A DNA stretch of 64,000 nucleotides from Thiomicrorhabdus aquaedulcis. GTDB taxonomy: Bacteria; Pseudomonadota; Gammaproteobacteria; Thiomicrospirales; Thiomicrospiraceae. Each line of letters starts with the position of its first letter. The stretch's first letter is position 1. The translations under genes and the position numbers were made by a program. The notes beneath the pieces are model-generated. The model saw only the letters and a list, made by a program, of their open reading frames with translations. It did no database searches and was not told the DNA's origin. Where the stretch lies: contig NZ_AP018722.1 of NCBI RefSeq assembly GCF_004001325.1, forward strand, positions 744,001 to 808,000, written 5' to 3'. Shown piece by piece: positions 1 through 64,000 of the stretch.

Positions 1-1
1 T

Positions 2-310
2 GGTGGAAAAACCGGCATGGCGCGCAGAATTAGTTGGGATGAGCCATGTTTAACCTTGACGACATCACCGGCGCAAAAACAAACCGAACGATGTCACCCA
101 GACGAAACACGTCCCTTTACGGTTAAAGAGTATGCGCGTATTCAAACTTTTCCCGACGATTGGCAATTTATGGGCAGTATGAACCAAATATACAAACAAA
201 TAGGCAACGCTGTACCCGTAAATTTAGCGCACGCAGTAGGCAAAGAAGTGGTTAAAGCGTTAAATCAATTTATGATTCAGCAAGAATTACGCGCCAAGTT
301 TTCAGCTTAA
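2..310 (+). CDS. DNA cytosine-5 methyltransferase, C-terminal part (5' end outside window)
   Basis: The reading frame is already open at base 2, so only the last 102 codons are present. The protein shows the C-terminal part of a C5-methyltransferase: EYARIQTFPDDW followed by YKQIGNAVPVNLA, the motif X region that helps form the S-adenosylmethionine pocket. The catalytic PC motif and the target recognition domain lie upstream of the window, so sequence specificity cannot be read here. The enzyme would methylate cytosine in a short DNA site, either as part of a restriction-modification pair or as an orphan. No restriction gene follows; the next gene is on the other strand. It is of interest because the window is full of CCAGGCCTGG sites, which contain CCWGG and GGCC. 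Confidence 0.9.
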   Translation, partial: GGKTGMARRISWDEPCLTLTTSPAQKQTERCHPDETRPFTVKEYARIQTFPDDWQFMGSMNQIYKQIGNAVPVNLAHAVGKEVVKALNQFMIQQELRAKFSA

Positions 311-322
311 AAACAGAGTTCT

Positions 323-349
323 AAAACTTAAAAAACTTAAAAAACTTAA
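323..349. repeat. Tandem repeat, three 9-bp units AAAACTTAA
   Basis: Three exact copies of AAAACTTAA lie head to tail directly after the methyltransferase stop codon and before its terminator hairpin. A similar 9-bp A/T-rich tandem (ACTTGAAAG) occurs at 36366-36401. Confidence 0.8.
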
Positions 350-385
350 AACCCATTTAGCCAGGCCTGGTTAAGTGGGTTTTTT
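348..385 (+). terminator. Rho-independent terminator with CCAGGCCTGG at the apex
   Basis: AAACCCA... pairs with ...TGGGTTT across a stem with two imperfect positions, and the centre of the hairpin is the palindrome CCAGGCCTGG (361-370). Six T follow on the plus strand. It would end transcription of the methyltransferase. Confidence 0.75.
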
Positions 386-438
386 GTGCGTCGCAATAAG
401 TGTTTTATGTCCACAATTAATCCTGCCTAATGTGAAGC

Positions 439-999
439 TTACCCAAACAAATGCGGAAACAACTTGGCTTTTTCGGTGTCGCTGAGGGCTTGTACGGTGG
501 CGATGTTGTGTTCGAAAATGGCTTGTGGGTTGGGGTGGTTTTCTAGGGCGCGTTCTAGGCTGTCTTCGCGCAATAAATGCAAAATAGGGTAGGGTGCGCG
601 GTTGGTTAGGTTTTCGGCGTCTTCGGGTTGCGTGCCGCCAAATTGATAGTGGGGGTGAAAACTGGCAACCTGAAAAATTCCTTCCCAGCCTTGTTGGGCG
701 ACTAAATCGTCAACCAAATCTAAAAATTGATTGTAATCGTCAAAGTCGTGCAGCAAATTGGGAATCACCAAAACGGTGGTTTCTATGCTGGGTTGTTGTT
801 CTAACGTGTGCAGTTCGGTTTGCAGTTGGGTCAGCAGGCAGAGTTTGTCGGTGCATGGGCTAATGGCAATGTGCACTTGATCGTTTTGGTAGGGATGGGC
901 GGCAAATGGGCAAAGGTTTAAACCGATTACCACCTGTTCGAGCCAGGCGCGAATGCGGGCTTCAATGGTTTGTTGGTCAACGGGGCTGATGTGCGGCAT
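439..999 (-). CDS. DUF1415 family protein
   Basis: A 186-residue soluble protein with no signal peptide. Near the N-terminus it has WLEQVVIGLNLCPFA, the hallmark of the DUF1415 family of uncharacterised proteobacterial proteins. No biochemical role is established that I know of, so none is given. The ATG start is well supported by AAGGAG about seven bases upstream on the minus strand. It stands alone: the methyltransferase upstream in the window is on the opposite strand and the cnoX gene ends 44 bases before its start. Identification rests on recognising the N-terminal motif and the typical length. Confidence 0.8.
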   Translation of the reverse strand: MPHISPVDQQTIEARIRAWLEQVVIGLNLCPFAAHPYQNDQVHIAISPCTDKLCLLTQLQTELHTLEQQPSIETTVLVIPNLLHDFDDYNQFLDLVDDLVAQQGWEGIFQVASFHPHYQFGGTQPEDAENLTNRAPYPILHLLREDSLERALENHPNPQAIFEHNIATVQALSDTEKAKLFPHLFG

Positions 1000-1043
1000 G
1001 GTGTGCTCCTTAAGATTGAATAATTTGGTTTAAATACGTCCTG

Positions 1044-2000
1044 TTAAAACAGTAAGCTTTGAAACTTACGCCGCGATTGAATGATCAAATCGGGGTAGTC
1101 GGCGGCGAGCATGTCAAGCGCGGTTAAAATAAGCTTTTGGGGTGCGCCGTCTAAATAGGCGCGGTTGACGCTAAACAGTTTAAACAGGCATTGCAGGGCG
1201 TTTTGATATTGAGCGTTGACCATTAAATAACCGGCTAAATAATAGAGCGCCTCGGGGTCGTCTTGGTTGGCGCTGGTGTTGCCGTTGCCGTGAGTATTGG
1301 GTTGTTGCGCCAAACGCGCTTGCAGGGTTTCGATGCTCGGTGCGTCTTTGACCAGGCCTGAAAAGACCAAAAGACCGCGCAAAAACTTGCCTTTTGGGTC
1401 GTCTTGAGCCACTTGCGGCAGTTTTTCAAATAGGTTTTGTGCATTTTCAAGATGGTCGGTGTGCAGATACATCGCCACTAAATCTAGGTGAATTTTAAAG
1501 TTATTGGGGTTTTCACGCGCCGCATCGCCCAAAAGTTGCACGGCTTGATCAAATTGGCCTTGTGCAAACGCCTCGGTCGCTTGCAGTCGCAATACTTCAG
1601 AGGGTTCTTGGGTGATGTTGTGGGTTAGCAAAGAGCGGTAGGCGGCTTCGGGCAATAGGCCGGCGTTTTCGGTGATCATTTTGCCGTCTTTAACCAGTTT
1701 GTAAAACGGTACATCGCTTACCCCCAGCTTTTGCGCCAACGCACGTTGTTGTTCGACGTTTATCTTGGCCAAAATAAACTGCCCGGCAAATTGGTGAGCG
1801 AGCTTTTCTAAAAGGGTGTTCGCCAGCAGGCTTTGCGGGTTAAGTGCCGACCAAAAATGCACCAACACCACAAAGCGTTGCGAGTTACGCATAACCAGTT
1901 CTTGAAAGTTGCTGTCGTTAATGTCGGCAATCATCGCCGTGGCAACGGATGCTGAAGACGCTGATGCTGAAGTTGACGTATCGGTCATAGACGGTTCCAT
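1044..2000 (-). CDS. cnoX: Thioredoxin-like TPR co-chaperone, CnoX/YbbN type
   Basis: A 318-residue protein with a thioredoxin-fold domain (about residues 25-130) followed by tetratricopeptide-like helices. CnoX (YbbN) is a chaperedoxin that holds unfolding proteins and passes them to GroEL or DnaK during oxidative stress. In this copy the place of the thioredoxin active site reads WSALNPQS, without any cysteine, so disulfide exchange is not expected; E. coli CnoX is also not a classical oxidoreductase. Its start lies three bases after the mutS stop, so the two genes are probably cotranscribed. A second in-frame ATG four codons in (MTDTS) could be the real start. The N-terminal stretch rich in Ser, Ala and Thr looks unstructured. 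Confidence 0.8.
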   Translation of the reverse strand: MEPSMTDTSTSASASSASVATAMIADINDSNFQELVMRNSQRFVVLVHFWSALNPQSLLANTLLEKLAHQFAGQFILAKINVEQQRALAQKLGVSDVPFYKLVKDGKMITENAGLLPEAAYRSLLTHNITQEPSEVLRLQATEAFAQGQFDQAVQLLGDAARENPNNFKIHLDLVAMYLHTDHLENAQNLFEKLPQVAQDDPKGKFLRGLLVFSGLVKDAPSIETLQARLAQQPNTHGNGNTSANQDDPEALYYLAGYLMVNAQYQNALQCLFKLFSVNRAYLDGAPQKLILTALDMLAADYPDLIIQSRRKFQSLLF

Positions 2001-2003
2001 AAA

Positions 2004-4667
2004 TTAGTTTAACAGTGCTTTGAGTTGATACAGCGCTTCTAACGCCATTTTGGGTGTGAGCTCGTCGGGATTTAAGTGCGCCAGATGCTGCTCAAGTTGT
2101 TCCAATTTTGGGTCGGGTTGGGCGCTGAATAAATCAAACTGTTGTACCGGTGTGGAGTTGGATAGAGCGGACGTGTTATACGCGCCTTGGCTTTGGGCAA
2201 TCACTTGGTTTTCGAGCTGTGTTAAATGCGTTTTGGCACGCTTGATAACGCTGTGCGGCACACCGGCCAGCGCGGCCACTTGTAAGCCGTAACTTTGCGA
2301 GGCCGGGCCGTCTTGCACTTGGTGCAAAAACACAATGCTGTCTTGGTGTTCTATGGCGTTTAAATGCACGTTAATGGTGTTGCTAAACTGATCGCTTAAG
2401 TGGGTGAGTTCAAAATAATGGGTGGCAAACAGGCAGTAGCCTTTAATGTGTTTGGCCAAATGTTCGGCAATCGCCATGGCCAAAGCAAGGCCATCAAAGG
2501 TCGAGGTGCCACGGCCTACTTCGTCCATTAAAATTAACGATTGCGCGGTGGCGTGGTGCAAAATGTGCGCGGTTTCGGTCATTTCGACCATAAAGGTTGA
2601 ACGCCCAGAGGTTAAATCGTCCGAGGCGCCAATGCGGGTAAAGATGCGGTCGATGGGTCCTAACGTGGCCGAGCGCGCGGGTACAAAACTGCCCATAAAG
2701 GCCATAACGGTAATCAGCGCGGTTTGGCGCATGTAGGTCGATTTACCGCCCATGTTGGGGCCGGTAATAATGTGCAGTTGGCGTTGCTCGTTAAAGCAGG
2801 CGTCGTTGGCGATAAACGGCTGGTGTGAGAGCGCTTCAACGGTTAAATGGCGGCCTTGTTCAATGACCAGGCCTGGTAAAGTGCTTAAGTGCGGACGGGT
2901 TAAATCTAGCGCGACGGCTTGTTGGGCTAAATTAACCAAGACATCCAGTTGCGCTAACGCTGCCGCACTGCTTTGCAGAGCGTGCAAGGGCACGTTGAGT
3001 TGTTCTAGCAGGGTTTGATACAGCCATTTTTCACGGCTGAGGGCTTTATCGTTGGCGCTTAAAATTTTGTCTTCAAAGGTTTTAAGCTCGGGCGTAATGT
3101 AGCGCTCTTGGCCTTTTAGGGTTTGGCGGCGTTGGTAGTCGGCGGGCACGTTATCGGCGTGCAGTTTGCTTATTTCAAGATAGTAGCCGTGCACGCGGTT
3201 GTAGCCTACTTTTAAGCTGTTGATGCCACTGCGCTCGCGTTCGCGTTGCTCGAGCGCCAACAGATAATCACCGGCTTGGTGTTTTAAATTACGCAGTTCG
3301 TCAAGCTCGGCATCAAAGCCTGCGGCGATTACGCCACCGTCGCGAATGAGCATGGGCGGATTGTCTACCAAGGCGCGCGCCAGCGTATCCGCCAGCGCGG
3401 GATAGGTGGCTATTTGCTGTGCCAATTGCGCCAGTTGTGCGTTTGGGTGAGATACGTTGTCTTGCAGCGCATCGCCGTTGTGCTGTGCCAGCAGGGTTTG
3501 CACAGCGGGCAGGGCGTTGAGCGCGCGCCCCAATTGCAGTAAATCGCGCGGGCGTGCCGAATACAGTGCCACGCGGCTTAAAATGCGTTCCATGTCGCCA
3601 ATCTGTTTTAAAGTGAGTTTAAATGCGATGGCGCTTTGTTGTTCAATCAGGCATTCAATCGCGTCTAAGCGTGCGTTAATTGACTGGGGGTTTTTAAGCG
3701 GCTGATTCAGCCAGCGGCGCAATAAACGACTGCCCATGGCGGTGGCGGTGTGGTCTAAAATGGACAGTAGCGTATTGTGAGTGGTGCCGCTTAAATTGGT
3801 GTCAATTTCTAAATTACGGCGGCTGATGGCGTCCATCACCAAATGGTCGGTGGTGTGGTAGGTGTGCAGGCTGTGAATGTGTTCTAAGGTGTTTTGCAAC
3901 ATCGCTTTGGCGTAGTGCAAAATGCCACCGCACGCCGCAATCACAGCCGGTTTTTGGTCGCAGCCAAACGCCACCAAATCTTGGGTGCCAAAATGATCGG
4001 TAAGACGTTTTTGACACGACGATACCTCAAAATGCCACGCAGGGTATCTGACCAGGCCTGGTTGGTTTTTAAGTGTGTTGTCGGATTGGGTTAATAGGCT
4101 TTCTGGCAGTAATTGGCGCAAAGCATCGTCGTCGGGTACTAAACATTCGCTGGGTTTTAACCGCGCTATTTCATCCAGTAAATCGTTAAGATTGGTAAAC
4201 TCACAGCCTTCAAAACGGCCACTGGCCACATCCAAATACGCCAGCGCATAATGCGGTTCGATGCGCGCAATTGCGGCCAAAAGGTTTTCAGTTTTGTCTT
4301 CTAACAAGGTGTCTTCGACCAGTGTGCCAGGGGTAATCACGCGCACCACTTTGCGCTCTACTGGGCCTTTGCTGGTGGCCGGGTCGCCAATTTGTTCGCA
4401 AATGGCCACCGACTGCCCCAGTTTTACCAGTTTGGCCAAATAGCCGTCGGCGCTGTGGTGCGGAATGCCGGCCATAGGAATCGGCGCACCACCCGATTTT
4501 CCGCGTGCGGTTAAGGTAATGTCCAGCAGGCGTGAGGCGGTTTGCGCGTCTTCAAAAAACAGCTCGTAAAAATCGCCCATGCGATAAAACAGTAAATGAT
4601 TGGGATGCTGGGCTTTAATGGCTAAATACTGCACCATCATAGGGGTGTGTTGCGTGGTTGTGGTCAT
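2004..4667 (-). CDS. mutS: DNA mismatch repair protein MutS
   Basis: The mismatch-recognition ATPase of methyl-directed repair. The N-terminal mismatch-binding domain is clear (HTPMMVQYL, then [11 protein letters not shown] with the Phe-X-Glu DNA contact). The C-terminal ATPase has Walker [14 protein letters not shown] and Walker [13 protein letters not shown]. The open frame extends upstream to a TTG at 4742, but homology begins at [11 protein letters not shown], so the ATG at 4667 is preferred, giving 887 residues against about 853 in E. coli. No strong ribosome binding site is seen for either start. Two copies of ACCAGGCCTGGT (2866 and 4051) lie inside the gene and are translated without breaking the frame. 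The gene appears intact. Confidence 0.95.
2866..2877. repeat. Highly iterated palindrome ACCAGGCCTGGT (representative copy)
   Basis: Representative of a 12-bp palindrome found exactly at 2866, 4051, 6576, 6828, 17426, 22603, 24838, 30048, 30629, 37519, 44297, 51866, 58015, 59184, 60566 and 60855. Eight more copies keep the inner ten bases, with CCAGGCCTGG starting at 361, 14419, 23669, 24552, 26651, 39752, 44694 and 56053. Eleven more keep only the eight-base core CAGGCCTG, which begins within a base or two of 1352, 5242, 14363, 16043, 22929, 31171, 33553, 34036, 46424, 48498 and 49767. Chance would give about 0.06 copies of a 10-mer in 64 kb. In genes it is read as TRPG, PGLV or xQAW depending on frame. 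Confidence 0.95.
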
Positions 4668-4848
4668 GGTAAAGAGTACGGCTGCGTAGGGCTGATGGGC
4701 GTTAAAGGCCAAAGCGTTTAAAAGGGGTACATCATAAAACAATCGCCCTTTATACTCCAGTCTAAAAGGGTATGGGTAGATTGTTGGTTAAAAAGGCGTT
4801 AGAATTTTTAGGGTTTTATGTTTGCAATGTTCTCATAAGGAATCGAAT

Positions 4849-5346
4849 ATGTCGTTTGAATCGTTAGTCGCCCAAGTGGGTCAGGCTTTAATGGCACACA
4901 ATGCCATGGTGGTTACCGCCGAATCGTGTACCGGCGGCATGATTGCCGAAGCGTTAACCTCCGTTGGCGGCAGCACGGCCTGGTTTGACCGCGCTTACAT
5001 TACCTACAGTTACGAGTCTAAAAAAGAGATGCTGGGCGTAAAAGAGAGCACCATTCAAACTAAGGGCGCAGTAAGTCGAGCGTGCGTAGAAGAGATGGCT
5101 TTGGCGGCGTTGCAGCAATCGCACGCAAAAATAAGTGTAGCGTGCAGCGGCATCGCAGGACCTGGCGGCGGGTCAAACGACAAACCTGTCGGCACAGTGT
5201 GGATTGCCTGGGCGATGCAAGGTCACGAGGCGGTAGTGACCCAGGCCTGTTTGTTTAAGGGCGACCGTCAAGCCATTCGCGAGCAAACCACTCAAACCGC
5301 TTTATTAGGCATCATAACGTTGCTCGAAACCCAAGCGATTGCGTGA
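4849..5346 (+). CDS. pncC: Nicotinamide-nucleotide amidohydrolase, CinA C-terminal domain family
   Basis: A 165-residue stand-alone CinA C-terminal domain. The family deamidates nicotinamide mononucleotide to nicotinic acid mononucleotide and so recycles NAD breakdown products in the cytoplasm. The diagnostic block TAESCTGGMIAEALTSVGGS is near the N-terminus and the glycine-rich SGIAGPGGGSNDKPVGTVW is in the second half. The frame opens upstream at 4822, but the ATG at 4849 has AAGGA eight bases before it and matches the family start. It sits just upstream of recA, the usual position of this gene in gammaproteobacteria, although 146 bases separate them and recA probably has its own promoter. 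Confidence 0.9.
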   Translation: MSFESLVAQVGQALMAHNAMVVTAESCTGGMIAEALTSVGGSTAWFDRAYITYSYESKKEMLGVKESTIQTKGAVSRACVEEMALAALQQSHAKISVACSGIAGPGGGSNDKPVGTVWIAWAMQGHEAVVTQACLFKGDRQAIREQTTQTALLGIITLLETQAIA

Positions 5347-5492
5347 TTTAATCGCCCGCCTTAGCTAGGATTTACGCCCGAGTTGTGGGATAATTTTGCG
5401 CTTATTAAAATGCGTAACGGTGTTTTAAGGGTCTCTAAGTATTTAAATAAACTAGCCCGACATGATAGCCCAACATTAAAAAGGATTTACAG

Positions 5493-6539
5493 ATGGATGA
5501 TAACAAGCAAAAAGCCTTAATTGCTGCCTTAGGTCAAATTGAAAAGCAATTTGGTAAAGGCTCAATTATGCGCATGGGTGACAGCACCGCACCCAGAGAC
5601 ATTGAAGCCATCTCCACCGGTTCTTTAGGGTTGGATATTGCGTTGGGCATTGGCGGTTTGCCAAAAGGTCGTGTTATTGAAATTTACGGCCCCGAATCGT
5701 CTGGTAAAACCACCTTAACCTTGCACGTTATTGCCGAAATGCAAAAAGCTGGTGGCACTGCTGCGTTTATTGACGCCGAACACGCGCTTGACCCCATTTA
5801 CGCCGAAAAACTTGGTGTGGACATTGATAACTTATTGGTGTCGCAACCTGATACTGGCGAACAAGCGCTTGAAATTACCGATGCGCTGGTGCGTTCTGGC
5901 GCAGTGGATGTGGTCGTTATCGACTCGGTAGCCGCCTTAACGCCCAAAGCCGAAATTGAAGGCGATATGGGCGATTCGCACATGGGTCTGCAAGCCCGTT
6001 TGATGTCGCAAGCGTTGCGTAAGCTGACCGCCAATATTAAACGTACCAATACATTGGTGATTTTTATTAACCAAATTCGTATGAAAATTGGCGTTATGTT
6101 TGGCTCGCCCGAAACCACTACCGGTGGTAACGCACTTAAGTTTTACGCCTCGGTGCGTTTAGACATTCGTCGTATTGGCGCGATTAAAAAAGGCGAAGAA
6201 ATCATTGGTAACGAAACCCGCGTTAAAGTGGTCAAAAACAAAGTGTCGCCGCCGTTTAAACAAGTGGAATTTGATATTCTGTACGGCCAAGGTATTTCAC
6301 GCGAAGGCGAAATTATTGACTTGGGCGTGCAAGAAAAACTGATTGATAAATCGGGCTCGTGGTACAGCTACAAAGACCAGAAAATTGGCCAAGGTAAAGA
6401 CAATGTGCGTCAATTTTTAATCGACAATCCCGAAATTGCTAAAACGTTAATTGTGCAAATTAAAGAGCGTTTAATGCCCAAGCCTTATGTGCGCGGCGGT
6501 GCTGTGGCAGATAATATTGACGACGTTGAATCAGTATAA
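5493..6539 (+). CDS. recA: Recombinase RecA
   Basis: A 348-residue RecA, full length. It forms the filament on single-stranded DNA that drives strand exchange and induces LexA cleavage. Walker [10 protein letters not shown], Walker [11 protein letters not shown] and the loop [17 protein letters not shown] are intact, and the acidic tail ends [15 protein letters not shown] precedes the ATG with suitable spacing. I looked for a CTGT-N8-ACAG LexA box in the 146 bases upstream and did not find one, so control by a canonical LexA site is not supported by this sequence. The recX gene follows 52 bases later with a palindrome copy in the gap. Confidence 0.98.
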
Positions 6540-6591
6540 AAGACTCAACTTGTATTAAACCCAGTTTAAGAACTTACCAGGCCTGGTCAAA

Positions 6592-7175
6592 ATGAAAAGT
6601 GCCGAAGACTTTTTGGCTGAGTTGGCTGCAACAACGCAAACCTTGCAGCCAACGGTTACATTAACCGTAACCCAAGAATGTGCTGGCGCTAAACAGTTAA
6701 AACAGCAAATTGAAGCCCGCGCGGTGTTGCTGTTGGCCATGCGTGAGCACGGTGCTAAAGAACTTAAACAAAAGCTATTAAGCAAGTTTGTTGAAACCGA
6801 TGCCTTGTTAAGTCAATACAACGTGTTACCAGGCCTGGTGAAAAACCTAATTAACGATGTAGTGCAAATTTGCCAAGAAAAAGATTGGCAAAACGACGAA
6901 CGCTACATTGAACAAGCGGTGCGTAACTGGGCCGACAAGGGCAGTGGGCCGCTAAAAATTAGGCAAAAACTGCAGCAAGGCAGTGCGCGCGATGACTTAA
7001 TTAGCGCCTATTTAGACTGGGACGATGCCGATTGGCTTGCGCTGGCGCGTGCGGCGTTATTAAAAAATACGGTGCAACCACCAAGCCAAAAGAGCCAAAA
7101 GAACAGGCTAAACGCATGCGGTTTTTACAAAGTCGCGGCTTTACCGGGCAGGCTGTTTGGAAGGCGTTTTGTTGA
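6592..7175 (+). CDS. recX: Regulatory protein RecX (frameshifted near the 3' end)
   Basis: RecX caps and limits RecA filaments. The first 157 codons match the helical-repeat RecX family. As written the frame then runs into unrelated sequence and stops at 7209. If one A is added to the run at 7062-7067, the frame becomes KKYGATTKPKEPKEQ then KRMRFLQSRGFTGQAVWKAF and stops at 7175, the usual RecX ending. The repaired length is 194 residues. Because the lost frame is still perfectly family-like, a base-call deletion is more likely than decay. A second palindrome copy (6828) sits inside the gene and another (6576) just before its start. Confidence 0.85.
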
Positions 7176-7230
7176 GTCAGTATTGGTTGACCAGCTTGCG
7201 TGGGTTTAGGTTAGTCCAAAAAAATACATC

Positions 7231-7269
7231 AACCCCTTGCGCCGCCCTTAAGTGGCGCAAGGGGTTTTT
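7231..7269 (+). terminator. Rho-independent terminator after recX
   Basis: A 13-bp perfect stem starting AACCCCTTGCGCC, ten-base loop, and five T on the plus strand. It ends the recA-recX unit before alaS. Confidence 0.9.
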
Positions 7270-7312
7270 AACACAATTAATCGCATTACTATTGTCTGAT
7301 TCAAAAGCTCGC

Positions 7313-7335
7313 AAATTAGCTTACTAAGCTAATTT
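7313..7335. promoter_or_regulatory. Inverted repeat in the alaS leader
   Basis: AAATTAGCTT and AAGCTAATTT form a perfect 10-bp inverted repeat with a three-base centre, 58 bases before the alaS start. E. coli alanyl-tRNA synthetase is known to repress its own gene by binding a palindrome near its promoter, so this is a candidate operator. That role is inferred from position only. Confidence 0.45.
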
Positions 7336-7392
7336 ATAAAGGCTTTAGACAGACGTTACCCCATTATTTTAAACGTTTAAGGTAGATTCACT

Positions 7393-9984
7393 ATGACCAG
7401 TGCAGAACTTAGAAAGGCTTTTTTAGACTTTTATGTTAAGCAAAACCACACCGCGGTTCACTCAAGTCCGGTGGTGCCTGCCAATGATCCAACGCTGTTG
7501 TTTACCAACGCCGGCATGGTGCAGTTTAAAGAGACGTTTTTAGGTCAAGAATCACGCGATTACGTGCGTGCCACCACGGTGCAACGTTGTATTCGTGCCG
7601 GCGGCAAGCACAACGACCTTGAAAACGTTGGTTACACTGCGCGTCACCATACGTTTTTTGAAATGTTGGGTAACTTCAGTTTTGGCGATTATTTTAAACA
7701 TCAAGCCATCACCTTTGCCTGGGACTTTTTAACCAAAGAGCTTAAATTACCGGCCGAAAAATTGTGGGTAACGGTGTTTGACGAAGACACCGAAACCGCC
7801 GACATTTGGTTAAAAGAGATGAAGATTAGCCCAGAGCGTTTTTCACGTTGTGGCGCTAAGGACAACTTTTGGTCGATGGGCGACACCGGGCCTTGTGGGC
7901 CGTGTACCGAAATTTTTTACGACCACGGTGCAGACATTGCCGGCGGCCCACCCGGTTCGCCCGACGAAGACGGCGACCGTTACATTGAAATTTGGAACCT
8001 GGTGTTTATGCAGTTTGATCGTGCGGCCGATGGCACCTTAACGCCTTTGCCCAAACCGTCGGTAGACACCGGCATGGGCTTAGAGCGTTTAGCGGCCGTA
8101 ATGCAAGGTGTACACAATAACTACGACATCGATTTGTTTAAAGCGTTGGTCAGCAAAGCCGCACAACTCACCGCGCAAATCGACTTAAGCAACAGCTCGT
8201 TGCGCGTGATTTCAGATCATATTCGCTCGTGTGCGTTTATTGTCGCCGACGGGGTTATGCCTTCAAACGAAGGACGTGGTTACGTGTTACGACGCATTAT
8301 TCGCCGCGCCATTCGCCACGGTTACAAGTTGGGTCAAAGCCAGCCCTTCTTTTATAAAATTGTCGGCACCTTGGTTGAGCAAATGGGCGAGGCTTATCCT
8401 GAATTAAAAGCGCAACAAGCCAATGTAGAACGCGTGTTAAAACTCGAAGAGGAGCGCTTTGCCGAAACCCTTGAAAACGGTATGAAACTGCTTGACGAAG
8501 TGATGAGCAATTTGCAAGGCACTGTGATTGCTGGTGATGTCGCGTTTAAGTTGTACGACACCTTTGGTTTTCCGTTGGATTTAACCGCCGATGTAGCGCG
8601 TGAAAATGGCTTAACGGTCGATAACGACGGATTTGCCAGCGCCATGGACGCACAGCGCGAACGCGCGCGTTCGGCGAGTAGTTTTGGCAGCGGCGTGGCT
8701 CAACGGGTTGATTTTGAAGGTCATACGCAGTTTTTAGGCTATGATCGTGATGAAGCCGACAGCACCATTTTAGCGATTTTTGTGGACGGCAAGTCGGTGG
8801 CTTCGGCCGCTGAAGGCACTCATGCCATTGTTATTTTAGACCGTACCCCGTTTTACGCCGAATCGGGCGGACAAACCGGTGACAGCGGCAGTCTAACCGA
8901 AGGCATGAACAGTTTTCATGTCAACGATACCCAAAAACAGGGCACGTTGTTTTTGCATCAAGGTGTGGTGACGGCGGGCACAATCAGTGTCACCCAAGCC
9001 ATTCATGCCAAAATTAATTTAGAAGATCGTCGCGCCTGTGAGGGTAATCACTCGGCCACCCATTTACTGCACGCGGCTTTGCGTAAAGTATTGGGCACAC
9101 ACGTTCAGCAAAAAGGTTCGCTGGTAAAAGCCGATCGTTTGCGTTTTGACTTTGTGCAGTTTGAGCCTATTTCGGCTACCCAATTGCGTGAAGTAGAGCA
9201 GATGGTTAACCAAAAAATCATGCACAACGCCCCAGTAGAAATGACCGAAATGGACATTGAATCGGCTAAAGCTAAGGGCGCAATGGCGCTGTTTGGCGAA
9301 AAATACGGTAAAGTGGTGCGAGTGGTGCAAATGGGTGAGTTTTCTGTTGAATTGTGCGGTGGAACACACGTCAATTCGGTGGGCGACATTGGGCCTTTTC
9401 GCATTACCGCTGAAAATGGCATAGCCTCTGGCGTAAGACGTATTGAAGCGGTCACCGGTGAAGCCGCTTGGGCAGCCATTTACGCCGAAGACGCGGCACT
9501 GGCACAGGTAGCCGAAGTGGTCAAAAGCGACAAGCAACAAGTGGTAGCTAAAATCACCCAGGTGATGAACGACTACCGTGCGCTCGAAAAAGAACTTAAG
9601 CAGTTGCAATCTAAGTTAGCCGCATCACAAGGCGATGATTTAGCCACTCAAGCAGTTAAGGTTGGCGAAGTGAATGTGCTGGCGGCCACGATGCAGGGTG
9701 CAGATACTAACGTGTTGCGCGAAACCCTAGACAAGCTAAAAGACAAATTAGCCCCGGCGGTGATTGTTTTGGCGGCGGTTGAAGGCGACAAAGTCACCTT
9801 AGTGGCCGGTGTAAGCAAAGCCGTAATAGGGCAGTACAAAGCTGGCGAATTGGTGAATCACGTCGCCATGCAAGTGGGGGGTAAAGGCGGTGGTCGTCCC
9901 GATATGGCGCAAGCCGGTGGCAATGACCCCAGCAAATTAGACGCGGCTTTGGCTTCGGTAGTGGCTTGGGCGCAAAGCAAGTAA
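7393..9984 (+). CDS. alaS: Alanine--tRNA ligase
   Basis: An 863-residue class II synthetase that charges tRNA-Ala in the cytoplasm. The N-terminal catalytic core has [20 protein letters not shown] (motif 2 region). The editing domain carries [12 protein letters not shown] and the zinc-binding CGGTHV. The C-terminal domain ends in a glycine-rich block ([15 protein letters not shown]). Length is normal (about 875 in E. coli) and the frame is intact. The order recX-alaS-lysC is common in gammaproteobacteria. No ACCAGGCCTGGT copy occurs in this long gene, in contrast to much of the window. Confidence 0.97.
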
Positions 9985-10033
9985 CGTCAAGTAAAATTTA
10001 CTTAATTTAAAACTAACAAAAGAAATAGAAAAA

Positions 10034-11260
10034 ATGGCATTAATTGTTCAAAAATACGGCGGCACTTCAGTAGGTAATATTGAGCGCATCCAAAATGTAG
10101 CCAACAAGGTCGCGCAGTTTGTCGATCAAGGGCATCAGTTAGTGGTGGTTTTGTCGGCCATGAGCGGCGAAACCAATCGCTTGATGGCGATGGCCAACGA
10201 AATTCAAACGCGCCCCTCTAAGCGTGAATTAGACGTGATGTTAACCACCGGCGAGCAAGTCACTATTGCGTTATTAAGCATGGCGTTGCAAGAAAAAGGC
10301 TATCCAGCCATTTCCTACACCGGTTGGCAAGTGCCTATTCGCACCGACGATTCGTATACCAAAGCGCGTATTTCTGAAATTGATGGCGATAAAATTCGTT
10401 ATCAATTGGCCGAAGGCAAAGTGGTGGTGGTCGCGGGCTTTCAGGGAATCAGTTTTGAGGGTGATATTACGACCCTTGGTCGTGGCGGTTCGGATACCAC
10501 AGCGGTGGCTTTAGCCGCCGCATTAAACGCCGACGAATGTCAAATTTACACCGATGTAGACGGCGTTTACACCACTGATCCGCGCGTAGTGCCCGAGGCC
10601 AAACGGTTAGATAAAATCACCTACGATGAAATGCTTGAATTGGCCAGTTTGGGTGCCAAAGTATTGCAAATTCGTTCGGTTGAATTTGCCAGTAAATACA
10701 ATGTACCGTTAAGAGTGTTGTCGTCTATGCAAGACGGTGGCGGCACGCTGATTACTTCTGAAGAACACTTTAAGGACAATGAGATGGAACAACCACTGAT
10801 CTCGGGAATTGCGTTTAGTCGCGATGAGGCAAAATTGATGATGTTAGGCGTACCCGACAAACCGGGCGTTGCCTATAAAATTATTGGCCCTATTTCGGAC
10901 GCCAATATTGATATTGATATGATTATTCAAAACCAAGGCGTAGACGGTACTACCGACTTTACCTTTACCGTAAGCCGTTTAGACGCACCCGCTGCGCTAG
11001 AGATGCTGCAAAGCAGCGCCAACAAGCTAGGTGCGCGTGAAGTCTTGTCTGACGACACCATTGTTAAAATTTCTATGGTAGGTGTGGGCATGAAATCACA
11101 CGCCGGCATTGCCAGCACTGTGTTTAAAACCTTGGCCGACAATAACATTAATATTCAAATGATAGGCACCACCGAAATTAAAATATCGGTGGTGATTGAA
11201 GAGCGTTATTTAGAAACAGCGGTGAAAGCCTTGCACCAAGCGTTTGATTTAGACAAATAA
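10034..11260 (+). CDS. lysC: Aspartate kinase (monofunctional)
   Basis: A 408-residue aspartokinase that phosphorylates aspartate as the first step towards lysine, threonine, methionine and diaminopimelate. It opens with the kinase signature KYGGTSVGN and has GRGGSDTTAVALAAAL in the catalytic domain. Two C-terminal ACT domains (from about residue 265) are expected to bind feedback inhibitors. It is the short monofunctional type without a fused homoserine dehydrogenase. In many gammaproteobacteria csrA lies between this gene and tRNA-Ser; here the 205-base gap has only a terminator and the tRNA promoter. Confidence 0.96.
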   Translation: MALIVQKYGGTSVGNIERIQNVANKVAQFVDQGHQLVVVLSAMSGETNRLMAMANEIQTRPSKRELDVMLTTGEQVTIALLSMALQEKGYPAISYTGWQVPIRTDDSYTKARISEIDGDKIRYQLAEGKVVVVAGFQGISFEGDITTLGRGGSDTTAVALAAALNADECQIYTDVDGVYTTDPRVVPEAKRLDKITYDEMLELASLGAKVLQIRSVEFASKYNVPLRVLSSMQDGGGTLITSEEHFKDNEMEQPLISGIAFSRDEAKLMMLGVPDKPGVAYKIIGPISDANIDIDMIIQNQGVDGTTDFTFTVSRLDAPAALEMLQSSANKLGAREVLSDDTIVKISMVGVGMKSHAGIASTVFKTLADNNINIQMIGTTEIKISVVIEERYLETAVKALHQAFDLDK

Positions 11261-11286
11261 CTTAATAAATCTTTTGCCAGTGTTTT

Positions 11287-11312
11287 AAAACCCGCTTAAC
11301 CGCGGGTTTTTG
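11287..11312 (+). terminator. Rho-independent terminator after lysC
   Basis: AAAACCCGC, a six-base loop, GCGGGTTTT and further T. It lies 26 bases after the lysC stop. Confidence 0.88.
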
Positions 11313-11422
11313 TTTCTGGCGGTTAAAGCGGCGTTGATTGAATGTTGATTGAGTATTCACGTTGGTTTTAATGGTTTTAATGCCCGCAAACCAAATAAAA
11401 CCTAAAAATTGCACCTGTAAGG

Positions 11423-11451
11423 TTTACAAGCCGTAACATTGCTTGTATTAT
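11423..11451 (+). promoter_or_regulatory. Sigma-70 promoter of tRNA-Ser
   Basis: TTTACA (11423-11428), 17-base spacer, TATTAT (11446-11451), 14 bases before the mature tRNA. Confidence 0.65.
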
Positions 11452-11465
11452 ACGCGCCTGAAATA

Positions 11466-11557
11466 GGAGACGTGGCCGAGAGGCTGAAGGCGCTCCCCTG
11501 CTAAGGGAGTATAGGGTTTATCCCCTATCGAGGGTTCGAATCCCTCCGTCTCCACCA
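11466..11557 (+). tRNA. tRNA-Ser (anticodon GCT)
   Basis: Cloverleaf with a 7-bp acceptor stem (GGAGACG with CGTCTCC), anticodon stem and loop CTCCCCTGCTAAGGGAG with anticodon GCT, a long variable arm typical of class II tRNAs (ATAGGGTTTATCCCCTAT) and the T-loop GGTTCGAATCC. The 3' CCA is encoded. It reads AGC and AGU serine codons. Confidence 0.97.
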
Positions 11558-11622
11558 TTTCATTGGTTTTATTTAGTGTTAGCCTACTAAAAATAGTGAA
11601 ATAAAAATAGTGAAAAATATTC

Positions 11623-11651
11623 TTGACAGTTTACAAATTAAACACTAGAAT
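11623..11651 (+). promoter_or_regulatory. Sigma-70 promoter of tRNA-Arg
   Basis: A consensus TTGACA (11623-11628), exact 17-base spacer and TAGAAT (11646-11651), 16 bases before the tRNA. One of the strongest-looking promoters in the window. Confidence 0.85.
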
Positions 11652-11667
11652 ACGCACCACTTACAAA

Positions 11668-11744
11668 GCGCCCGTAGCTCAATTGGATAGAGTACTCGGC
11701 TACGAACCGAGCGGTTAGGGGTTCAAGTCCCTTCGGGCGCACCA
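11668..11744 (+). tRNA. tRNA-Arg (anticodon ACG)
   Basis: Acceptor stem GCGCCCG with CGGGCGC, D arm AGCTCAATTGGATAGAGT, anticodon loop CTACGAA giving anticodon ACG (A34 is normally edited to inosine by TadA), T arm with GGTTCAAGTCC, encoded CCA. It lies at the left edge of the accessory island, a usual place for integration, although I found no second copy of its 3' end at the right edge. Confidence 0.97.
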
Positions 11745-11750
11745 TATACT

Positions 11751-11787
11751 AAACCCCGTTTAATCTAAGATTAAACGGGGTTTTTTA
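11751..11787 (+). terminator. Rho-independent terminator after tRNA-Arg
   Basis: A 16-bp perfect stem AAACCCCGTTTAATCT with AGATTAAACGGGGTTT, followed by T on the plus strand. It separates the tRNA from the restriction gene. Confidence 0.92.
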
Positions 11788-11842
11788 TTGTCTAAAATTT
11801 ATTCGTCTTGTTTAATTTTTAATATTTCGTATACTCGTTGGC

Positions 11843-14800
11843 TTGCTAAAAATACTTAACAAACCAGGTGTCGAATCCTTGAAAATTAAAAACCACAAAT
11901 CACTCATTTCTTACGAACACAATTTATTTAGCCCCGCGTTTTTAATGTCCCATTGGGCGAAAGATTACGATGCCTATTGCGCCAGCGGTGAAGATGATAC
12001 GCTGCGCGAAAAACTAAGCCATTGGGCGAATAAAGACTTTCAAAAAGAAACGGCTGCCGAAGGGCGCTTTGTACAATTATTTTTTGTTGAACTTTGGTGT
12101 TACATCGGCTCTGGTGAACAAAACCGAGAAGATGGATTTACCCTTTACCCACAATTTCCTATCAATCATGCTGGGCAGCGCGGTGGCAAAGGTTATGCCG
12201 ACTTAGCCCTCGGCTGGTTTGCCTTACAAGATCACCCCGAAACGCCGCAAGTGTTATGCGAATTTAAAGATATTCGTTCCGGCCTCGACGAAAAACAAAA
12301 TCGCAAAGACAACGATCGTTCGCCGGTGCAACAATGCGCTGACTATCTACACTTTGCCCGCCAGCAATATGCGCCTTACGGACACGAGAAAATTCAACCC
12401 ACCTGGGGCATTGTTACCGATATGAACGAATTCCGTTTATATTGGAAAGCCAAAATGCCGGGGCAATACCAGCGGTTTATTCTCAAACCCAAGACCATGA
12501 AAGAGCAATCGCTTAGCCTGCTGGCCGATAGCGAACAGGCTCGTCAACAACGGTTTTTATTCAAAACCCTGTTTCAAAGCGACATGCTCCTAAATCGCGG
12601 CAATGCATCTGCTTTGCTCAAACTGTTCAACTCTCAGCAAATTCAAGAAAAAGTGCTTGAAAAGACCTTTTATTTTGAATATCGCGACTATCGCGAAACC
12701 TTATTTAAAACCTTGTTAAAAGCCAACACTTTAAACTACCCACCGCAAAAACTGGTACGCCTCACCCAAAAACTGCTCGACCGCTTACTGTTTATTATGT
12801 TCTGCGAAGACATGGGCGCGCACCTCGAATATCCGGTAAATCTGCTGCGCGATTTAATGGTCGAAGGCTCGCAAGACACTCGCTATAACCCACTAGCCAA
12901 CGACTTTTACGAAGAAAAAGTATCACGCCTGTTTAAAACCATGCGACTGGGCGGCACCTTATGGAATCACCGCATCAACAAATTCAATGGCGGATTATTC
13001 GCCGCCGATGACGACTTAGAAAACTTGTTTATCCCCAACCACATCTTTTTTACCCCGATGCAGGGCGCAACCGAACAGGCGATGAAAACCGAAAAACACA
13101 CCTTGCTGTATTTTTCCGCCAACTACAATTTCGGCATCGAAGACGGCGGCGAACGCACCATCGGCCTTTACACCCTTGGGCGCATTTTCGAGCAATCCAT
13201 TACCGACCTCGAAATCATGGAAGCCGAAGCCGCCAACGAAGAATCGCTGATGAAACTCAGCAAACGCAAAACCGACGGCGTGTACTACACCCCCGAATGG
13301 GTCACTGAATATGTGGTCGAACAAACTCTTGGGCTACGCCTGCGCGAACTGCAAACCGAACTTGGCTTTGAGGCCTACAGCGACTTAACCGATTTAGAAA
13401 TCGACGCCGCCCACACCAAAAATGGTAAATTCGCCGCGCAAAAATCCCGCGCCAAAAGCTACTTTGAAGTACTTGAAGAATATGAAGTGCGTCTGAGCGA
13501 AATAAAAGTGCTTGACCCTGCCTGCGGCAGTGGCGCGTTTTTGATACAAGCGCTTAAACGCCTGCTAAAAGAACACGAAGCGATCAACAAAGAAAAAGCC
13601 CGCATCAGCTACGAATTTAAACAAGGTGGCCTGTTTGATGTTGGCCAAGTCTATCGCAATATTCTCTCTAAAAACCTTTACGGTGTGGACATCAACCCAG
13701 AATCGGTTGAAATCACCAAACTCGCACTTTGGTTGCATACCGTCATGCCCGGCCAGCCCCTATCCTCGCTGGATAACAATATCCTTTGCGGCAATAGCCT
13801 GGTCGATTGGGATATTCAAACCATCTTGCCCGACCTTAAGGAACACCAACTCGCCAAAATCAACCCGTTTAGCTACGCCGAAGCGTTTCAAGAGGTCTTC
13901 GCCAACGGCGGTTTTGACGTGATTATCGGCAATCCGCCCTACATCAAACTGCAAAACATGAAAAAGGTCGCGCCGGAAGCGACCGAATACTGGGTAAAGG
14001 CCACTAAAACCGAAAGCCTGACCGACGAAAACGGTCAAATAATTGAAAAGCAGGTGCCGAAATTTCGCAGTACCCAAACCGGCAATTACGATATTTATTT
14101 ACCGTTTTTTGAACAATCGGTGCAACTGATTAACCCAAAAGGGCGCATGGGGTTTATCGCGCCGAGTGTTTGGGCGGTAAACGAATACGGCGCAGGGCTA
14201 AGAGCCTTTTTACATCAAAGCCAACAAATGGATCGTTGGATTGACTTTAAAAGTTACCAAATTTTTGACGAAGCCATTACCTACACCGCGTTGCAGTTTT
14301 TTACTGGTCAAGCGAATGACGGCATCAAATTGCATTTTGCTCCGCAAGGCGCGGATGATTTAGCAGGCCTGCATTGGGACGACATTACGCCTTTACCTTA
14401 TCATCAACTCGACCCTAACCAGGCCTGGCAGTTTATGCCGGAAGTTGAACGGGTTTTAATCAATAAATTATTTGAAACTTGTCCATCTTTGAAAAGCATG
14501 ACTACATCAATTTCACAAGGTTTGATTACAAGTGCAAATAATATTTATCACCTCACCAAAGTCGCAGACGGACGTTATATTTCCTATACCGATAAACAAA
14601 ATCCATTGGAAATTGAAATCGAAGACGGCTTAATGAAACCGCTGATTTCCGGTATAGAGGCCAAGAGATATCAACAGCCGCTCACCGAAACCTATTTACT
14701 GTTTCCCTATGACCTCAGCGGTGATTCACCGAAATTATTTACTCAGCAACAAATGCAAACCCAATTCCCGCAAGGCTGGGTGTATTTGCAAGCGCATGAG

Positions 14801-15793
14801 GCATATTTACGCGGGCGCGAAAGTGGAAAATTTAGTAACGATGCTTGGTATCAGTTCGGGCGTAATCAAAATCTAGATAAGCAGGGAGATAAAAAGTTAT
14901 TTGTCGCTGGCACAGCACCAGAATTGAGACTCTCGTATGACTATGAGGCTAAATATACTGCGAATGATAAACGCGTTTATACAATTCATGCGGAAAAACA
15001 AAATGACTTAATCTACTTGCTGGGTATCTTAAATGCCCCTGTAGCCAGCTACATTTTCAAAAAAATTGCTAGGCCAAAAGCCGGTGGATTTTTTGATATT
15101 GAATCGCAATATCTTGCCCCTTTGCCCATTCCAAATGCCAACGACGAGCAAAAAGCCCATATTGGCGAACTGGCGCAAACTTTACAAAACTTGCATTCGG
15201 AATACCGCGATAAACTCGCGCAATTTGATAAACGCCTCGCTTCTACGCAAATGCTCGCCGAACCCAAAGACTTAGCCTGGCTTTGGGCGGATATTCAACC
15301 CATCAACGACCTTAAAAAATCCGACCAAGCCAAAGCCAGCGGCTTAAAAGGCAAAGAACTCACCGAATGGGCGAAACAACAGGCACAAAAAGTGTTGGAC
15401 AAAAACCTGCAGCCGCTAGCCAGCCAACTCAACGCCAAAACCAAGCTGGTCGTGCAATATCAAGACGGCGAAATGAGTTTATTAGCAAATGGCATCGAAG
15501 TCATTACCCAATATATCACCGATGAACAAGCCGCTTTGATGGTTCCGCAATGGCGACAAGTCATACGCACCACCAATATCACCCCCAGCGTCACCGCCGA
15601 CAAACTCGTTGGACACCTGCTCAACCTAAAAACCACCCATAACGCCAGCCTAATCCAACAACTCAACACGCTCGACACCGCGCTGGAAAACCTCCAAACC
15701 CAAATCCAAACCAAGGAAACCCAACTCAACCAACACACCTACCAACTCTACAACCTAACCCAAGACGAAATCGCGTTGATTGAGGGTGGGTGA
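11843..15793 (+). CDS. Type IIG restriction-methylation fusion (Eco57I-like)
   Basis: A single 1316-residue polypeptide that should cut and methylate DNA. The N-terminal third has a PD-(D/E)XK-like nuclease block: ADLALGWFAL then LCEFKDI near residue 140. The gamma-class N6-adenine methyltransferase follows, with motif I DPACGSGAFLI near residue 557 and catalytic motif IV NPPY near 696. The last third resembles a TaqI-type target recognition domain and ends in a coiled-coil-like segment. This layout is that of Eco57I-class enzymes. The frame opens at a TTG with no ribosome binding site; an internal ATG at 11945 is a possible alternative. It sits directly after tRNA-Arg and starts the defence island. 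It is long, intact, and has one palindrome near-copy (14418). Confidence 0.88.
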   Translation: MLKILNKPGVESLKIKNHKSLISYEHNLFSPAFLMSHWAKDYDAYCASGEDDTLREKLSHWANKDFQKETAAEGRFVQLFFVELWCYIGSGEQNREDGFTLYPQFPINHAGQRGGKGYADLALGWFALQDHPETPQVLCEFKDIRSGLDEKQNRKDNDRSPVQQCADYLHFARQQYAPYGHEKIQPTWGIVTDMNEFRLYWKAKMPGQYQRFILKPKTMKEQSLSLLADSEQARQQRFLFKTLFQSDMLLNRGNASALLKLFNSQQIQEKVLEKTFYFEYRDYRETLFKTLLKANTLNYPPQKLVRLTQKLLDRLLFIMFCEDMGAHLEYPVNLLRDLMVEGSQDTRYNPLANDFYEEKVSRLFKTMRLGGTLWNHRINKFNGGLFAADDDLENLFIPNHIFFTPMQGATEQAMKTEKHTLLYFSANYNFGIEDGGERTIGLYTLGRIFEQSITDLEIMEAEAANEESLMKLSKRKTDGVYYTPEWVTEYVVEQTLGLRLRELQTELGFEAYSDLTDLEIDAAHTKNGKFAAQKSRAKSYFEVLEEYEVRLSEIKVLDPACGSGAFLIQALKRLLKEHEAINKEKARISYEFKQGGLFDVGQVYRNILSKNLYGVDINPESVEITKLALWLHTVMPGQPLSSLDNNILCGNSLVDWDIQTILPDLKEHQLAKINPFSYAEAFQEVFANGGFDVIIGNPPYIKLQNMKKVAPEATEYWVKATKTESLTDENGQIIEKQVPKFRSTQTGNYDIYLPFFEQSVQLINPKGRMGFIAPSVWAVNEYGAGLRAFLHQSQQMDRWIDFKSYQIFDEAITYTALQFFTGQANDGIKLHFAPQGADDLAGLHWDDITPLPYHQLDPNQAWQFMPEVERVLINKLFETCPSLKSMTTSISQGLITSANNIYHLTKVADGRYISYTDKQNPLEIEIEDGLMKPLISGIEAKRYQQPLTETYLLFPYDLSGDSPKLFTQQQMQTQFPQGWVYLQAHEAYLRGRESGKFSNDAWYQFGRNQNLDKQGDKKLFVAGTAPELRLSYDYEAKYTANDKRVYTIHAEKQNDLIYLLGILNAPVASYIFKKIARPKAGGFFDIESQYLAPLPIPNANDEQKAHIGELAQTLQNLHSEYRDKLAQFDKRLASTQMLAEPKDLAWLWADIQPINDLKKSDQAKASGLKGKELTEWAKQQAQKVLDKNLQPLASQLNAKTKLVVQYQDGEMSLLANGIEVITQYITDEQAALMVPQWRQVIRTTNITPSVTADKLVGHLLNLKTTHNASLIQQLNTLDTALENLQTQIQTKETQLNQHTYQLYNLTQDEIALIEGG

Positions 15794-15838
15794 AGTTCAT
15801 TTTTATTTGAATCTGCGAAATGAAAAAAAGGATTGATT

Positions 15839-16306
15839 ATGAAAAAGCGTTCTTTTAAATCGGTTTTAACATCGCTGCCTGATTTGGTCGATATGCGTGT
15901 GACTTATCTTAGGCCTATTTTTGCGACAATTATATTTTTGAGCCTTGTTATTTGGGTGATATTTTTAACGGATGGTTCGGTTATTTGGATAGCTTTAACG
16001 CTTGGTGCTTTATGGGGTGGCTTTCCTGTCATTACCGGCTTAGCAGGCCTGGTGGTTTTTGTGTGGTGTTTAATGGAATCTTTGCTGAGCTGGGCAATCA
16101 ACAAGCCTAGAGTTTTTAAAGCGCCCAAACGGCTTTCGATTGAAGAAAAGCAGAAGTTAAATGATTGGTTGGCCAGTCAAGAACAAAATACTGAATGCGA
16201 AAATGGTCAATTAACCCATACTAAAAAACAAGACAATAAATTTTTACTTGGCGTTATTGCAGGTGCCATTGGAATAAGCCTGTTAAGTGGTTGTGATGAT
16301 GAATAA
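15839..16306 (+). CDS. Small membrane protein of unknown function
   Basis: I do not recognise this 155-residue protein. Two or three hydrophobic segments lie at about residues 24-43, 46-60 and 62-80, followed by a polar, Lys- and Gln-rich stretch and a last hydrophobic segment (LLGVIAGAIGISLLSG) ending CDDE. The C-terminal LLSGC looks like a lipobox but is at the wrong end of the protein for lipidation. The ATG at 15839 is preferred over an upstream TTG because AAGGA sits six bases before it. It starts 45 bases after the type IIG gene in the same direction and may be cotranscribed with it; a role in defence is only suggested by place. Confidence 0.6.
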   Translation: MKKRSFKSVLTSLPDLVDMRVTYLRPIFATIIFLSLVIWVIFLTDGSVIWIALTLGALWGGFPVITGLAGLVVFVWCLMESLLSWAINKPRVFKAPKRLSIEEKQKLNDWLASQEQNTECENGQLTHTKKQDNKFLLGVIAGAIGISLLSGCDDE

Positions 16307-16491
16307 ATTGATGTGTGAAGGTTCAGTCGTCACTCATTTCTGGGCACCTGCGTGGGAATGCAGACCGATAGCGAGTAAATCGGGGTCGTAAATGAGACTG
16401 TTGAACAAGGAACGGGTTTCCAGTAACCAAGTTTGATGGCGGTATCGGTCTGCTTTTGAACAATTAATAGGATTAAATTTTTGAGGTGATG

Positions 16492-17409
16492 ATGGCGATT
16501 CCTGATTTTCAAACGGCGATGTTGCCGGTTTTAAAATGTTTGGCGGGCAAGGATGTGGTGAGTTCGGCGCAGATTGTGGAGCAGTTGAGCGATGCGTTTG
16601 CTTTAACGCCGGAACAGCGTGCGGAGTTATTGCCCTCTGGTAAGCAACCGATATTTAAAAATCGTGTTGGTTGGGCGATTCTGCATTTAAAAAAGGCCGG
16701 CCTGATCAGTTCGCCTAAACGTGCGCATGTTCAGATTACCGAGTTGGGACAATCAGTGTTGGCGCAAATGCCAGAGAGTATCAACCTGCGGTATTTAAAT
16801 CAGTTTGAGAGTTATCGCGAATTTCGTTCCATTAAAGCTTCAGATAAAGAACCTCTTGAAGACATTTTAGCGCCAAATTCAGCAGGCACACCGGACGAGC
16901 AATTACAGCAGGCGTATCAGTCGTTGAATTGCAGTTTGGCGGCGGAACTATTGGATAACGTTAAACAGCTTTCGTCCCAAGCATTTGAACAGTTGGTGGT
17001 GGATTTGATGATTGGTATGGGTTATGGCGGTGCGCGTAAAGAAGCGGGGCAGGCGACTAAGCTGACGGGCGATGATGGCATCGACGGTATTATCAATGAA
17101 GACAAATTGGGTTTGGATGCGATTTATCTGCAAGCCAAGCGCTGGGAAAACACCGTTCATCGTCCAGAGATTGATAAGTTTATTGGTTCGTTGACGCGGC
17201 AAGGCGCAAAAAAGGGGGTATTTATTACCACGTCGGATTTTTCGCAGGGCGCGTTAGCCTCGGTGCGTGGGCTAAATTTATCGGTGGTGCTGGTGGACGG
17301 TCAAAAGCTGGCTGAGTTAATGATTGAGCATAATGTGGGTGTGAGCGTGAAAGAAATTTATCAAGTTAAAGCTTTGGACTCAGATTACTTTGAGGGCTTT
17401 TTAGCCTAA
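16492..17409 (+). CDS. mrr: Mrr-type modification-dependent restriction endonuclease
   Basis: A 305-residue protein with an N-terminal winged-helix domain (about 1-95, including VGWAILHLKKAGLI) and a C-terminal Mrr catalytic domain. The PD-(D/E)XK-like core is GDDGIDGII followed by LQAKRW, with D and the Q-X-K pair in the expected positions, then FITTSDFSQGA. Mrr enzymes cleave DNA carrying modified bases, so this gene would act against foreign methylated DNA while tolerating the host pattern. Three starts lie in a row (GTG 16486, ATG 16489, ATG 16492); the last is placed best after GAGGT. A strong terminator with the window's palindrome closes the gene. Confidence 0.88.
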   Translation: MAIPDFQTAMLPVLKCLAGKDVVSSAQIVEQLSDAFALTPEQRAELLPSGKQPIFKNRVGWAILHLKKAGLISSPKRAHVQITELGQSVLAQMPESINLRYLNQFESYREFRSIKASDKEPLEDILAPNSAGTPDEQLQQAYQSLNCSLAAELLDNVKQLSSQAFEQLVVDLMIGMGYGGARKEAGQATKLTGDDGIDGIINEDKLGLDAIYLQAKRWENTVHRPEIDKFIGSLTRQGAKKGVFITTSDFSQGALASVRGLNLSVVLVDGQKLAELMIEHNVGVSVKEIYQVKALDSDYFEGFLA

Positions 17410-17415
17410 AAACCC

Positions 17416-17450
17416 GCCAAAAACAACCAGGCCTGGTTGTTTTTGTTGGC
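17416..17450 (+). terminator. Hairpin terminator with ACCAGGCCTGGT at its apex
   Basis: GCC and AAAAACAACCAGG pair with CCTGGTTGTTTTT and GGC, with a three-base bulge. The palindrome at 17426-17437 forms the top of the stem and the T tract is within the right arm. It follows mrr directly. Confidence 0.75.
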
Positions 17451-17538
17451 ATTTTAAATGTGTTCATTATTTATGAACTTGAAGTTGTTGTGAACGGCTT
17501 GTTGTGATCTAAGCGGTGTAGTTATACGGTATGGACTG

Positions 17539-17797
17539 TCAACCCTTTTTCGTACACAAAGACGCCCATTTTTTATCTAAGTCCTTCATGGCTTTGATCC
17601 ATTGATTTTCATACTCTACTGGCGAGTAATCGTCATTGGTACTGTGCATTCTTTTGTGGTTGTACCAACCAATATATTCGGTCACATCGTACAATGCTTC
17701 TTTACCCGTGCTGTAGGTTGTCCGATACACTCGTTCCTTTTTCAAAGAAGCAAAAAAACTCTCTACCACCGCATTATCCCAACAGTTTCCGCGACGG
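17539..17797 (-). pseudogene. IS3-family transposase OrfB, C-terminal fragment
   Basis: On the minus strand the frame encodes the last 85 or so residues of an IS3-type integrase-like transposase: RGNCWDNAVVESFFASLKKE with the catalytic Glu region, then YIGWYNHKRMHSTNDDYSPVEYE. Everything upstream is missing because a second copy of the same IS, in opposite orientation, begins at about 17798. Just beyond its stop lies the IS end TGGACTGTCAACCC (about 17531), related to the end at 17798. The element is a truncated, immobile piece. Confidence 0.85.
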
Positions 17798-18226
17798 TGG
17801 ACTGGATACAATCCTTCGTACACAAAGACACGTTAAAATGTAACTAAAAAATACGAACGGAAATTGAAATATGAAACACCTAAAACGCTATGACGATCAA
17901 CTCAAACAACAAGCCATTGAAATGGCGTTAGAAGGTTCAAAACCAGTCGCGCAAATCGCCCGGGATTTGGGCATAACCGCTAACACCCTCTACGGCTGGG
18001 TCGATAAAACCCGCCGCGCCAATCCGAGCAAAGCGTCAACTAAACCTGCTGAAGTCAAGCCAGTTGATTTAGAGGCAGAGAGCCGCAAACTCAAACGCGA
18101 ATTAACGCGTGCGCTGAAGGACGTCGAACTGCTAAAAAAGGCGGCCGCGTACTTTGCGGCACACAAGTAGCAAAGTACGCCTGGATAGACGAACATAAGA
18201 CCCAGCATGGCACTTGTCGATTATGA
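17798..18226 (+). mobile_element. IS3-family insertion sequence, 5' part only
   Basis: It begins with the end TGGACTGGATAC followed by TTCGTACACAAAGAC, which also occurs at the other fragment's end (17551 region). It carries orfA (17871-18170) and the first 19 codons of orfB (from 18167, beginning with AKYAWIDEHKTQHGTC) and is cut off at about 18222. With the opposite fragment at 17531-17797 it forms a head-to-head junction of two broken copies. Confidence 0.82.
17871..18170 (+). CDS. IS3-family OrfA (helix-turn-helix transposase subunit)
   Basis: A 99-residue OrfA with an N-terminal HTH (VAQIARDLGITANTLYGWV) and a C-terminal leucine-zipper-like coiled coil (LKRELTRALKDVELLKKAAAYF). OrfA binds the element's ends and is normally fused to OrfB by -1 frameshifting. 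The orfB frame does start by overlapping the stop here, but it ends after 19 codons, so no functional transposase can be made from this copy. Confidence 0.88.
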   Translation: MKHLKRYDDQLKQQAIEMALEGSKPVAQIARDLGITANTLYGWVDKTRRANPSKASTKPAEVKPVDLEAESRKLKRELTRALKDVELLKKAAAYFAAHK

Positions 18227-18277
18227 TCTATATCCTATATTTGAGGTAATTATAGGCTATAAAACCCTACAGGTTTA

Positions 18278-18454
18278 TTAGACCATTACAGGCCAAGCTC
18301 TTTCACCCATAGGGTTGTTATTGACAGTGATCATTTGAAATTCAATGGATTTCCAATCAATGAGTTGATTGAGTTCGTCTAACTCTGTAATCGCTTCATG
18401 CTCGTGGATAAAGGCATCTGCAAGTGAGGTTTGAGTTAGGTTTTTCCAGGCCAT
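18278..18454 (-). pseudogene. IS5-family transposase, N-terminal remnant
   Basis: Starting with an ATG at 18454 the minus strand encodes 58 residues beginning MAWKNLTQTSLADAF and continuing ELDELNQLIDW, the recognisable N-terminus of an IS5-family DDE transposase. The catalytic part is absent and a stop comes soon after GERAWPVM. About 90 bases upstream of the start lies the end of the element (18544-18559), which is the same sequence as the ends of the three short palindromic elements in this window. Confidence 0.82.
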
Positions 18455-18559
18455 TTTAGTGCTCCATTGAATGGTTTTAATGGGGTGTATTTTAAAGGTG
18501 AGTGACTTTGCATATCAGAATATTTTGAGTTTTTCAAAGGGTTCTCGTGCAAAGGTCTC
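18278..18559 (-). mobile_element. IS5-family element, left part only
   Basis: The remnant transposase plus its terminal inverted repeat. Read on the minus strand, the end is GAGACCTTTGCACGAG, matching the MITE ends at 30231, 47136 and 62655. The other end is not found nearby, so the element has been truncated. Confidence 0.75.
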
Positions 18560-18689
18560 TATTAGAATGAATTGTTTTATTAATTAATAGTGGTACACAT
18601 TTGGTACACAAAATTTGAATTTCTTGAATATTTAATAGGTATAAAAAAGCCACAACCCCTGTTTATAAAGGATTGTAGCTTATGGTATC

Positions 18690-18712
18690 TGGTGGAGGTG
18701 GGCGGAGTCGAA
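18690..18712 (-). other. Fragment of an ssrA (tmRNA) 3' end, probable attachment-site relic
   Basis: Read on the minus strand the 23 bases end CCGCCCACCTCCACCA preceded by TTCGACT, which is the T-loop, acceptor stem and CCA of a bacterial tmRNA. The rest of tmRNA is absent here. Elements that integrate in ssrA duplicate exactly this stretch, so the fragment is best read as an att half-site from a former island or prophage. No integrase gene is recognisable nearby. Confidence 0.6.
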
Positions 18713-18928
18713 AGCCCTTTTTTTATAGTGGTTTTAGTGGCTATATTGCCATTTTTGTGCCACTTGGTTTGTTGCTTACTTGGTTCTATAGAGGATTTTG
18801 TTGATCATCTAGGCCATAAATCCACTCAGATACTATATAACATTGTTTAAATATGAATTTAAAATGCAGGCTAAAAAAGGGCGTGAATAGATGGGGAAAA
18901 AGGCTTATAATTTCAGACGATAAATAAT

Positions 18929-18954
18929 TGACGTTAGTGTTAAAAAAACGTCAG
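18929..18954. promoter_or_regulatory. Inverted repeat upstream of the Fic module
   Basis: TGACGTT and AACGTCA are 7-bp arms about ten bases apart, roughly 35 bases before the antitoxin start and overlapping a TTGACG that could be a -35 element. Position suits an autoregulatory operator, though no binding data are implied. Confidence 0.4.
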
Positions 18955-18986
18955 GGTGTAGTGAATGATTTATGGAGGAACTAAAA

Positions 18987-19145
18987 ATGGAACTGTCTTC
19001 TAAACTTAAAGAACAGCTTAAAAAAGCCGTCCGAGTATCCATGCGTATTGAAGGTTACTCTGAGAAGTCGTCACCTGAGCTCCAAAAACAAGCTAAGACC
19101 TTAATGGAGTTGTACGGTGTTAAAGTATCAATTCCAGCAAAGTAA
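18987..19145 (+). CDS. Fic antitoxin, VbhA-like inhibitory helix
   Basis: A 52-residue protein that precedes and overlaps a Fic gene. Near residue 18 it has SMRIEG, which matches the inhibitory motif (S/T)XXXE(G/N) of class I Fic antitoxins such as VbhA, whose glutamate blocks ATP placement in the Fic active site. GGAGG lies eight bases before the ATG, a strong site. The start codon of the toxin (GTG 19117) is inside this gene, 29 bases before its end, so translation of the two is probably coupled. Classification rests on the motif and on the neighbour. Confidence 0.78.
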   Translation: MELSSKLKEQLKKAVRVSMRIEGYSEKSSPELQKQAKTLMELYGVKVSIPAK

Positions 19146-19751
19146 CATCTACTATCCAAAAACAACCATTCCTAAAAACCGTCTTGAAATAACGGATTCA
19201 GCCCTACTCACTGAAATTGAAGCGGAGCTGTTAAATACCGCTTATACCGATTACACCCAATTTATCACCCCACAAACCGAATTTGATTTAGATTTTTTGT
19301 GGGTTTGCACCACAACACGTTTAATTCTCTTTACGACTGGGCAGGCTTCATTCGTACCGACAATATGAGTAAAGGCGGAAGCTTATTTTGCCAAGCGGCT
19401 TTTCTGCACAAAGAACTCAATAAATTGTTTAGTCAGCTAAAAGCAGAGCACTACCTTAAAGACGCAGCCAACACTTCGACACAAACCTTTGCGGAGCGCA
19501 TTGCACACTATCAATGTGAGCTGATTAGCCTGCATCCTTTTTATGAACTCAATGGCCGCATTACGCGTTTGTTCTTTGATTTAATTGCGCTTGTTAACGG
19601 CTATCAACCTATTGACTACGAATCGGCCTTAATGATTGATAAGCAGCCTAATGACTACATTCAGGCTTCTATTGAATGTGTACAGTTGGCCGATATGAAC
19701 TCCTTACTGAACATTATTTTGAACGGACTTCAAAAGCAAGAGGCTCTTTGA
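19117..19751 (+). CDS. Fic/DOC family AMPylating toxin (frameshifted as written)
   Basis: The Fic motif is HPFYELNGR, with the catalytic histidine, the phosphate-binding NGR and a leucine where most families have glycine; relatives with HPF-X-ELNGR are known to me. The protein should transfer AMP from ATP to a target protein. As written two overlapping frames meet at the T run 19293-19298; adding one T joins DFDLDF-type sequence to VGLHHNTFNSLYDWAGFIR and gives a 211-residue protein that matches small Fic toxins. The start GTG has GGAG seven bases upstream. Overlap with the antitoxin gene supports a toxin-antitoxin unit. Confidence 0.82.
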
Positions 19752-19862
19752 CAAAGAATATCCCCGTTATATTGCTGTCAATTTAATGCCCTCTCAAGAC
19801 ATTAAAAATTGACTCCTTGCGTAAAAAAGCGGTCTTTAGCATGGCTTAATTTAAATGAGTCT

Positions 19863-21146
19863 TTATGTACTAAGTTCTCTAAAGTTCAACTTCAAATAAC
19901 CGTCACTTACTTTTCTTGTTGCAAGAAGCGTATCACCACCATGTTTTGTAACTCTGAGATGACATTTTATCTTGTAGGGTTGTCGGGTATAGTTTATTTC
20001 AGATGACTTATTTGCCCTCACATAGGCTTCACCAGCACTCAACCTGTTCATCATTTCTGGTGTCAAACCTTTTAAAGCCGTATTAGCTTGTTGGATATGT
20101 TTTAGCCAGTTTGGTGAGTTAAATTTGTGTAAAAAAATAATCGATGATAACTCAATTAATGGAAGTGGCACGGAGAGCGGGTCTTGGCTCGCAATAATAA
20201 CACTTGTAGCCCGGTGTCTCATTTCACGTACTGCTTCAACTAACCCTGTCACCATGTCAGGGTTATCAATGTATTTATGACACTCGTCAAAAATTATAAT
20301 TTTATTAAAAGCCTGATTTTCAAATTTGGTTTCAGAAAACAGATTGAGTAGGACTACAAACAGGCCGAGTGCTTCGTCCTTTTCAATTAATTCATCCCGA
20401 ATATCAACAATAATTAGCCTTCCAGGTTTAAGCAATGAGCCTAAATCAAATTCATCGTCAATGTACTGCTCAGCGAAGTCCAAACGCATTTGAGCAAGTT
20501 CAATTGTTTTATCAGCCATTTCTGAATTACATATCTCTTCTCGGAGTATTTCTAATGTCAACTCATCACGGTAATAACGCATAATTTGGGTGAGCTGTCG
20601 AATATAGGCTGAATTATTTCCTACAGCGCCCATTAAAAACTTCCAATGACTTACATGTGGTTTTTTTGAAGAAAATTTTAATGGATATACATCTATTCCG
20701 GGATACTCAATTTTACGTTCATTGACTTTATCTTCACTAGTTAACATTACGACATCATTTAAACAGCTCGGCTCTGCTCCATAAATTGATCTTAATTTCT
20801 CAACTTGATCGGTATCCGTATTTGGATTAATCATTGAACAAAATTCAGGGCTATAGTTCTGCGTTGCACTGTAATGAAAAATTACCGAAGCCAAGGGCTG
20901 TACCAAATAATTAATTCCAGGAATTTGCATCTGTGCCATTTCTGAAATTGCGCCTAATGTATAACTTTTTCCTCCTCCTTGAACACCAAATAAACTAATT
21001 GTATTTGGATGGTTTAAGTCTAATACAACTTTGGTTCCTGCATTATCAGCAATGATTCCATATTGAGCTGAATATTCATTCGCACCAAGGATTACGGTAT
21101 CATCGACGCTAGATAAACTACTCTGAATTAATCGTCCGCGATAAAA
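19863..21146 (-). pseudogene. HerA-like P-loop ATPase, 5'-truncated
   Basis: The minus-strand frame is open from about 21146 down to a stop at 19863, with about 425 codons. Walker A reads GVQGGGKSYTL (near 20970), Walker B KIIIFDECHKYI, and a later IIASQDP block is the sensor-like motif of HerA and VirB4-type DNA-pumping ATPases. Full HerA-like defence ATPases have more N-terminal sequence; here the frame begins at a stop directly where a piece of hsdM abuts. It is therefore probably a truncated relic of a defence system. An internal methionine (20939) could allow translation, but the product would lack the Walker A. The exact subfamily is not clear. Confidence 0.7.
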
Positions 21147-21292
21147 TCAACTTAGATATTTTTTGGCTCAAAGATAAAGCACTAGAAGATTCTGGAAATC
21201 TTCCGTCACCAGAAGTTTTGGCCGCTGAAATTGTAGAACAGCTGGATGCGGCTTTGGAAGAGTTTAGATCTGCTGAGGCACTCTTAGGATAA
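21117..21292 (+). pseudogene. hsdM: Type I restriction methylase HsdM, C-terminal fragment
   Basis: The frame reads ELIVRDKINLDIFWLKDKAL then LPSPEVLAAEIVEQLDAALEEF and ends at a TAA. This is the well-conserved extreme C-terminus of HsdM N6-adenine methylases. Nothing upstream of it belongs to hsdM: the preceding sequence is the reversed HerA-like frame. It is the last trace of a type I restriction-modification locus. Confidence 0.8.
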
Positions 21293-21335
21293 TAAATTAT
21301 TATTTCTAATACACAGATAGTTTATCTGCCAGTTA

Positions 21336-21451
21336 AGACCTTTTACACGAGTAAGGTACAAAAGAAAAACGCGGAAAGATTTGCCTGATTTCAGTTTAAA
21401 ATGCAGGTGAGTTTTTACCTTTTTTTGTGCCTTTACCCTTGCAGAGTTCTT
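21336..21451. mobile_element. Degenerate MITE of the GAGACCTTTGCACGA family
   Basis: The left side reads AGACCTTTTACACGAGTAAG with a later GCCTGATTTCAG, close to the left part of the element at 30231. The right side (TTGTGCCTTTACCCTTGCAG) is a diverged version of its right end. It lies just after the hsdM fragment and marks the right edge of the island. Confidence 0.5.
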
Positions 21452-21470
21452 TTAAGATGGCCTTTTTAAT

Positions 21471-22571
21471 TTAGTCCATAAACGGATAGTCGTTGTAGCC
21501 TTTGGCGCCAGGTGTGTAAAAGGTGCTGGGGTCGGCTGGGTTGAGTGGTGCGCCGGCTTTAATGCGCTCGGGCAGGTCGGGGTTTGCCAAGTAGGGTACA
21601 CCAAAGGCCACGGCACTAAGCTGATTTTGGGCAATGGCCGTTTCGGCTTCTTGGGCGTTATAGCCCATATTTCCAATTAGGTTGCCGTGGTAATTTTGTT
21701 GTACAGCTGTCAAAATATCTTGTTTTTGCAGGCCTAAAAAGTCACTGCGCATTACGTGCAAATACGCTAAATTGAATTGGTTTAATTCGGTGCTTAACCA
21801 ACGTGTTAGCTCGATGGGCTGGCTGTCTTGCATGCTGTTAAAGCTGTTAACCGGTGATATTCTAAGTCCCACACGGTCACTGCCCCATACTTGGCAGACG
21901 ACGTCTAATACTTCTAACAATAAACGCGCTCGATTTGGAATGCTGCCGCCGTAGACATCGGTGCGCTGATTGCTGCCGTCGCGTAAAAATTGGTCTAATA
22001 AATAGCCGTTTGCGCCGTGAACTTCTACTCCGTCAAATCCAGCCGCCTGCGCGTTAAGGGCGGCTTGTTTAAATCCTTGAATAATGTCGGCAATCTCGTC
22101 AAGGGTTAAGGCTTTGGGCACGGTGTAGGGCAATTTGCCTTGTGGTGTGTGCACTTCGTCGTCGGTAATGGCCAGTGCACTGGCGCTTACTGGAACGTTA
22201 CCGTTGTTTAACGCGGGGTGACAGGCGCGCCCACCGTGCCAAATTTGTAAAAAAATTCGGCCGTCTTTGGCATGTACCGCATCGGTAACGGTTTTCCAGC
22301 CAGCAATTTGTGCGGCCGAATAAATTCCGGGCTCTTTATAAAACGCACTGCAGCCTTCCATAGCCATGGTGGCTTCGGCGATCAGCAGGCCGCTGCTGGC
22401 TCGTTGGGCGTAATGTTGAGCCATAAGCGCAGTAGGAATATGGTCTTGCTCGGTGCGTCCACGGGTTAAAGGCGCCATAAGAATGCGATTGGGCAGGGTA
22501 ATTGCCCCAAGCGTTAGCGGGGTAAATAGGTGCGGGTAGGCGTGCTGATTTTGCTGGGTGCTGTGGTTCAT
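21471..22571 (-). CDS. nemA: Old yellow enzyme family alkene reductase (NemA-like)
   Basis: A 366-residue flavin enzyme of the OYE family. It has the conserved start HLFTPLTLGAITLPNRILMAPLTRGR, the substrate-binding VEVHGANGYLLDQFLRDGSNQR with the His and Asn that hold ligands, and IGNMGYN in the FMN phosphate region. Such enzymes use NADPH to reduce activated alkenes, N-ethylmaleimide and nitro compounds. The length is normal and the frame is intact. The start ATG has only a weak AGAG site. It is a single-gene unit with a palindrome copy (22603) in front of it. The physiological substrate cannot be told from sequence. Confidence 0.9.
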   Translation of the reverse strand: MNHSTQQNQHAYPHLFTPLTLGAITLPNRILMAPLTRGRTEQDHIPTALMAQHYAQRASSGLLIAEATMAMEGCSAFYKEPGIYSAAQIAGWKTVTDAVHAKDGRIFLQIWHGGRACHPALNNGNVPVSASALAITDDEVHTPQGKLPYTVPKALTLDEIADIIQGFKQAALNAQAAGFDGVEVHGANGYLLDQFLRDGSNQRTDVYGGSIPNRARLLLEVLDVVCQVWGSDRVGLRISPVNSFNSMQDSQPIELTRWLSTELNQFNLAYLHVMRSDFLGLQKQDILTAVQQNYHGNLIGNMGYNAQEAETAIAQNQLSAVAFGVPYLANPDLPERIKAGAPLNPADPSTFYTPGAKGYNDYPFMD

Positions 22572-22602
22572 AACATCTCTTTTTTAGGGTTTTTTAATAG
22601 CG

Positions 22603-22614
22603 ACCAGGCCTGGT
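22603..22614. repeat. ACCAGGCCTGGT, intergenic
   Basis: Exact 12-bp copy between the starts and ends of the nemA-like gene and the ABC1 kinase gene. No T tract follows, so it is not by itself a clear terminator. Confidence 0.9.
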
Positions 22615-22693
22615 AAGACGCTGGATGAGTGAATTTAAGTGAAAGTTATTCAAAAGATTATTGAAACGTTCGTTCTAAAGGTCGTTCAAAAGG

Positions 22694-24025
22694 TCATTCG
22701 TTAATGTCTTGGGTCACATTTTTAAACAGTTGATACACATTAATACGTGCCTTAAGTTTGCTGGCCAACAAATAAAGGCCACCGAGTTTGCGATGAAAAA
22801 ACAGCGCATCGGCCGGCGGGGTATGCCAATAATCTTGTTCTAGGCTTAAGGCCATGCCTTTGGTTTTAATGCGACTGGCTAAGTCGGATTGGGCAAAGTC
22901 GTATTCGCCATCATACTGTAACGGCTCACAGGCCTGGTAAAACAACTCGAGTACGGCGGTTTTTTGTTGGGGTAAGATATGCTCGCTAAAAAAGCCAATT
23001 TGTTGGGCGGCGGCCAAAATATCATCAAGCTGATGATTTTGTGCTCCGCGCATTAATTTTAAATACCCATTGGCGATTAAATCGCTGTAATGACGGGTTG
23101 CCCCAAAGTCCAGCAGGACAATGCGTTGGGTGGCTGGGTTAAATTGATAATTGGCAAAGTTAGGATCGGTTTGCACCAGTTTAAAGACAAACATCTCTTT
23201 AAAGAGCAGTTCAAACAATGTGCTCATAATAAAATCACGTTCGGCTTGTGGGGCATTTTCGCGTGATTCAATGGCGACACCCTCAACAAAATCCATGGCT
23301 AAAATGCAGTCACAGCTTAAGTCGGCATGCACTTTGGGCAGGGTAAAGCGCGCATCGTTGTTTAAATGTGTTCTGTAAAGATTTAAACAGTCGGCTTCGT
23401 AATGGTAGTCGGCTTCGGCGTGCAGTTGGCGTTTGGCTTCTTCTAAAATGGGTTGCAGGTTGACTTCTTTAGGAATCAAGCGCGACAGCCGTAATAAACT
23501 GGCTAAATTATCAATGTCGCTGTCAATGCTGGTTTTAATACCCGGGTATTGAATTTTTAACGCCAAATGACGCCCATCAAGAGTGTGCGCTTGGTGCACT
23601 TGGCCGATGGACGCGGCGGCCACAGGGTAAAACGAAAATTGGGTAAATTGTGCTTGCCAATCGACTCCCCAGGCCTGGTCTAATTGCCCCATTAATTGGT
23701 TCAACGGCATAGACTTGGCTTCAGAGCGCAGTTTGGACAAAATAAGGGCAAGTTCTTCAGGAATGAGATCGCCCGCGTCCATAGACAACAGTTGCCCAAC
23801 TTTCATGGCGGCACCGCGCAATTGGGCTAGATGGTCGGCCAAGCGATGAGCATTTTGCGGGGTGAGCAACAATTCTTTAGAACTTGGACGCTGCCCTTGC
23901 AACCACTGTTTACTGCCTTGTGCCAACATGCTGGCGGCAACACCACCCACCAATTGTCCCATTTTAGATAGGCGACCTAAACGGCTTTTGGGAATGTTGG
24001 CACTTTGAATCGGTGGTTTGTTCAT
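22694..24025 (-). CDS. ABC1/UbiB-family atypical kinase
   Basis: A 443-residue member of the ABC1 (ADCK/UbiB/AarF) protein-kinase-like family. The family motif AAMKVGQLLSMDAG (KXGQ) is near residue 75, the alanine-rich loop appears as VAAASIGQVHQA, and the metal-binding LLDFGATRHY is in the C-lobe. Some members support ubiquinone synthesis, but the stand-alone type without a ubi neighbourhood has no settled role. There is no C-terminal pair of membrane helices as in UbiB. The frame opens at a TTG at 24061, but the ATG at 24025 has GGA seven bases before it and is preferred. Confidence 0.87.
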   Translation of the reverse strand: MNKPPIQSANIPKSRLGRLSKMGQLVGGVAASMLAQGSKQWLQGQRPSSKELLLTPQNAHRLADHLAQLRGAAMKVGQLLSMDAGDLIPEELALILSKLRSEAKSMPLNQLMGQLDQAWGVDWQAQFTQFSFYPVAAASIGQVHQAHTLDGRHLALKIQYPGIKTSIDSDIDNLASLLRLSRLIPKEVNLQPILEEAKRQLHAEADYHYEADCLNLYRTHLNNDARFTLPKVHADLSCDCILAMDFVEGVAIESRENAPQAERDFIMSTLFELLFKEMFVFKLVQTDPNFANYQFNPATQRIVLLDFGATRHYSDLIANGYLKLMRGAQNHQLDDILAAAQQIGFFSEHILPQQKTAVLELFYQACEPLQYDGEYDFAQSDLASRIKTKGMALSLEQDYWHTPPADALFFHRKLGGLYLLASKLKARINVYQLFKNVTQDINE

Positions 24026-24149
24026 GAAGATTCCAAATAAAAAAGCCAAGAGATTGTACAATGAATGCAGTTTAATTATACGTTATGCACAGTTATTGTA
24101 TAGTATTTTGAGTCATCCGACATTTTAAGACGTTTTAAGGAGTTTCATT

Positions 24150-24812
24150 GTGACCACTGACCGTCCAGCCATTAATATGGATTTTACCCAACGTGTCTGG
24201 GTAGACACGCACGCGATGGAGTGGCAAGGCAGTCGCGCCGATGGAGTGTTGCGTAAACCTCTAGAGCGTGAGTTTACCGAGCACGGTCGCACCACCAGTA
24301 TTGTGCAGTTTATGCCAGGGGCGGCGTTTCCTAAGCATACGCATCCGTTGGGCGAAGAAATTTTGGTGCTCGATGGCGTGTTTTCGGACGAACGCGGCGA
24401 TTATCCCGCCGGAACCTACCTTCGCAATCCACCCAATTCTAGCCATGCGCCGTTTTCAAAAGAGGGTTGCGTCTTGTTTGTAAAGTTAGACCAGTTTGAC
24501 CCATTAGACTTGGATACGGTGGTGTTGCCAACGCACCAAATGCCCATGCAACCAGGCCTGGGTGGTTTAAAGGTGTTGCCATTGCATCACTATGGCACAG
24601 AAAGTTGTGCGTTGGTGTTTTGGCCAAAAGGTGAGCGCTTTCAAGCCCACAAACATTGGGGTGGCGAAGAGATATTGGTGCTAAGTGGCACGTTTAAAGA
24701 CGAGCACGGAGCCTATCCAACCGGCAGTTGGCTGCGCAGCCCACATTTGAGCGAGCATTTTCCGTATGCCGACGAAGAAACGCTTATTTATGTGAAAACG
24801 GGTCATTTGTAA
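24150..24812 (+). CDS. Double-cupin protein, ChrR-like
   Basis: A 220-residue protein with two cupin barrels. The first has KHTHPLGEEILVLDGVFSDE and the second AHKHWGGEEILVLSGTFKDE; both have the His-X-His and Glu that bind a metal, and both continue with GXYPXGXXLRXP as in the cupin domain of the anti-sigma factor ChrR. The zinc-binding anti-sigma part of ChrR is missing, so a role as anti-sigma factor is not supported. It starts at a GTG with a strong AAGGAG site. It stands alone between an ABC1 kinase and rhlE, both on the other strand. Confidence 0.85.
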   Translation: MTTDRPAINMDFTQRVWVDTHAMEWQGSRADGVLRKPLEREFTEHGRTTSIVQFMPGAAFPKHTHPLGEEILVLDGVFSDERGDYPAGTYLRNPPNSSHAPFSKEGCVLFVKLDQFDPLDLDTVVLPTHQMPMQPGLGGLKVLPLHHYGTESCALVFWPKGERFQAHKHWGGEEILVLSGTFKDEHGAYPTGSWLRSPHLSEHFPYADEETLIYVKTGHL

Positions 24813-24837
24813 TGCGTGTTTTTAATGCGCTACTTTG

Positions 24838-24849
24838 ACCAGGCCTGGT
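24838..24849. repeat. ACCAGGCCTGGT between convergent genes
   Basis: Exact copy in the 46-base gap between the cupin gene stop and the rhlE stop, flanked on the right by TTGTTTT. It may serve as a short terminator stem for the cupin gene. Confidence 0.85.
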
Positions 24850-24858
24850 TGTTTTAAG

Positions 24859-26064
24859 TTAGTACGATCGACGGGGGTGATAGTTTAAAACAGACACCGG
24901 CACCGTTTTTTTCACGGTAAAGCCATCTATTTCTTTACGCTCAATAAGATGCCCTAACAAGCTTTCGATGGCACATAAGTTTTTAAAGTCGTCTTTAGAC
25001 ACAAATGAGATGGCTTCTCCTGACGCACCGGCACGTCCTGTGCGGCCAATTCTATGTATATAATCTTCGCTTGGAAACGGCAAATCGTAATTGACCACAC
25101 GAGCAAGTTGCTGAATGTCAATGCCGCGCGCCGCAATGCCTGTGGCCACTAAAAAGCGCAATGTACCGGCTTTAAAGTCGGCCAATATTTGCTCTCTTAT
25201 AGCTTGGCTGCGCCCACTGTGAATGCAGTCGGCTGCAATGCCGCGTTTTTCAAGCTGAGCGACTAATTTGGCGGCCGAGTGTTTTTTCTCAACAAAAATC
25301 AACGCCTGATTCCACTGATTTTGCACAATAAGATGACTTAATAAGGCTGATTTATTGTCTTTGTCGACCGTGATTAACCATTGCTTTATTTTAGGAGCCG
25401 TTTTTTTGTGTGCGGTTATTGAGATTTCTGCGGCATCATCGTATACGGTATCGGCCAAATAGCGCACTTCGTCGGTCAGCGTGGCGGAAAACAGTAGACT
25501 TTGGCGAGCCCCAGGCAGGCGGTCGATTATTTTGTTAATGTCGTCAATAAAGCCCATGTCGAGCATTCGGTCGGCTTCGTCTAACACCAAGGTTTCTAAA
25601 TCGTCAAAATACAACGCGCGTTGATAGGCCAAATCCAGCAGACGGCCAGGGGTCGCTACTAAAATATCAATGCCGTCGAGCAAACGCTTTTTTTGCGGTT
25701 CTAAGTCTGTACCGCCGTAAACTGCCAGCGAGCTTATGGGCAGATACTTAGCGCACTGAGTAATGTTGGCCGCAATTTGCACCGCCAGTTCACGGGTAGG
25801 GGTAAGGATTAGGGTGCGAATGGACTTACTGCGCAATTGGCTTGATGGGTTTTGTGCGTCAAGTTGGGTTGCGTGAATTTTTTCTAAAATAGGCAATACA
25901 AAACTGGCGGTTTTACCTGTACCAGTTTGCGCGGCAGCCATGAGATCTTTGCCCGATAAAATAATAGGAATGGCTTGTTTTTGAATGTCGGTAGGCGTTT
26001 TGTAACCAATGTCTGACAGTGCTTGCAATATGGGTTGGCTTAATCCGAGTTTTGAAAATGGCAT
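24859..26064 (-). CDS. rhlE: DEAD-box ATP-dependent RNA helicase RhlE
   Basis: A 401-residue DEAD-box helicase. The Q motif region (FSKLGLSQPILQAL ... PTDIQKQAIP), Walker A AAQTGTGKTA, PTRELAVQI, VLDEADRMLDMGF, FSATLTDEV and HRIGRTGRAG are all present in order. The short C-terminal tail lacks the basic extension of longer RhlE proteins. The class remodels RNA in ribosome assembly and RNA turnover. The assignment to RhlE over other DEAD-box members rests on overall sequence flavour (VLPILEKI, TPGRLLDL). Upstream of its start is a 314-base non-coding stretch. Confidence 0.88.
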   Translation of the reverse strand: MPFSKLGLSQPILQALSDIGYKTPTDIQKQAIPIILSGKDLMAAAQTGTGKTASFVLPILEKIHATQLDAQNPSSQLRSKSIRTLILTPTRELAVQIAANITQCAKYLPISSLAVYGGTDLEPQKKRLLDGIDILVATPGRLLDLAYQRALYFDDLETLVLDEADRMLDMGFIDDINKIIDRLPGARQSLLFSATLTDEVRYLADTVYDDAAEISITAHKKTAPKIKQWLITVDKDNKSALLSHLIVQNQWNQALIFVEKKHSAAKLVAQLEKRGIAADCIHSGRSQAIREQILADFKAGTLRFLVATGIAARGIDIQQLARVVNYDLPFPSEDYIHRIGRTGRAGASGEAISFVSKDDFKNLCAIESLLGHLIERKEIDGFTVKKTVPVSVLNYHPRRSY

Positions 26065-26378
26065 AAAACACCTTTAAAAGTAATAAGCGCACCAGTAGAG
26101 CGCAAAATGGCATTATAGAGACTTAATGCAAAATAAAGCGTAAAAACGCACAACGAGGTGCTCGAGTGTTGTAAACAAAGAGCCTTTTTTTTGAGACGCA
26201 GAACTTGGCGATTAGCCAACCATTCACTTGTGCAAACAATCTTTTAAGATGCTTTTTAGCTTAAAGAGTTTATTATTTTTATGGTTATTAATGGTTGTTT
26301 AATGTTTATGCCTCACAAAAAAGCCCAATTTGTTTTGGGCTTTTTTGTAGGTCACTTTAAATTGCAAAGGTCTCTAAA
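26065..26378. other. Non-coding stretch between rhlE and trpS
   Basis: It holds the rhlE leader on the minus strand, the trpS terminator (26315-26348), and an 11-bp match GCAAAGGTCTC (26364-26374) to the end of the window's MITE family. A weakly similar segment around 26205-26235 (TTAGCCAACCATTCAC) may be the interior of the same worn-out copy. I see no gene in it. Confidence 0.55.
26315..26348 (-). terminator. Rho-independent terminator of trpS
   Basis: ACAAAAAAGCCCAA, a six-base loop and TTGGGCTTTTTTGT. The arms are A/T-flanked on both sides so it could work in both directions; trpS ends 30 bases away. Confidence 0.88.
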
Positions 26379-27416
26379 TTAAGGCAAAACAAAGCCGATG
26401 GTTTCATGAACTTGCTTTAAGGTTTTTTGCGCTTGGATGCGTGCGGTGGCGGCACCTTGTTTTAATACGTCGCGCAAAAAGGTTTCGTCTTGGCGAATTT
26501 GGTAAAAACGCGTTTGCATGGGTTCTAGATAATTTACCACCAGTTCGCCCAGTTCGGCTTTTAAGTGGCCGTACATTTTGCCTTCAAACTGTTTAACCAC
26601 CGCATCAATCGGCTGGCCGCTAATGACCGAATAAATGGTTAACAAGTTGGCCAGGCCTGGTTTGTTTTCTAAATCGTATTCGATTTGCGTGCCAGAGTCG
26701 GTTTGGGCTTTTTTAAATTTGGTCAGAATGGTTTTTGGGTCGTCCAACAGGCCAATAAAGTTGTTTTTATTGCTGTCCGATTTGGACATTTTGCTAAGTG
26801 GGTCTTGCAGGCTCATAATGCGACCGCCCGATGTGGTGGGGGCAATAAACGGTTCGGGAATTTTGAAGACTTCTTTGCCAAAGCGGTTGTTGTAGCGATG
26901 CGCTAAATCGCGGGTGAGTTCTAAATGTTGTTTTTGGTCGGCTCCTACGGGCACCATTTGAGTTTGATACAACAAAATGTCGGCGGCCATAAGCACGGGG
27001 TAGTCAAACAGACCCACGTTGATGTTTTGTTCGCGTTGTTCGTGCTTTTGCGATTTGTCTTTAAATTGCGTCATGCGGCTAAGTTCGCCCATGTAGGTTG
27101 AGCAATTTAAAATCCAGGCCAGTTCAGAGTGCTCGGGAACGTGCGATTGAATAAATACCGTGCTTTTGGCCGGATCAATGCCGGCGGCTAAGTACAAAGC
27201 GACAAAGTCTAGGCTGCGTTTTAGCAGGTCTGCGGGTTTTTGTTCGACCGTGATGGCGTGCATGTTAACCAGTGAAAACAAGCAGTTGTAGTCGTCTTGC
27301 ATGGTAACCCAGTTTTTGATTGAACCGATGTAGTTGCCAATCATTAAATCGCCAGAGGGCTGAATGCCACTAAAAAGCGTGGGTTTGTTGGCGTTGGAAG
27401 TGGTGTGAGGGTGCAT
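26379..27416 (-). CDS. trpS: Tryptophan--tRNA ligase
   Basis: A class I synthetase that charges tRNA-Trp. The HIGH-like signature is in [18 protein letters not shown], and the KMSKS loop reads [12 protein letters not shown], both intact. Homology begins at about the ATG at 27416, giving 345 residues; the open frame extends to an ATG at 27473 with a 19-residue tail that looks non-homologous. A near-copy of the palindrome (26651) lies in the coding sequence. Neighbouring genes are on the same strand but well separated. Confidence 0.95.
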
Positions 27417-27513
27417 AGTAGGTTCTTTGTTGGTTCTTTGTGAGTTAATAATGAATGGGCCGTATTTTCGCATTTTTGCTTTTGAATAACCAGTTTGGCC
27501 TGCGCCTGCTTAG

Positions 27514-27969
27514 TTAAAATACGCCGGGAATTAGCCGTTTGGTCTTTTGTTGATACAACGCGTAAAACGGTAGTTGTTCTTTCAGTAGGCGTTCTTCGTA
27601 GCTGAGTTTAATCACCAACGCTAAAGTAAGTGTGGCATAGATTGCATAAGTAATGAGTGAGTTGTGCTCAATCACCATGACGCTAAAAAACAGCAAAATA
27701 GAGGCGTACATAGGATGGCGTATTTTGCTGTAAGGCCCGGTTGTGACCAATTCAATGTCGGGCATGGGGTCGGGCACAATATTAAAGTGGCCTAAATGCA
27801 TGGTTTTTATGGCCCACAACCCTAACACAATCGCGCTGAACTGAGCAATCAACGCTATTACGCTAAATTGCCAAGGTAAATTCAACAGTAATAGAGCAAT
27901 TAAAGTAAATTGCGCGGCCACTAAGCCAAAAGACAGGCTAGGGTGTTTAAGGGTTTGGTTAGATGGCAT
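27514..27969 (-). CDS. Isoprenylcysteine carboxyl methyltransferase-like membrane protein
   Basis: A 151-residue integral membrane protein with four to five hydrophobic segments. The C-terminal half has LVTTGPYSKIRHPMYAS and a later YEERLLKEQLPFYALYQQKTKRLIPGVF, the conserved blocks of the ICMT/PEMT methyltransferase superfamily that bind S-adenosylmethionine at the membrane face. Bacterial members act on varied small or lipid substrates and the substrate is not known here. Intact, with its own ATG start. Located upstream of trpS in the same direction. Confidence 0.85.
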   Translation of the reverse strand: MPSNQTLKHPSLSFGLVAAQFTLIALLLLNLPWQFSVIALIAQFSAIVLGLWAIKTMHLGHFNIVPDPMPDIELVTTGPYSKIRHPMYASILLFFSVMVIEHNSLITYAIYATLTLALVIKLSYEERLLKEQLPFYALYQQKTKRLIPGVF

Positions 27970-28195
27970 GGGAGACTCTTTTGAGTACGTGAATGAAATT
28001 TAATTGTACTCGAGTGGTGAATGTTGAGGGATTAATGTGCTTTAAAAACACCTTAAAAACACCTTAAAAGCGCCCTAAAAGGCAATGCCCGTGCAAATAG
28101 CTGTTTAGATTGTTGGTATACTGAGTCAAAGACTTTAAAAAACTCGTAAAAGCGGCTAGAATGCAACTCTATTTTTGGCAAACCAATGGCATTCT

Positions 28196-29647
28196 ATGCA
28201 ACGAATTATTCGTAAAATCACCGCTTTTTTCTCTAGAACACCCAAGTCCGAGATGTCGATTGAGCGCGCTCAATCCTTGCCCAAGGTGATTGAACGTAAT
28301 CAGCATCACATCTCACGCGATGACGTAGATAAGTCGGCATTAGATGTTTTATACGGCTTAAAACGCGCTGGTTTTGAAGGGTATTTGGTCGGTGGTTGTG
28401 TGCGCGATTTATTGTTAGGCTTGGAGCCTAAAGATTTTGATGTGGTGACCAACGCCGAACCCGATCAAGTTAAAAACGTCTTTAAGCAACGTTGCCAACT
28501 GATTGGCCGTCGTTTTAGACTGGCGCATGTGCGCTTTGGTCGCTTAGTGGTTGAAGTGGCTACGTTTCGCGGCCCAGGAGAGGGCGAAGGCGCACAGCGT
28601 AAAGACCGTTTTGGACGCAATGGCAAGTTGTCAGGCCCAGCCAGACAGGTCGATGGAGCGGGTAGGCTAGTGCGTGATAACGTCTATGGCACCATTGAAG
28701 AAGACGTGTGGCGCCGTGACTTTACCGTTAACGCGCTGTATTACAATATAAAAGATTTTTCTATTGTGGATTACACGGGCGGCTTAGAGGACATTCAAAA
28801 AGCCCAATTGCGTTTGATTGGTGATCCTGAAACGCGTTACCGCGAAGACCCAGTGCGCATGATTCGTGCAGTGCGTTTTGCCGCTAAGCTTGGGTTTAAC
28901 ATCGAGACTAAAACCGAAGCGCCTATTAAATCAATGGCCATATTACTGCGTGATGTGTCTAATGCCCGTTTGTTTGAAGAGGTGTTAAAACTGTTTCACG
29001 GCGGTTCGGCGGTGCAGGTGTTTGAAAAGCTGCGCCATTACGATTTGTTTAAACACTTGTTTCCGCTTACCGACCAAGTATTGGCCGAAGAGCACAATAA
29101 TTTTCCTAGAATGTTGGTGATTGAGGCACTTAAAAGCACCGACAGTCGCATTCAAAATGGTAAGTCGGTTAATCCATCGTTTTTGTTTGCAGCTTTATTG
29201 TGGGAGCCGATGCTTAAGCGCCAAAAAATTCATTTAGCCGATGGGTTGGTTCCGCAAGAAGCCTTTTTTGCAGCGTGCAATGATGTGATTGATCAGCAAA
29301 TTCGTAATACCGCTATTCCAAAGCGTTTAACAGCGCAAATACGTGAAATTTGGAGCTTGCAGCCAGCCTTGCCAAAACGTCATGGAGACCGGGCGCAAAA
29401 GCTAATGGAGCACCCTCGCTTTAGAGCGGCTTATGACTTTATTGGCATTAGAGCCGCCGCGGGTGAAACTGATTTAATCCCTATTTTTGACTGGTGGACA
29501 GAATACCAGACCAAAGACCCTGTTGAGCAAGTTGCGTTTGCCAATGCGGTAGAAAAACCACAGTTTATTAAGAAAGTTCGACGCAATCGCAACTTTTACC
29601 GCAAGCGCAGTCAAAATAGCCGCAGTGGCAACGGCGAATCCAGTTAA
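28196..29647 (+). CDS. pcnB: Poly(A) polymerase I
   Basis: A 483-residue enzyme that adds 3' poly(A) tails to RNA and so marks it for decay. The nucleotidyltransferase core has LVGGCVRDLLLG and KDFDVVTNA with the metal-binding acidic pair, then RRFRLAHVRFG and RRDFTVNALYYN. The C-terminus is rich in Lys and Arg (KKVRRNRNFYRKRSQ), as usual for PcnB compared with CCA-adding enzymes. The frame is open from a TTG at 28175, but the ATG at 28196 is more likely. It heads an operon-like run pcnB-folK-panB-panC, a common gammaproteobacterial order; folK starts five bases after its stop. Confidence 0.93.
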   Translation: MQRIIRKITAFFSRTPKSEMSIERAQSLPKVIERNQHHISRDDVDKSALDVLYGLKRAGFEGYLVGGCVRDLLLGLEPKDFDVVTNAEPDQVKNVFKQRCQLIGRRFRLAHVRFGRLVVEVATFRGPGEGEGAQRKDRFGRNGKLSGPARQVDGAGRLVRDNVYGTIEEDVWRRDFTVNALYYNIKDFSIVDYTGGLEDIQKAQLRLIGDPETRYREDPVRMIRAVRFAAKLGFNIETKTEAPIKSMAILLRDVSNARLFEEVLKLFHGGSAVQVFEKLRHYDLFKHLFPLTDQVLAEEHNNFPRMLVIEALKSTDSRIQNGKSVNPSFLFAALLWEPMLKRQKIHLADGLVPQEAFFAACNDVIDQQIRNTAIPKRLTAQIREIWSLQPALPKRHGDRAQKLMEHPRFRAAYDFIGIRAAAGETDLIPIFDWWTEYQTKDPVEQVAFANAVEKPQFIKKVRRNRNFYRKRSQNSRSGNGESS

Positions 29648-29652
29648 CGTTT

Positions 29653-30162
29653 ATGGCACAGGTTTATATTGGGTTGGGCAGTAATTTAGCCAATCCGTCT
29701 TTACAGTTGCGCTCGGCCTTAAAGGCTATGGCCAACTTACCCAATACTTGTCTGCTTAGCACGTCTTCATTTTACGGCTCTGCCCCTCAGGGCCCACAAG
29801 ATCAACCCGATTTTATTAACGCAGTGTGCTTGCTGGACACGCCACTGTTGCCTAACGAATTGCTTAAGGCGCTTCAAGCTATTGAGCAGACCCAAGGACG
29901 CACCAAAAAGCGCCATTGGGGCGAGCGTTTAATTGATTTGGATATTTTGTTGTACGACGACCAAGTTATTAATGCCATTGATTTAACTGTACCGCACCCA
30001 CAATTGTTATTACGTGATTTTGTTTTGCAACCGTTGGCTGAAATTGCACCAGGCCTGGTCATTACTCAATATCAATTACGGCCATTTGAGCCACCTCATG
30101 CGCAACTTATGCAAACGGTTGAAGCGTGGTTGGAGCAGCTTGGGTGCGCGTATTTAAAGTAA
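29653..30162 (+). CDS. folK: HPPK, 6-hydroxymethyl-7,8-dihydropterin pyrophosphokinase
   Basis: A 169-residue folate enzyme that transfers pyrophosphate from ATP to the pterin before condensation with p-aminobenzoate. It starts VYIGLGSNLANP and carries the family signature GRTKKRHWGERLIDLDILLYDD spread over residues 79-100, including the two aspartates that bind magnesium. It follows pcnB without room for a promoter. An exact ACCAGGCCTGGT (30048) encodes APGLV near its end. Downstream a 159-bp MITE separates it from panB. Confidence 0.95.
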   Translation: MAQVYIGLGSNLANPSLQLRSALKAMANLPNTCLLSTSSFYGSAPQGPQDQPDFINAVCLLDTPLLPNELLKALQAIEQTQGRTKKRHWGERLIDLDILLYDDQVINAIDLTVPHPQLLLRDFVLQPLAEIAPGLVITQYQLRPFEPPHAQLMQTVEAWLEQLGCAYLK

Positions 30163-30230
30163 AAAGGGTGCTGTACGCATCAAAGTCAGTTAAATATTAG
30201 CCAAACTATTTTTTGAGCCACGGTCTTAAA

Positions 30231-30389
30231 GAGACCTTTGCACGAGTCAAGGCACGGTAAAAAATGGCTAAAATTTACCTGATTTTTGTTGAAAACCTTG
30301 CGAATAGCCAGCTATTCACTGCAGATTTCGCCGCAATCAGGTAAATTTTATCTCATTTTTATCTCGCACCTCATTCGTGCAAAGGTCTC
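30231..30389. mobile_element. MITE with 15-bp terminal repeats and 5-bp target duplication
   Basis: 159 bp, starting GAGACCTTTGCACGAG and ending with CGTGCAAAGGTCTC. The interior is also near-palindromic (TTACCTGATT ... AATCAGGTAA; GCTATTCAC near the middle), so the RNA would fold into one long hairpin. The flanks are TTAAA on both sides, a 5-bp direct repeat. There is no coding capacity. It shares its end with the IS5-family remnant at 18278-18559. It lies between folK and panB, eight bases before the first panB ATG. Confidence 0.88.
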
Positions 30390-30396
30390 TTAAAGG

Positions 30397-31194
30397 ATGT
30401 TCTATGCGCAAAACCTTATCGTTCTTAAAAAAATGCACCAAAGTGGTGAAAAAATAGCGTGCCTAACCGCCTATGATGCGCCCACCGCTTTTTGGGCAGC
30501 GCACGCGGGTGTAGACGTGTTATTGGTGGGCGACTCGCTGGGTATGGTGGTACAGGGTCACGCTACCACCTTGCCGGTGTCGCTGGATGAAATGGTTTAT
30601 CACACTCAAATGGTGCAACGTGGCAATGACCAGGCCTGGTGTATTGCTGACATGCCTTTTATGAGTGACGCTTCGTTAGAAAGTGCATTGCAATGCGCCG
30701 CCCGTTTAATGAAAGAGGGTGGGGCAAACATGGTTAAACTCGAAGGGGGTGACCGAGTGTTGGGCATCGTGCAACGCTTGGCTGAGCTGGGTGTGCCAGT
30801 CTGCGGTCATTTGGGTTTGTTGCCACAATCGGTAGAAAAGCACGGTTATAAGGTGCTAGGCAAGGACGACGATTCGGCCAATAAACTTTTAAAAAGTGCG
30901 CAAGCCTTGCAAGATGCCGGTGCAGACATGTTGGTGCTAGAATGCGTGCCCAGTGCATTGGCACAACAAATTACAAACGCCTTGGTTATTCCAGTTATTG
31001 GCATTGGCTCGGGTGCGGCCACCAGTGGTCAAGTGTTAGTGCTACACGATGTTTTGGGGATTACGTTAGGAAAATCCCCTAAGTTTGCCCATAATTTTTT
31101 GCAAGAACACAACTCTATTCAAGCGGCATTGGCGGGTTACGTTACGGCTGTTAAAACCCATGCTTTTCCCCAGGCCTGTCATGCAGTGGGGTAA
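30397..31194 (+). CDS. panB: 3-methyl-2-oxobutanoate hydroxymethyltransferase
   Basis: It makes ketopantoate from ketoisovalerate in pantothenate synthesis. Core motifs are [21 protein letters not shown] and [11 protein letters not shown]. As written the frame opens at 30397 with the odd N-terminus [10 protein letters not shown]. The ATG at 30404, with AAAGGA about seven bases before it, gives [10 protein letters not shown] in another frame; adding one A to the run 30427-30433 joins this to [16 protein letters not shown], the normal PanB start. So the true gene is probably 30404-31194 with a one-base undercall, 263 residues. panC follows after about 50 bases. Confidence 0.92.
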
Positions 31195-31247
31195 ATTAAA
31201 GCGTGATGAACATCGCAACATCTCGTTATGTAACAGGAAAACTAACT

Positions 31248-32105
31248 ATGCAGGTTGTTGAACAGCTTAGTGATTTAAAAACAGTGCTTCAAGGTTGGCG
31301 GCAAGCGGGTTTAACGGTAGGGTTTGTGCCCACTATGGGCAATTTGCACGCAGGGCATTTAAGCTTGGTGAGCTTGGCGCAAAGACACTGCGATAAAGTG
31401 GTGGTAAGTATCTTTGTTAATCCGTTGCAGTTTGGACCAAATGAAGATTTTGCAGCCTACCCAAGAACTGGGCTTTTGGATCAAGCAGCATTGCGCTCAT
31501 TAAACACAGACGTACTGTTTTACCCAGCTGTAACGCAAATGTATCCCAATGGCTTAACCCAAACACTGGTTAAGGTGCCGCCACCGTTAACGACCGTGTT
31601 AGAAGGCTCAAGTCGTCCTGGGCATTTTGATGGGGTCACTACGGTGGTTACCAAGCTATTTAACATGGTGCAACCTGATGTGGCGGTGTTTGGGCAAAAA
31701 GATTTTCAACAGCTTCGAGTGATTGAAACGATGGTGGCTGACATGGCATTGCCCATTAAAATTATTAGTGGGGCAATTGCACGGGATGAAGACGGTTTAG
31801 CGTTAAGTTCACGTAATCAATATTTAAACGCCAAGCAACGCGTCATCGCGCCCAAGTTAAACACTGTGCTGCAAGATGTTCAAATGGCGTTGCACGCAGG
31901 CAATACAAACTACACGGCATTATGCGCTGCCGCCAGCGCACAATTGTTGGCATTGGGGTTTGATGCGGTTGACTACTTAACAGTATGTAATGCACAGACC
32001 TTACAATCGCTAAAAAACGATGCAACCGAGCAGGAAGTGGAGCGGGTTATATTAGTCGTTGCCAGGTTAGGCAAAACCCGTTTGTTAGACAATATTGTGG
32101 TGTAA
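31248..32105 (+). CDS. panC: Pantoate--beta-alanine ligase
   Basis: It joins pantoate and beta-alanine to give pantothenate with ATP. The nucleotide-binding PTMGNLHAGHLSLV (HIGH-type), KDFQQLRVI, and LSSRNQYL are present in order. The frame extends up to 31203, but the ATG at 31248 (MQVVEQLSDL) fits the family and has AGGA upstream, giving 285 residues. It is the last gene of the pcnB-folK-panB-panC run and ends 36 bases before a strong terminator that it shares with the convergent panD. Confidence 0.95.
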   Translation: MQVVEQLSDLKTVLQGWRQAGLTVGFVPTMGNLHAGHLSLVSLAQRHCDKVVVSIFVNPLQFGPNEDFAAYPRTGLLDQAALRSLNTDVLFYPAVTQMYPNGLTQTLVKVPPPLTTVLEGSSRPGHFDGVTTVVTKLFNMVQPDVAVFGQKDFQQLRVIETMVADMALPIKIISGAIARDEDGLALSSRNQYLNAKQRVIAPKLNTVLQDVQMALHAGNTNYTALCAAASAQLLALGFDAVDYLTVCNAQTLQSLKNDATEQEVERVILVVARLGKTRLLDNIVV

Positions 32106-32140
32106 GTGCACAAATATCAATGTTTTAAAATTTACACAGC

Positions 32141-32166
32141 AAAAAGCCCCAAAGGGGCTTTTTTTT
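32141..32166. terminator. Bidirectional terminator between panC and panD
   Basis: AAAAAGCCCC, AAA loop, GGGGCTTTTTTTT. T tracts exist on both strands, so it can end panC on the plus strand and panD on the minus strand. Confidence 0.92.
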
Positions 32167-32195
32167 AAATGTACCCATACATCAACACGTTTGGG

Positions 32196-32594
32196 TTACA
32201 CCGTTTTAGTGTGCTCTTGCATTTGTACCGCAACAAAGTGACTGGTGTGAGTGATTTTATTTTGCGCATCAAAATACACCATGTTCGGCTTAAACGCGTT
32301 GGCGTGGTTTTCATCCATGCTGGCGTAAGTGGCAATAATTAACAAATCTTTTGGCTTCGCTTTGTGAGCGGCTGCGCCATTGACCGAAATAATACCACTG
32401 TGATCTTCTGCGCGTATTGCGTAGGTTGTAAAACGTTCACCATTATTAACGTTGTAAATTTGAATTTGTTCATATTCACGAATGCCAGCCGTGTCTAATA
32501 AATGCCCATCAATGGCGCAAGAGCCTTCGTAATCAAGCTCGGAGTGCGTGGTGGTTACACGGTGTAGTTTTGCTTTTAAGAGCGTAATTTGCAT
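32196..32594 (-). CDS. panD: Aspartate 1-decarboxylase, pyruvoyl-dependent
   Basis: A 132-residue proenzyme that makes beta-alanine for pantothenate. The self-cleavage site Gly-Ser is in [10 protein letters not shown] (Gly24-Ser25), where cleavage yields the pyruvoyl group. The frame runs further upstream to 32654, but [13 protein letters not shown] is the family start. With panB and panC at 30.4-32.1 kb the whole pantothenate branch from ketoisovalerate, other than the ketopantoate reductase, is in this window; panD is convergent with panC and not in its operon. Confidence 0.95.
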
Positions 32595-32823
32595 AAATGT
32601 CTCGTTCATTCGTTTGCATTGATTGGTATGGAAATAGCCACCACACCACTGCATAATCGCGGTTTAAAAGGCATTAAAATGTCTTAAGCACGCGTTTTAA
32701 ACCACAAAGTTTTAAAATAGCGGTCTATTATACTGTTATTTTTTAAAAACTCTAAATTGCCAAACCTTGTAATACTCAAAAGGTTGAGCACCCCAGGGAA
32801 TTCTTTCACATTCAATAACCTAA

Positions 32824-35612
32824 TTAACCCGTATTACGCATGCCTGCGGCAATGGCGTTTATGCTGTTAAGTAAGGGTGGAAGCCATACTTCGCGTTCTT
32901 CGGGGGTAGAATTTTGAGCTTTATAACGGCGCAATAATGCAATTTGGATGTTGTTTAACGGTACTAAATACGGGTTGCGACGCTTAAGCGAAAGGGCAAT
33001 GCCCGGGGTTTCGGCCATTAGATATTTGTTACCACTGATGCTTAAAATGTGTTTAACCGCACGGGCATGCTCAGATGCAATCATGTGATAAATCTTTTGA
33101 GCGTCCGATTGATCTTGCCCAAGCTTACTATACTCTTCGCCAATGGATAAATCGGTTTTAAACAGCGCCATTTGAATGTTGCTAAGTAAGGATCTAAAAA
33201 ATGGCCAGTTTTGGTACATGTCTTTTAACTGTTCTTCGCCGTGTTGAGCAATCCAATTGTCTAAAGCATAACCGGTACCTTGCCAAGCCGGAAAAGTCAT
33301 GCGGGCTTGTGCCCAGCCAAATACCCAAGGAATCGCTCTAATCGATGATTTGGATAAATTGCCGGTTTTACGGTGCGAAGGACGCGAACCAATGTTAAGT
33401 AAACCAATTTCGGTTACGGGCGTGGATTCGTAGAAAAATTTAAAAAATCCTTCAGTGTGATCGGTAAGCTCTCTAAAATTATGTTCGCCTTCCTTAGCAA
33501 GGTTTTGCATGATTTCTAGGTGTGCGGGATTGTCGGCATTGGTGCTCTTAACCAGGCCTGTACTGGCTTTCATTAAGCCCGTTACGCCAAGCGATATTTC
33601 ATACATAGCGGTTTCAGAGTTGCTGTATTTGTACGACAATACTTCGCCTTGCTCGGTAAACTTAATAGAGCCACGCACCGTGCCTGTGGGTTGCGACAAA
33701 ATAGCAAAATGGGTAGGGCCGCCGCCGCGACCCACTGTACCACCGCGACCGTGAAACAGGCGACAATCAACTAGATGCGCGTCGGCCAGTTTCATTATTT
33801 GTTGTTGGGCTTGGTACAAGCTCCAAGCCGATGATAAATTGCCGCCATCTTTAGCCGAGTCTGAATACCCAAGCATGATTTCTTGCTGATTGCCCGACGC
33901 TTGCAGTAACGCTTTGTAGGTGGAGTTTTCAAATAAAGCCGCAGTGACGGGCACAATTTTTTCAAGATCTTCAATGGTTTCAAACAGCGGTGCAATTTGA
34001 ATATCGCAATAAGGTTTGCCCGCGTTGTAACCGGCCAGGCCTGCTTGATGCGCTAAGAACAATACTTCCATCACATGACTGGCTTTGTGGGTCATGGATA
34101 TAACGTAATTGTTAAAGGCGTTTACGCTAATCTCTTTACGCATTTCACGAATGACATTGAAGACTTCTAATACTTCAATGGTCATCTCACTCAGGGTTAA
34201 ATGTTGAGTATCAATAATGGTGGCCGAGGCGACGTGGCTGGCTAATAGATTGAGTTTTTCTGATTCACTTAAACTGTTGTAATGAATGCCTAAATGCCCT
34301 AGTAGGTCGGCAACGGCATCGCTGTGCACATTGGATTCTTGACGAATGTCCAAGCGCATTAGGTAAAAACCAAAGGTTTTGACCAAGCGAATTAAATCTT
34401 GAATGTCGGCATTGGCCACATTGGCATCACCGTGACCAATTAACGAGTTTTGTATGAGCTCAAGATCTTCTAAAAAGCTTTGTTCTGAATCATAAGCAAA
34501 CGGACTTTTTAAGCAGCGTTCGTCGTTTAAACGGGCTTCAATGTATTTTAAATTTTGCTGAAGTTTGCCATGAATAAGGTATAACAAGCGGCGATAGGGC
34601 TCGTCTTTAAAGCGTTCTGGACGCTTTTTGAATACTTTTTCAATTAAGTCGGCGTCAACAATGGTGGCGCGATTAATCACTTCTTGTGAAATGCTACACA
34701 AATAGCGCGAATGAGTCAGTTTAGAACTTAAATCAAAAACGCGTTTTTGGTATTCGTAAATCACCGCGCGAGATTGGAGCAACAGTGCGTGCACTGTGGT
34801 GGTATGGGTTACAAATGGATTGCCATCACGGTCGCCACCAATCCACGAACCAAAGGTTAAAAATTGGGGGTGGTCAGTGCATCGTCTGGATAATGTTTAG
34901 CCAGAGCGCGTTCCATATAGCGATAGACTTGTGGCACGGCATCAAACAGCGATTTGCGGAAATAATAAATACCGTTACGAATTTCATCTTCTACGGTGGG
35001 TTTTTGACGGCGAATTTCGTCAGTTTGCCACAATACTTGAATTTGAGTTTCAAGTTGTTCGTATACCGAGTCTTTGGCGTAATCGTTATGGTAACTGTCT
35101 GCTTCGTTAAGAGTGCTTAAATCTAAGAAAATACGCCTTAGATTGTCCATGACAGATCGGCGTTTAGACTCGGTTGGGTGGGCTGTAAATACCGGAATGT
35201 AATGTAACTTGTTAATAAGGTTTTGAACCTGCTCTCCATTCATTCCTTGTTCTTTAAACTCACCAATCGTGTTTAAGACCGAACCTGCCCATAGAGGGCC
35301 ATCAGAGCGCAATTGACTTTGGCGCTCATGGTATTGATGTTCTTCTTCAGCCAGGTTTACTAGGCTAAAGTAGAGGTTAAAGGCGCGAATAATTTGCGTG
35401 AGTTCGTCGGCACTTTTAGATTCGATAAACTGAGTTAACGATTGGCGCAGAACCGCATCTTCTTCTTTTTGCAACGTAAGGTAGCCTGTACGCAACTGCT
35501 CGACTGCATCGTAAATATCTTTACCCACTTGCGATTCAATAACGTTGCCAAGTACACGACCTAATAACTTAACGCGGGCTCTTAATTGTTTATCGCGATT
35601 CTCTGCAACCAT
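32824..35612 (-). CDS. ppc: Phosphoenolpyruvate carboxylase (frameshifted as written)
   Basis: The anaplerotic enzyme that makes oxaloacetate from PEP and bicarbonate. The N-terminal half has the catalytic histidine in FTAHPTESKRR; the C-terminal half has HGRGGTVGRGGGP, and the protein ends AGMRNTG as usual. The two halves are in different frames. At 34859-34863 on the minus strand, adding one T gives FLTFGSWIGGDRDGNPFVTH, the expected conserved block, and restores a 929-residue enzyme (about 883 in E. coli). The start ATG at 35612 (MVAENRDKQL) follows GAG at suitable spacing. Probably an intact gene with a base-call deletion. Confidence 0.93.
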
Positions 35613-35717
35613 AGTAACTCTCAGTTTCTTAAACAAAATTTGGCGCAAATTATAACAGAAAATCTTGATGCGTTAAGTTGGATAATTAATGAGGGGGTAA
35701 ACGAGCGAAGCAAAAAG

Positions 35718-35742
35718 CAAAAAAGCCCTTTAAAAAAGGGCT
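35718..35742 (-). terminator. Rho-independent terminator of ppa
   Basis: On the minus strand, AGCCCTTT, three-base loop and AAAGGGCT in inverted form followed by TTTTTTGCTTTTT. It lies 49 bases beyond the ppa stop. Confidence 0.85.
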
Positions 35743-35790
35743 GTTTAAATTGCTTTGCTAGCTCTGTCTAGTCTAAGAAGATTTGCAGAG

Positions 35791-36324
35791 TTACTTGTCG
35801 CTGGCTTGGTATTGCGCAACGCCATTTAAAATTTCTTGACGAGCGGCTTCAACATCACCCCAACCATCAACTTTAACCCATTTTCCTGGCTCTAAATCTT
35901 TGTAGTGGCTAAAGAAATGCTCAATTTGCTGTTTAAGCAGCGGCATGTCTTCAACTTTTTCAATTTTTGAATAGATGGGAGAGAGTTTGTCTACCGGCAC
36001 GGCGATGACTTTAGCGTCTTCGCCACCGTCGTCGGTCATTTTAAAGACGCCAATGGGGCGACAACGAATGACCGAGCCAATCATTAATGGGTGCGGTGTA
36101 ACCACTAATACGTCTACTGGATCACCATCGTTTGACAAGGTGTTGTTAATATAGCCGTAGTTGGCGGGGTATTGCATGGTGGCACCTTGTAAGCGATCAA
36201 CCCAAACCAAGTCGGTTTCTTTGTCGACTTCGTATTTGATAGGGGGCGCAAACGCCGGAATTTCGATGATAACGTTAACGTCGTTTGGTACGTCTTTGCC
36301 CGCAGGGACAGCTGAATAACCCAT
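35791..36324 (-). CDS. ppa: Inorganic pyrophosphatase (family I)
   Basis: A 177-residue soluble pyrophosphatase. The metal site [13 protein letters not shown] is intact, preceded by the Lys and Tyr contacts (IKYEVDKET and YPANYGYI). It removes pyrophosphate and pulls biosynthetic reactions forward. A clear GGAAACC site lies just before the ATG. The gap to fbp upstream contains a tandem repeat and a terminator, so it is transcribed alone. Confidence 0.97.
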
Positions 36325-36365
36325 GATGGTTTCCTTTTAAACTTGTATATTTTTTGTAAATTAAA

Positions 36366-36401
36366 ACTTGAAAGACTTGAAAGACTTGAAAGACTTGTAA
36401 G
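36366..36401. repeat. Tandem repeat, four 9-bp units ACTTGAAAG
   Basis: Three exact units followed by one variant (ACTTGTAAG), between the fbp terminator and the ppa start. Its length could vary between strains by slippage and change the ppa leader. Confidence 0.85.
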
Positions 36402-36411
36402 GCTTATAAAC

Positions 36412-36439
36412 CAAAACACCCTCTATGAGGGTGTTTTGA
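36412..36439 (-). terminator. Hairpin after fbp
   Basis: CAAAACACCCTC, TAT loop, GAGGGTGTTTTG: a perfect 12-bp stem located 28 bases after the fbp stop. The U tract is short and part of the stem. Confidence 0.8.
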
Positions 36440-36466
36440 GTCTGTGTAAGCAAGTTTTAACCAATT

Positions 36467-37438
36467 TTATTTGTGGTAAGCCACAACTTTAGCCACTTCG
36501 TTTTTAGATCCTAATACCACTGGTACGCGGTCGTGAATGCCTTTAGGCTCAACGTCCATAATGTCCATACGACCGGTTGAAGAAGCACCACCGGCTTGCT
36601 CAATCAACATAGACATTGGGTTACCTTCGTACATTAGACGTAGTTTACCGGCTTTTGAAGGGTCACGACTGTCGTAAGGGTACATGAAAATACCACCACG
36701 CATTAAAATACGGTGAACTTCGGCCACCATTGAGGCTACCCAGCGCATGTTGTAACGTTTGCCTAACGGGCCTTCTTCGCCTTTTAAGCAGTCGTCAATG
36801 TACTGCTTCATTTCAGGTTCCCAAAAACGTTGGTTTGACATGTTAATGGCAAATTCAGCGGTGTCTTCAGGGATTTGAATGTTTGACTTGGTTAATACAA
36901 ACTCGCCAACGTTGCGGTCTAGTGTAAAGATGTTTACACCGTTGCCGGTGGTCATAACCAATAGAGCAGATGGGCCGTAAAGAACATAACCGGCAGCAAC
37001 TTGCTTACGGCCATTTTGTAAGAAAATTTCTTGCTGATCGCCTGTGCGGTCATCGGCTGGGGCTTCTAAAATTGAGAAGATAGTACCAACAGAAAGGTTA
37101 ACATCAATGTTTGAAGAGCCGTCAAGTGGGTCAAAGGTAACAAGGTATTTGCCCGTTGAGTGGCCAGCGATAGTGAAGTCTTCTTCTTCTGAACCAACGC
37201 CTTTTACATAGGGGTTGGCAACCAAAATGTCTTTTAATAAGTCGTTAGAGATAACATCAAGCATTTTTTGAGTTTCGCCTTGAACGTTTTCGTCTTCGGT
37301 AGCACCCAAAATTCCAGCTAATTCACCTTGGCCTAGTTTGTAGGCGATGTCTTTACAGGCCACCATAACGTGATTAATAACCAGTTCTAGTTCTGCAGAA
37401 ATGTTGTCATTGGCTAATACTTGGTCGAGTCTTTTCAT
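36467..37438 (-). CDS. fbp: Fructose-1,6-bisphosphatase class I
   Basis: A 323-residue gluconeogenic phosphatase; in an autotroph it would also serve the Calvin cycle. The signature TFDPLDGSSNIDVN with the metal ligands is near residue 115, and GGIFMYPYDSRDPSKAGKLR forms the sugar-phosphate site. It begins MKRLDQVLANDN. The length is near the E. coli value (332). It is monocistronic, with the ppa gene downstream beyond a hairpin and thiI divergent upstream. Confidence 0.96.
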   Translation of the reverse strand: MKRLDQVLANDNISAELELVINHVMVACKDIAYKLGQGELAGILGATEDENVQGETQKMLDVISNDLLKDILVANPYVKGVGSEEEDFTIAGHSTGKYLVTFDPLDGSSNIDVNLSVGTIFSILEAPADDRTGDQQEIFLQNGRKQVAAGYVLYGPSALLVMTTGNGVNIFTLDRNVGEFVLTKSNIQIPEDTAEFAINMSNQRFWEPEMKQYIDDCLKGEEGPLGKRYNMRWVASMVAEVHRILMRGGIFMYPYDSRDPSKAGKLRLMYEGNPMSMLIEQAGGASSTGRMDIMDVEPKGIHDRVPVVLGSKNEVAKVVAYHK

Positions 37439-37518
37439 TGAGGGCCTCTTTTTTTAATGAAAGTAAAAATTTGCGCAATATTAACATGGCATTTGGCTTT
37501 TTATCAATTTTTATCATC

Positions 37519-37530
37519 ACCAGGCCTGGT
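37519..37530. repeat. ACCAGGCCTGGT in the fbp-thiI divergent gap
   Basis: Exact copy about 80 bases before fbp and 130 bases before thiI. Nothing else in this 222-base gap was recognised apart from A/T-rich leader sequence. Confidence 0.9.
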
Positions 37531-37660
37531 TGATTGTGTTGGATTGCGCTTAGGTAAGTGATTGTTAGGTGTGAATAATTTAAATAGAAAAGCAGGGTTT
37601 GTCTTAAAAATCAGTAAAATACGCAGTTTAAACGTGTGTGCAATAGCAAGTGAGAGTGTT

Positions 37661-39125
37661 ATGAAGTTTATGGTTAAGCTGTTTCCAGAGATTATGATTA
37701 AAGGCCAGCCGGTTAAAAGAAGATGATTTTACGGCTCAGTGATAATCTACGTGTGCTGTTGCGGCGCATTGATGCCGATGTAGTGGTTACCCATTTTTGG
37801 GACAAAATAGAAGTACACACCGCCGAACCTTTTGTGACTAAAGTGCGTGAGGTTTTAAAACAGACGCCAGGTATTGAGCAGGTTTTAGAGGTGGTGCAAT
37901 ACGATACTGGCGTAGATTTTTTAACCATTGCTCAAAAAGTAGCGGTGCACGCTGTGCCCTTAATTGCAGGTAAAACCTTTGTTGTACGAGTTAAACGTAC
38001 CGGAAATCATCTTTTTAGCTCATGTGATTTGCAGCGTTTTGTGGGTGAGTACTTGTTAATGGTGGGCACGCCTAAAGCGGTTGATTTGCATTTGCCTGAG
38101 GTCAAAGTGCAATTTGAGTTGCATCAAGACGTTATTAATGTCATTACCGATCGTTACCCAGGTTTGGGTGGCTACCCTATGGGTGGGCAGGGTGATGTGC
38201 TGTCATTAATGTCGGGTGGTTTTGATTCAACCATTGCCAGTTACATGACCATGAAGCGTGGCATTAAAACTCATTTTGTGTTTTTTAATTTGGGGGGTGC
38301 GGCGCACGAGTTAGGTGTAAAACAAGTGGCGCTTTATTTGTGGGGTCAGTTTGGTGCGTCGCATCGGGTGTCGTTTGTAACCGTACCATTTGAAGACGTT
38401 GTGGCTGAAATTTTTCGTTCTACCCATGAAAGCTACATGGGTGTAATACTTAAGCGGCTTATGTTAAGTGCATCTGAGCAAATAGCCGATCAGATGGGTA
38501 TTGAGGCATTGGTCACCGGTGAAAGTGTTGCGCAGGTTAGCAGTCAAACACTAAGAAATTTGGCGGTTATTGATGCGGTGACCACAAAGCTGGTTCTTAG
38601 GCCTTTGGCGACCTTTAATAAAGTGGATATTATGGCCATGGCCGATGCCATTGGCACGCGTCAATTTGCTCAAAGCATGCCTGAATATTGTGGCGTTATT
38701 TCTAAAACCCAGTCATTAATGCCTCGTTTGAGCGCGTAGCGCGCGAGGTGCAGAAGTTTGATTTTAAGGTTTTGCAAGCGGCAATAGACGCCGCAGTGAG
38801 TGTGCCGGTGGATAAAATTATTGAGGACGTACAACGCTCGGAGTTTACTAAGGTGATTCATGCTATCGACGACACGATTGACAGTGAGCAAAATCCAGTA
38901 GTGGTCATTGATATTCGTCGACCCAATGAAGTTACTGCCGAGCCTTTAGCTTTACGCCATGTGTTAACGATTCCTTTTTACGAGCTTAAAACGGCCTTTA
39001 AAACCCTTAATCCCAGTGTGCGCTACGCTTTGTATTGCGACAAAGGCGTAATGAGTCAGTTGCACGCTCAGTATTTAATCGAGTTAGGTTTTGATAATGT
39101 TTTGGTTTACAGACCTTTGGTTTGA
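37661..39125 (+). CDS. thiI: tRNA 4-thiouridine synthetase ThiI (two frameshifts as written)
   Basis: ThiI thiolates U8 of tRNA and, through its rhodanese domain, supplies sulfur for thiamine. The gene starts MKFMVKLFPEIMIK with GAGAG before the ATG, breaks in the A run 37715-37718, continues through the THUMP domain and the PP-loop LMSGGFDSTIASY, breaks again at about 38735, and ends with a rhodanese domain with the active cysteine in YCDKGVMSQ. One added base at each break restores a 488-residue protein (482 in E. coli). The three pieces are strongly family-like, so base-call errors are the likely cause. The end overlaps the convergent mltF by 19 bases. Confidence 0.93.
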
Positions 39126-40706
39126 TTTAAATAGTCGTCTATTTGTATGTTTTTAACCCGCTGTTTGTTGTCAAACAGGGTTTGTGCCGTTTTTAAGGCT
39201 ATTTTGGTTTTTTGTATTTGGGTGACGTAATTAACCGTGCTGATGCCAATAGAGCTTCGTGCTAAAACCTCAACGTTATAAAACCATTTGTAGCGGTTAT
39301 AGCCTTGTTGTTCGGCTTCTCTTTGCAGCATTTGAATTCTGGCAGGGCCTGCATTGTAGGCGGCTAAAGTAAAATTTATTCTATCTTCTGTTGAATAGTT
39401 GGGGTCAGAAAAAAACGTATCGCGCAAATAGGCTAAATATTTTGTTCCAGCGTGAATGTTTCCCTCTAGTGTACTAATGTCATCTATGTTAACCGCCCAA
39501 GACTGAGCGGTTGTAGGCAGTATTTGCATAATGCCTAAGGCTCCATTAGGGCTTTTGGCACTGTTGTCAAAGCGTGATTCAAAATAAGCCAAACCGGCCA
39601 AAAGCAACCAATCAAAATCATAAAAATCACCGTATCTTTGCAAATAATGTTGCAGGCAATTAATCTCAGTTAATGGGCTTAAGTTGATGGGTTTATTTAT
39701 CCAAAGGGGTTTTCAAAATATCGATTATACAACGTGTTGTGCAGTGGTTGACCAGGCCTGGCGTACTGGGTAATAAAGTCATTAAGCGACGCTTGTAGCT
39801 CGGGAAGTTTAGGGTTAATTGCCCAGGCTAGCTTGCCGCCATGGTGAAAAATAAACTCGCTTTCAACCCGAATGTTTGGCAATGTTTGTTGGTAAATTTG
39901 AGCGATGTGACTGTCGGCCACCGTCAAGTCAAATAAACCGGTGCCTAGCATTTCTAATAAATCTTCAGTTTCTAAAAAAGGGTCGGCTTGAATAATTTCC
40001 ATTGGTTCAAGTCCTAATTGTCCAAGTCCTTGATTAAATTTTTCAAGATGAATAATGTGGTTGCTGTTAGAAACCACCACCACTTGGCGACCAGACAGGT
40101 CTTCAAGTCGTTTTAATTGCGGTTGGTTTTGGTGTGCAACTAATACTTTGTTAATGTTTTCAATATACGGTTCAGTGTAAGTAATAAGCGTTTGAATTTC
40201 GGGGGTGACAGTAAGACCCGCAGCGATGACATCACCACGACCTGCTTTAAGTTCGGTAATAAGGACTTCAAAAGGATGAGCTAAAAACACTACGTGAGTT
40301 TGATAACGCTGTTTTTTTGGGCCTCGGTTTAGATAATGTTCGTACGCTTTAATAAGGTCATGTTCAAACCCTAGTTGACCTTCACCTTTGGCAGCACCAA
40401 AAAATTGGTGCGATTATGGCTTACTAAAACGCGTAATACTCTGCGTTGTCTAATGTCTTTTAAGTCACCAAAAAATGGTTCATTAATGCGTGTGGTAATT
40501 GACGATTTAGGCACAAATGGTTGGGTGTTAAGGGGTAGTATTGAAGATGTGTAGACTTGTTCATTGGCAAAAGCCAGTGGCGCAAGCCAGCCTGGGTAGG
40601 TGCCCCAAAAAAGAGTTAAGCCAAATAGATGCACTATAAAGAGCTTAAATGACGAGTGGATTGTGCGATTGACAAAGTTATAACCTTGCAATTTACGGAC
40701 AGTCAT
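39107..40706 (-). CDS. mltF: Membrane-bound lytic murein transglycosylase F (two frameshifts as written)
   Basis: A periplasmic muramidase with an N-terminal signal or anchor (LFIVHLFGLTLFWGTYPGW), a solute-binding-protein-like domain (AAGLTVTPEI ... TVADSHIAQIY), and a C-terminal SLT domain with the catalytic glutamate in AYFESRFDNSAKSPNGALGIMQ. Breaks occur at the A run 40399-40404 and near 39703. Adding one base at each yields FFGAAKGEGQLGFEHD and NPFWINKPINLSPLTEIN, and a 533-residue protein of normal size. It trims peptidoglycan in the cell wall. Its 3' end overlaps thiI tail to tail. Confidence 0.88.
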
Positions 40707-41146
40707 TTTAATTTAATGCCTTGTTTTGTAAAGATTTATTTTAAGTTATTAAGAAGGCATTGCATCGAATAGGTTAAACAAACGTCAAGTCAAAAAAACC
40801 TTTTAAAGTAATTTGTAGGTTTGAGCAAAAAGTGCCGTAAAAAACCTCGAAACCATAATGCTTGCAAGCTTTTTAACCCCTGCAAGGCCGCATTGAGTTA
40901 AGAATTTATTTGCAGATAAGATTTATTACGCACTGTTTTATTGTGTAATCAAGGTCTCTAGTACTTGTTTTAAGGATTTCAGAGGTCTTTTAATCTTCTC
41001 AATCGAGTACATTTAAAATGAATGCAATAAACTGGGCTAACTATTTGTTATAATAAGCGCAATTTTTCAATCAAACAGTCTCTGTTGTGCGTTTTAATGA
41101 AAGCGCAGACAATAAACAGACTTGTTTTTAACTTAGATGGTATCGA
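40707..41146. other. Non-coding leader between mltF and rnr
   Basis: 440 A/T-rich bases between divergent genes. Near the rnr end an extended -10 promoter TGTTATAAT lies at 41046-41054, without a good -35. A partial AAGGTCTCTAG (40952) resembles the MITE end but is too short to call. No small gene or structured RNA was recognised. Confidence 0.5.
41046..41054 (+). promoter_or_regulatory. Extended -10 promoter candidate for rnr
   Basis: TGTTATAAT contains a consensus TATAAT (41049-41054) with the TG one base upstream. It is about 93 bases before the GTG start of rnr, leaving a long 5' leader. Confidence 0.55.
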
Positions 41147-43464
41147 GTGAGCAATCAGAATACTCCGGATCTATTAGATCCACACGCAACCCGTGAAGCG
41201 GCAAAATACGACAATCCTATCCCCAGTCGCGAATTTATTTTAGACGCCTTAGAAACAGCTCAAAAGCCTTTGCGTCTGTTTGAACTTGCCGAAATCTTAG
41301 ATATTACCGAAGACGATGAAGAGCGCTATGAGGCCTTGTCGCGTCGTTTAAAAGCCATGAGTCGTGATGGACAACTTATTCGCAATCGCCGTGGTGCATT
41401 TGGCTTGTTGCAAAAAATGGATTTGGTTAAAGGACGCGTCTTAGGCCACCCAGATGGTTTTGGGTTTTTGGTGCCAGAAGAAGGCGGTAAAGATTTATTT
41501 TTATCTGAAAAAGAAATGCAAAAAGTTTTGCATGGCGACATTGTTATTGCTTCGATTGTGGGTGAAGATCGTCGTGGCCGTCAAGAAGGTACAATTGTTG
41601 AGGTTGTTGAATATTGCACCACTCAAGTGCTGGGTCGTTTAAATTTAGAAGATAACATGGCTTGGGTGCGTCCTAATAATAATCGCATAACCCAAGACGT
41701 TTTTATTCCTCAAGACGGCTTGATGGGAGCTAAAGAAGAGCAAATTGTATTGGTTGAAATTATTCATCAACCATCAAAGCGTTCCGGACCTGTCGGTAAA
41801 ATTGTTGACATCGTGGGCGATTATATGGCGCCGGGTATGGAAATCGATTCGGCTATTCACGCTTACGGGTTGCCTAATACCTGGTCGGATGAATTGCTTG
41901 CCGAACTAGCGCAAATTCCAGATGAAGTCACTGAAGCTGACCTAGAGGATCGTAAAGATTTACGGTCATTAAATTTAGTGACCATTGATGGTTCGGATAC
42001 AAAAGATTTTGACGATGCCGTGTTTGCTAAGCGTCGTAAAAATGGTTGGCGCTTAGTGGTGGCCATCGCTGACGTAGCCCATTATGTGAAGCCAGGCACC
42101 GAAATCGACAAAGAGGCTTATAAACGCGGCAATTCTGTGTACTTTCCTCAGCGCGTGGTTCCCATGTTGCCGGCTAAGTTATCCGATGGTTTGTGTTCGT
42201 TAAACCCACATGTTGACCGTCTGTGTATGGTGGCTGACTTGTCTATTAACGAAGACGGTAGCTTAGAGCGCAGTCAATATTATCGCGCTATTATGAATTC
42301 AAAAGCGCGCTTAACTTATGATCAGGTGAACAGCATTTTAACCGATGCAACAAGCGGCTATCGTGAGCAGTTTGCTGAGCAAGTTGAAGACGTTGAAGAG
42401 TTGTATGCATTGTATAAAGTGTTGCAAAAAGCACGTGAAGAGCGTGGCGCGCTTGAATTTGATACTACGGAAACCCGTATTATTTTTGATGACGCACGCA
42501 AGATTGAGGCTATCGTGCCAGTGGTGCGTAATGACGCGCATAAGTTAATTGAAGAATGCATGCTGATGGCAAACGTAGCCACCGCTCGTTATTTAAAGTG
42601 GCACAAAATGCCCATGGTGTATCGCGTACATGAGTCGCCCACTTTAGAGCGTTTAAAAACTTAAGAACCTTTTTGGCTGATTTTAGCCTAACCTTAGAAG
42701 GGGGCGATGAACCTACAGCGCACGATTATGCAGCGGTTATGGCCAAGATTCAGGGCGAAACCTATCAGCATTTAGTGCAAACAGTTTTGCTTAGAAGTAT
42801 GAATCAAGCCGTGTATCAGCCCGAAAATAAAGGTCATTTTGGTTTGAATTATGAGCATTATACGCATTTTACATCGCCCATAAGACGTTACCCTGACTTG
42901 CTAATTCATCGTGCCATTGCTCATGTTTGGACCAAAAAAGGTCCTGAGCTGTTTGATTACACCGAAACTCAAATGCAAGCTCTTGGTCAACATTGTTCAG
43001 ATACCGAGCGCCGTGCCGATGAAGCTACCCGTGATGCTGTTACGTTCTTAAAATGTGAGTTTTTATCGCATCGTTTAGGGCAAGAGTTTGAAGCCGTTGT
43101 AACGGCCGCAACCAACTTTGGATTGTTTGTTGAAATTGATCCACTTTACGTTGAAGGCTTAGTACATATTACCGAATTGGGTGAAGATTATTTTCATTAC
43201 GATAACGCTCGTCATTGTTTAAAAGGTGAACGCACTGGTAAAGTCTATCGCTTAGGCGATCGTGTAAGGGTTCAAGTGGCGCAAGTTAATTTGGATGACC
43301 GTAAGGTCGACCTAAGGTTTGTTGCAACGGAATCATCATTAACGCCATCAAACGAAACCGATGAACTTAATGATGAGTTAGCTGACGGTGACGAAGCGCC
43401 TAAGCGTGCAAAAAAGAAACGTTTTTATCGTAAAAAGAAAACTTCTTCAAAAGCTGGAGCGTAA
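41147..43464 (+). CDS. rnr: Ribonuclease R (frameshifted as written)
   Basis: A processive 3'-5' exonuclease that degrades structured RNA and works with tmRNA in quality control. An N-terminal winged-helix (DALETAQKPLRLFELAEIL), cold-shock domain, and the RNB catalytic domain with DGSDTKDFDDAVF and GNSVYFPQRVVPMLP are in the first frame. The second frame holds the rest of RNB, the S1 domain (NFGLFVEIDPLYVEGLVHI) and a Lys-rich tail. At 42659-42666 adding one base gives LKTLRTFLADF and a 772-residue enzyme. The GTG start is assumed from the family N-terminus. rlmB starts three bases after its stop, a conserved pairing. Confidence 0.94.
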
Positions 43465-43466
43465 TA

Positions 43467-44213
43467 GTGGCTCAAGAAATCATTTACGGTTTGCATGCGG
43501 TTGAAAAGTTTATTAAACAATCACCTCATCTTGTGTACTTATTGGGGTTTGAAAAGGGGCGATTAAACAATCGTCAACAAGCATTGTTTAATCAAGCCAA
43601 AGGTTTGGGTTTGGCGCCGCAGTTGTTAGAACAGTCTGAGTTTGATGCTCTTGATGCCAATCATCAAGGGGTAATGGCTAAGGTTGCCCAGCAAGCGGAT
43701 TTAACCGAAGCGGATTTAGCCCACATTGTTGAAACCACCCAAAACCCGCTGTTTGTCTTTTTAGACGAAGTGCAAGACCCTCATAATTTAGGCGCTATTT
43801 TAAGAACGGCCGATGCTGTGGGGGTTCACGCGGTTATTATTCCTAAGCACAATTCAGTTGGCTTAAATGCAACAGTACGTAAAGTGGCTTCGGGTGCGGC
43901 TGAAAATGTTAAATTAATTGTGGTGTCAAATTTAGTGCGCACTATGAAGGAGCTGCAACAAGGCGGTATGTGGATGATTGGGTTGGCGGGTGAAACCGAG
44001 CAAACCATTTATGACCATGATTTAACAGGTTCAATCGGCATTGTGATGGGAACCGAAGGCTCTGGTTTACGTCGTTTGATAAAGCACGAGTGTGATCATT
44101 TGGCGTCTATACCCATGGTGGGTGTTGTAGAAAGTTTAAACGTGTCTGTGGCCACTGGAGTCGTTTTGTATGAAGCCTTTAGACAACGCCGTGTTGCGCC
44201 AACGTTAGCCTGA
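43467..44213 (+). CDS. rlmB: 23S rRNA (guanosine-2'-O)-methyltransferase RlmB
   Basis: A 248-residue SPOUT methyltransferase that methylates G2251 of 23S rRNA. It has a small N-terminal RNA-binding domain starting IIYGLHAVEKFI, then the three SPOUT motifs: FLDEVQDPHNLGAILRTAD, GIVMGTEGSGLRRL and PMVGVVESLNVSVATGV, which form the knotted cofactor site. GTG start with GGAG inside the end of rnr; the two genes are almost contiguous and probably translated together. A terminator with the window's palindrome follows. Confidence 0.96.
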   Translation: MAQEIIYGLHAVEKFIKQSPHLVYLLGFEKGRLNNRQQALFNQAKGLGLAPQLLEQSEFDALDANHQGVMAKVAQQADLTEADLAHIVETTQNPLFVFLDEVQDPHNLGAILRTADAVGVHAVIIPKHNSVGLNATVRKVASGAAENVKLIVVSNLVRTMKELQQGGMWMIGLAGETEQTIYDHDLTGSIGIVMGTEGSGLRRLIKHECDHLASIPMVGVVESLNVSVATGVVLYEAFRQRRVAPTLA

Positions 44214-44286
44214 GTTGAGTGGCGTAAAGACGCTAATTAAGACGTTAATTTAAGACATGTAAACAATGTGTTGTATTAAATGAAGC

Positions 44287-44318
44287 AAAAAAGCCGACCA
44301 GGCCTGGTCGGCTTTTTT
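44287..44318. terminator. Perfect terminator built around ACCAGGCCTGGT
   Basis: AAAAAAGCCG then the 12-mer then CGGCTTTTTT: a perfect 16-bp inverted repeat with T tracts on both strands. It can end rlmB (plus) and the kinase-Rieske gene (minus). The palindrome is the entire upper stem. Confidence 0.93.
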
Positions 44319-44347
44319 GTTTTTAGAGCGCCGATAGGCACAATCTA

Positions 44348-45546
44348 TTACGCTAAAAAAATATCTCCCTTGTCATCAATTTTAATATCAATGACCCGCA
44401 ACGATTCGTTCCAGCATGGCCCATCAATACACAAACCGTCTTCTATATTAAAAAAGCCTCATGCACTGAGCATTTAAGGGTTTTTTCAAATGGGTTTACG
44501 TCAATTTTAAACGCTTCATTAAGCGGCACGTTTTGATGTGGGCAGTTGTTCTCATAAGCTTTTACCGTATCGTCAAACTTAATAAGTACCACAGACGGAG
44601 CACCGTCTTTGGCTGGGGTAACTAGGGTTTTGGCGTTGCTCAATTGTTTAATATTTGCCAATGGCGTTGCATGATTGTCCAATAGTAAGTTGTCCAGGCC
44701 TGGTTGTCGGCATTTTTTGGCGGCTAACGAATTGGCGTGCGTGACCGCTTGGCTTAAAGACATTTCTTTTACTAAACCATCAATTAACCCTGCGTTAAAC
44801 GTATCCCCAGCACCTAAAGTATCCACAATCGGCATAACAGGCTCGGCGGGTAAGTGGTGTACCGAGTCGTTTGGAGTACTGTACCAAACGCCTTTTGCTC
44901 CCCATGTACACACTAAATTTGCGTGTTTGACTGTTTTTTTAATAGCATTTAGCAATGATTGGCCATCAATAAAGCCTTTGGCTTTAGCGTAATGGTGCGA
45001 AAAAATAATTAAATTAACCTGAGGAAATAACGCTTCAATGCCTTCACGAGGTTTTTCAACTTCTAATGAAATGGGTTGATGGCTTAAAAATGTTTTAGCG
45101 ATATTGAGCATGCCACTTAAGTTGTCAAGGTTACGACCTTCAAAATGCAGCCAGTCATATTCTTCAATCTCAATTTTGGCAAAATGCTCAAAGCTCAGCT
45201 CGGGTAAGTCGCGAAAATGCACAATGGTTCGATGGCCATTCTGGGCATTTAGGGTAATAAATGAGGTAGGTGTACGACCTTTAATAAAGGTTTGTATGTG
45301 CTGAGTATCAATTTTACGTGCGCGTAAGTTGCTTAACAACTGTTTAGCTTCGCCATCGGCCGCCAGCGTGGCGCATAGTGCAGTTTGATGGCCTAATTGA
45401 GTTAGTACATGCAAGCTGTTACTGGCATTACCACCGCTGGTGGTTTGTTTTTGTGTGGCGCGAATCTCTTCATCTTCGAGGGGATGGTGAGGAACGGTTA
45501 AGACAATGTCGAGTACCACGTTGCCGATGCCTAAAATTTTTGCCAT
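44348..45546 (-). CDS. Ketohexokinase-like PfkB kinase fused to a Rieske [2Fe-2S] domain (frameshifted as written)
   Basis: Residues 1 to about 290 are a PfkB-family sugar kinase closest in feel to ketohexokinase: GGNASNSLHVL, HFEGRN, SLEVEKPREG and the anion hole VDTLGAGDTFNAG. After a short linker comes a Rieske-type domain with CPHQN and, 24 residues later, CSVHEAF, i.e. both Cys-X-His and Cys-X2-His ligand pairs. As written the frame stops at 44443 just after CSVHEAF; adding one T at 44450-44455 continues FNIEDGLCIDGPCWNESLRV to a stop at 44348, 399 residues. AGGA precedes the ATG. I know of no characterised protein with this arrangement; its substrate and any redox role are unknown. Confidence 0.85.
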
Positions 45547-45675
45547 GAAGGGTTTCCTAAACGTTGTATGTAATAAAGCAGTTTAAAATGTCGAGTAGTA
45601 AAAATCTCTGAGTGCGGCTGTACGCAATTAGAGTTGCCGAATCGAATTTTAGCATATTTACAGTAATCATCACGG

Positions 45676-45696
45676 TTGACAAAAGACGATTGTCAA
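45676..45696. promoter_or_regulatory. Inverted repeat TTGACAA-N7-TTGTCAA
   Basis: Perfect 7-bp arms, about 130 bases upstream of the kinase-Rieske start. The half sites recall but do not match the FNR consensus TTGAT-N4-ATCAA; spacing is too wide for FNR. Confidence 0.45.
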
Positions 45697-45860
45697 TAAA
45701 TATAAAAGGTGAATAATTTTTAAAATAACTTGACAAGGCCTGTGCTAGAGTTAATTTTTATATTTATATTCTGTTGTCATTAAGTACTGTAACATATTGT
45801 TTCTATTATGTTATATGTCTATTTTATAAAGCAATAACTTGGATTATGGTTCACGTTTGT

Positions 45861-45883
45861 TTATCCACAAAAGCTGTGGATAA
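45861..45883. promoter_or_regulatory. Two facing consensus DnaA boxes
   Basis: TTATCCACA (45861-45869) and its exact reverse complement TGTGGATAA (45875-45883), five bases apart. Both match the strongest DnaA box. They are surrounded by A/T-rich sequence. Confidence 0.75.
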
Positions 45884-46353
45884 CTTTGTGAGTAATCTTT
45901 ATAAAGCACGCTTAAGTGCTTTAAAATAGGATATAAATATTAAACTGATTAAATTTTAATCAATCGTTTAAATTGCACCCAAAGTCGGTAATGCCATTTC
46001 ATGTCTATTTTTAAATATTGTCAAAATAAAGCTCTCACAAAGGCTTAATTAACTCAAAAAATCGCTCGAACGGGTGATATACAGAAAACCACTTCACTTT
46101 TACCATAAGGGCGTAAACACAATAAAGGTACGGCCGCTAAAACTTATCTTGTATCAAGAAAAATCATAAGGTTGCAAAAAGGGGGTTACAATTTGTAAAT
46201 AGAAAACTCTTAACCAGCGTGCCGTTTTGGGTGGGTAAAATTAAAAAGTCTTTGGTCATGTTTACCAGTATCTAATAAAAATTTTTCTGTCTTGATGCTA
46301 TTTTTATGGATGTAAAACGCGAGCAAAGGTTTTGTTAAAGAATAGGTGATGCT

Positions 46354-47112
46354 ATGAATGAAATAAAATCGGCTTTTAATGTTGGCTGTTTAAACTGTGG
46401 ATTGCAAAAAATCTGTTTTCCAACAGGCCTGCAGAAAAGTGAAATTGACCGTTTAGATGAGATTGTGGAGCGAAAAAGTCCTTTAAAAAAAGGCCAACAT
46501 CTTTTTTCAACAGGCGACGTATTTAGTTCTTTATTTGCCATTCGAGCAGGGGTTGTAAAAGTGTACTCTTACTCTGATGTGGGAGAGGAAGTTATACACG
46601 GATTTTATTTACCCGGCGATGTGATTGGCGTAGAGGCTGTTGCCACTAAAACGCATCATTTAAATGCCATTGCCTTAGACGCTACTAGTGTATGTGCACT
46701 GCCTTTTGATGAGTTGAGTGAGTTGTCATTGCAGATTCCACATTTAAATCAGCAAATGTTTACTATTATGAGTAAAGAGGTAAACGAAGGGCGTATTCAT
46801 GCCGAAATGTTAACCAAACGTAATGCGGATCAGCGTGTGGCGCAATTTATTTGGGATATGGCCGAGCGTTATCGTAATCGTGGTTATTTTCATAAAGAAT
46901 TTAGGTTAGGCATATTACACCGTGATGTGGCTGTGTATTTGGGCTTAACTCCAGAAACGGTGTCACGTATTTTAGCCAAGTTGCATCAAGATCAAATAGC
47001 CACGTGGAAAAAGAAAGAGGTGGTTATTCATAACGAATCCAAGTTACGGGCGTTAGCGGGTTTATTACACTGTGATTTAAATTATTACTCGCCAAAGCTA
47101 CTGGCTGTTTGA
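46354..47112 (+). CDS. fnr: FNR-type oxygen-sensing transcription regulator
   Basis: A 252-residue Crp/Fnr-family activator. The N-terminal cluster CLNCGLQKICFP and a fourth cysteine in ATSVCALPF match the four ligands of the oxygen-labile [4Fe-4S] cluster in E. coli FNR (Cys20, 23, 29 and 122). The C-terminal HTH reads RDVAVYLGLTPETVSRILAKL, with the Glu-Ser/Thr-Arg pattern that reads TTGAT half-sites. It should switch on genes for anaerobic or microaerobic life. AGGTG lies six bases before the ATG. Its own control region is the 807-base stretch upstream. Confidence 0.94.
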   Translation: MNEIKSAFNVGCLNCGLQKICFPTGLQKSEIDRLDEIVERKSPLKKGQHLFSTGDVFSSLFAIRAGVVKVYSYSDVGEEVIHGFYLPGDVIGVEAVATKTHHLNAIALDATSVCALPFDELSELSLQIPHLNQQMFTIMSKEVNEGRIHAEMLTKRNADQRVAQFIWDMAERYRNRGYFHKEFRLGILHRDVAVYLGLTPETVSRILAKLHQDQIATWKKKEVVIHNESKLRALAGLLHCDLNYYSPKLLAV

Positions 47113-47135
47113 TGGTGGAAAAAAATGCTTTTATT

Positions 47136-47293
47136 GAGACCTTTGCACGAGTGGGGTGCGAAAAAAAATGAGTAAAAATTTACCTGATTGAGGCGGGAAA
47201 CGTAGTGAATGGCTGGCTATTCACAAGTTTACCAACTAAAAGCAGGAAAATTTTAACCATTTTTGGCCGTACATCCATTCGTGCAAAGGTCTC
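47136..47293. mobile_element. MITE of the GAGACCTTTGCACGA family
   Basis: 158 bp with the same 15-bp terminal repeats as the copy at 30231, in the opposite orientation by its interior (TTACCTGATT near the left; GTGAATGGCTGGCTATTCAC in the middle). It is flanked by TATT on both sides, a 4-bp direct repeat. It lies between fnr and pal. Confidence 0.87.
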
Positions 47294-47615
47294 TATTAGC
47301 GGCTGTTACTAGAAAATAAGTACGTTTAAAGCACTTGCTTTCAAGAGTCGCAGAGCACCCATTAAAGAATTTTTACCGTAATTTGAAATATTTATGATGC
47401 ATTTTTGCACCTGTTGTAAAATAAACACCAATTTATGCCTGTTTAGTTAATAAAGTACGCAAATATTTTTGCGTTCGGGTAGAATCCGCTCTTAGGTGAA
47501 AGCTTGGTTAACAAGTTTTTTAGGGGACTTCTAAACCATCAAAACACCAAAATTTTTTTGTTTAATTACAGCATCTTATAATGATGTTGAATTTTAATTT
47601 TAGGAAGTAATCAAT
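47294..47615. other. Leader of pal
   Basis: 322 bases after the MITE with no gene. It is A/T-rich and must hold the pal promoter; TTGCGT followed by TAGAAT (near 47470-47486) is too tightly spaced to be sure. An AGGAAG site stands before the pal ATG. Confidence 0.5.
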
Positions 47616-48140
47616 ATGTCAGTCACAAATATTAAGCAATTATTTTTAGTTGGTTTTTTAGGTTTAGCGTTAGTAGGTTGTAGTTCTACTCCTAAAACAG
47701 AAGAAGCGGCTCCTGTCGCTACTGTAGATACAACTGATGCAGACGCAGCGCGTCTAGCGGCAGAAAAAGCAGCAGCAGATTTAGCGGCTAAAAAAGCAAA
47801 TCTAATGGCAATCATTGCGGGCAAAGTAGTTCGTTTTGAATTTGATAAATCAGATGTTCAGCCAGAGTTTTTCAGCATTGTTAAAGCAAACGCTGATTAC
47901 TTAGCACTTGACCCTTCAGTTGCTGTTACCATTAACGGCCACTGTGATGAGCGTGGAACACGTGAGTACAACCTTGCTTTAGGTGAGCGTCGTGCTGCTG
48001 CGGTTAAAACTGCATTAATGTCTGAAGGCGTAAGCGCTGACAGAATCAACGTAGTCAGCATGGGCGAAGACAGTCCTGTTGCTGAAGGTCATAACGAAGC
48101 GGCTTGGTCTGAAAACCGTCGCGCTGAGTTTGCATATTAA
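47616..48140 (+). CDS. pal: Peptidoglycan-associated lipoprotein Pal
   Basis: A 174-residue outer-membrane lipoprotein. A signal peptide ends in the lipobox LALVGCSS. A short Ala/Lys-rich linker follows, then the OmpA-like domain VTINGHCDERGTREYNLALG with the residues that bind diaminopimelate. Pal links the outer membrane to peptidoglycan and works with TolB in division. Here it is not followed by ybgF and tolQRAB are not upstream, so the usual tol-pal cluster is split. A strong terminator follows directly. Confidence 0.95.
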   Translation: MSVTNIKQLFLVGFLGLALVGCSSTPKTEEAAPVATVDTTDADAARLAAEKAAADLAAKKANLMAIIAGKVVRFEFDKSDVQPEFFSIVKANADYLALDPSVAVTINGHCDERGTREYNLALGERRAAAVKTALMSEGVSADRINVVSMGEDSPVAEGHNEAAWSENRRAEFAY

Positions 48141-48170
48141 TTGAATTAATAGCTTAATCTCGTTATATTT

Positions 48171-48209
48171 AAAAGCCTTTCTGCCCGCGGGTAGAAAGGC
48201 TTTTTTTTT
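48171..48209 (+). terminator. Rho-independent terminator of pal
   Basis: AAAAGCCTTTCT, a ten-base loop, AGAAAGGCTTTT and a run of T. The stem is perfect. Confidence 0.93.
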
Positions 48210-48281
48210 ACCTAATTTTTATCTATTTTCTACGCCATTTTCTATTATATTTTTTCATTTATTAAGAAGAGTCCCTACGCT

Positions 48282-50926
48282 ATGTCTGCCTCAGAGCCCG
48301 TTGTTCATTATTTAAAAGACTATCAAGCACCATACTTTAGTATAGAAGCGGTGCATTTGCAGTTTGAGTTGCACCCAACGGCTACGCGCGTTACTAATAC
48401 CATGCACATAAAAACGCTGACCATTCAGCCGCATTTAGTGCTGTTGGGCGAGCAGCTTAAGTTGGTGCAGGTCTTATTAAATGGGGTAGACATCACCCAG
48501 GCCTGCTTATGCGATGCTGAAAGTTTAAGCGTGCCTTTAAACGATTTTATGAACACTTTTGATTTAGTGATTGTGACCGAAATTGCTCCCCAAAAAAATA
48601 CTGCGCTCGAAGGGCTGTACCGCACCAGCGGTAACTATTGCACCCAGTGTGAGGCTGAAGGGTTTCGTAAAATATCTTATTACTTAGATCGTCCCGATGT
48701 ATTGAGTTGTTTTACCACTAAAATTATTGCCGACAAAACCGACAACAGAGTGTTGTTGTCTAATGGTAATTTGATTGAAAGCGGTGACTTACCCAATAAT
48801 CGTCACTACGCCGTATGGCATGATCCATTTAAAAAACCCTGTTACTTGTTTGCACTGGTAGCCGGTAATTTAGAGTGCATTGAAGACGTATTTTGCACTG
48901 CGGATGGCCGTGATGTCGTGTTACGGATTTACGTTGAAGCGCAAAATATTGATAAATGCGAACACGCCATGGCATCGTTAAAAAATCCATGCGCTGGGAC
49001 GAAACTCGCTTTGGCCTCATTTATGACTTGGATATTTACATGATTGTGGCCGTAGACGACTTTAATATGGGTGCGATGGAAAACAAAGGCTTAAACGTTT
49101 TTAATTCTAAGTTTGTTTTAGCCAAGCCCGACACGGCCACCGATGTAGATTATGAAGGCATTGAAGCGGTTATTGCCCACGAGTATTTTCATAATTGGAC
49201 GGGCAATCGTGTTACCTGTCGGGATTGGTTTCAGCTCACTTTAAAAGAAGGTTTAACGGTTTTTAGAGACCAAGAGTTTACCGCCGACATGCTCTCGCCT
49301 GAGGTAAAACGCATAGAAGATGTCAAGCGCTTGCGCAGTAATCAGTTTCCTGAAGACGCCGGCCCGATGGCGCATCCTATTCAGCCACAGTCGTATATTG
49401 AGATGAATAATTTTTATACGATGACAGTGTACGAAAAAGGTGCCGAAGTGGTGCGCATGTACCATACCTTATTGGGTGAAGAAGGTTTTAGACGTGGCAT
49501 GGATTTATATTTTAAACGCCACGATGGTCAAGCGGTGACAGTGGATGATTTTAGACGCGCCATGCAAGATGCCAACAATATAATCCTAGAGCAAATGCAC
49601 CACTGGTATGTTCAAGCCGGAACGCCGACTCTTAAGATTAATACCCATTTTGACGCCACGACCAATCTCTATCGCATTGAGGTGGCTCAGTCATTGGCTT
49701 CTGTGGAAAATAAGGCCGACTTTAAGCCGTTATTGATTCCATTAAAAATGGGGTTGTTAAACTCAGCAGGCCTGGTTATTGCACTAAAACCTGCGGCCAA
49801 TACTCTGCATAAGGTGATGGGCAACGCTCAAGAATGTGTGTTGCGTATCACTGAAGTTTGCGAATTTTTTGAATTTGAAGCCGTAGATGAACTACCCGTG
49901 CTTGCGTTGTTAAAAGGTTTTTCGGCGCCTGTACAGTTAGAGTATGCCTATTCTGATGCCGAATTAAGCCTTTTAAGCCGTGCAGACAGTGATGCGTTTG
50001 TGCGTTGGGAAGCCATGCAAACATTGTTTATAAATGAGCTTAAAGCCAATGTTAAAAGGTTTGAGTCTGGCGATGAGTTAGCCTTATCCGATGCCATGCA
50101 AAGTGCATTTAAAGGCGTTTTAGAAGATACCACGGCCGATGCAGGATGGGTGGCTTTGGCTATGACCTTGCCAGATTTAACGTACATAGGTGAGCAATAC
50201 CCTCAAGTGCCGGTCGAGGCCGTGTATGAAACGCACTTGTGGTTGAGAACCGCTCTAGCCAAAGCATTTTCGGATCGTTTATTGACGTTATATCAAACCC
50301 TTAACCAAGTTAATGCGCCATATCGTTATGATAAAAATGATATTGCTAAACGCAAATTAAAAAACAGTTGCTTACGTTATTTAATGCGTCTACCAGAGCA
50401 CCTTAATTTGGCAAAGGCGCAGTATTTCAACAGTCAAAATATGACCGATGTGCTGGCGGCCTTGGAAACGCTGTCGCACACCGAAAGCCATGATCGTGCA
50501 GAATGTTTGGCACATTTTTACGCAAAATGGCAACACGACGGTTTGGTGCTGGATAAATGGTTTACGTTACAAGCGGCTTCACATCATTTGCATGCTCTTG
50601 AGCAGGTTAAAGCCCTAATCGAACACCCCGATTTTATCTACACCAACCCTAATAGGGTGCGCAGTGTGATTGGCGTGTTTGGCCGTTTGAGTTGGTTAGG
50701 TTTTCATAGACAAGACGGTTTGGGCTATGAATTTTTAGCGCAACAAGTCTTAAAAATTGATGCCCTCAATCCACAAGTAGCGGCGCGCATGGTGGCTCCG
50801 TTTACACATTGGCAACGTTTTGATGACACTCGAAAAGCTCAAATGCGCGCGGCGCTTGAAAAGATTTTGGCGCACACTCCTCTTTCTAAAGATGTCTTTG
50901 AGATTGTTTCTAAATCGTTACATTAG
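48282..50926 (+). CDS. pepN: Aminopeptidase N (frameshifted as written)
   Basis: An M1-family zinc aminopeptidase. The first frame has the N-terminal domain up to MASLKN; the second starts in overlap and carries the exopeptidase motif NMGAMENKGLN and the zinc site HEYFHNWTGNR, then the C-terminal helical domain. At the A run 48980-48985 adding one A gives ASLKKSMRWDETRFGL, as in other PepN, and an 881-residue enzyme (870 in E. coli). It removes N-terminal residues during cytoplasmic protein turnover. It is followed eight bases later by the LpoA-like gene. Likely intact in the organism. Confidence 0.94.
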
Positions 50927-50934
50927 GGGCGAAT

Positions 50935-52551
50935 ATGCGCAATGTGTTTAACCATAGCATGTGCATGGTTTTGTTAAATCTGGGTGTATTATTGAGTGCT
51001 TTGCCGCTGGCAAGTGTTGCCTATGCCAACGATTTAAGCACCTATTTACTGCAAGCCATTCAAGAAGAAGAGGGTGGGCAAGAAGCGGTGACGGCGTCTC
51101 CAGACACCCATCAATCTGACCCAATGCAAGCGGTTGGTACGCCCATTGAGCAAATTGATCAAGAGATTATTATTTTACGTGCTGAATTAGCACACAGTCA
51201 AAATCAGCCCGAACAGGTAAGTTTGTATCTTAATCAGTTAAGCGCGCAGCGCATTTTTCCCGCATTCAAAGCTCGTTATTTGGCGCTGTTAGACAGGCAA
51301 AAAGCGCCGCAGCCTAAAGTGACTCAAATTGAATTGCCCGACTACCTATCAGACGAGGCGCTAAACTTGCCCAGCAAGGTAGGTTTAGAGGTTGTTGACA
51401 CGCATATCGTCAAAGGTTTAAAGATTGATTATCAAAACCCCAGTACGGTGTTTGCTGTGTTATTGCCCTTGTCTGGAGATTATGAAGCGGCTGGAAAAAA
51501 GGTACTTAATGGCATTACGGATGCGATAAAAAACCAGTCTATTCGAGCTAAGGTGGTGGTCTTTGACACCGAAGAATACGGGTCGGCATGGTCGCTTTGG
51601 CAGGCGGTTAAGGTGCATCAACCCAGCTTGGTGTTGGGGCCGTTACAAAAAGAACAGGCGCGAGCCTTTCAGGCGTTAAAAACGCAAGTGCCTACCTTAT
51701 ACTTTAATCAACTTTCTCCATTGTTTGCGTACGAACGAACACTTGCCCCTAATAAAAGTGCCGGTCTTAAAGCTGTTTTTTCGATTTTGGACAGTCACGA
51801 AAATCAAAATGTATTGGTTTTAAGTGACGCTGATGAAGCCTTTATTAATCTTGAAAAAACTTTTCACCAGGCCTGGTTAAATCAATATCCTGATGCGCAT
51901 TATGTCCATCAAAGTCTTAACGACTCAAAAGAGCGAGAAACCCCCGGTAAAGTTCGTGCCAGCAAGTTGAATGTGGGGCAGGTATTAGAAAATGGTTTAA
52001 ACATTCACCACTCAATAAATAGGGCAAAAGTGCTTGAAAACATTGTAGAAACTGCAATTGAGTTTAAACCTCGGCCACGACAAGATTTTGGCGCGGTGGT
52101 GTCGCTGTTGCCGCATAATCAAGCCGCACAAGCCGCGCCTTTTTTGAGTTTTTTAGGCGCTCAAAAAACTAAGCATATTTGGTATCCAGGGCAAATGCCC
52201 AACATGGCATTGCTGGCCAATGAGTTACAAACTTGGCCAAAAACGTATGGGGTTTTACCCTTTTACGGTGCCGAAAATGCACGTGATGCCCTATTGGCGC
52301 TTAAAAATGAAGATAGTGGCCTATTTTATGCTTTGGGTAGATCGGCTGTTGAAATGGTAAAGTACGATGTGCTGTCAAATCCCTTGGCGCAATCTTCGCA
52401 AGGGTTATTAGACCAAGTGGAAATGCATCAAACCAGTCATTTTCAACTTATGCCCACGGTGTATTGGATAGATAACGGAGTGTTTAAGGTTATGCCAGAG
52501 GCAGCACTGTACGAAGAGTCGGCGAAGCCTGCTAAAGAAAACCAAGAATGA
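50935..52551 (+). CDS. LpoA/LppC-like penicillin-binding protein activator
   Basis: A 538-residue exported protein with an N-terminal signal peptide ending about ASVAYAND. A helical N-terminal part (about 45-130) is followed by a periplasmic-binding-protein-like domain that starts VFAVLLPLSGDYEAAGKKVLNGI, the typical block of LpoA, the outer-membrane activator of PBP1a. In E. coli LpoA is a lipoprotein; here no lipobox cysteine is present after the signal, so it may be soluble in the periplasm or anchored otherwise. The position next to pepN is unusual; normally yraN-type genes are neighbours. A palindrome copy (51866) is inside. Confidence 0.8.
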   Translation: MRNVFNHSMCMVLLNLGVLLSALPLASVAYANDLSTYLLQAIQEEEGGQEAVTASPDTHQSDPMQAVGTPIEQIDQEIIILRAELAHSQNQPEQVSLYLNQLSAQRIFPAFKARYLALLDRQKAPQPKVTQIELPDYLSDEALNLPSKVGLEVVDTHIVKGLKIDYQNPSTVFAVLLPLSGDYEAAGKKVLNGITDAIKNQSIRAKVVVFDTEEYGSAWSLWQAVKVHQPSLVLGPLQKEQARAFQALKTQVPTLYFNQLSPLFAYERTLAPNKSAGLKAVFSILDSHENQNVLVLSDADEAFINLEKTFHQAWLNQYPDAHYVHQSLNDSKERETPGKVRASKLNVGQVLENGLNIHHSINRAKVLENIVETAIEFKPRPRQDFGAVVSLLPHNQAAQAAPFLSFLGAQKTKHIWYPGQMPNMALLANELQTWPKTYGVLPFYGAENARDALLALKNEDSGLFYALGRSAVEMVKYDVLSNPLAQSSQGLLDQVEMHQTSHFQLMPTVYWIDNGVFKVMPEAALYEESAKPAKENQE

Positions 52552-52636
52552 GCCGATACACTTTATTAATGTAAGTAATTCGCAGTGTAGCCGGTCTAGG
52601 TTATGTACTGTATGAATTGACTGAGGAACTCACAAA

Positions 52637-53798
52637 GTGGCAGCGAAAGATGAAACGTTTGACCCAAATGACTTAGACAGTATTGATGCTCTGTTGGACG
52701 AGGCAGAGTTAGATGCACTCATTGATAAGCCGTCTGAACCGCCTGTTGTTTCAGTGGCGCCCGCGCCTGAGCAGACTATTGATATGGACGCTGCGGCGCA
52801 GGTTATTGACAGTAATAATAAATCGTTGGGTGGTCTGGACGCTGATGTGCTTAATTCACTGAGCGAAGTGGCTCCCGCAGCGGTGGCACCGCCTTTAGCG
52901 TCTGCCAGTGCTGCACAATCGGCGGTAAATACCAGTAAAACAGTGGACGATGCAGACGATTTTTTAGCAAAACGTGCAGCGGCAAAAAACAACCCTAATG
53001 TACAAATGACGGCGGATGATATGGATGCAATCAAAAAGATGATTATTATCTTTGGTTCAGTTTTGGTGGTGCTCACCCTTACAGCCATTGGTATTGGTGT
53101 GTGGGGAGCGCTTTCAGGCTCGTCGAGTACATTAGATGAGGAATCTCAAACATTGATTGAGTCGGTTAAGGTGGTTAGCGATACCAATGCAGAAACCATT
53201 AACAGTGCTGATAAAACCATTAAGTCGGTCGAAAAGAAATTAGACGCGCTTAATTTTCAACTTGAACAACTGGCCACAGACATGCTCGAGTTGGGAAAGT
53301 CGACACCGGTGAGCGCGCCGGTCGTGAGCACTAGTACTCCAGCGCTTAAGTCAGGAATCATTGACCCATTGGGCTTAGGCGCTCCAGTCACGCCTACACC
53401 GGTGGACGCAAAAGCCTTAACGCCTGCACAAGCAAGTCCTGCAGTGGTCGCAGTAAGTGCTGACCCATCGCCCGTTATGTTAAGAAAAATGGCGGAGTTA
53501 AACAAAAAGTGCTTAGCACTCAAGCAAAGCTAGATGAGGTAAATGCTCGACTAAAAAAAATGCAAGGCCAATATCAGTCGTTGTTGCTTAGCGTAAAAAA
53601 GCTGAAAAACAAGCCGTGATACATCAGTTAGAGCAGCAGTCAGCATTGCAAAAAGCACAGGCTGAGCAACGCGCTAAACTGGCACAAGAGGCTCAAAAGC
53701 AAGCTGAAAAACAAGCGAATAGCAAAAATTCGGCCTATCAATACAAGTCATCAGAAGGTGGTGTGTATGACCGAGCTATTAGCGATTCGTACCCATAA
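52637..53798 (+). CDS. Membrane-anchored coiled-coil protein of unknown function (two frameshifts as written)
   Basis: I do not recognise the family. The repaired protein has 387 residues: an acidic N-terminal tail (DPNDLDSIDALLDEAELDAL), an Ala/Pro-rich stretch, one membrane helix (MIIIFGSVLVVLTLTAIGI, about 134-156), and a periplasmic part with coiled coils and a Gln/Lys/Ala-rich end. Breaks lie at the A runs 53504-53508 and 53595-53600; adding one A at each joins all pieces and keeps heptad-like sequence. GTG start after GAGGA. It begins a set of four envelope genes that leads into the flagellar cluster, so a role at the flagellar base or in the envelope is possible but unproven. Confidence 0.6.
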
Positions 53799-53833
53799 CC
53801 AAGCGTACAAACCTAAAAACAGGGAGCTGGCTA

Positions 53834-54046
53834 ATGTCATATTATTTGTTTAAGTTGAGTTTTTATGGCCTGTTGAGCATGGCTTTAGTGAGCCTCAGCG
53901 CGTGCAGTACGTTTGACAGCGCTGAGTGGCTTGGTTTGGATGCGCAAGGCACGTCTTTAAAAGTGCCCGATTATTATTCAACAAAAAATTTGCCAACAGA
54001 GTATTCACCAGGCCAGGTCTATTACATTCAATCGGTACAAGAATAA
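53834..54046 (+). CDS. Small lipoprotein of unknown function
   Basis: A 70-residue protein with a signal peptide and lipobox LSLSACST, so the mature part is only about 45 residues and likely bound to the outer membrane. The mature part is polar and ends GQVYYIQSVQE. GGGAGC stands before the ATG. It lies between the coiled-coil membrane protein and flgP, all in the same direction. No family was recognised. Confidence 0.65.
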   Translation: MSYYLFKLSFYGLLSMALVSLSACSTFDSAEWLGLDAQGTSLKVPDYYSTKNLPTEYSPGQVYYIQSVQE

Positions 54047-54128
54047 GCCTTAATAATGCCTTTCTAACGCATTAAAAGCATGTGGACTCGTTAAATTTAC
54101 AATTTTAAGCAGACAGCGGAGTAAAAAA

Positions 54129-54653
54129 ATGAAACATAAAATGTTATCTACACTCGGGTTAGTGGGCGCTTTATCGGCGGCTTCTTTAGGTGGCTTAAGC
54201 GGTTGCGTTGCCAACTCATCTTGTCCAGACGGTTCGTGTCAAAGTACGGCTCAGTCTGCAAAGCCAGAATTAATGAAAATAGCCGGCATTGGTTATGGTG
54301 CAACCGGTACTTATACTGGCTATACACCCGGTCAAAGTCGTTTGATGGCCATTAGAGCGTCTAAGTTAGACGCGTATCGTGCGCTGGCCGAACAAATTAA
54401 CGGCATTAAAATTGACAGTAATACGTCCGTTGCTACTATGACCGCCAAAAGCGATAGTTTTAGGGCGCGTGTTAATGCAGTGGTGCGCGGCGCTAAAGTT
54501 GTCAGCGTTACCCCGATGGCAGACGATAACTACGAAACTGTTTTAGAGGTGCTGGTTGATAAGCGTTTCTTTGAAGATGCCATGGTGTACAACAGTGCTT
54601 CAAACTCTAAATCGTATGAACCGGACAATGGTTACAAAGTGAGTTCATATTAA
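54129..54653 (+). CDS. flgP: Flagellar lipoprotein FlgP (LPP20 family)
   Basis: A 174-residue lipoprotein with lipobox GLSGCVA. The mature part has the LPP20 fold signature: GQSRLMAIRASKLDAYRALAEQINGI followed by a region ending VVSVTPMADDNYETVLEVLVDKRFF. In Vibrio and Campylobacter FlgP builds the outer-membrane-associated ring or basal disk of the polar flagellum. The flagellar cluster that follows, with flgT, supports this assignment over a general LPP20 lipoprotein. It has its own leader with a purine-rich GGAG site. Confidence 0.82.
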   Translation: MKHKMLSTLGLVGALSAASLGGLSGCVANSSCPDGSCQSTAQSAKPELMKIAGIGYGATGTYTGYTPGQSRLMAIRASKLDAYRALAEQINGIKIDSNTSVATMTAKSDSFRARVNAVVRGAKVVSVTPMADDNYETVLEVLVDKRFFEDAMVYNSASNSKSYEPDNGYKVSSY

Positions 54654-54722
54654 AAATTTTACAAATTAACCTGCATTAGTTCAGTGTGAAAGTGATAAAT
54701 TCAGGTGTTTGGGAGCGATTCA

Positions 54723-55136
54723 ATGAAAATAAATACCATTACACTCAGTGTTGTATACGGTTTTTTTGTGAGTATTGTTGTGTTGCAAAGCGTTGCACAC
54801 GCCGCCAGTATCAGTACTCGGGTTAAGACTTTAGAAGGGCAGGTCTCTAAGCACGATAAAGTGGTTAAGCAGAGTCAATCGCTTATTAAGGCGCAAAACG
54901 CCAAAATTGATAAGAGTGTGGCATCGGTGAAGTCACTGGAAAAAAAGGTGGATAATTTAGCGCAGCAAAAACCACCTTCAATTGAGCCGCTGGCAGTGGG
55001 TGATAATCAGTCTAAAAATCCTGTTCTGTTTAACGCCAATGCGTTTGCAAGTAAGCCGAGCGATTCAGCAGGCATACCCCCCGTTGCCCAACAAGGCAAT
55101 AAACCGCCCAGTCTAAAGGCTTATACGTTTCCGTAA
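54723..55136 (+). CDS. Exported coiled-coil protein of unknown function
   Basis: 137 residues starting at the ATG at 54723, which has GGGAG seven bases before it. A signal peptide ends near SVAHAA. Residues 28-80 form a coiled coil (RVKTLEGQVSKHDKVVKQ ... SLEKKVDNLAQ). The remaining part is Pro/Ser/Asn-rich. No known family. The coiled coil and the location right after flgP suggest an accessory role near the flagellar base, which is inference. Confidence 0.6.
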   Translation: MKINTITLSVVYGFFVSIVVLQSVAHAASISTRVKTLEGQVSKHDKVVKQSQSLIKAQNAKIDKSVASVKSLEKKVDNLAQQKPPSIEPLAVGDNQSKNPVLFNANAFASKPSDSAGIPPVAQQGNKPPSLKAYTFP

Positions 55137-55204
55137 AAGAACGTTGGCGGGGTCTAAGTTATATTGATTTTTACAGCTGTTAAGTCTGTCAATAAATAGT
55201 CTAT

Positions 55205-55240
55205 AAACAACTATCCCGCCAATTGGCGGGATAGTTGTTT
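55205..55240. terminator. Bidirectional terminator, perfect 36-bp palindrome
   Basis: AAACAACTATCCCGCC, AATT centre, GGCGGGATAGTTGTTT. It separates the plus-strand envelope genes from the minus-strand PilZ gene. Confidence 0.9.
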
Positions 55241-55281
55241 ATGGAGCTTAAAGCTGTATAAAAAGGCATGGTAGATTGATG

Positions 55282-55883
55282 TTATGCAATATTATTATTT
55301 CGTTTTAGTCGTTCTGCACGACGTTGCTCTTGCGCATATTCAATCTCTTTAGCTTGAATAAAATACACCAGTTTACGACGATCTTCTTCGGTTAACTTTT
55401 GATACTCTAACGCCACGGTTGAACTTTGTGAGCCATCTTTGTTTGGAGAGATGCTCACCACGTCACAGCGAACAAACACAGGGCTTTCGTTGACTAAGGG
55501 TTTAATTAATAAATCAACCTTGTAACTTTGATCAATCTTTTCACTCATTTCAATCGCAATACCACTGGCGCTTAAATTCACTAAGCGATGAGGAATCGCG
55601 CGCGACAACTGTTTTTCATCGACAGTTTGCAATAAAAAATTAATTTTAGTGTTCATAGCCGTTAGGGCTGCGGCCAGTAATGTACTTTTTGATTGATTTG
55701 TCCAATGACTTGATTAATTTGCTCATCCAACTCGTTTAAATTTTTCATGAAGTATTCTTCAATATATCGAGCGTCAGGACGTGCAGGTAAAGCGATATTT
55801 TGCGCTTCTTCAGCGGTGAGTAATCTATAACTGCACGGCATCATGACATCAATTCTAAAAAATTTACGTTGGTCTTTAAGCAT
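55282..55883 (-). CDS. PilZ-domain protein (frameshifted as written)
   Basis: The first frame begins DQRKFFRIDVMMPCSYRLL, the N-terminal RXXXR-type c-di-GMP arm of PilZ proteins; the second has LVNLSASGIAIEM, the matching (D/N)XSXXG block. They are separated by a stop and a shift at about 55680. Adding one base there gives KVHLLAAALTAMNTKINFLL and a 200-residue protein, in which the NLSASG block falls at the usual place for this PilZ type. It would bind cyclic di-GMP and tune motility, in keeping with flagellar neighbours. Two separate genes are less likely because neither half has both ligand motifs. Confidence 0.8.
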
Positions 55884-56051
55884 AGTGTTCTCTTAATATA
55901 TTCGGGTTTTAAGCACCGCGTTTTATCTAGCTCTATAAGATACAGCCAATACGTTTTGTGTGCAAAACAATAAAACAATAGTTTAGACGAAATACGATCA
56001 AAATAAAAATCGGTTGTGCGGTATGAGCAAAAAACATTAAGCAATAAATAA

Positions 56052-56063
56052 GCCAGGCCTGGT
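56052..56063. repeat. GCCAGGCCTGGT between the PilZ gene and flgN
   Basis: One-base variant of the window palindrome, about 50 bases after the flgN stop. It may be part of a weak terminator for flgN; only TCATTTGCTTTT follows. Confidence 0.8.
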
Positions 56064-56112
56064 CATTTGCTTTTAGAGATTATAAAGCGATGAGGTGAGT
56101 TGCTACTCTAGA

Positions 56113-56604
56113 TTAAGCTTGGCCTAAAGTGGTTTGCTGGCTTGAGGTGGATTTGCTTTCTCCAGCCGCGTCATAAAGGTTAACTTGGGTTGCTGATTTG
56201 CCAGAGATGAGGTTTAGCGTGTGTTGGTTTAGCGTGCTTAAGATTTGAATAGAAATGCCATTGGCGGCGTTTAAATTAAAGCAAGCTTGAGTGAGTTGTT
56301 CAATCTGCAAAAGGTCTTGTTGCAAGGTGGTGGGTAAGGTGGGCCAAATAGAATCGCTTAACAGTTGAGTTACAGGCATTGGAGGGCTAATGCATAACTC
56401 AAGACTGCTGAGTTGTTTTGCAAGTTGTTGTTGCAATTGTTCTTTAGACTTAAGTATGTGTAGAATTTTTTCAATATTGTTTATCTGTTTTAAAGCTTGC
56501 GCTTCAACGTCTAAAACGGCTTTAAATTCAAGCAAAGCACTTTTAAGTTGACCTATTTGTGAGGTAAATACATCAAGTAAAGTAATGGCTGTGTTTGAGT
56601 TCAT
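56113..56604 (-). CDS. flgN: Flagellar export chaperone FlgN
   Basis: A 163-residue, mostly helical protein with low sequence conservation, as is usual for FlgN. It lies directly downstream of flgM in the same direction, the standard order flgA-flgM-flgN. FlgN keeps the hook-filament junction proteins FlgK and FlgL soluble before export. Recognition relies on position, length, and the helical, leucine- and glutamine-rich pattern (EAQALKQINNIEKILHILKS). Confidence 0.75.
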   Translation of the reverse strand: MNSNTAITLLDVFTSQIGQLKSALLEFKAVLDVEAQALKQINNIEKILHILKSKEQLQQQLAKQLSSLELCISPPMPVTQLLSDSIWPTLPTTLQQDLLQIEQLTQACFNLNAANGISIQILSTLNQHTLNLISGKSATQVNLYDAAGESKSTSSQQTTLGQA

Positions 56605-56737
56605 AAAGAGTCTTTAGTAAAGGTTTTAAATAGACAAACCAAATTAAGCTAATAAATCTATTAAGCCGTTAAATCTAATAAGCCATTTAGGCTAACAAAA
56701 AAAGCTATAAATCTTAAGCCGTTTAAACGATTAAGCT

Positions 56738-57055
56738 TTATAGACGCGCAAATAAAGCTTCGGTTTGCATTAATTTGTCGGCAATTTTTTCTGGATTAAC
56801 CTGGTAGCTGCCATCTTGAATTGCGGCTTTAAGCGCTAAAATACGTTCTGAATTATCAATGTTAACGCTTTGCGCTTTTTGCTCAAGGTCACGTACTTGA
56901 GATAACGTGTTGGTTAATGTGACTTTATCAGTATTGGCGGTTAGGCCTAAATTAATGCTGCCTTGAGCATTTGCCATACCGTCTTTATCGGCGGCTTTAG
57001 TTTGTTCTGCAGAGCGACTGGATAATGGGCTGCTGTTTACGTTTTTAATGTCCAT
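56738..57055 (-). CDS. flgM: Anti-sigma-28 factor FlgM
   Basis: A 105-residue protein that holds FliA (sigma-28) until the hook is complete and FlgM is exported. The disordered N-terminal half is Ser/Ala-rich; the C-terminal sigma-binding helices are conserved (NSERILALKAAIQDGSYQVNPEKIADKLM). The start is the ATG at 57055, after GAGG; an upstream in-frame GTG exists at 57070. It is between flgA and flgN. Confidence 0.9.
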   Translation of the reverse strand: MDIKNVNSSPLSSRSAEQTKAADKDGMANAQGSINLGLTANTDKVTLTNTLSQVRDLEQKAQSVNIDNSERILALKAAIQDGSYQVNPEKIADKLMQTEALFARL

Positions 57056-57207
57056 TTTATTTGGCCTCACACCTATGGGATGGAATAGTTTAGCAGTATT
57101 GCTTGCTGCTGTTTAAAGATTTCTAAATACGTTAACGGCAAGTTTTGAATAACTTTAGGGTAAATGTTTTGTTTTTTTTAAAAAATGCAAAAAAAGCATA
57201 AAAAAAT

Positions 57208-57948
57208 TTACGGAATCAACACGGTATTGGGAGCAATAACTATGCCTTTTATAATAATTTCGGACGTGCCGTTTTTAACTTCAACAGGTTGTTGTTCTAC
57301 TGCATCGTTTAATGCGGTGCCGTTAGTTTGAACTTCAATGGTGCCAATGTAGGTGATAATGTTAATTTGTTGATTTTTAAATACCCAGAATGGCGGTTGT
57401 AAATCGTTTATGTTCAGAACGCTGCGTGGGCCAATGGCTTTTTTGGTGCGCATTCCCACCGCGTTTTCAAGGTTAATTAAACTGCCTTTTTGCACATTTT
57501 TATAATGTGTTAACACTTGTTCTACATCATCAGGTTTAATAACGGCCTGTTTGGCAATTGCTTGAGTGGTCATTATCGCCGGCAATTTTCCATCTACTAC
57601 GGCCGGAACAAACACTTTCCACATGGGTTGAGCGCAATTAACGCCAATAGTCATGCGCCCGGCGTAGTCACTGGGGTTTCTGTCGACTAACTCAAGCGGC
57701 TGGGTACACAGCGGAAGTTGCAGGGTGGGGCTTAATTTTTTAAGCGTAATCTCTGCTTCATAAATATGTTGGTCAGTTTTTTGCTTAACGTATTCAAGAA
57801 CCTGGTCGTGAATGCTTTCAATCGATTGAACTGTGGTTGGAATGGGCGCTGAAAAAACGCGCCAAGGCGTAAACAGGGCGCCAAAAAAAGTGGCTAAAAT
57901 CAACCACAAAAGTGCTTTTGTTGTAAAGTGTGTCAAAGTAATATGCAT
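57208..57948 (-). CDS. flgA: Flagellar P-ring assembly chaperone FlgA
   Basis: A 246-residue periplasmic protein with a signal peptide (LLWLILATFFGALFTPWRVFSA). The C-terminal SAF domain is visible in IMTTQAIAKQAVIKPDDVEQ and VGMRTKKAIGPRSVLNINDL, with the family ending GTIEVQTNGTAL ... VIAPNTVLIP. It helps FlgI polymerise into the P ring. It is transcribed towards flgM-flgN and away from cheV. Confidence 0.92.
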   Translation of the reverse strand: MHITLTHFTTKALLWLILATFFGALFTPWRVFSAPIPTTVQSIESIHDQVLEYVKQKTDQHIYEAEITLKKLSPTLQLPLCTQPLELVDRNPSDYAGRMTIGVNCAQPMWKVFVPAVVDGKLPAIMTTQAIAKQAVIKPDDVEQVLTHYKNVQKGSLINLENAVGMRTKKAIGPRSVLNINDLQPPFWVFKNQQINIITYIGTIEVQTNGTALNDAVEQQPVEVKNGTSEIIIKGIVIAPNTVLIP

Positions 57949-58014
57949 GCATTACATACTAACCGAGTTTGTCTGGTTTTTAAATGGCGAGGCAAAAAAT
58001 GGTTTAAACAATTG

Positions 58015-58026
58015 ACCAGGCCTGGT
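58015..58026. repeat. ACCAGGCCTGGT in the flgA-cheV divergent gap
   Basis: Exact copy about 67 bases upstream of flgA and 97 bases upstream of cheV, inside what must be their shared control region. Confidence 0.9.
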
Positions 58027-58078
58027 TGTTTTACCCAAAGTATTAACAATCGTATCAGTAGCTGTATCAGCAATAAGA

Positions 58079-58108
58079 ATGAACAATTCAAACATGAACA
58101 ATTCAAAT
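58079..58108. repeat. Tandem 15-bp repeat ATGAACAATTCAAA(C/T)
   Basis: Two copies head to tail, differing only in the last base, ending 14 bases before the cheV ATG. Confidence 0.85.
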
Positions 58109-58122
58109 AGGGTGGCGTTACC

Positions 58123-59082
58123 ATGTCTAGCTTTTTAAAAGGAGTTGACCAAAGAACTTCGTTGGCCGGTATGAACCGGATGGAGTTATTGCTTTTTACC
58201 ATTCGTGGTAAGCAGTTATTTGGTATTAATGTGTTTAAAGTGCGCGAAGTCATTCGCACGCCAGACATTTCGCCGGTGCCTAAGTCGGACGCTCGTGTGG
58301 TGGGCGTGTCATACATACGCGGTAAAACCATGCCCATGATTGACTTGGCAAAAGCGCTTGATTTAGAAGCCATTGACCCTACAAAGTATGGCGAAACCTT
58401 AACCATCGTGACCGAGTTTAACAGCTCGGTGCAGGGGTTTTTGGTAGAAGATGTTGATCGCATTGTGCATTTGCGCTGGGAAGACATTTTGCCGCCACCC
58501 GACTCGTTGCAAAATTTAAACTACTTAACCGGTATTACTCGGGCGCGTGATCAAATTGTTGAGATTGTCGACGTCGAAAAAGTTTTAACCGAAGTGTCTG
58601 GTAAGCCGCGCGAGATGTCGGACGAGTTTGTGAGTAGCTACCTGGCTAAAACGCGTGGTCACGACTTTTTTGTATTGGGCGCCGATGATTCGAGCGTGGC
58701 GCGGTCGCAGCTTAAAAGTATTTTAGACAAATTAGGCATTGCCAATAAAATTGTAAACAACGGTAAGTTGGCGCTCGAGTTTTTACAGAAATGGGCTGAC
58801 GAAGCCGATAAAGGCCTTGCTGATCGCGTGAGTCAGCGCATGCTGATGGTTATTTCTGACATTGAAATGCCCGTAATGGACGGTTACACCTTAACCACCA
58901 GTATTCGCAAGGACGACCGTTTAAAGGATTTATACGTTGTGCTTAACTCATCATTAAGCGGTGGGTTTAACGAATCGCTTACCGGCAAAGTGGGTGCAAA
59001 TAAGTTTATATCCAAATGGCATGCTGAAGAGTTGGCGACCACCATTGTGGCTAGAATTGATGATATTACTAAAAAAGCCTAA
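58123..59082 (+). CDS. cheV: Chemotaxis protein CheV (CheW domain plus receiver)
   Basis: A 319-residue coupling protein. The N-terminal CheW-like domain (about 20-165) begins ELLLFTIRGKQLFGINVFKVREVI. The C-terminal receiver (about 180-315) keeps the phosphoacceptor in ISDIEMPVMDGY, an acidic pair (GADDSS) and the lysine in KFISKW. It links receptors to CheA and damps signalling by accepting phosphate. In many polar-flagellated relatives cheR follows directly; here flgT follows instead and no cheR is in the window. Confidence 0.95.
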   Translation: MSSFLKGVDQRTSLAGMNRMELLLFTIRGKQLFGINVFKVREVIRTPDISPVPKSDARVVGVSYIRGKTMPMIDLAKALDLEAIDPTKYGETLTIVTEFNSSVQGFLVEDVDRIVHLRWEDILPPPDSLQNLNYLTGITRARDQIVEIVDVEKVLTEVSGKPREMSDEFVSSYLAKTRGHDFFVLGADDSSVARSQLKSILDKLGIANKIVNNGKLALEFLQKWADEADKGLADRVSQRMLMVISDIEMPVMDGYTLTTSIRKDDRLKDLYVVLNSSLSGGFNESLTGKVGANKFISKWHAEELATTIVARIDDITKKA

Positions 59083-59167
59083 TCGCTCTTTAAGTTTGTC
59101 TGAGTGGTTTAAAGGCCGTTTAAACGCTTTTTAAATAGGTTTTAACGTTAAAAAAGGAATGCACACC

Positions 59168-60487
59168 ATGCACAAACACATTGACCAGGCCTGGTTAAAG
59201 GCTGTTTTTAAGTTTTGTTCTATGGGTTTGATGTTGTCATTCTCGTTATTGAGTGTGAGCGCGTGTGCGCAAACATTTGAGTTTGAAGAGCCGGTCAAGC
59301 CACTTAAGTCACAAGCCATGCAGGCTAATCCAGACGCGTGTGTGGTGGCCAGCGGGCAAGCCAGTTCAGAGGGAGTTGATACGCAATTTGCAAAAAAAAT
59401 GGCCATTCGTGATGCCCTGAAAGCCGCCTCTCTTAAAAATAACGTTACGGTTAAAACCGATCAATCGGTCGAAAATCAGCAGCTTACCAAAGACAGCGTA
59501 CGCTTTACCTCACAAAGCAAAGTTAAAAATTACACTATTTTAAAAGAAGGGTTAGAAGAGCGAGAAGACGAGTATGGGCAAGTTAAAAAAGGCGCGTTAA
59601 ATTATCAAGTAACCTTAAAAGTATGCTTAACCGAAGAGGCCAGCGCCTGCCCAAACTTGCCGGGTAACGCTTATCAAACTCGTGTTGCCATTGGTCCGGT
59701 TGTGATGGTAAAAGCCAATGAAGCCAATGATATTTCTAATTTACTGTTTGGTTTTCAGCAAGAGCTTGATCGACGTATGGCCAAACAAGGCTATCAAAAC
59801 CACGTCTTGTTTGATGAAGCCGTTGATTTGCAACCCAACGTCATGGTGGCGCCTAATTTAGAGCCCGAGCAATTAAATTTAATTAGAGATAAAACGGGTG
59901 CGCAGTTTTTATTGCTGACGGTTATTCGCTCTATGTCGTCGCACAACGAAGGCAGTAACACGTTTAACAACGTTAAGCGGTTTTACAATTACGAGGTTAA
60001 AAACGACAGTCGCTACATTGAAGCCGATTGGTATGTGATTGATTTAATGCGTTACGAAATAGTGAGTCAATCGCGTGGCGGATTTGATGTAAAAGGCGAG
60101 GTGTATGTAGGGCGTGATCGTCCGTTTGGCACCAACGCTTTTTTTGCCAGCGACACCGGTATTGCCTTTCATGCATTGTTAGAGCAACAGACTCAACAAG
60201 TGTTGGGGTTTTTGCAATGCCAACCACTCGAAACTCAAATAATTGACGTGCGTGACGGCGAATACATTGTGTATTTAAACCGTGCTTCGGGGGTAAAAGA
60301 GGGTGACGATTTAGCGGTATACAACAAAGTAGGTCGCCCAGTACGAGTTAACGGCATTGATTTGGGCACGGACGAATCGCCCAGTGGCTTTATTAGAATA
60401 AAGCGCATGATGCCCAAATTTGCCGTGGCCGAGCTGACGACCCAAAAAGGCTTGGTGCAAAACGGTGACGTGGTTCGGGCTTGGTAG
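59168..60487 (+). CDS. flgT: Flagellar assembly protein FlgT (H-ring)
   Basis: A 439-residue exported protein. The N-terminal part after the signal has ASGQASSEGVDTQFAKKMAIRDAL, a FlgT-N fold related to the LPP20/FlgP fold; the middle domain has TGAQFLLLTVIRSM and the C-terminal SH3-like part has LNRASGVKEGDDLAVYNKVGRPV. In Vibrio FlgT forms the H ring around the basal body and recruits the motor rings. The signal ends LSVSACAQ, which also looks like a lipobox. The ATG at 59168 is preferred over the one at 59159, which would sit directly on the AAGGA site. An exact palindrome copy lies in the signal peptide coding region. Confidence 0.88.
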   Translation: MHKHIDQAWLKAVFKFCSMGLMLSFSLLSVSACAQTFEFEEPVKPLKSQAMQANPDACVVASGQASSEGVDTQFAKKMAIRDALKAASLKNNVTVKTDQSVENQQLTKDSVRFTSQSKVKNYTILKEGLEEREDEYGQVKKGALNYQVTLKVCLTEEASACPNLPGNAYQTRVAIGPVVMVKANEANDISNLLFGFQQELDRRMAKQGYQNHVLFDEAVDLQPNVMVAPNLEPEQLNLIRDKTGAQFLLLTVIRSMSSHNEGSNTFNNVKRFYNYEVKNDSRYIEADWYVIDLMRYEIVSQSRGGFDVKGEVYVGRDRPFGTNAFFASDTGIAFHALLEQQTQQVLGFLQCQPLETQIIDVRDGEYIVYLNRASGVKEGDDLAVYNKVGRPVRVNGIDLGTDESPSGFIRIKRMMPKFAVAELTTQKGLVQNGDVVRAW

Positions 60488-60514
60488 TCATTGACGCTTA
60501 AAAATATGTATTTA

Positions 60515-60550
60515 AAAACCGGTCATTCAAGTTTGAGTGACCGGTTTTTT
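60515..60550 (+). terminator. Rho-independent terminator of flgT
   Basis: AAAACCGGTCA(T)TCAA pairs with TTGA(G)TGACCGGTTTT, followed by T. It lies 28 bases after the flgT stop. Confidence 0.9.
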
Positions 60551-60565
60551 TATGTCAAAAATTTG

Positions 60566-60577
60566 ACCAGGCCTGGT
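60566..60577. repeat. ACCAGGCCTGGT downstream of the flgT terminator
   Basis: Exact copy 16 bases after the terminator, in non-coding sequence; a further exact copy is at 60855-60866, so the two bracket a pair of long direct repeats. Confidence 0.9.
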
Positions 60578-60620
60578 TGTCTTAGTTTTTACATGCATAA
60601 ATTGCGGTCATTGTAGACAT

Positions 60621-60708
60621 AAGCCAATCCACGTCATTGCGGGCTTGCAGTATATGGGGCAGATGCCGTGTCGTAGCACGGCATGACGTAAATGTGGCGT
60701 GGCATGAG
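60621..60708. repeat. Long intergenic repeat, copy A
   Basis: About 88 bp starting AAGCCAATCCACGTCATTGC and containing CAGATGCCGTGTCGTAGCAC and GGCATGACG. It is a direct repeat of copy B (60730-60840) but lacks an inner 23-base block. The GCCGTG ... CACGGC part is an inverted repeat that could fold. Confidence 0.85.
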
Positions 60709-60729
60709 GGTGGTTTGTGGTTGAAATGA

Positions 60730-60840
60730 AAGCCAATCCACGTCATTGCGGGCTTGACCCGCAATCTATTGGGGTTTCCAGTGCATGGGGCAGATGCCGT
60801 GTCGTAGCACGGCATGATGGAAATGTGGTGTGGCATGACG
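60730..60840. repeat. Long intergenic repeat, copy B
   Basis: About 111 bp, the fuller copy, containing GCGGGCTTGACCCGC, an inverted repeat that is missing from copy A. Elements of this GTCATTGCGGGCTTGACCCGCAAT type are widespread intergenic repeats in proteobacteria. Apart from the two copies, the 560 bases between flgT and flgB hold no gene. Confidence 0.85.
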
Positions 60841-60854
60841 GTTTAAGCAAAGCA

Positions 60855-60866
60855 ACCAGGCCTGGT
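60855..60866. repeat. ACCAGGCCTGGT upstream of flgB
   Basis: Exact copy in the gap before flgB, 15 bases after repeat copy B. Confidence 0.9.
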
Positions 60867-60985
60867 TAAAGTAAATTTTAAAATAACATAAAGAAGTCTC
60901 CTAATGTTTTACAAACTTGGCCGAATACGGGCGGTTTTAAATTTCTTAAGTTATTTTTTACGATTTTAAGCCACTATTTTTAATG

Positions 60986-61003
60986 TTGGCATTCACTTTG
61001 CTA
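60986..61003 (+). promoter_or_regulatory. Sigma-54 promoter candidate for flgBCD
   Basis: TTGGCATTCACTTTGCTA has GG and GC exactly ten bases apart and fits TGGCAC-N5-TTGCW well. It stands about 45 bases before the flgB ATG, the right place for RpoN control of hook-basal-body genes in polar-flagellated gammaproteobacteria. Confidence 0.75.
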
Positions 61004-61047
61004 ATGTCTTGATAAGAATACAGTCGTTAAAAGTAAAGGGGGCAATC

Positions 61048-61446
61048 ATGGCAGAATCAATATTTGGCATACACGAACGCGCGTTGCAAGTACGCACGGC
61101 GCGCGGTGAGATGCTGGCCAATAACTTGGCCAATGCCGACACGCCTAATTTTAAGGCGCGTGACATTGATTTTAGACAAGCCATGAACGAAGCAGGTCCG
61201 GTAAAAGGCTCGCACAGTTCGGATATGAATAGAACCAATGCGCGCCATATTGAAGGTTTTGCGCAGATGTCAACGTCCGACTTTTTAAAGTTTAGACAGC
61301 CCACCCAACCCGCATTAGATGGCAACACGGTCGAAACGCACATTGAAAAAGCCAAGTTTATGGAAAACGCCATGCAGCAAGAAGCCACGCTGGAGTTTAT
61401 TAACAGCCGAATTACTGGAATACGTGGCGCATTGCGCGGCGAATAA
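61048..61446 (+). CDS. flgB: Flagellar basal-body rod protein FlgB
   Basis: A 132-residue proximal rod subunit. The N-terminal helix with the export and rod motif reads RGEMLANNLANADTPNFKARDIDF. The C-terminal helix ends LEFINSRITGIRGALRGE. The ATG at 61048 has AGGGGG six bases before it. First gene of flgBCD(E), exported through the flagellar type III system to the periplasm. Confidence 0.95.
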   Translation: MAESIFGIHERALQVRTARGEMLANNLANADTPNFKARDIDFRQAMNEAGPVKGSHSSDMNRTNARHIEGFAQMSTSDFLKFRQPTQPALDGNTVETHIEKAKFMENAMQQEATLEFINSRITGIRGALRGE

Positions 61447-61486
61447 TGATTAACGTTAAATTGGTTAAATTGCTTAGGAGTTTATT

Positions 61487-61897
61487 ATGTCCATGTTTAA
61501 TATTTTAGATATATCCGCCACTGGATTGCACGCGCAAACGGTGCGTTTAAACACCATCGCCTCAAACATGGCCAACGTTGACAGCGTAAGCTCTAATAAA
61601 GAAGACACTTATCGCTCTAAGCAGCCGATATTTCAGACCATTTTAAACGGTGCCAAAAACGAACCCACTGGAGGGGTGCGTATTAAAGAGATTGTTGAAA
61701 ACCAAGAACCGTTAAAAATGGAATACAGCCCAAATCACCCTATGGCCAACGGCGATGGGTACATTTTTAAACCCAATGTCAATATTGTGGAAGAGATGGC
61801 CAATATGATGTCGGCCTCGCGGTCGTATGAGACCAATATTGAAGTGATGAACACCTCTAAACAGCTGTTGCTACGCACCATTCAATTGGGTAAATAA
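61487..61897 (+). CDS. flgC: Flagellar basal-body rod protein FlgC
   Basis: A 136-residue proximal rod protein. ISATGLHAQTVRLNTIASNMANVDS is the conserved N-terminal helix; the C-terminal end VEEMANMMSASRSYETNIEVMN is also typical. TAGGAG stands before the ATG. It follows flgB by 40 bases and precedes flgD by 39. Confidence 0.96.
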   Translation: MSMFNILDISATGLHAQTVRLNTIASNMANVDSVSSNKEDTYRSKQPIFQTILNGAKNEPTGGVRIKEIVENQEPLKMEYSPNHPMANGDGYIFKPNVNIVEEMANMMSASRSYETNIEVMNTSKQLLLRTIQLGK

Positions 61898-61936
61898 CAC
61901 ACGTTACCTAAGTACCTAATTTAACAGGAGTCTATC

Positions 61937-62629
61937 ATGGCCGATTATCTACCCAGTGTTACCAGTGGCAACAACGATTACGTCAACTCGTTGCAACAGT
62001 CAACCAATGCAAGTGCGTCTTTACCCAGTAAAGTCATGGGTCAGGCCGACTTTTTAAGATTATTGACCACACAATTGCAAAACCAAGACCCGTCAAAACC
62101 GATGGATCCCACCAGTTTTGTAACCGACCTTACCCAAATGAGTCAGTTAGAAGCCACCACCAAAATGAACGCCTCTATTATGGCAATGACCTCGGGTTTT
62201 CAGGGGTTGCAGACCATGCAAGCGGCGGCCATTATAGGTAAAAACGTGCAAGTGGTGGGGGATGACTTTTCACACACACAAGGCCAGGCCTCACAATTTA
62301 GACTGAACAGTGAAAGCCCGCTTACCGACGTAAAAGTGGTGGTAAGTGATGCCAACGGCATAGTCAAAGAGCTGAGTGTTGGCGATGTGCAGTCGGGCGA
62401 AAAAGTGGTGGATTGGAACGGTTTAGACAAAAACGATCAGTTACGCGCCGGCGGAGTGTATTCGCTTACCGCTTATGGCACCGATGCCAATGGCGATTTA
62501 AAGTCGATTGGTACGGTGGTGCCATCACGCGTTAATTCGGTGGGCGTGGGTTCGGACGGAGCCATGACCTTAACCCTAGCCACGGGCGAGCGCGTTAAAA
62601 TGGATGCGGTGCGTGAGATTAGTGGTTAA
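61937..62629 (+). CDS. flgD: Flagellar hook-cap protein FlgD
   Basis: A 230-residue hook scaffolding protein. The N-terminal block DFLRLLTTQLQNQDPSKPMDP and SQLEATTKMN is the part needed for hook capping; the C-terminal half has the FlgD Ig/Tudor-like region (VVDWNGLDKNDQLRAGGVY). AGGAG before the ATG. flgE lies 363 bases further on, separated by a MITE and by what looks like a second sigma-54 promoter. Confidence 0.95.
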   Translation: MADYLPSVTSGNNDYVNSLQQSTNASASLPSKVMGQADFLRLLTTQLQNQDPSKPMDPTSFVTDLTQMSQLEATTKMNASIMAMTSGFQGLQTMQAAAIIGKNVQVVGDDFSHTQGQASQFRLNSESPLTDVKVVVSDANGIVKELSVGDVQSGEKVVDWNGLDKNDQLRAGGVYSLTAYGTDANGDLKSIGTVVPSRVNSVGVGSDGAMTLTLATGERVKMDAVREISG

Positions 62630-62654
62630 GTGGCGGTTAATGGACGGTTATATT

Positions 62655-62813
62655 GAGACCTTTGCACGAGTCAATGCACGAATAAAAATGGTTAAAATTC
62701 ACCTGATTTTTGTTGAAAAACTTGTGAATAGCTCGCTATTCACTGCGTTTTCCGCCGCAATCAGGTAAATTTTCCCTCATTTTTCTTTCGCACCTGACTC
62801 GTGCAAAGGTCTC
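62655..62813. mobile_element. MITE of the GAGACCTTTGCACGA family between flgD and flgE
   Basis: 159 bp with the same terminal repeats as the copies at 30231 and 47136 and very similar interior to the former. Both flanks are ATATT, a perfect 5-bp target duplication, so this copy appears fairly recent. Confidence 0.9.
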
Positions 62814-62868
62814 ATATTGATTTAATAGTTTATTGAGTTTTGCTTAGACAGCGCAAAATTAATTTAAG

Positions 62869-62886
62869 TTGGTTTGTAAATTGCTA
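62869..62886 (+). promoter_or_regulatory. Sigma-54 promoter candidate for flgE
   Basis: TTGGTTTGTAAATTGCTA has GG and GC ten bases apart with a good TTGCT -12 element. It is about 107 bases before the flgE ATG and downstream of the MITE, so flgE could be expressed in spite of the insertion. Confidence 0.65.
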
Positions 62887-62992
62887 CTTATTTTAAACGT
62901 TTTACACGGTTTTAGACGCTTTAAACGCTTTAAAAAATCTAAAACAACCAACGGTTTTTTATTACAAAATACAAAAAAGTGGGAGAGTCATC

Positions 62993-64000
62993 ATGGCTTC
63001 ATTTGATTTAAATGCATTAAGCGGTATTAATGCTGCGTCGAACGGTTTAGCGGTTATTTCTAACAACCTAGCCAACTCACAGTCGGTGGGGTTTAAAGCT
63101 TCACGTGCCGAGTTTGCCGATATGTTTTCCGGCCCGCAAAATTCACCGGGTTCTGGGGTGCGTGTGGCGGCCATTACGCAAAACTTTACCCAAGGTACGG
63201 TAAGTGGCACAGGGCGTGAGTTAGACATGGCCATGAACGGCGAAGGCTTTTTTGTACTAGAAGACCAAACAGGTAAATACGAGAACGTATACACACGAAA
63301 TGGCTCGTTTAAATTAGATAAAGAAGGTTTTTTAACCGACCAATCTGGCAATAAAGTACAGGGGTATTTGTTAAACGAAGCTATGTCCACTGAGCTTAAG
63401 CCGGTGTTTAGCACAGCGTTATCCTCGATTGATTTGGACGCCTTAAACAAAATACCCAAAGCCACTTCTGAGATGACCTATAACATTAACTTGAATGGCC
63501 AAGAAGTAGATAATTTAGATTCTACCGGTGCCCTTGTAAGTGCAGATTTAACCAAGTTAACCACGCCAGGCGATGATAATCTTAACGCGTATGATGGGTT
63601 TCCAGACTATTTTTACCCTATGACCATTCACGATAGTTTGGGTGGCGAGCATACGTTAAACGCTAATTTTTATAAAAATACAGTAGTGGATAATGGTACA
63701 GATCCCAAATACACATCTTGGATAGCGCAGTACACCATTACCGCGTTAGACGATCAAGGTAATACCACCTATACAGGTCACACCGTCGCACCAGCGACTC
63801 CGGCGGCGGCTCAAGGGCAGATTTATGAACTGCGTTTTGATACCAACGGACAGTATTTGGGGGCGTTTGATGAAGCTTCAATTGGAACTCTTGGCGCAAC
63901 GCCCATTACCCCAGTGTTAAATTTCGAAATTGATAATCCCCTGACTGGAGCAACCGATCCATTAGGCGATTTAGCGGGTATTTCACTCGACTTTACCGAC
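62993..64000 (+). CDS. flgE: Flagellar hook protein FlgE (3' end outside window)
   Basis: 336 codons are visible and the frame is open at the window end. The N-terminus has FDLNALSGINAASNGLAVISNNLANSQSVGFKASR split over the conserved rod/hook helix (residues 4-38). The region GRELDMAMNGEGFFVLEDQ and YTRNGSFKLDKEGFLTD is the D1 domain shared by hook and rod proteins. The later D2 region is variable. GGGAGAG precedes the ATG. It forms the flexible hook outside the cell. Confidence 0.95.
   Translation, partial: MASFDLNALSGINAASNGLAVISNNLANSQSVGFKASRAEFADMFSGPQNSPGSGVRVAAITQNFTQGTVSGTGRELDMAMNGEGFFVLEDQTGKYENVYTRNGSFKLDKEGFLTDQSGNKVQGYLLNEAMSTELKPVFSTALSSIDLDALNKIPKATSEMTYNINLNGQEVDNLDSTGALVSADLTKLTTPGDDNLNAYDGFPDYFYPMTIHDSLGGEHTLNANFYKNTVVDNGTDPKYTSWIAQYTITALDDQGNTTYTGHTVAPATPAAAQGQIYELRFDTNGQYLGAFDEASIGTLGATPITPVLNFEIDNPLTGATDPLGDLAGISLDFTD

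Follow-up and report, generated by a model that had tools for sequence, protein, structure and literature searches.

A gene for a kinase and a Rieske domain with a frame break near its end

On the minus strand of the window (the whole stretch of 64,000 nucleotides of Thiomicrorhabdus aquaedulcis DNA that was analysed), the sequence from 45546 down to 44348 codes for a PfkB kinase of the ketohexokinase type and then for a Rieske domain, in a single frame apart from the final ~35 codons. The features of this gene and of the region just beyond it are the following.

44689..45546, minus strand: PfkB kinase domain, ketohexokinase-type, residues 1-286 (PF00294; best solved relatives ketohexokinase, E 4.2e-50)
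44665..44688, minus strand: short linker of low conservation within the family (mean pairwise column identity 0.30, 38 rows; residues 289-298 of relative L004)
44348..44664, minus strand: predicted Rieske [2Fe-2S] domain, in two frames in the assembled sequence (PF00355 on the in-frame part, the rest in the second frame)
44536..44544, minus strand: first ligand pair C-P-H, by sequence reading (C and H in 46/46 fused and 49/49 separate Rieske rows)
44461..44472, minus strand: second ligand pair C-S-V-H, by sequence reading (C and H in 46/46 fused and 48/49 separate rows, the remaining row being truncated at the site)
44450..44455, minus strand: six-T run at the frame break, probable indel error (long open frame in 60/62 family genomes)
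44414..44431, minus strand: extra conserved Cys pair C-I-D-G-P-C, in the second frame (both Cys in 94/95 rows of alignment A3 and 70/70 rows of alignment A4)
44285..44330, no strand assigned: hairpin with flanking A/T runs between the kinase-Rieske gene and a convergent rlmB-like gene, a possible shared terminator (sequence reading)

The open reading frame at 44443-45546 (minus strand, 367 aa) contains GGNASNS, HFEGRN, VEKPRE, VDTLGAGDTFNAG, CPH and CSVH, that is, all of the motifs that an earlier note on this DNA had placed in one frame. The Pfam PfkB profile (PF00294) covers residues 1-286 (E 5.2e-39; 134.8 bits against a curated cut-off of 25.8) and the Pfam Rieske profile (PF00355) residues 295-363 (E 2.3e-6; 27.9 bits against 20.3), the frame holding the first two thirds of the Rieske domain. 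Past CSVHEAF the original frame reads LI and a stop, and the remainder of the domain is found in a second frame as FFNIEDGLCIDGPCWNESLRVIDIKIDDKGDIFLA followed by a stop, ending at 44348; this tail is identical to that of relative L004 at 28 of 35 residues. The break falls in the six-T run 44455-44450, where one extra T restores the frame, so that the earlier proposal of completing the Rieske domain with one T at 44450 is borne out.

Three other genes of the window (rnr, ppc and pepN, with names and frames assigned by eye) lose their frame at A/T runs (42640-42680, 34850-34870 and 48960-48990, near 42660, 34860 and 48980), and each is readable as one base short. Because these three genes break alike and the long open frame is present in 60 of the 62 family genomes, an indel error is the simplest reading of the break in the kinase-Rieske gene, which is probably a fault of sequencing or assembly; a genuine recent mutation would be the less simple alternative. 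The same breaks suggest that the window assembly carries uncorrected indels. A thiI-like gene (by eye) at window positions 37723-39125 is present as two open reading frames of 338 and 125 aa, perhaps through a further frame break.

Divergent from the kinase gene lies an FNR-like regulator (by eye; window 46354-47112), which has the same arrangement in L004, L005, L018 and L034. Control by this regulator through an FNR box was considered and rejected, the best site within 300 bp upstream in the window having 3 mismatches, with 97% of shuffles as good; FNR-box-like sites with at most 2 mismatches to the consensus occur in 21 of 46 relatives against 15.2 expected. Elsewhere in the window, a 1316-aa open reading frame (11843-15793) with an NPPY motif looks by eye like a combined restriction-modification enzyme.

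The two domains form one protein throughout the family

In all 62 genomes searched from the window's family, one of carbon-fixing sulfur bacteria (7 genera), the match covers the kinase together with the part of the Rieske domain that is in frame, with the other 61 genomes showing 45-72% identity to the window protein. An open frame of at least 396 codons is present in 60 of the 62, the two exceptions being the window's own genome (379 codons, with the stop in the Rieske part) and G034, which stops in the kinase. Matches over both domains in 62 of 62 family genomes exclude an assembly artefact as the source of the fusion, and we regard the product as a single two-domain protein with near certainty. 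The earlier note had advised looking for the same architecture in related genomes and had counted two observations as speaking against a fusion: a stop between the domains, which occurs in none of the 62 family genomes, and relatives in which the two are always separate genes, which does not hold inside the family, although outside it kinase and Rieske are often separate.

Across 38 fused rows near the window protein the mean pairwise column identity is 0.63 for the kinase, 0.65 for the Rieske domain and 0.30 for the linker; of all parts measured, the cluster-bearing half scores highest (0.82). Genera among the carriers are Thiomicrorhabdus, Hydrogenovibrio and Thiomicrospira and, more distantly, Halothiobacillus and Guyparkeria.

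The kinase part is closest to ketohexokinase

The best solved relatives of the kinase by sequence are animal ketohexokinases (E 4.2e-50), and the predicted structure of relative L004 (pLDDT 96.1, pTM 0.81) agrees, matching an animal ketohexokinase with Z 41.6, rmsd 1.4 over 288 residues and 35% identity; the sulfofructose kinase family is next (Z 34.6), and ribokinase also ranks behind ketohexokinase by both sequence and structure. In alignment A3, made up of 46 of the 51 distinct fused rows together with the adjacent pairs and a subset of 14 kinase-only rows, the equivalents of ketohexokinase (KHK) residues D15, G41, N42, R108, E139, R141, K174, G257 and D258 are kept in 99/99 rows and that of N45 in 98/99, while the D27 position is D in 85/99 and N in 14/99 and the C289 position is C in 77/99; we take these residues to make the sugar and ATP contacts of KHK or to act in its catalysis. 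The catalytic Asp of the GAGD motif is present in 99/99 rows. With the contact residues kept and ketohexokinase nearest by sequence and by predicted structure, the earlier description of a ketohexokinase-like PfkB kinase stands, and the kinase part is very probably a ketose kinase.

None of the three more specific profiles reaches its cut-off, namely the Pfam 'prokaryotic ketohexokinase' Khk (PF25270, 14.9 bits against 35), ribokinase (TIGR02152, 88.5 against an equivalog cut-off of 299.65 bits) and 1-phosphofructokinase (TIGR03828, 47.1 against an equivalog cut-off of 292 bits). The protein shares with the animal PfkB enzyme KHK its fold over 288 residues, as modelled for L004, and its sugar-contact and catalytic residues, but is bacterial, carries an extra C-terminal Rieske domain, is tied to RuBisCO genomes and has a ketose as its putative substrate. 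The sulfofructose kinase YihV is likewise a PfkB kinase for a ketose and represents the second-best fold family, but at 24% identity, and its matched entries are PfkB chains without a Rieske domain.

The kinase is linked to RuBisCO

Among 369 gammaproteobacterial genomes, with the kinase taken at E 1e-20 and the Rieske profile at E 1e-6, the kinase is present in 102 and the Rieske profile in 152. The kinase is found mainly in RuBisCO-carrying bacteria: a match to the RuBisCO large chain (PF00016, which does not separate RuBisCO-like proteins) is present in 94 of the 102 kinase genomes versus 82 of the 267 others. Taking one genome per family, which is the sole way in which kinship is handled in this statistic, RuBisCO is present in 40/43 with the kinase versus 35/114 without it (odds ratio 30, p 4e-13); this set of 157 genomes (G062-G218) rests on the run of family codes for the listed genomes. 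The co-occurrence, which the earlier note does not mention, is the strongest new clue to function. Five of the eight kinase genomes lacking RuBisCO have a phosphoribulokinase match, and two of the other three belong to one family (f3).

In 8 of the 80 kinase genomes searched, from 7 families, phosphoribulokinase and the kinase are no more than 10 kb apart, where a rough estimate gives about 0.6 expected; the count drew on 14 cases with both genes on one contig, more distant pairs being omitted, and 6 of the families are independent because the seventh, f44, prompted the comparison. The distances in these genomes (G244, G104, G150, G106, G115, G062, G121 and G197) are 2-8 kb. A kinase that replaces phosphoribulokinase was rejected, the latter being present in 76 of the 80 kinase genomes searched. 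On balance we consider it probable that the kinase serves Calvin-cycle metabolism. In two genomes in which kinase and Rieske lie apart (G184 and G080), the Rieske gene is 6-8 kb from phosphoribulokinase.

The Rieske profile has a weak tie to RuBisCO (odds ratio 2.7), and within RuBisCO-positive families it shows no association with the kinase, being present in 24/40 with the kinase versus 18/35 without it (p 0.49). The pathway link therefore belongs to the kinase, and adjacency and fusion are the whole of the evidence that couples the kinase to the Rieske domain.

The Rieske domain and its cysteines

No row that has residues at the site lacks either ligand pair (46 fused and 49 separate rows); these counts lean upwards because ligand-bearing sequences went into the profiles with which the rows were collected. 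A Rieske domain with both ligand pairs, as read in the earlier note, is thus what the window protein has, CPH and CSVH being present and their ligands invariant in the aligned rows, and an iron-sulfur cluster is predicted from them. The Rieske part of L004, modelled alone (pLDDT 93.1), has the Rieske fold, and its nearest solved relatives are the Rieske ferredoxins of ring-hydroxylating dioxygenases (2i7f, Z 14.5; 5bok, 14.3; 3gce, 14.3). It resembles these in fold (Z 12-14.5) and in its CxH...CxxH ligands, but differs from them in being fused or adjacent to a kinase, in carrying the conserved extra pair C-x2-G-P-C and in an identity of 13-21% to the top ten matches. The L004 domain scores below the equivalog cut-off of 150 bits for two dioxygenase Rieske ferredoxin families (NF042948, 26.2 bits; NF041683, 21 bits) and below that of the NirD nitrite reductase small subunit (TIGR02378, 19.1 against 74.65 bits).

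High-potential Rieske proteins of the bc1/b6f type have an additional disulfide Cys inside each ligand motif. Such cysteines are absent from the motifs of this family, which read CPHQxVP and CSVHxA. A different pair, C-x2-G-P-C (C81 and C86 of the first row of alignment A4), is kept whether the domain is fused or not, in 94/95 rows of A3, where the remaining row is truncated at the site, and in 70/70 rows of A4, a chosen set for which 9 Rieske proteins were taken from 40 loci of genomes without the kinase.

Kinase and Rieske outside the family

Among the matches listed for the 102 kinase genomes, the Rieske is fused or just downstream in 38, just upstream in 1, elsewhere in 20 and not listed in 43, these placements coming from 141 of the 152 positive genomes, those whose match is listed with its position; 39 of the 59 kinase genomes with a listed Rieske match thus have it fused or adjacent. 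By the full genome table, 42 of the 102 have no Rieske match at E 1e-6. The kinase can therefore do without an attached Rieske, given these 42 genomes and the 20 in which the Rieske lies away from it, and the Rieske must have other roles, since 92 of the 152 Rieske genomes have no kinase. The two are separate open reading frames in L043 (290 and 113 aa) and L054 (290 and 111 aa), and a fusion is also found in L053. In an even, phylum-wide sample of 398 genomes the two-domain profile, at E 1e-25, has matches in 4 genomes, one of which is the window's own.

No conserved operon is apparent in 54 loci with genes named by eye: no gene family besides the Rieske and the kinase, the latter in 45 loci, recurs in more than 9, and the sets of neighbours are local. 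In a locus of another family (L191, 877-2208) the gene before the Rieske gene encodes another kind of PfkB kinase (adenosine-kinase-like, 332 aa), and dksA- and gluQ-like genes come after the Rieske gene, as judged by eye. In L208, L213, L216, L222 and L228 profile-matching Rieske genes stand between HAD-phosphatase-like and sppA-like genes (by eye), and the Rieske therefore also keeps phosphatase company.

The kinase tree was built from 101 of the 132 distinct kinases after 31 sequences close to the window's family had been thinned out; the loci L091, L141 and L163, and also short or identical copies, had been removed before that step. On this tree the fused label requires 4 changes, at least 2 of them forced by starred branches, and the fused proteins fall into the window's family, Halothiobacillaceae and allies with G206, and G115, with the two large fused groups apart. 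On the Rieske tree, which has 108 columns and is poorly resolved, most of the two large groups come together on an unstarred branch with support 92. Two or three fusion events are likely from these trees, likely rather than proven because the short Rieske tree joins most of the first two fused groups, and one single fusion event would be the alternative compatible with that tree.

A possible redox-gated ketose kinase

In the open-access PMC literature, by titles and abstract openings, we found no description of a kinase-Rieske protein; both halves are of well-known kinds, and as far as that literature shows the joined protein is undescribed. We propose that an ATP-dependent ketose kinase of ketohexokinase type makes up its N-terminal part and that a short linker joins this to a Rieske [2Fe-2S] domain at the C-terminus. 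The kinase would phosphorylate a free ketose (pentulose or hexulose) at O1, a step that may provide salvage or balancing in organisms with large ketose-phosphate fluxes through the Calvin cycle, and the Rieske cluster may signal oxygen or the redox state to the kinase, thereby gating its activity, by analogy with the redox control of phosphoribulokinase. The gate is the weakest step of this reading. Counted against it are the 42 kinase genomes, out of 102, that lack a Rieske match, and we hold it to be a serious possibility but less likely than not; the reading as a whole, in which a ketose kinase works for Calvin-cycle metabolism and is redox-gated by its Rieske cluster, is tentative. The absence of a 1-phosphofructokinase match from all 60 family genomes also counts against the whole.

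Phosphoribulokinase is redox-regulated through thioredoxin and CP12, the control being exerted by disulfides. If the gate is real, the protein described here would likewise be a ketose O1-kinase under redox control in organisms with a Calvin cycle, but one from another kinase family and with an iron-sulfur cluster in place of disulfide control; redox control in carbon fixation would thus have an iron-sulfur-based counterpart. A more far-reaching version, in which the cluster is a redox switch that tunes carbon flow in Calvin-cycle organisms, the two genes being neighbours in many lineages and fused more than once, and the extra Cys pair may act as a second redox element near the cluster, is speculative and rather unlikely. 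The tie between kinase and RuBisCO points to a conserved, uncharacterised sugar-handling step in carbon-fixing Gammaproteobacteria, and the question is open to experiment because the carriers include the five genera given above, which have named isolates.

About as likely as the redox gate, and equally tentative as the full reading, is that the Rieske domain acts as an electron carrier for another, unseen oxidoreductase, with the tether keeping it by the kinase or its product and the cluster exerting no control over the kinase. The oxygenase Rieske ferredoxins that are its nearest solved relatives point this way, as do the varied neighbours of the Rieske in the 40 loci from genomes without the kinase, but inspection by eye of the neighbouring genes in the window and in 17 loci revealed neither an oxygenase nor a ferredoxin reductase, and the fused form would require a partner shared across the whole family.

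That the fusion brings co-expression only, or that the Rieske domain is structural (for a dimer or for stability), in either case without redox coupling, we judge unlikely. The poorly conserved linker would suit such an arrangement, as would the kinase genomes without a Rieske match (42/102) and the independent presence of kinase and Rieske within RuBisCO-positive families; against it, the ligands and the extra Cys pair are kept across very diverged sequences, where a purely structural domain has no need of them, and the fusion probably arose more than once.

Returning to the substrate of the putative ketose kinase, ketohexokinase phosphorylates fructose, and sucrose-phosphate synthase (TIGR02472) is matched in 26 of 60 family genomes, yet it is improbable that the enzyme is a fructokinase acting in sucrose turnover or belongs to fructose catabolism. 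There is no TIGR02472 match in the window's genome (G000) or in 34 of the 60 family genomes, and a role in a sucrose pathway was rejected on these counts; a 1-phosphofructokinase route was likewise rejected, with 0 of 60 family genomes positive at E 1e-40 and 7 of 14 control genomes positive. Fructose metabolism as such is doubtful on both grounds, and the ketose reading fits. In eight genomes (G013, G025, G026, G027, G031, G049, G050 and G056) the PfkB match situated 2.2-2.4 kb from the sucrose-phosphate synthase gene is a different and weak one.
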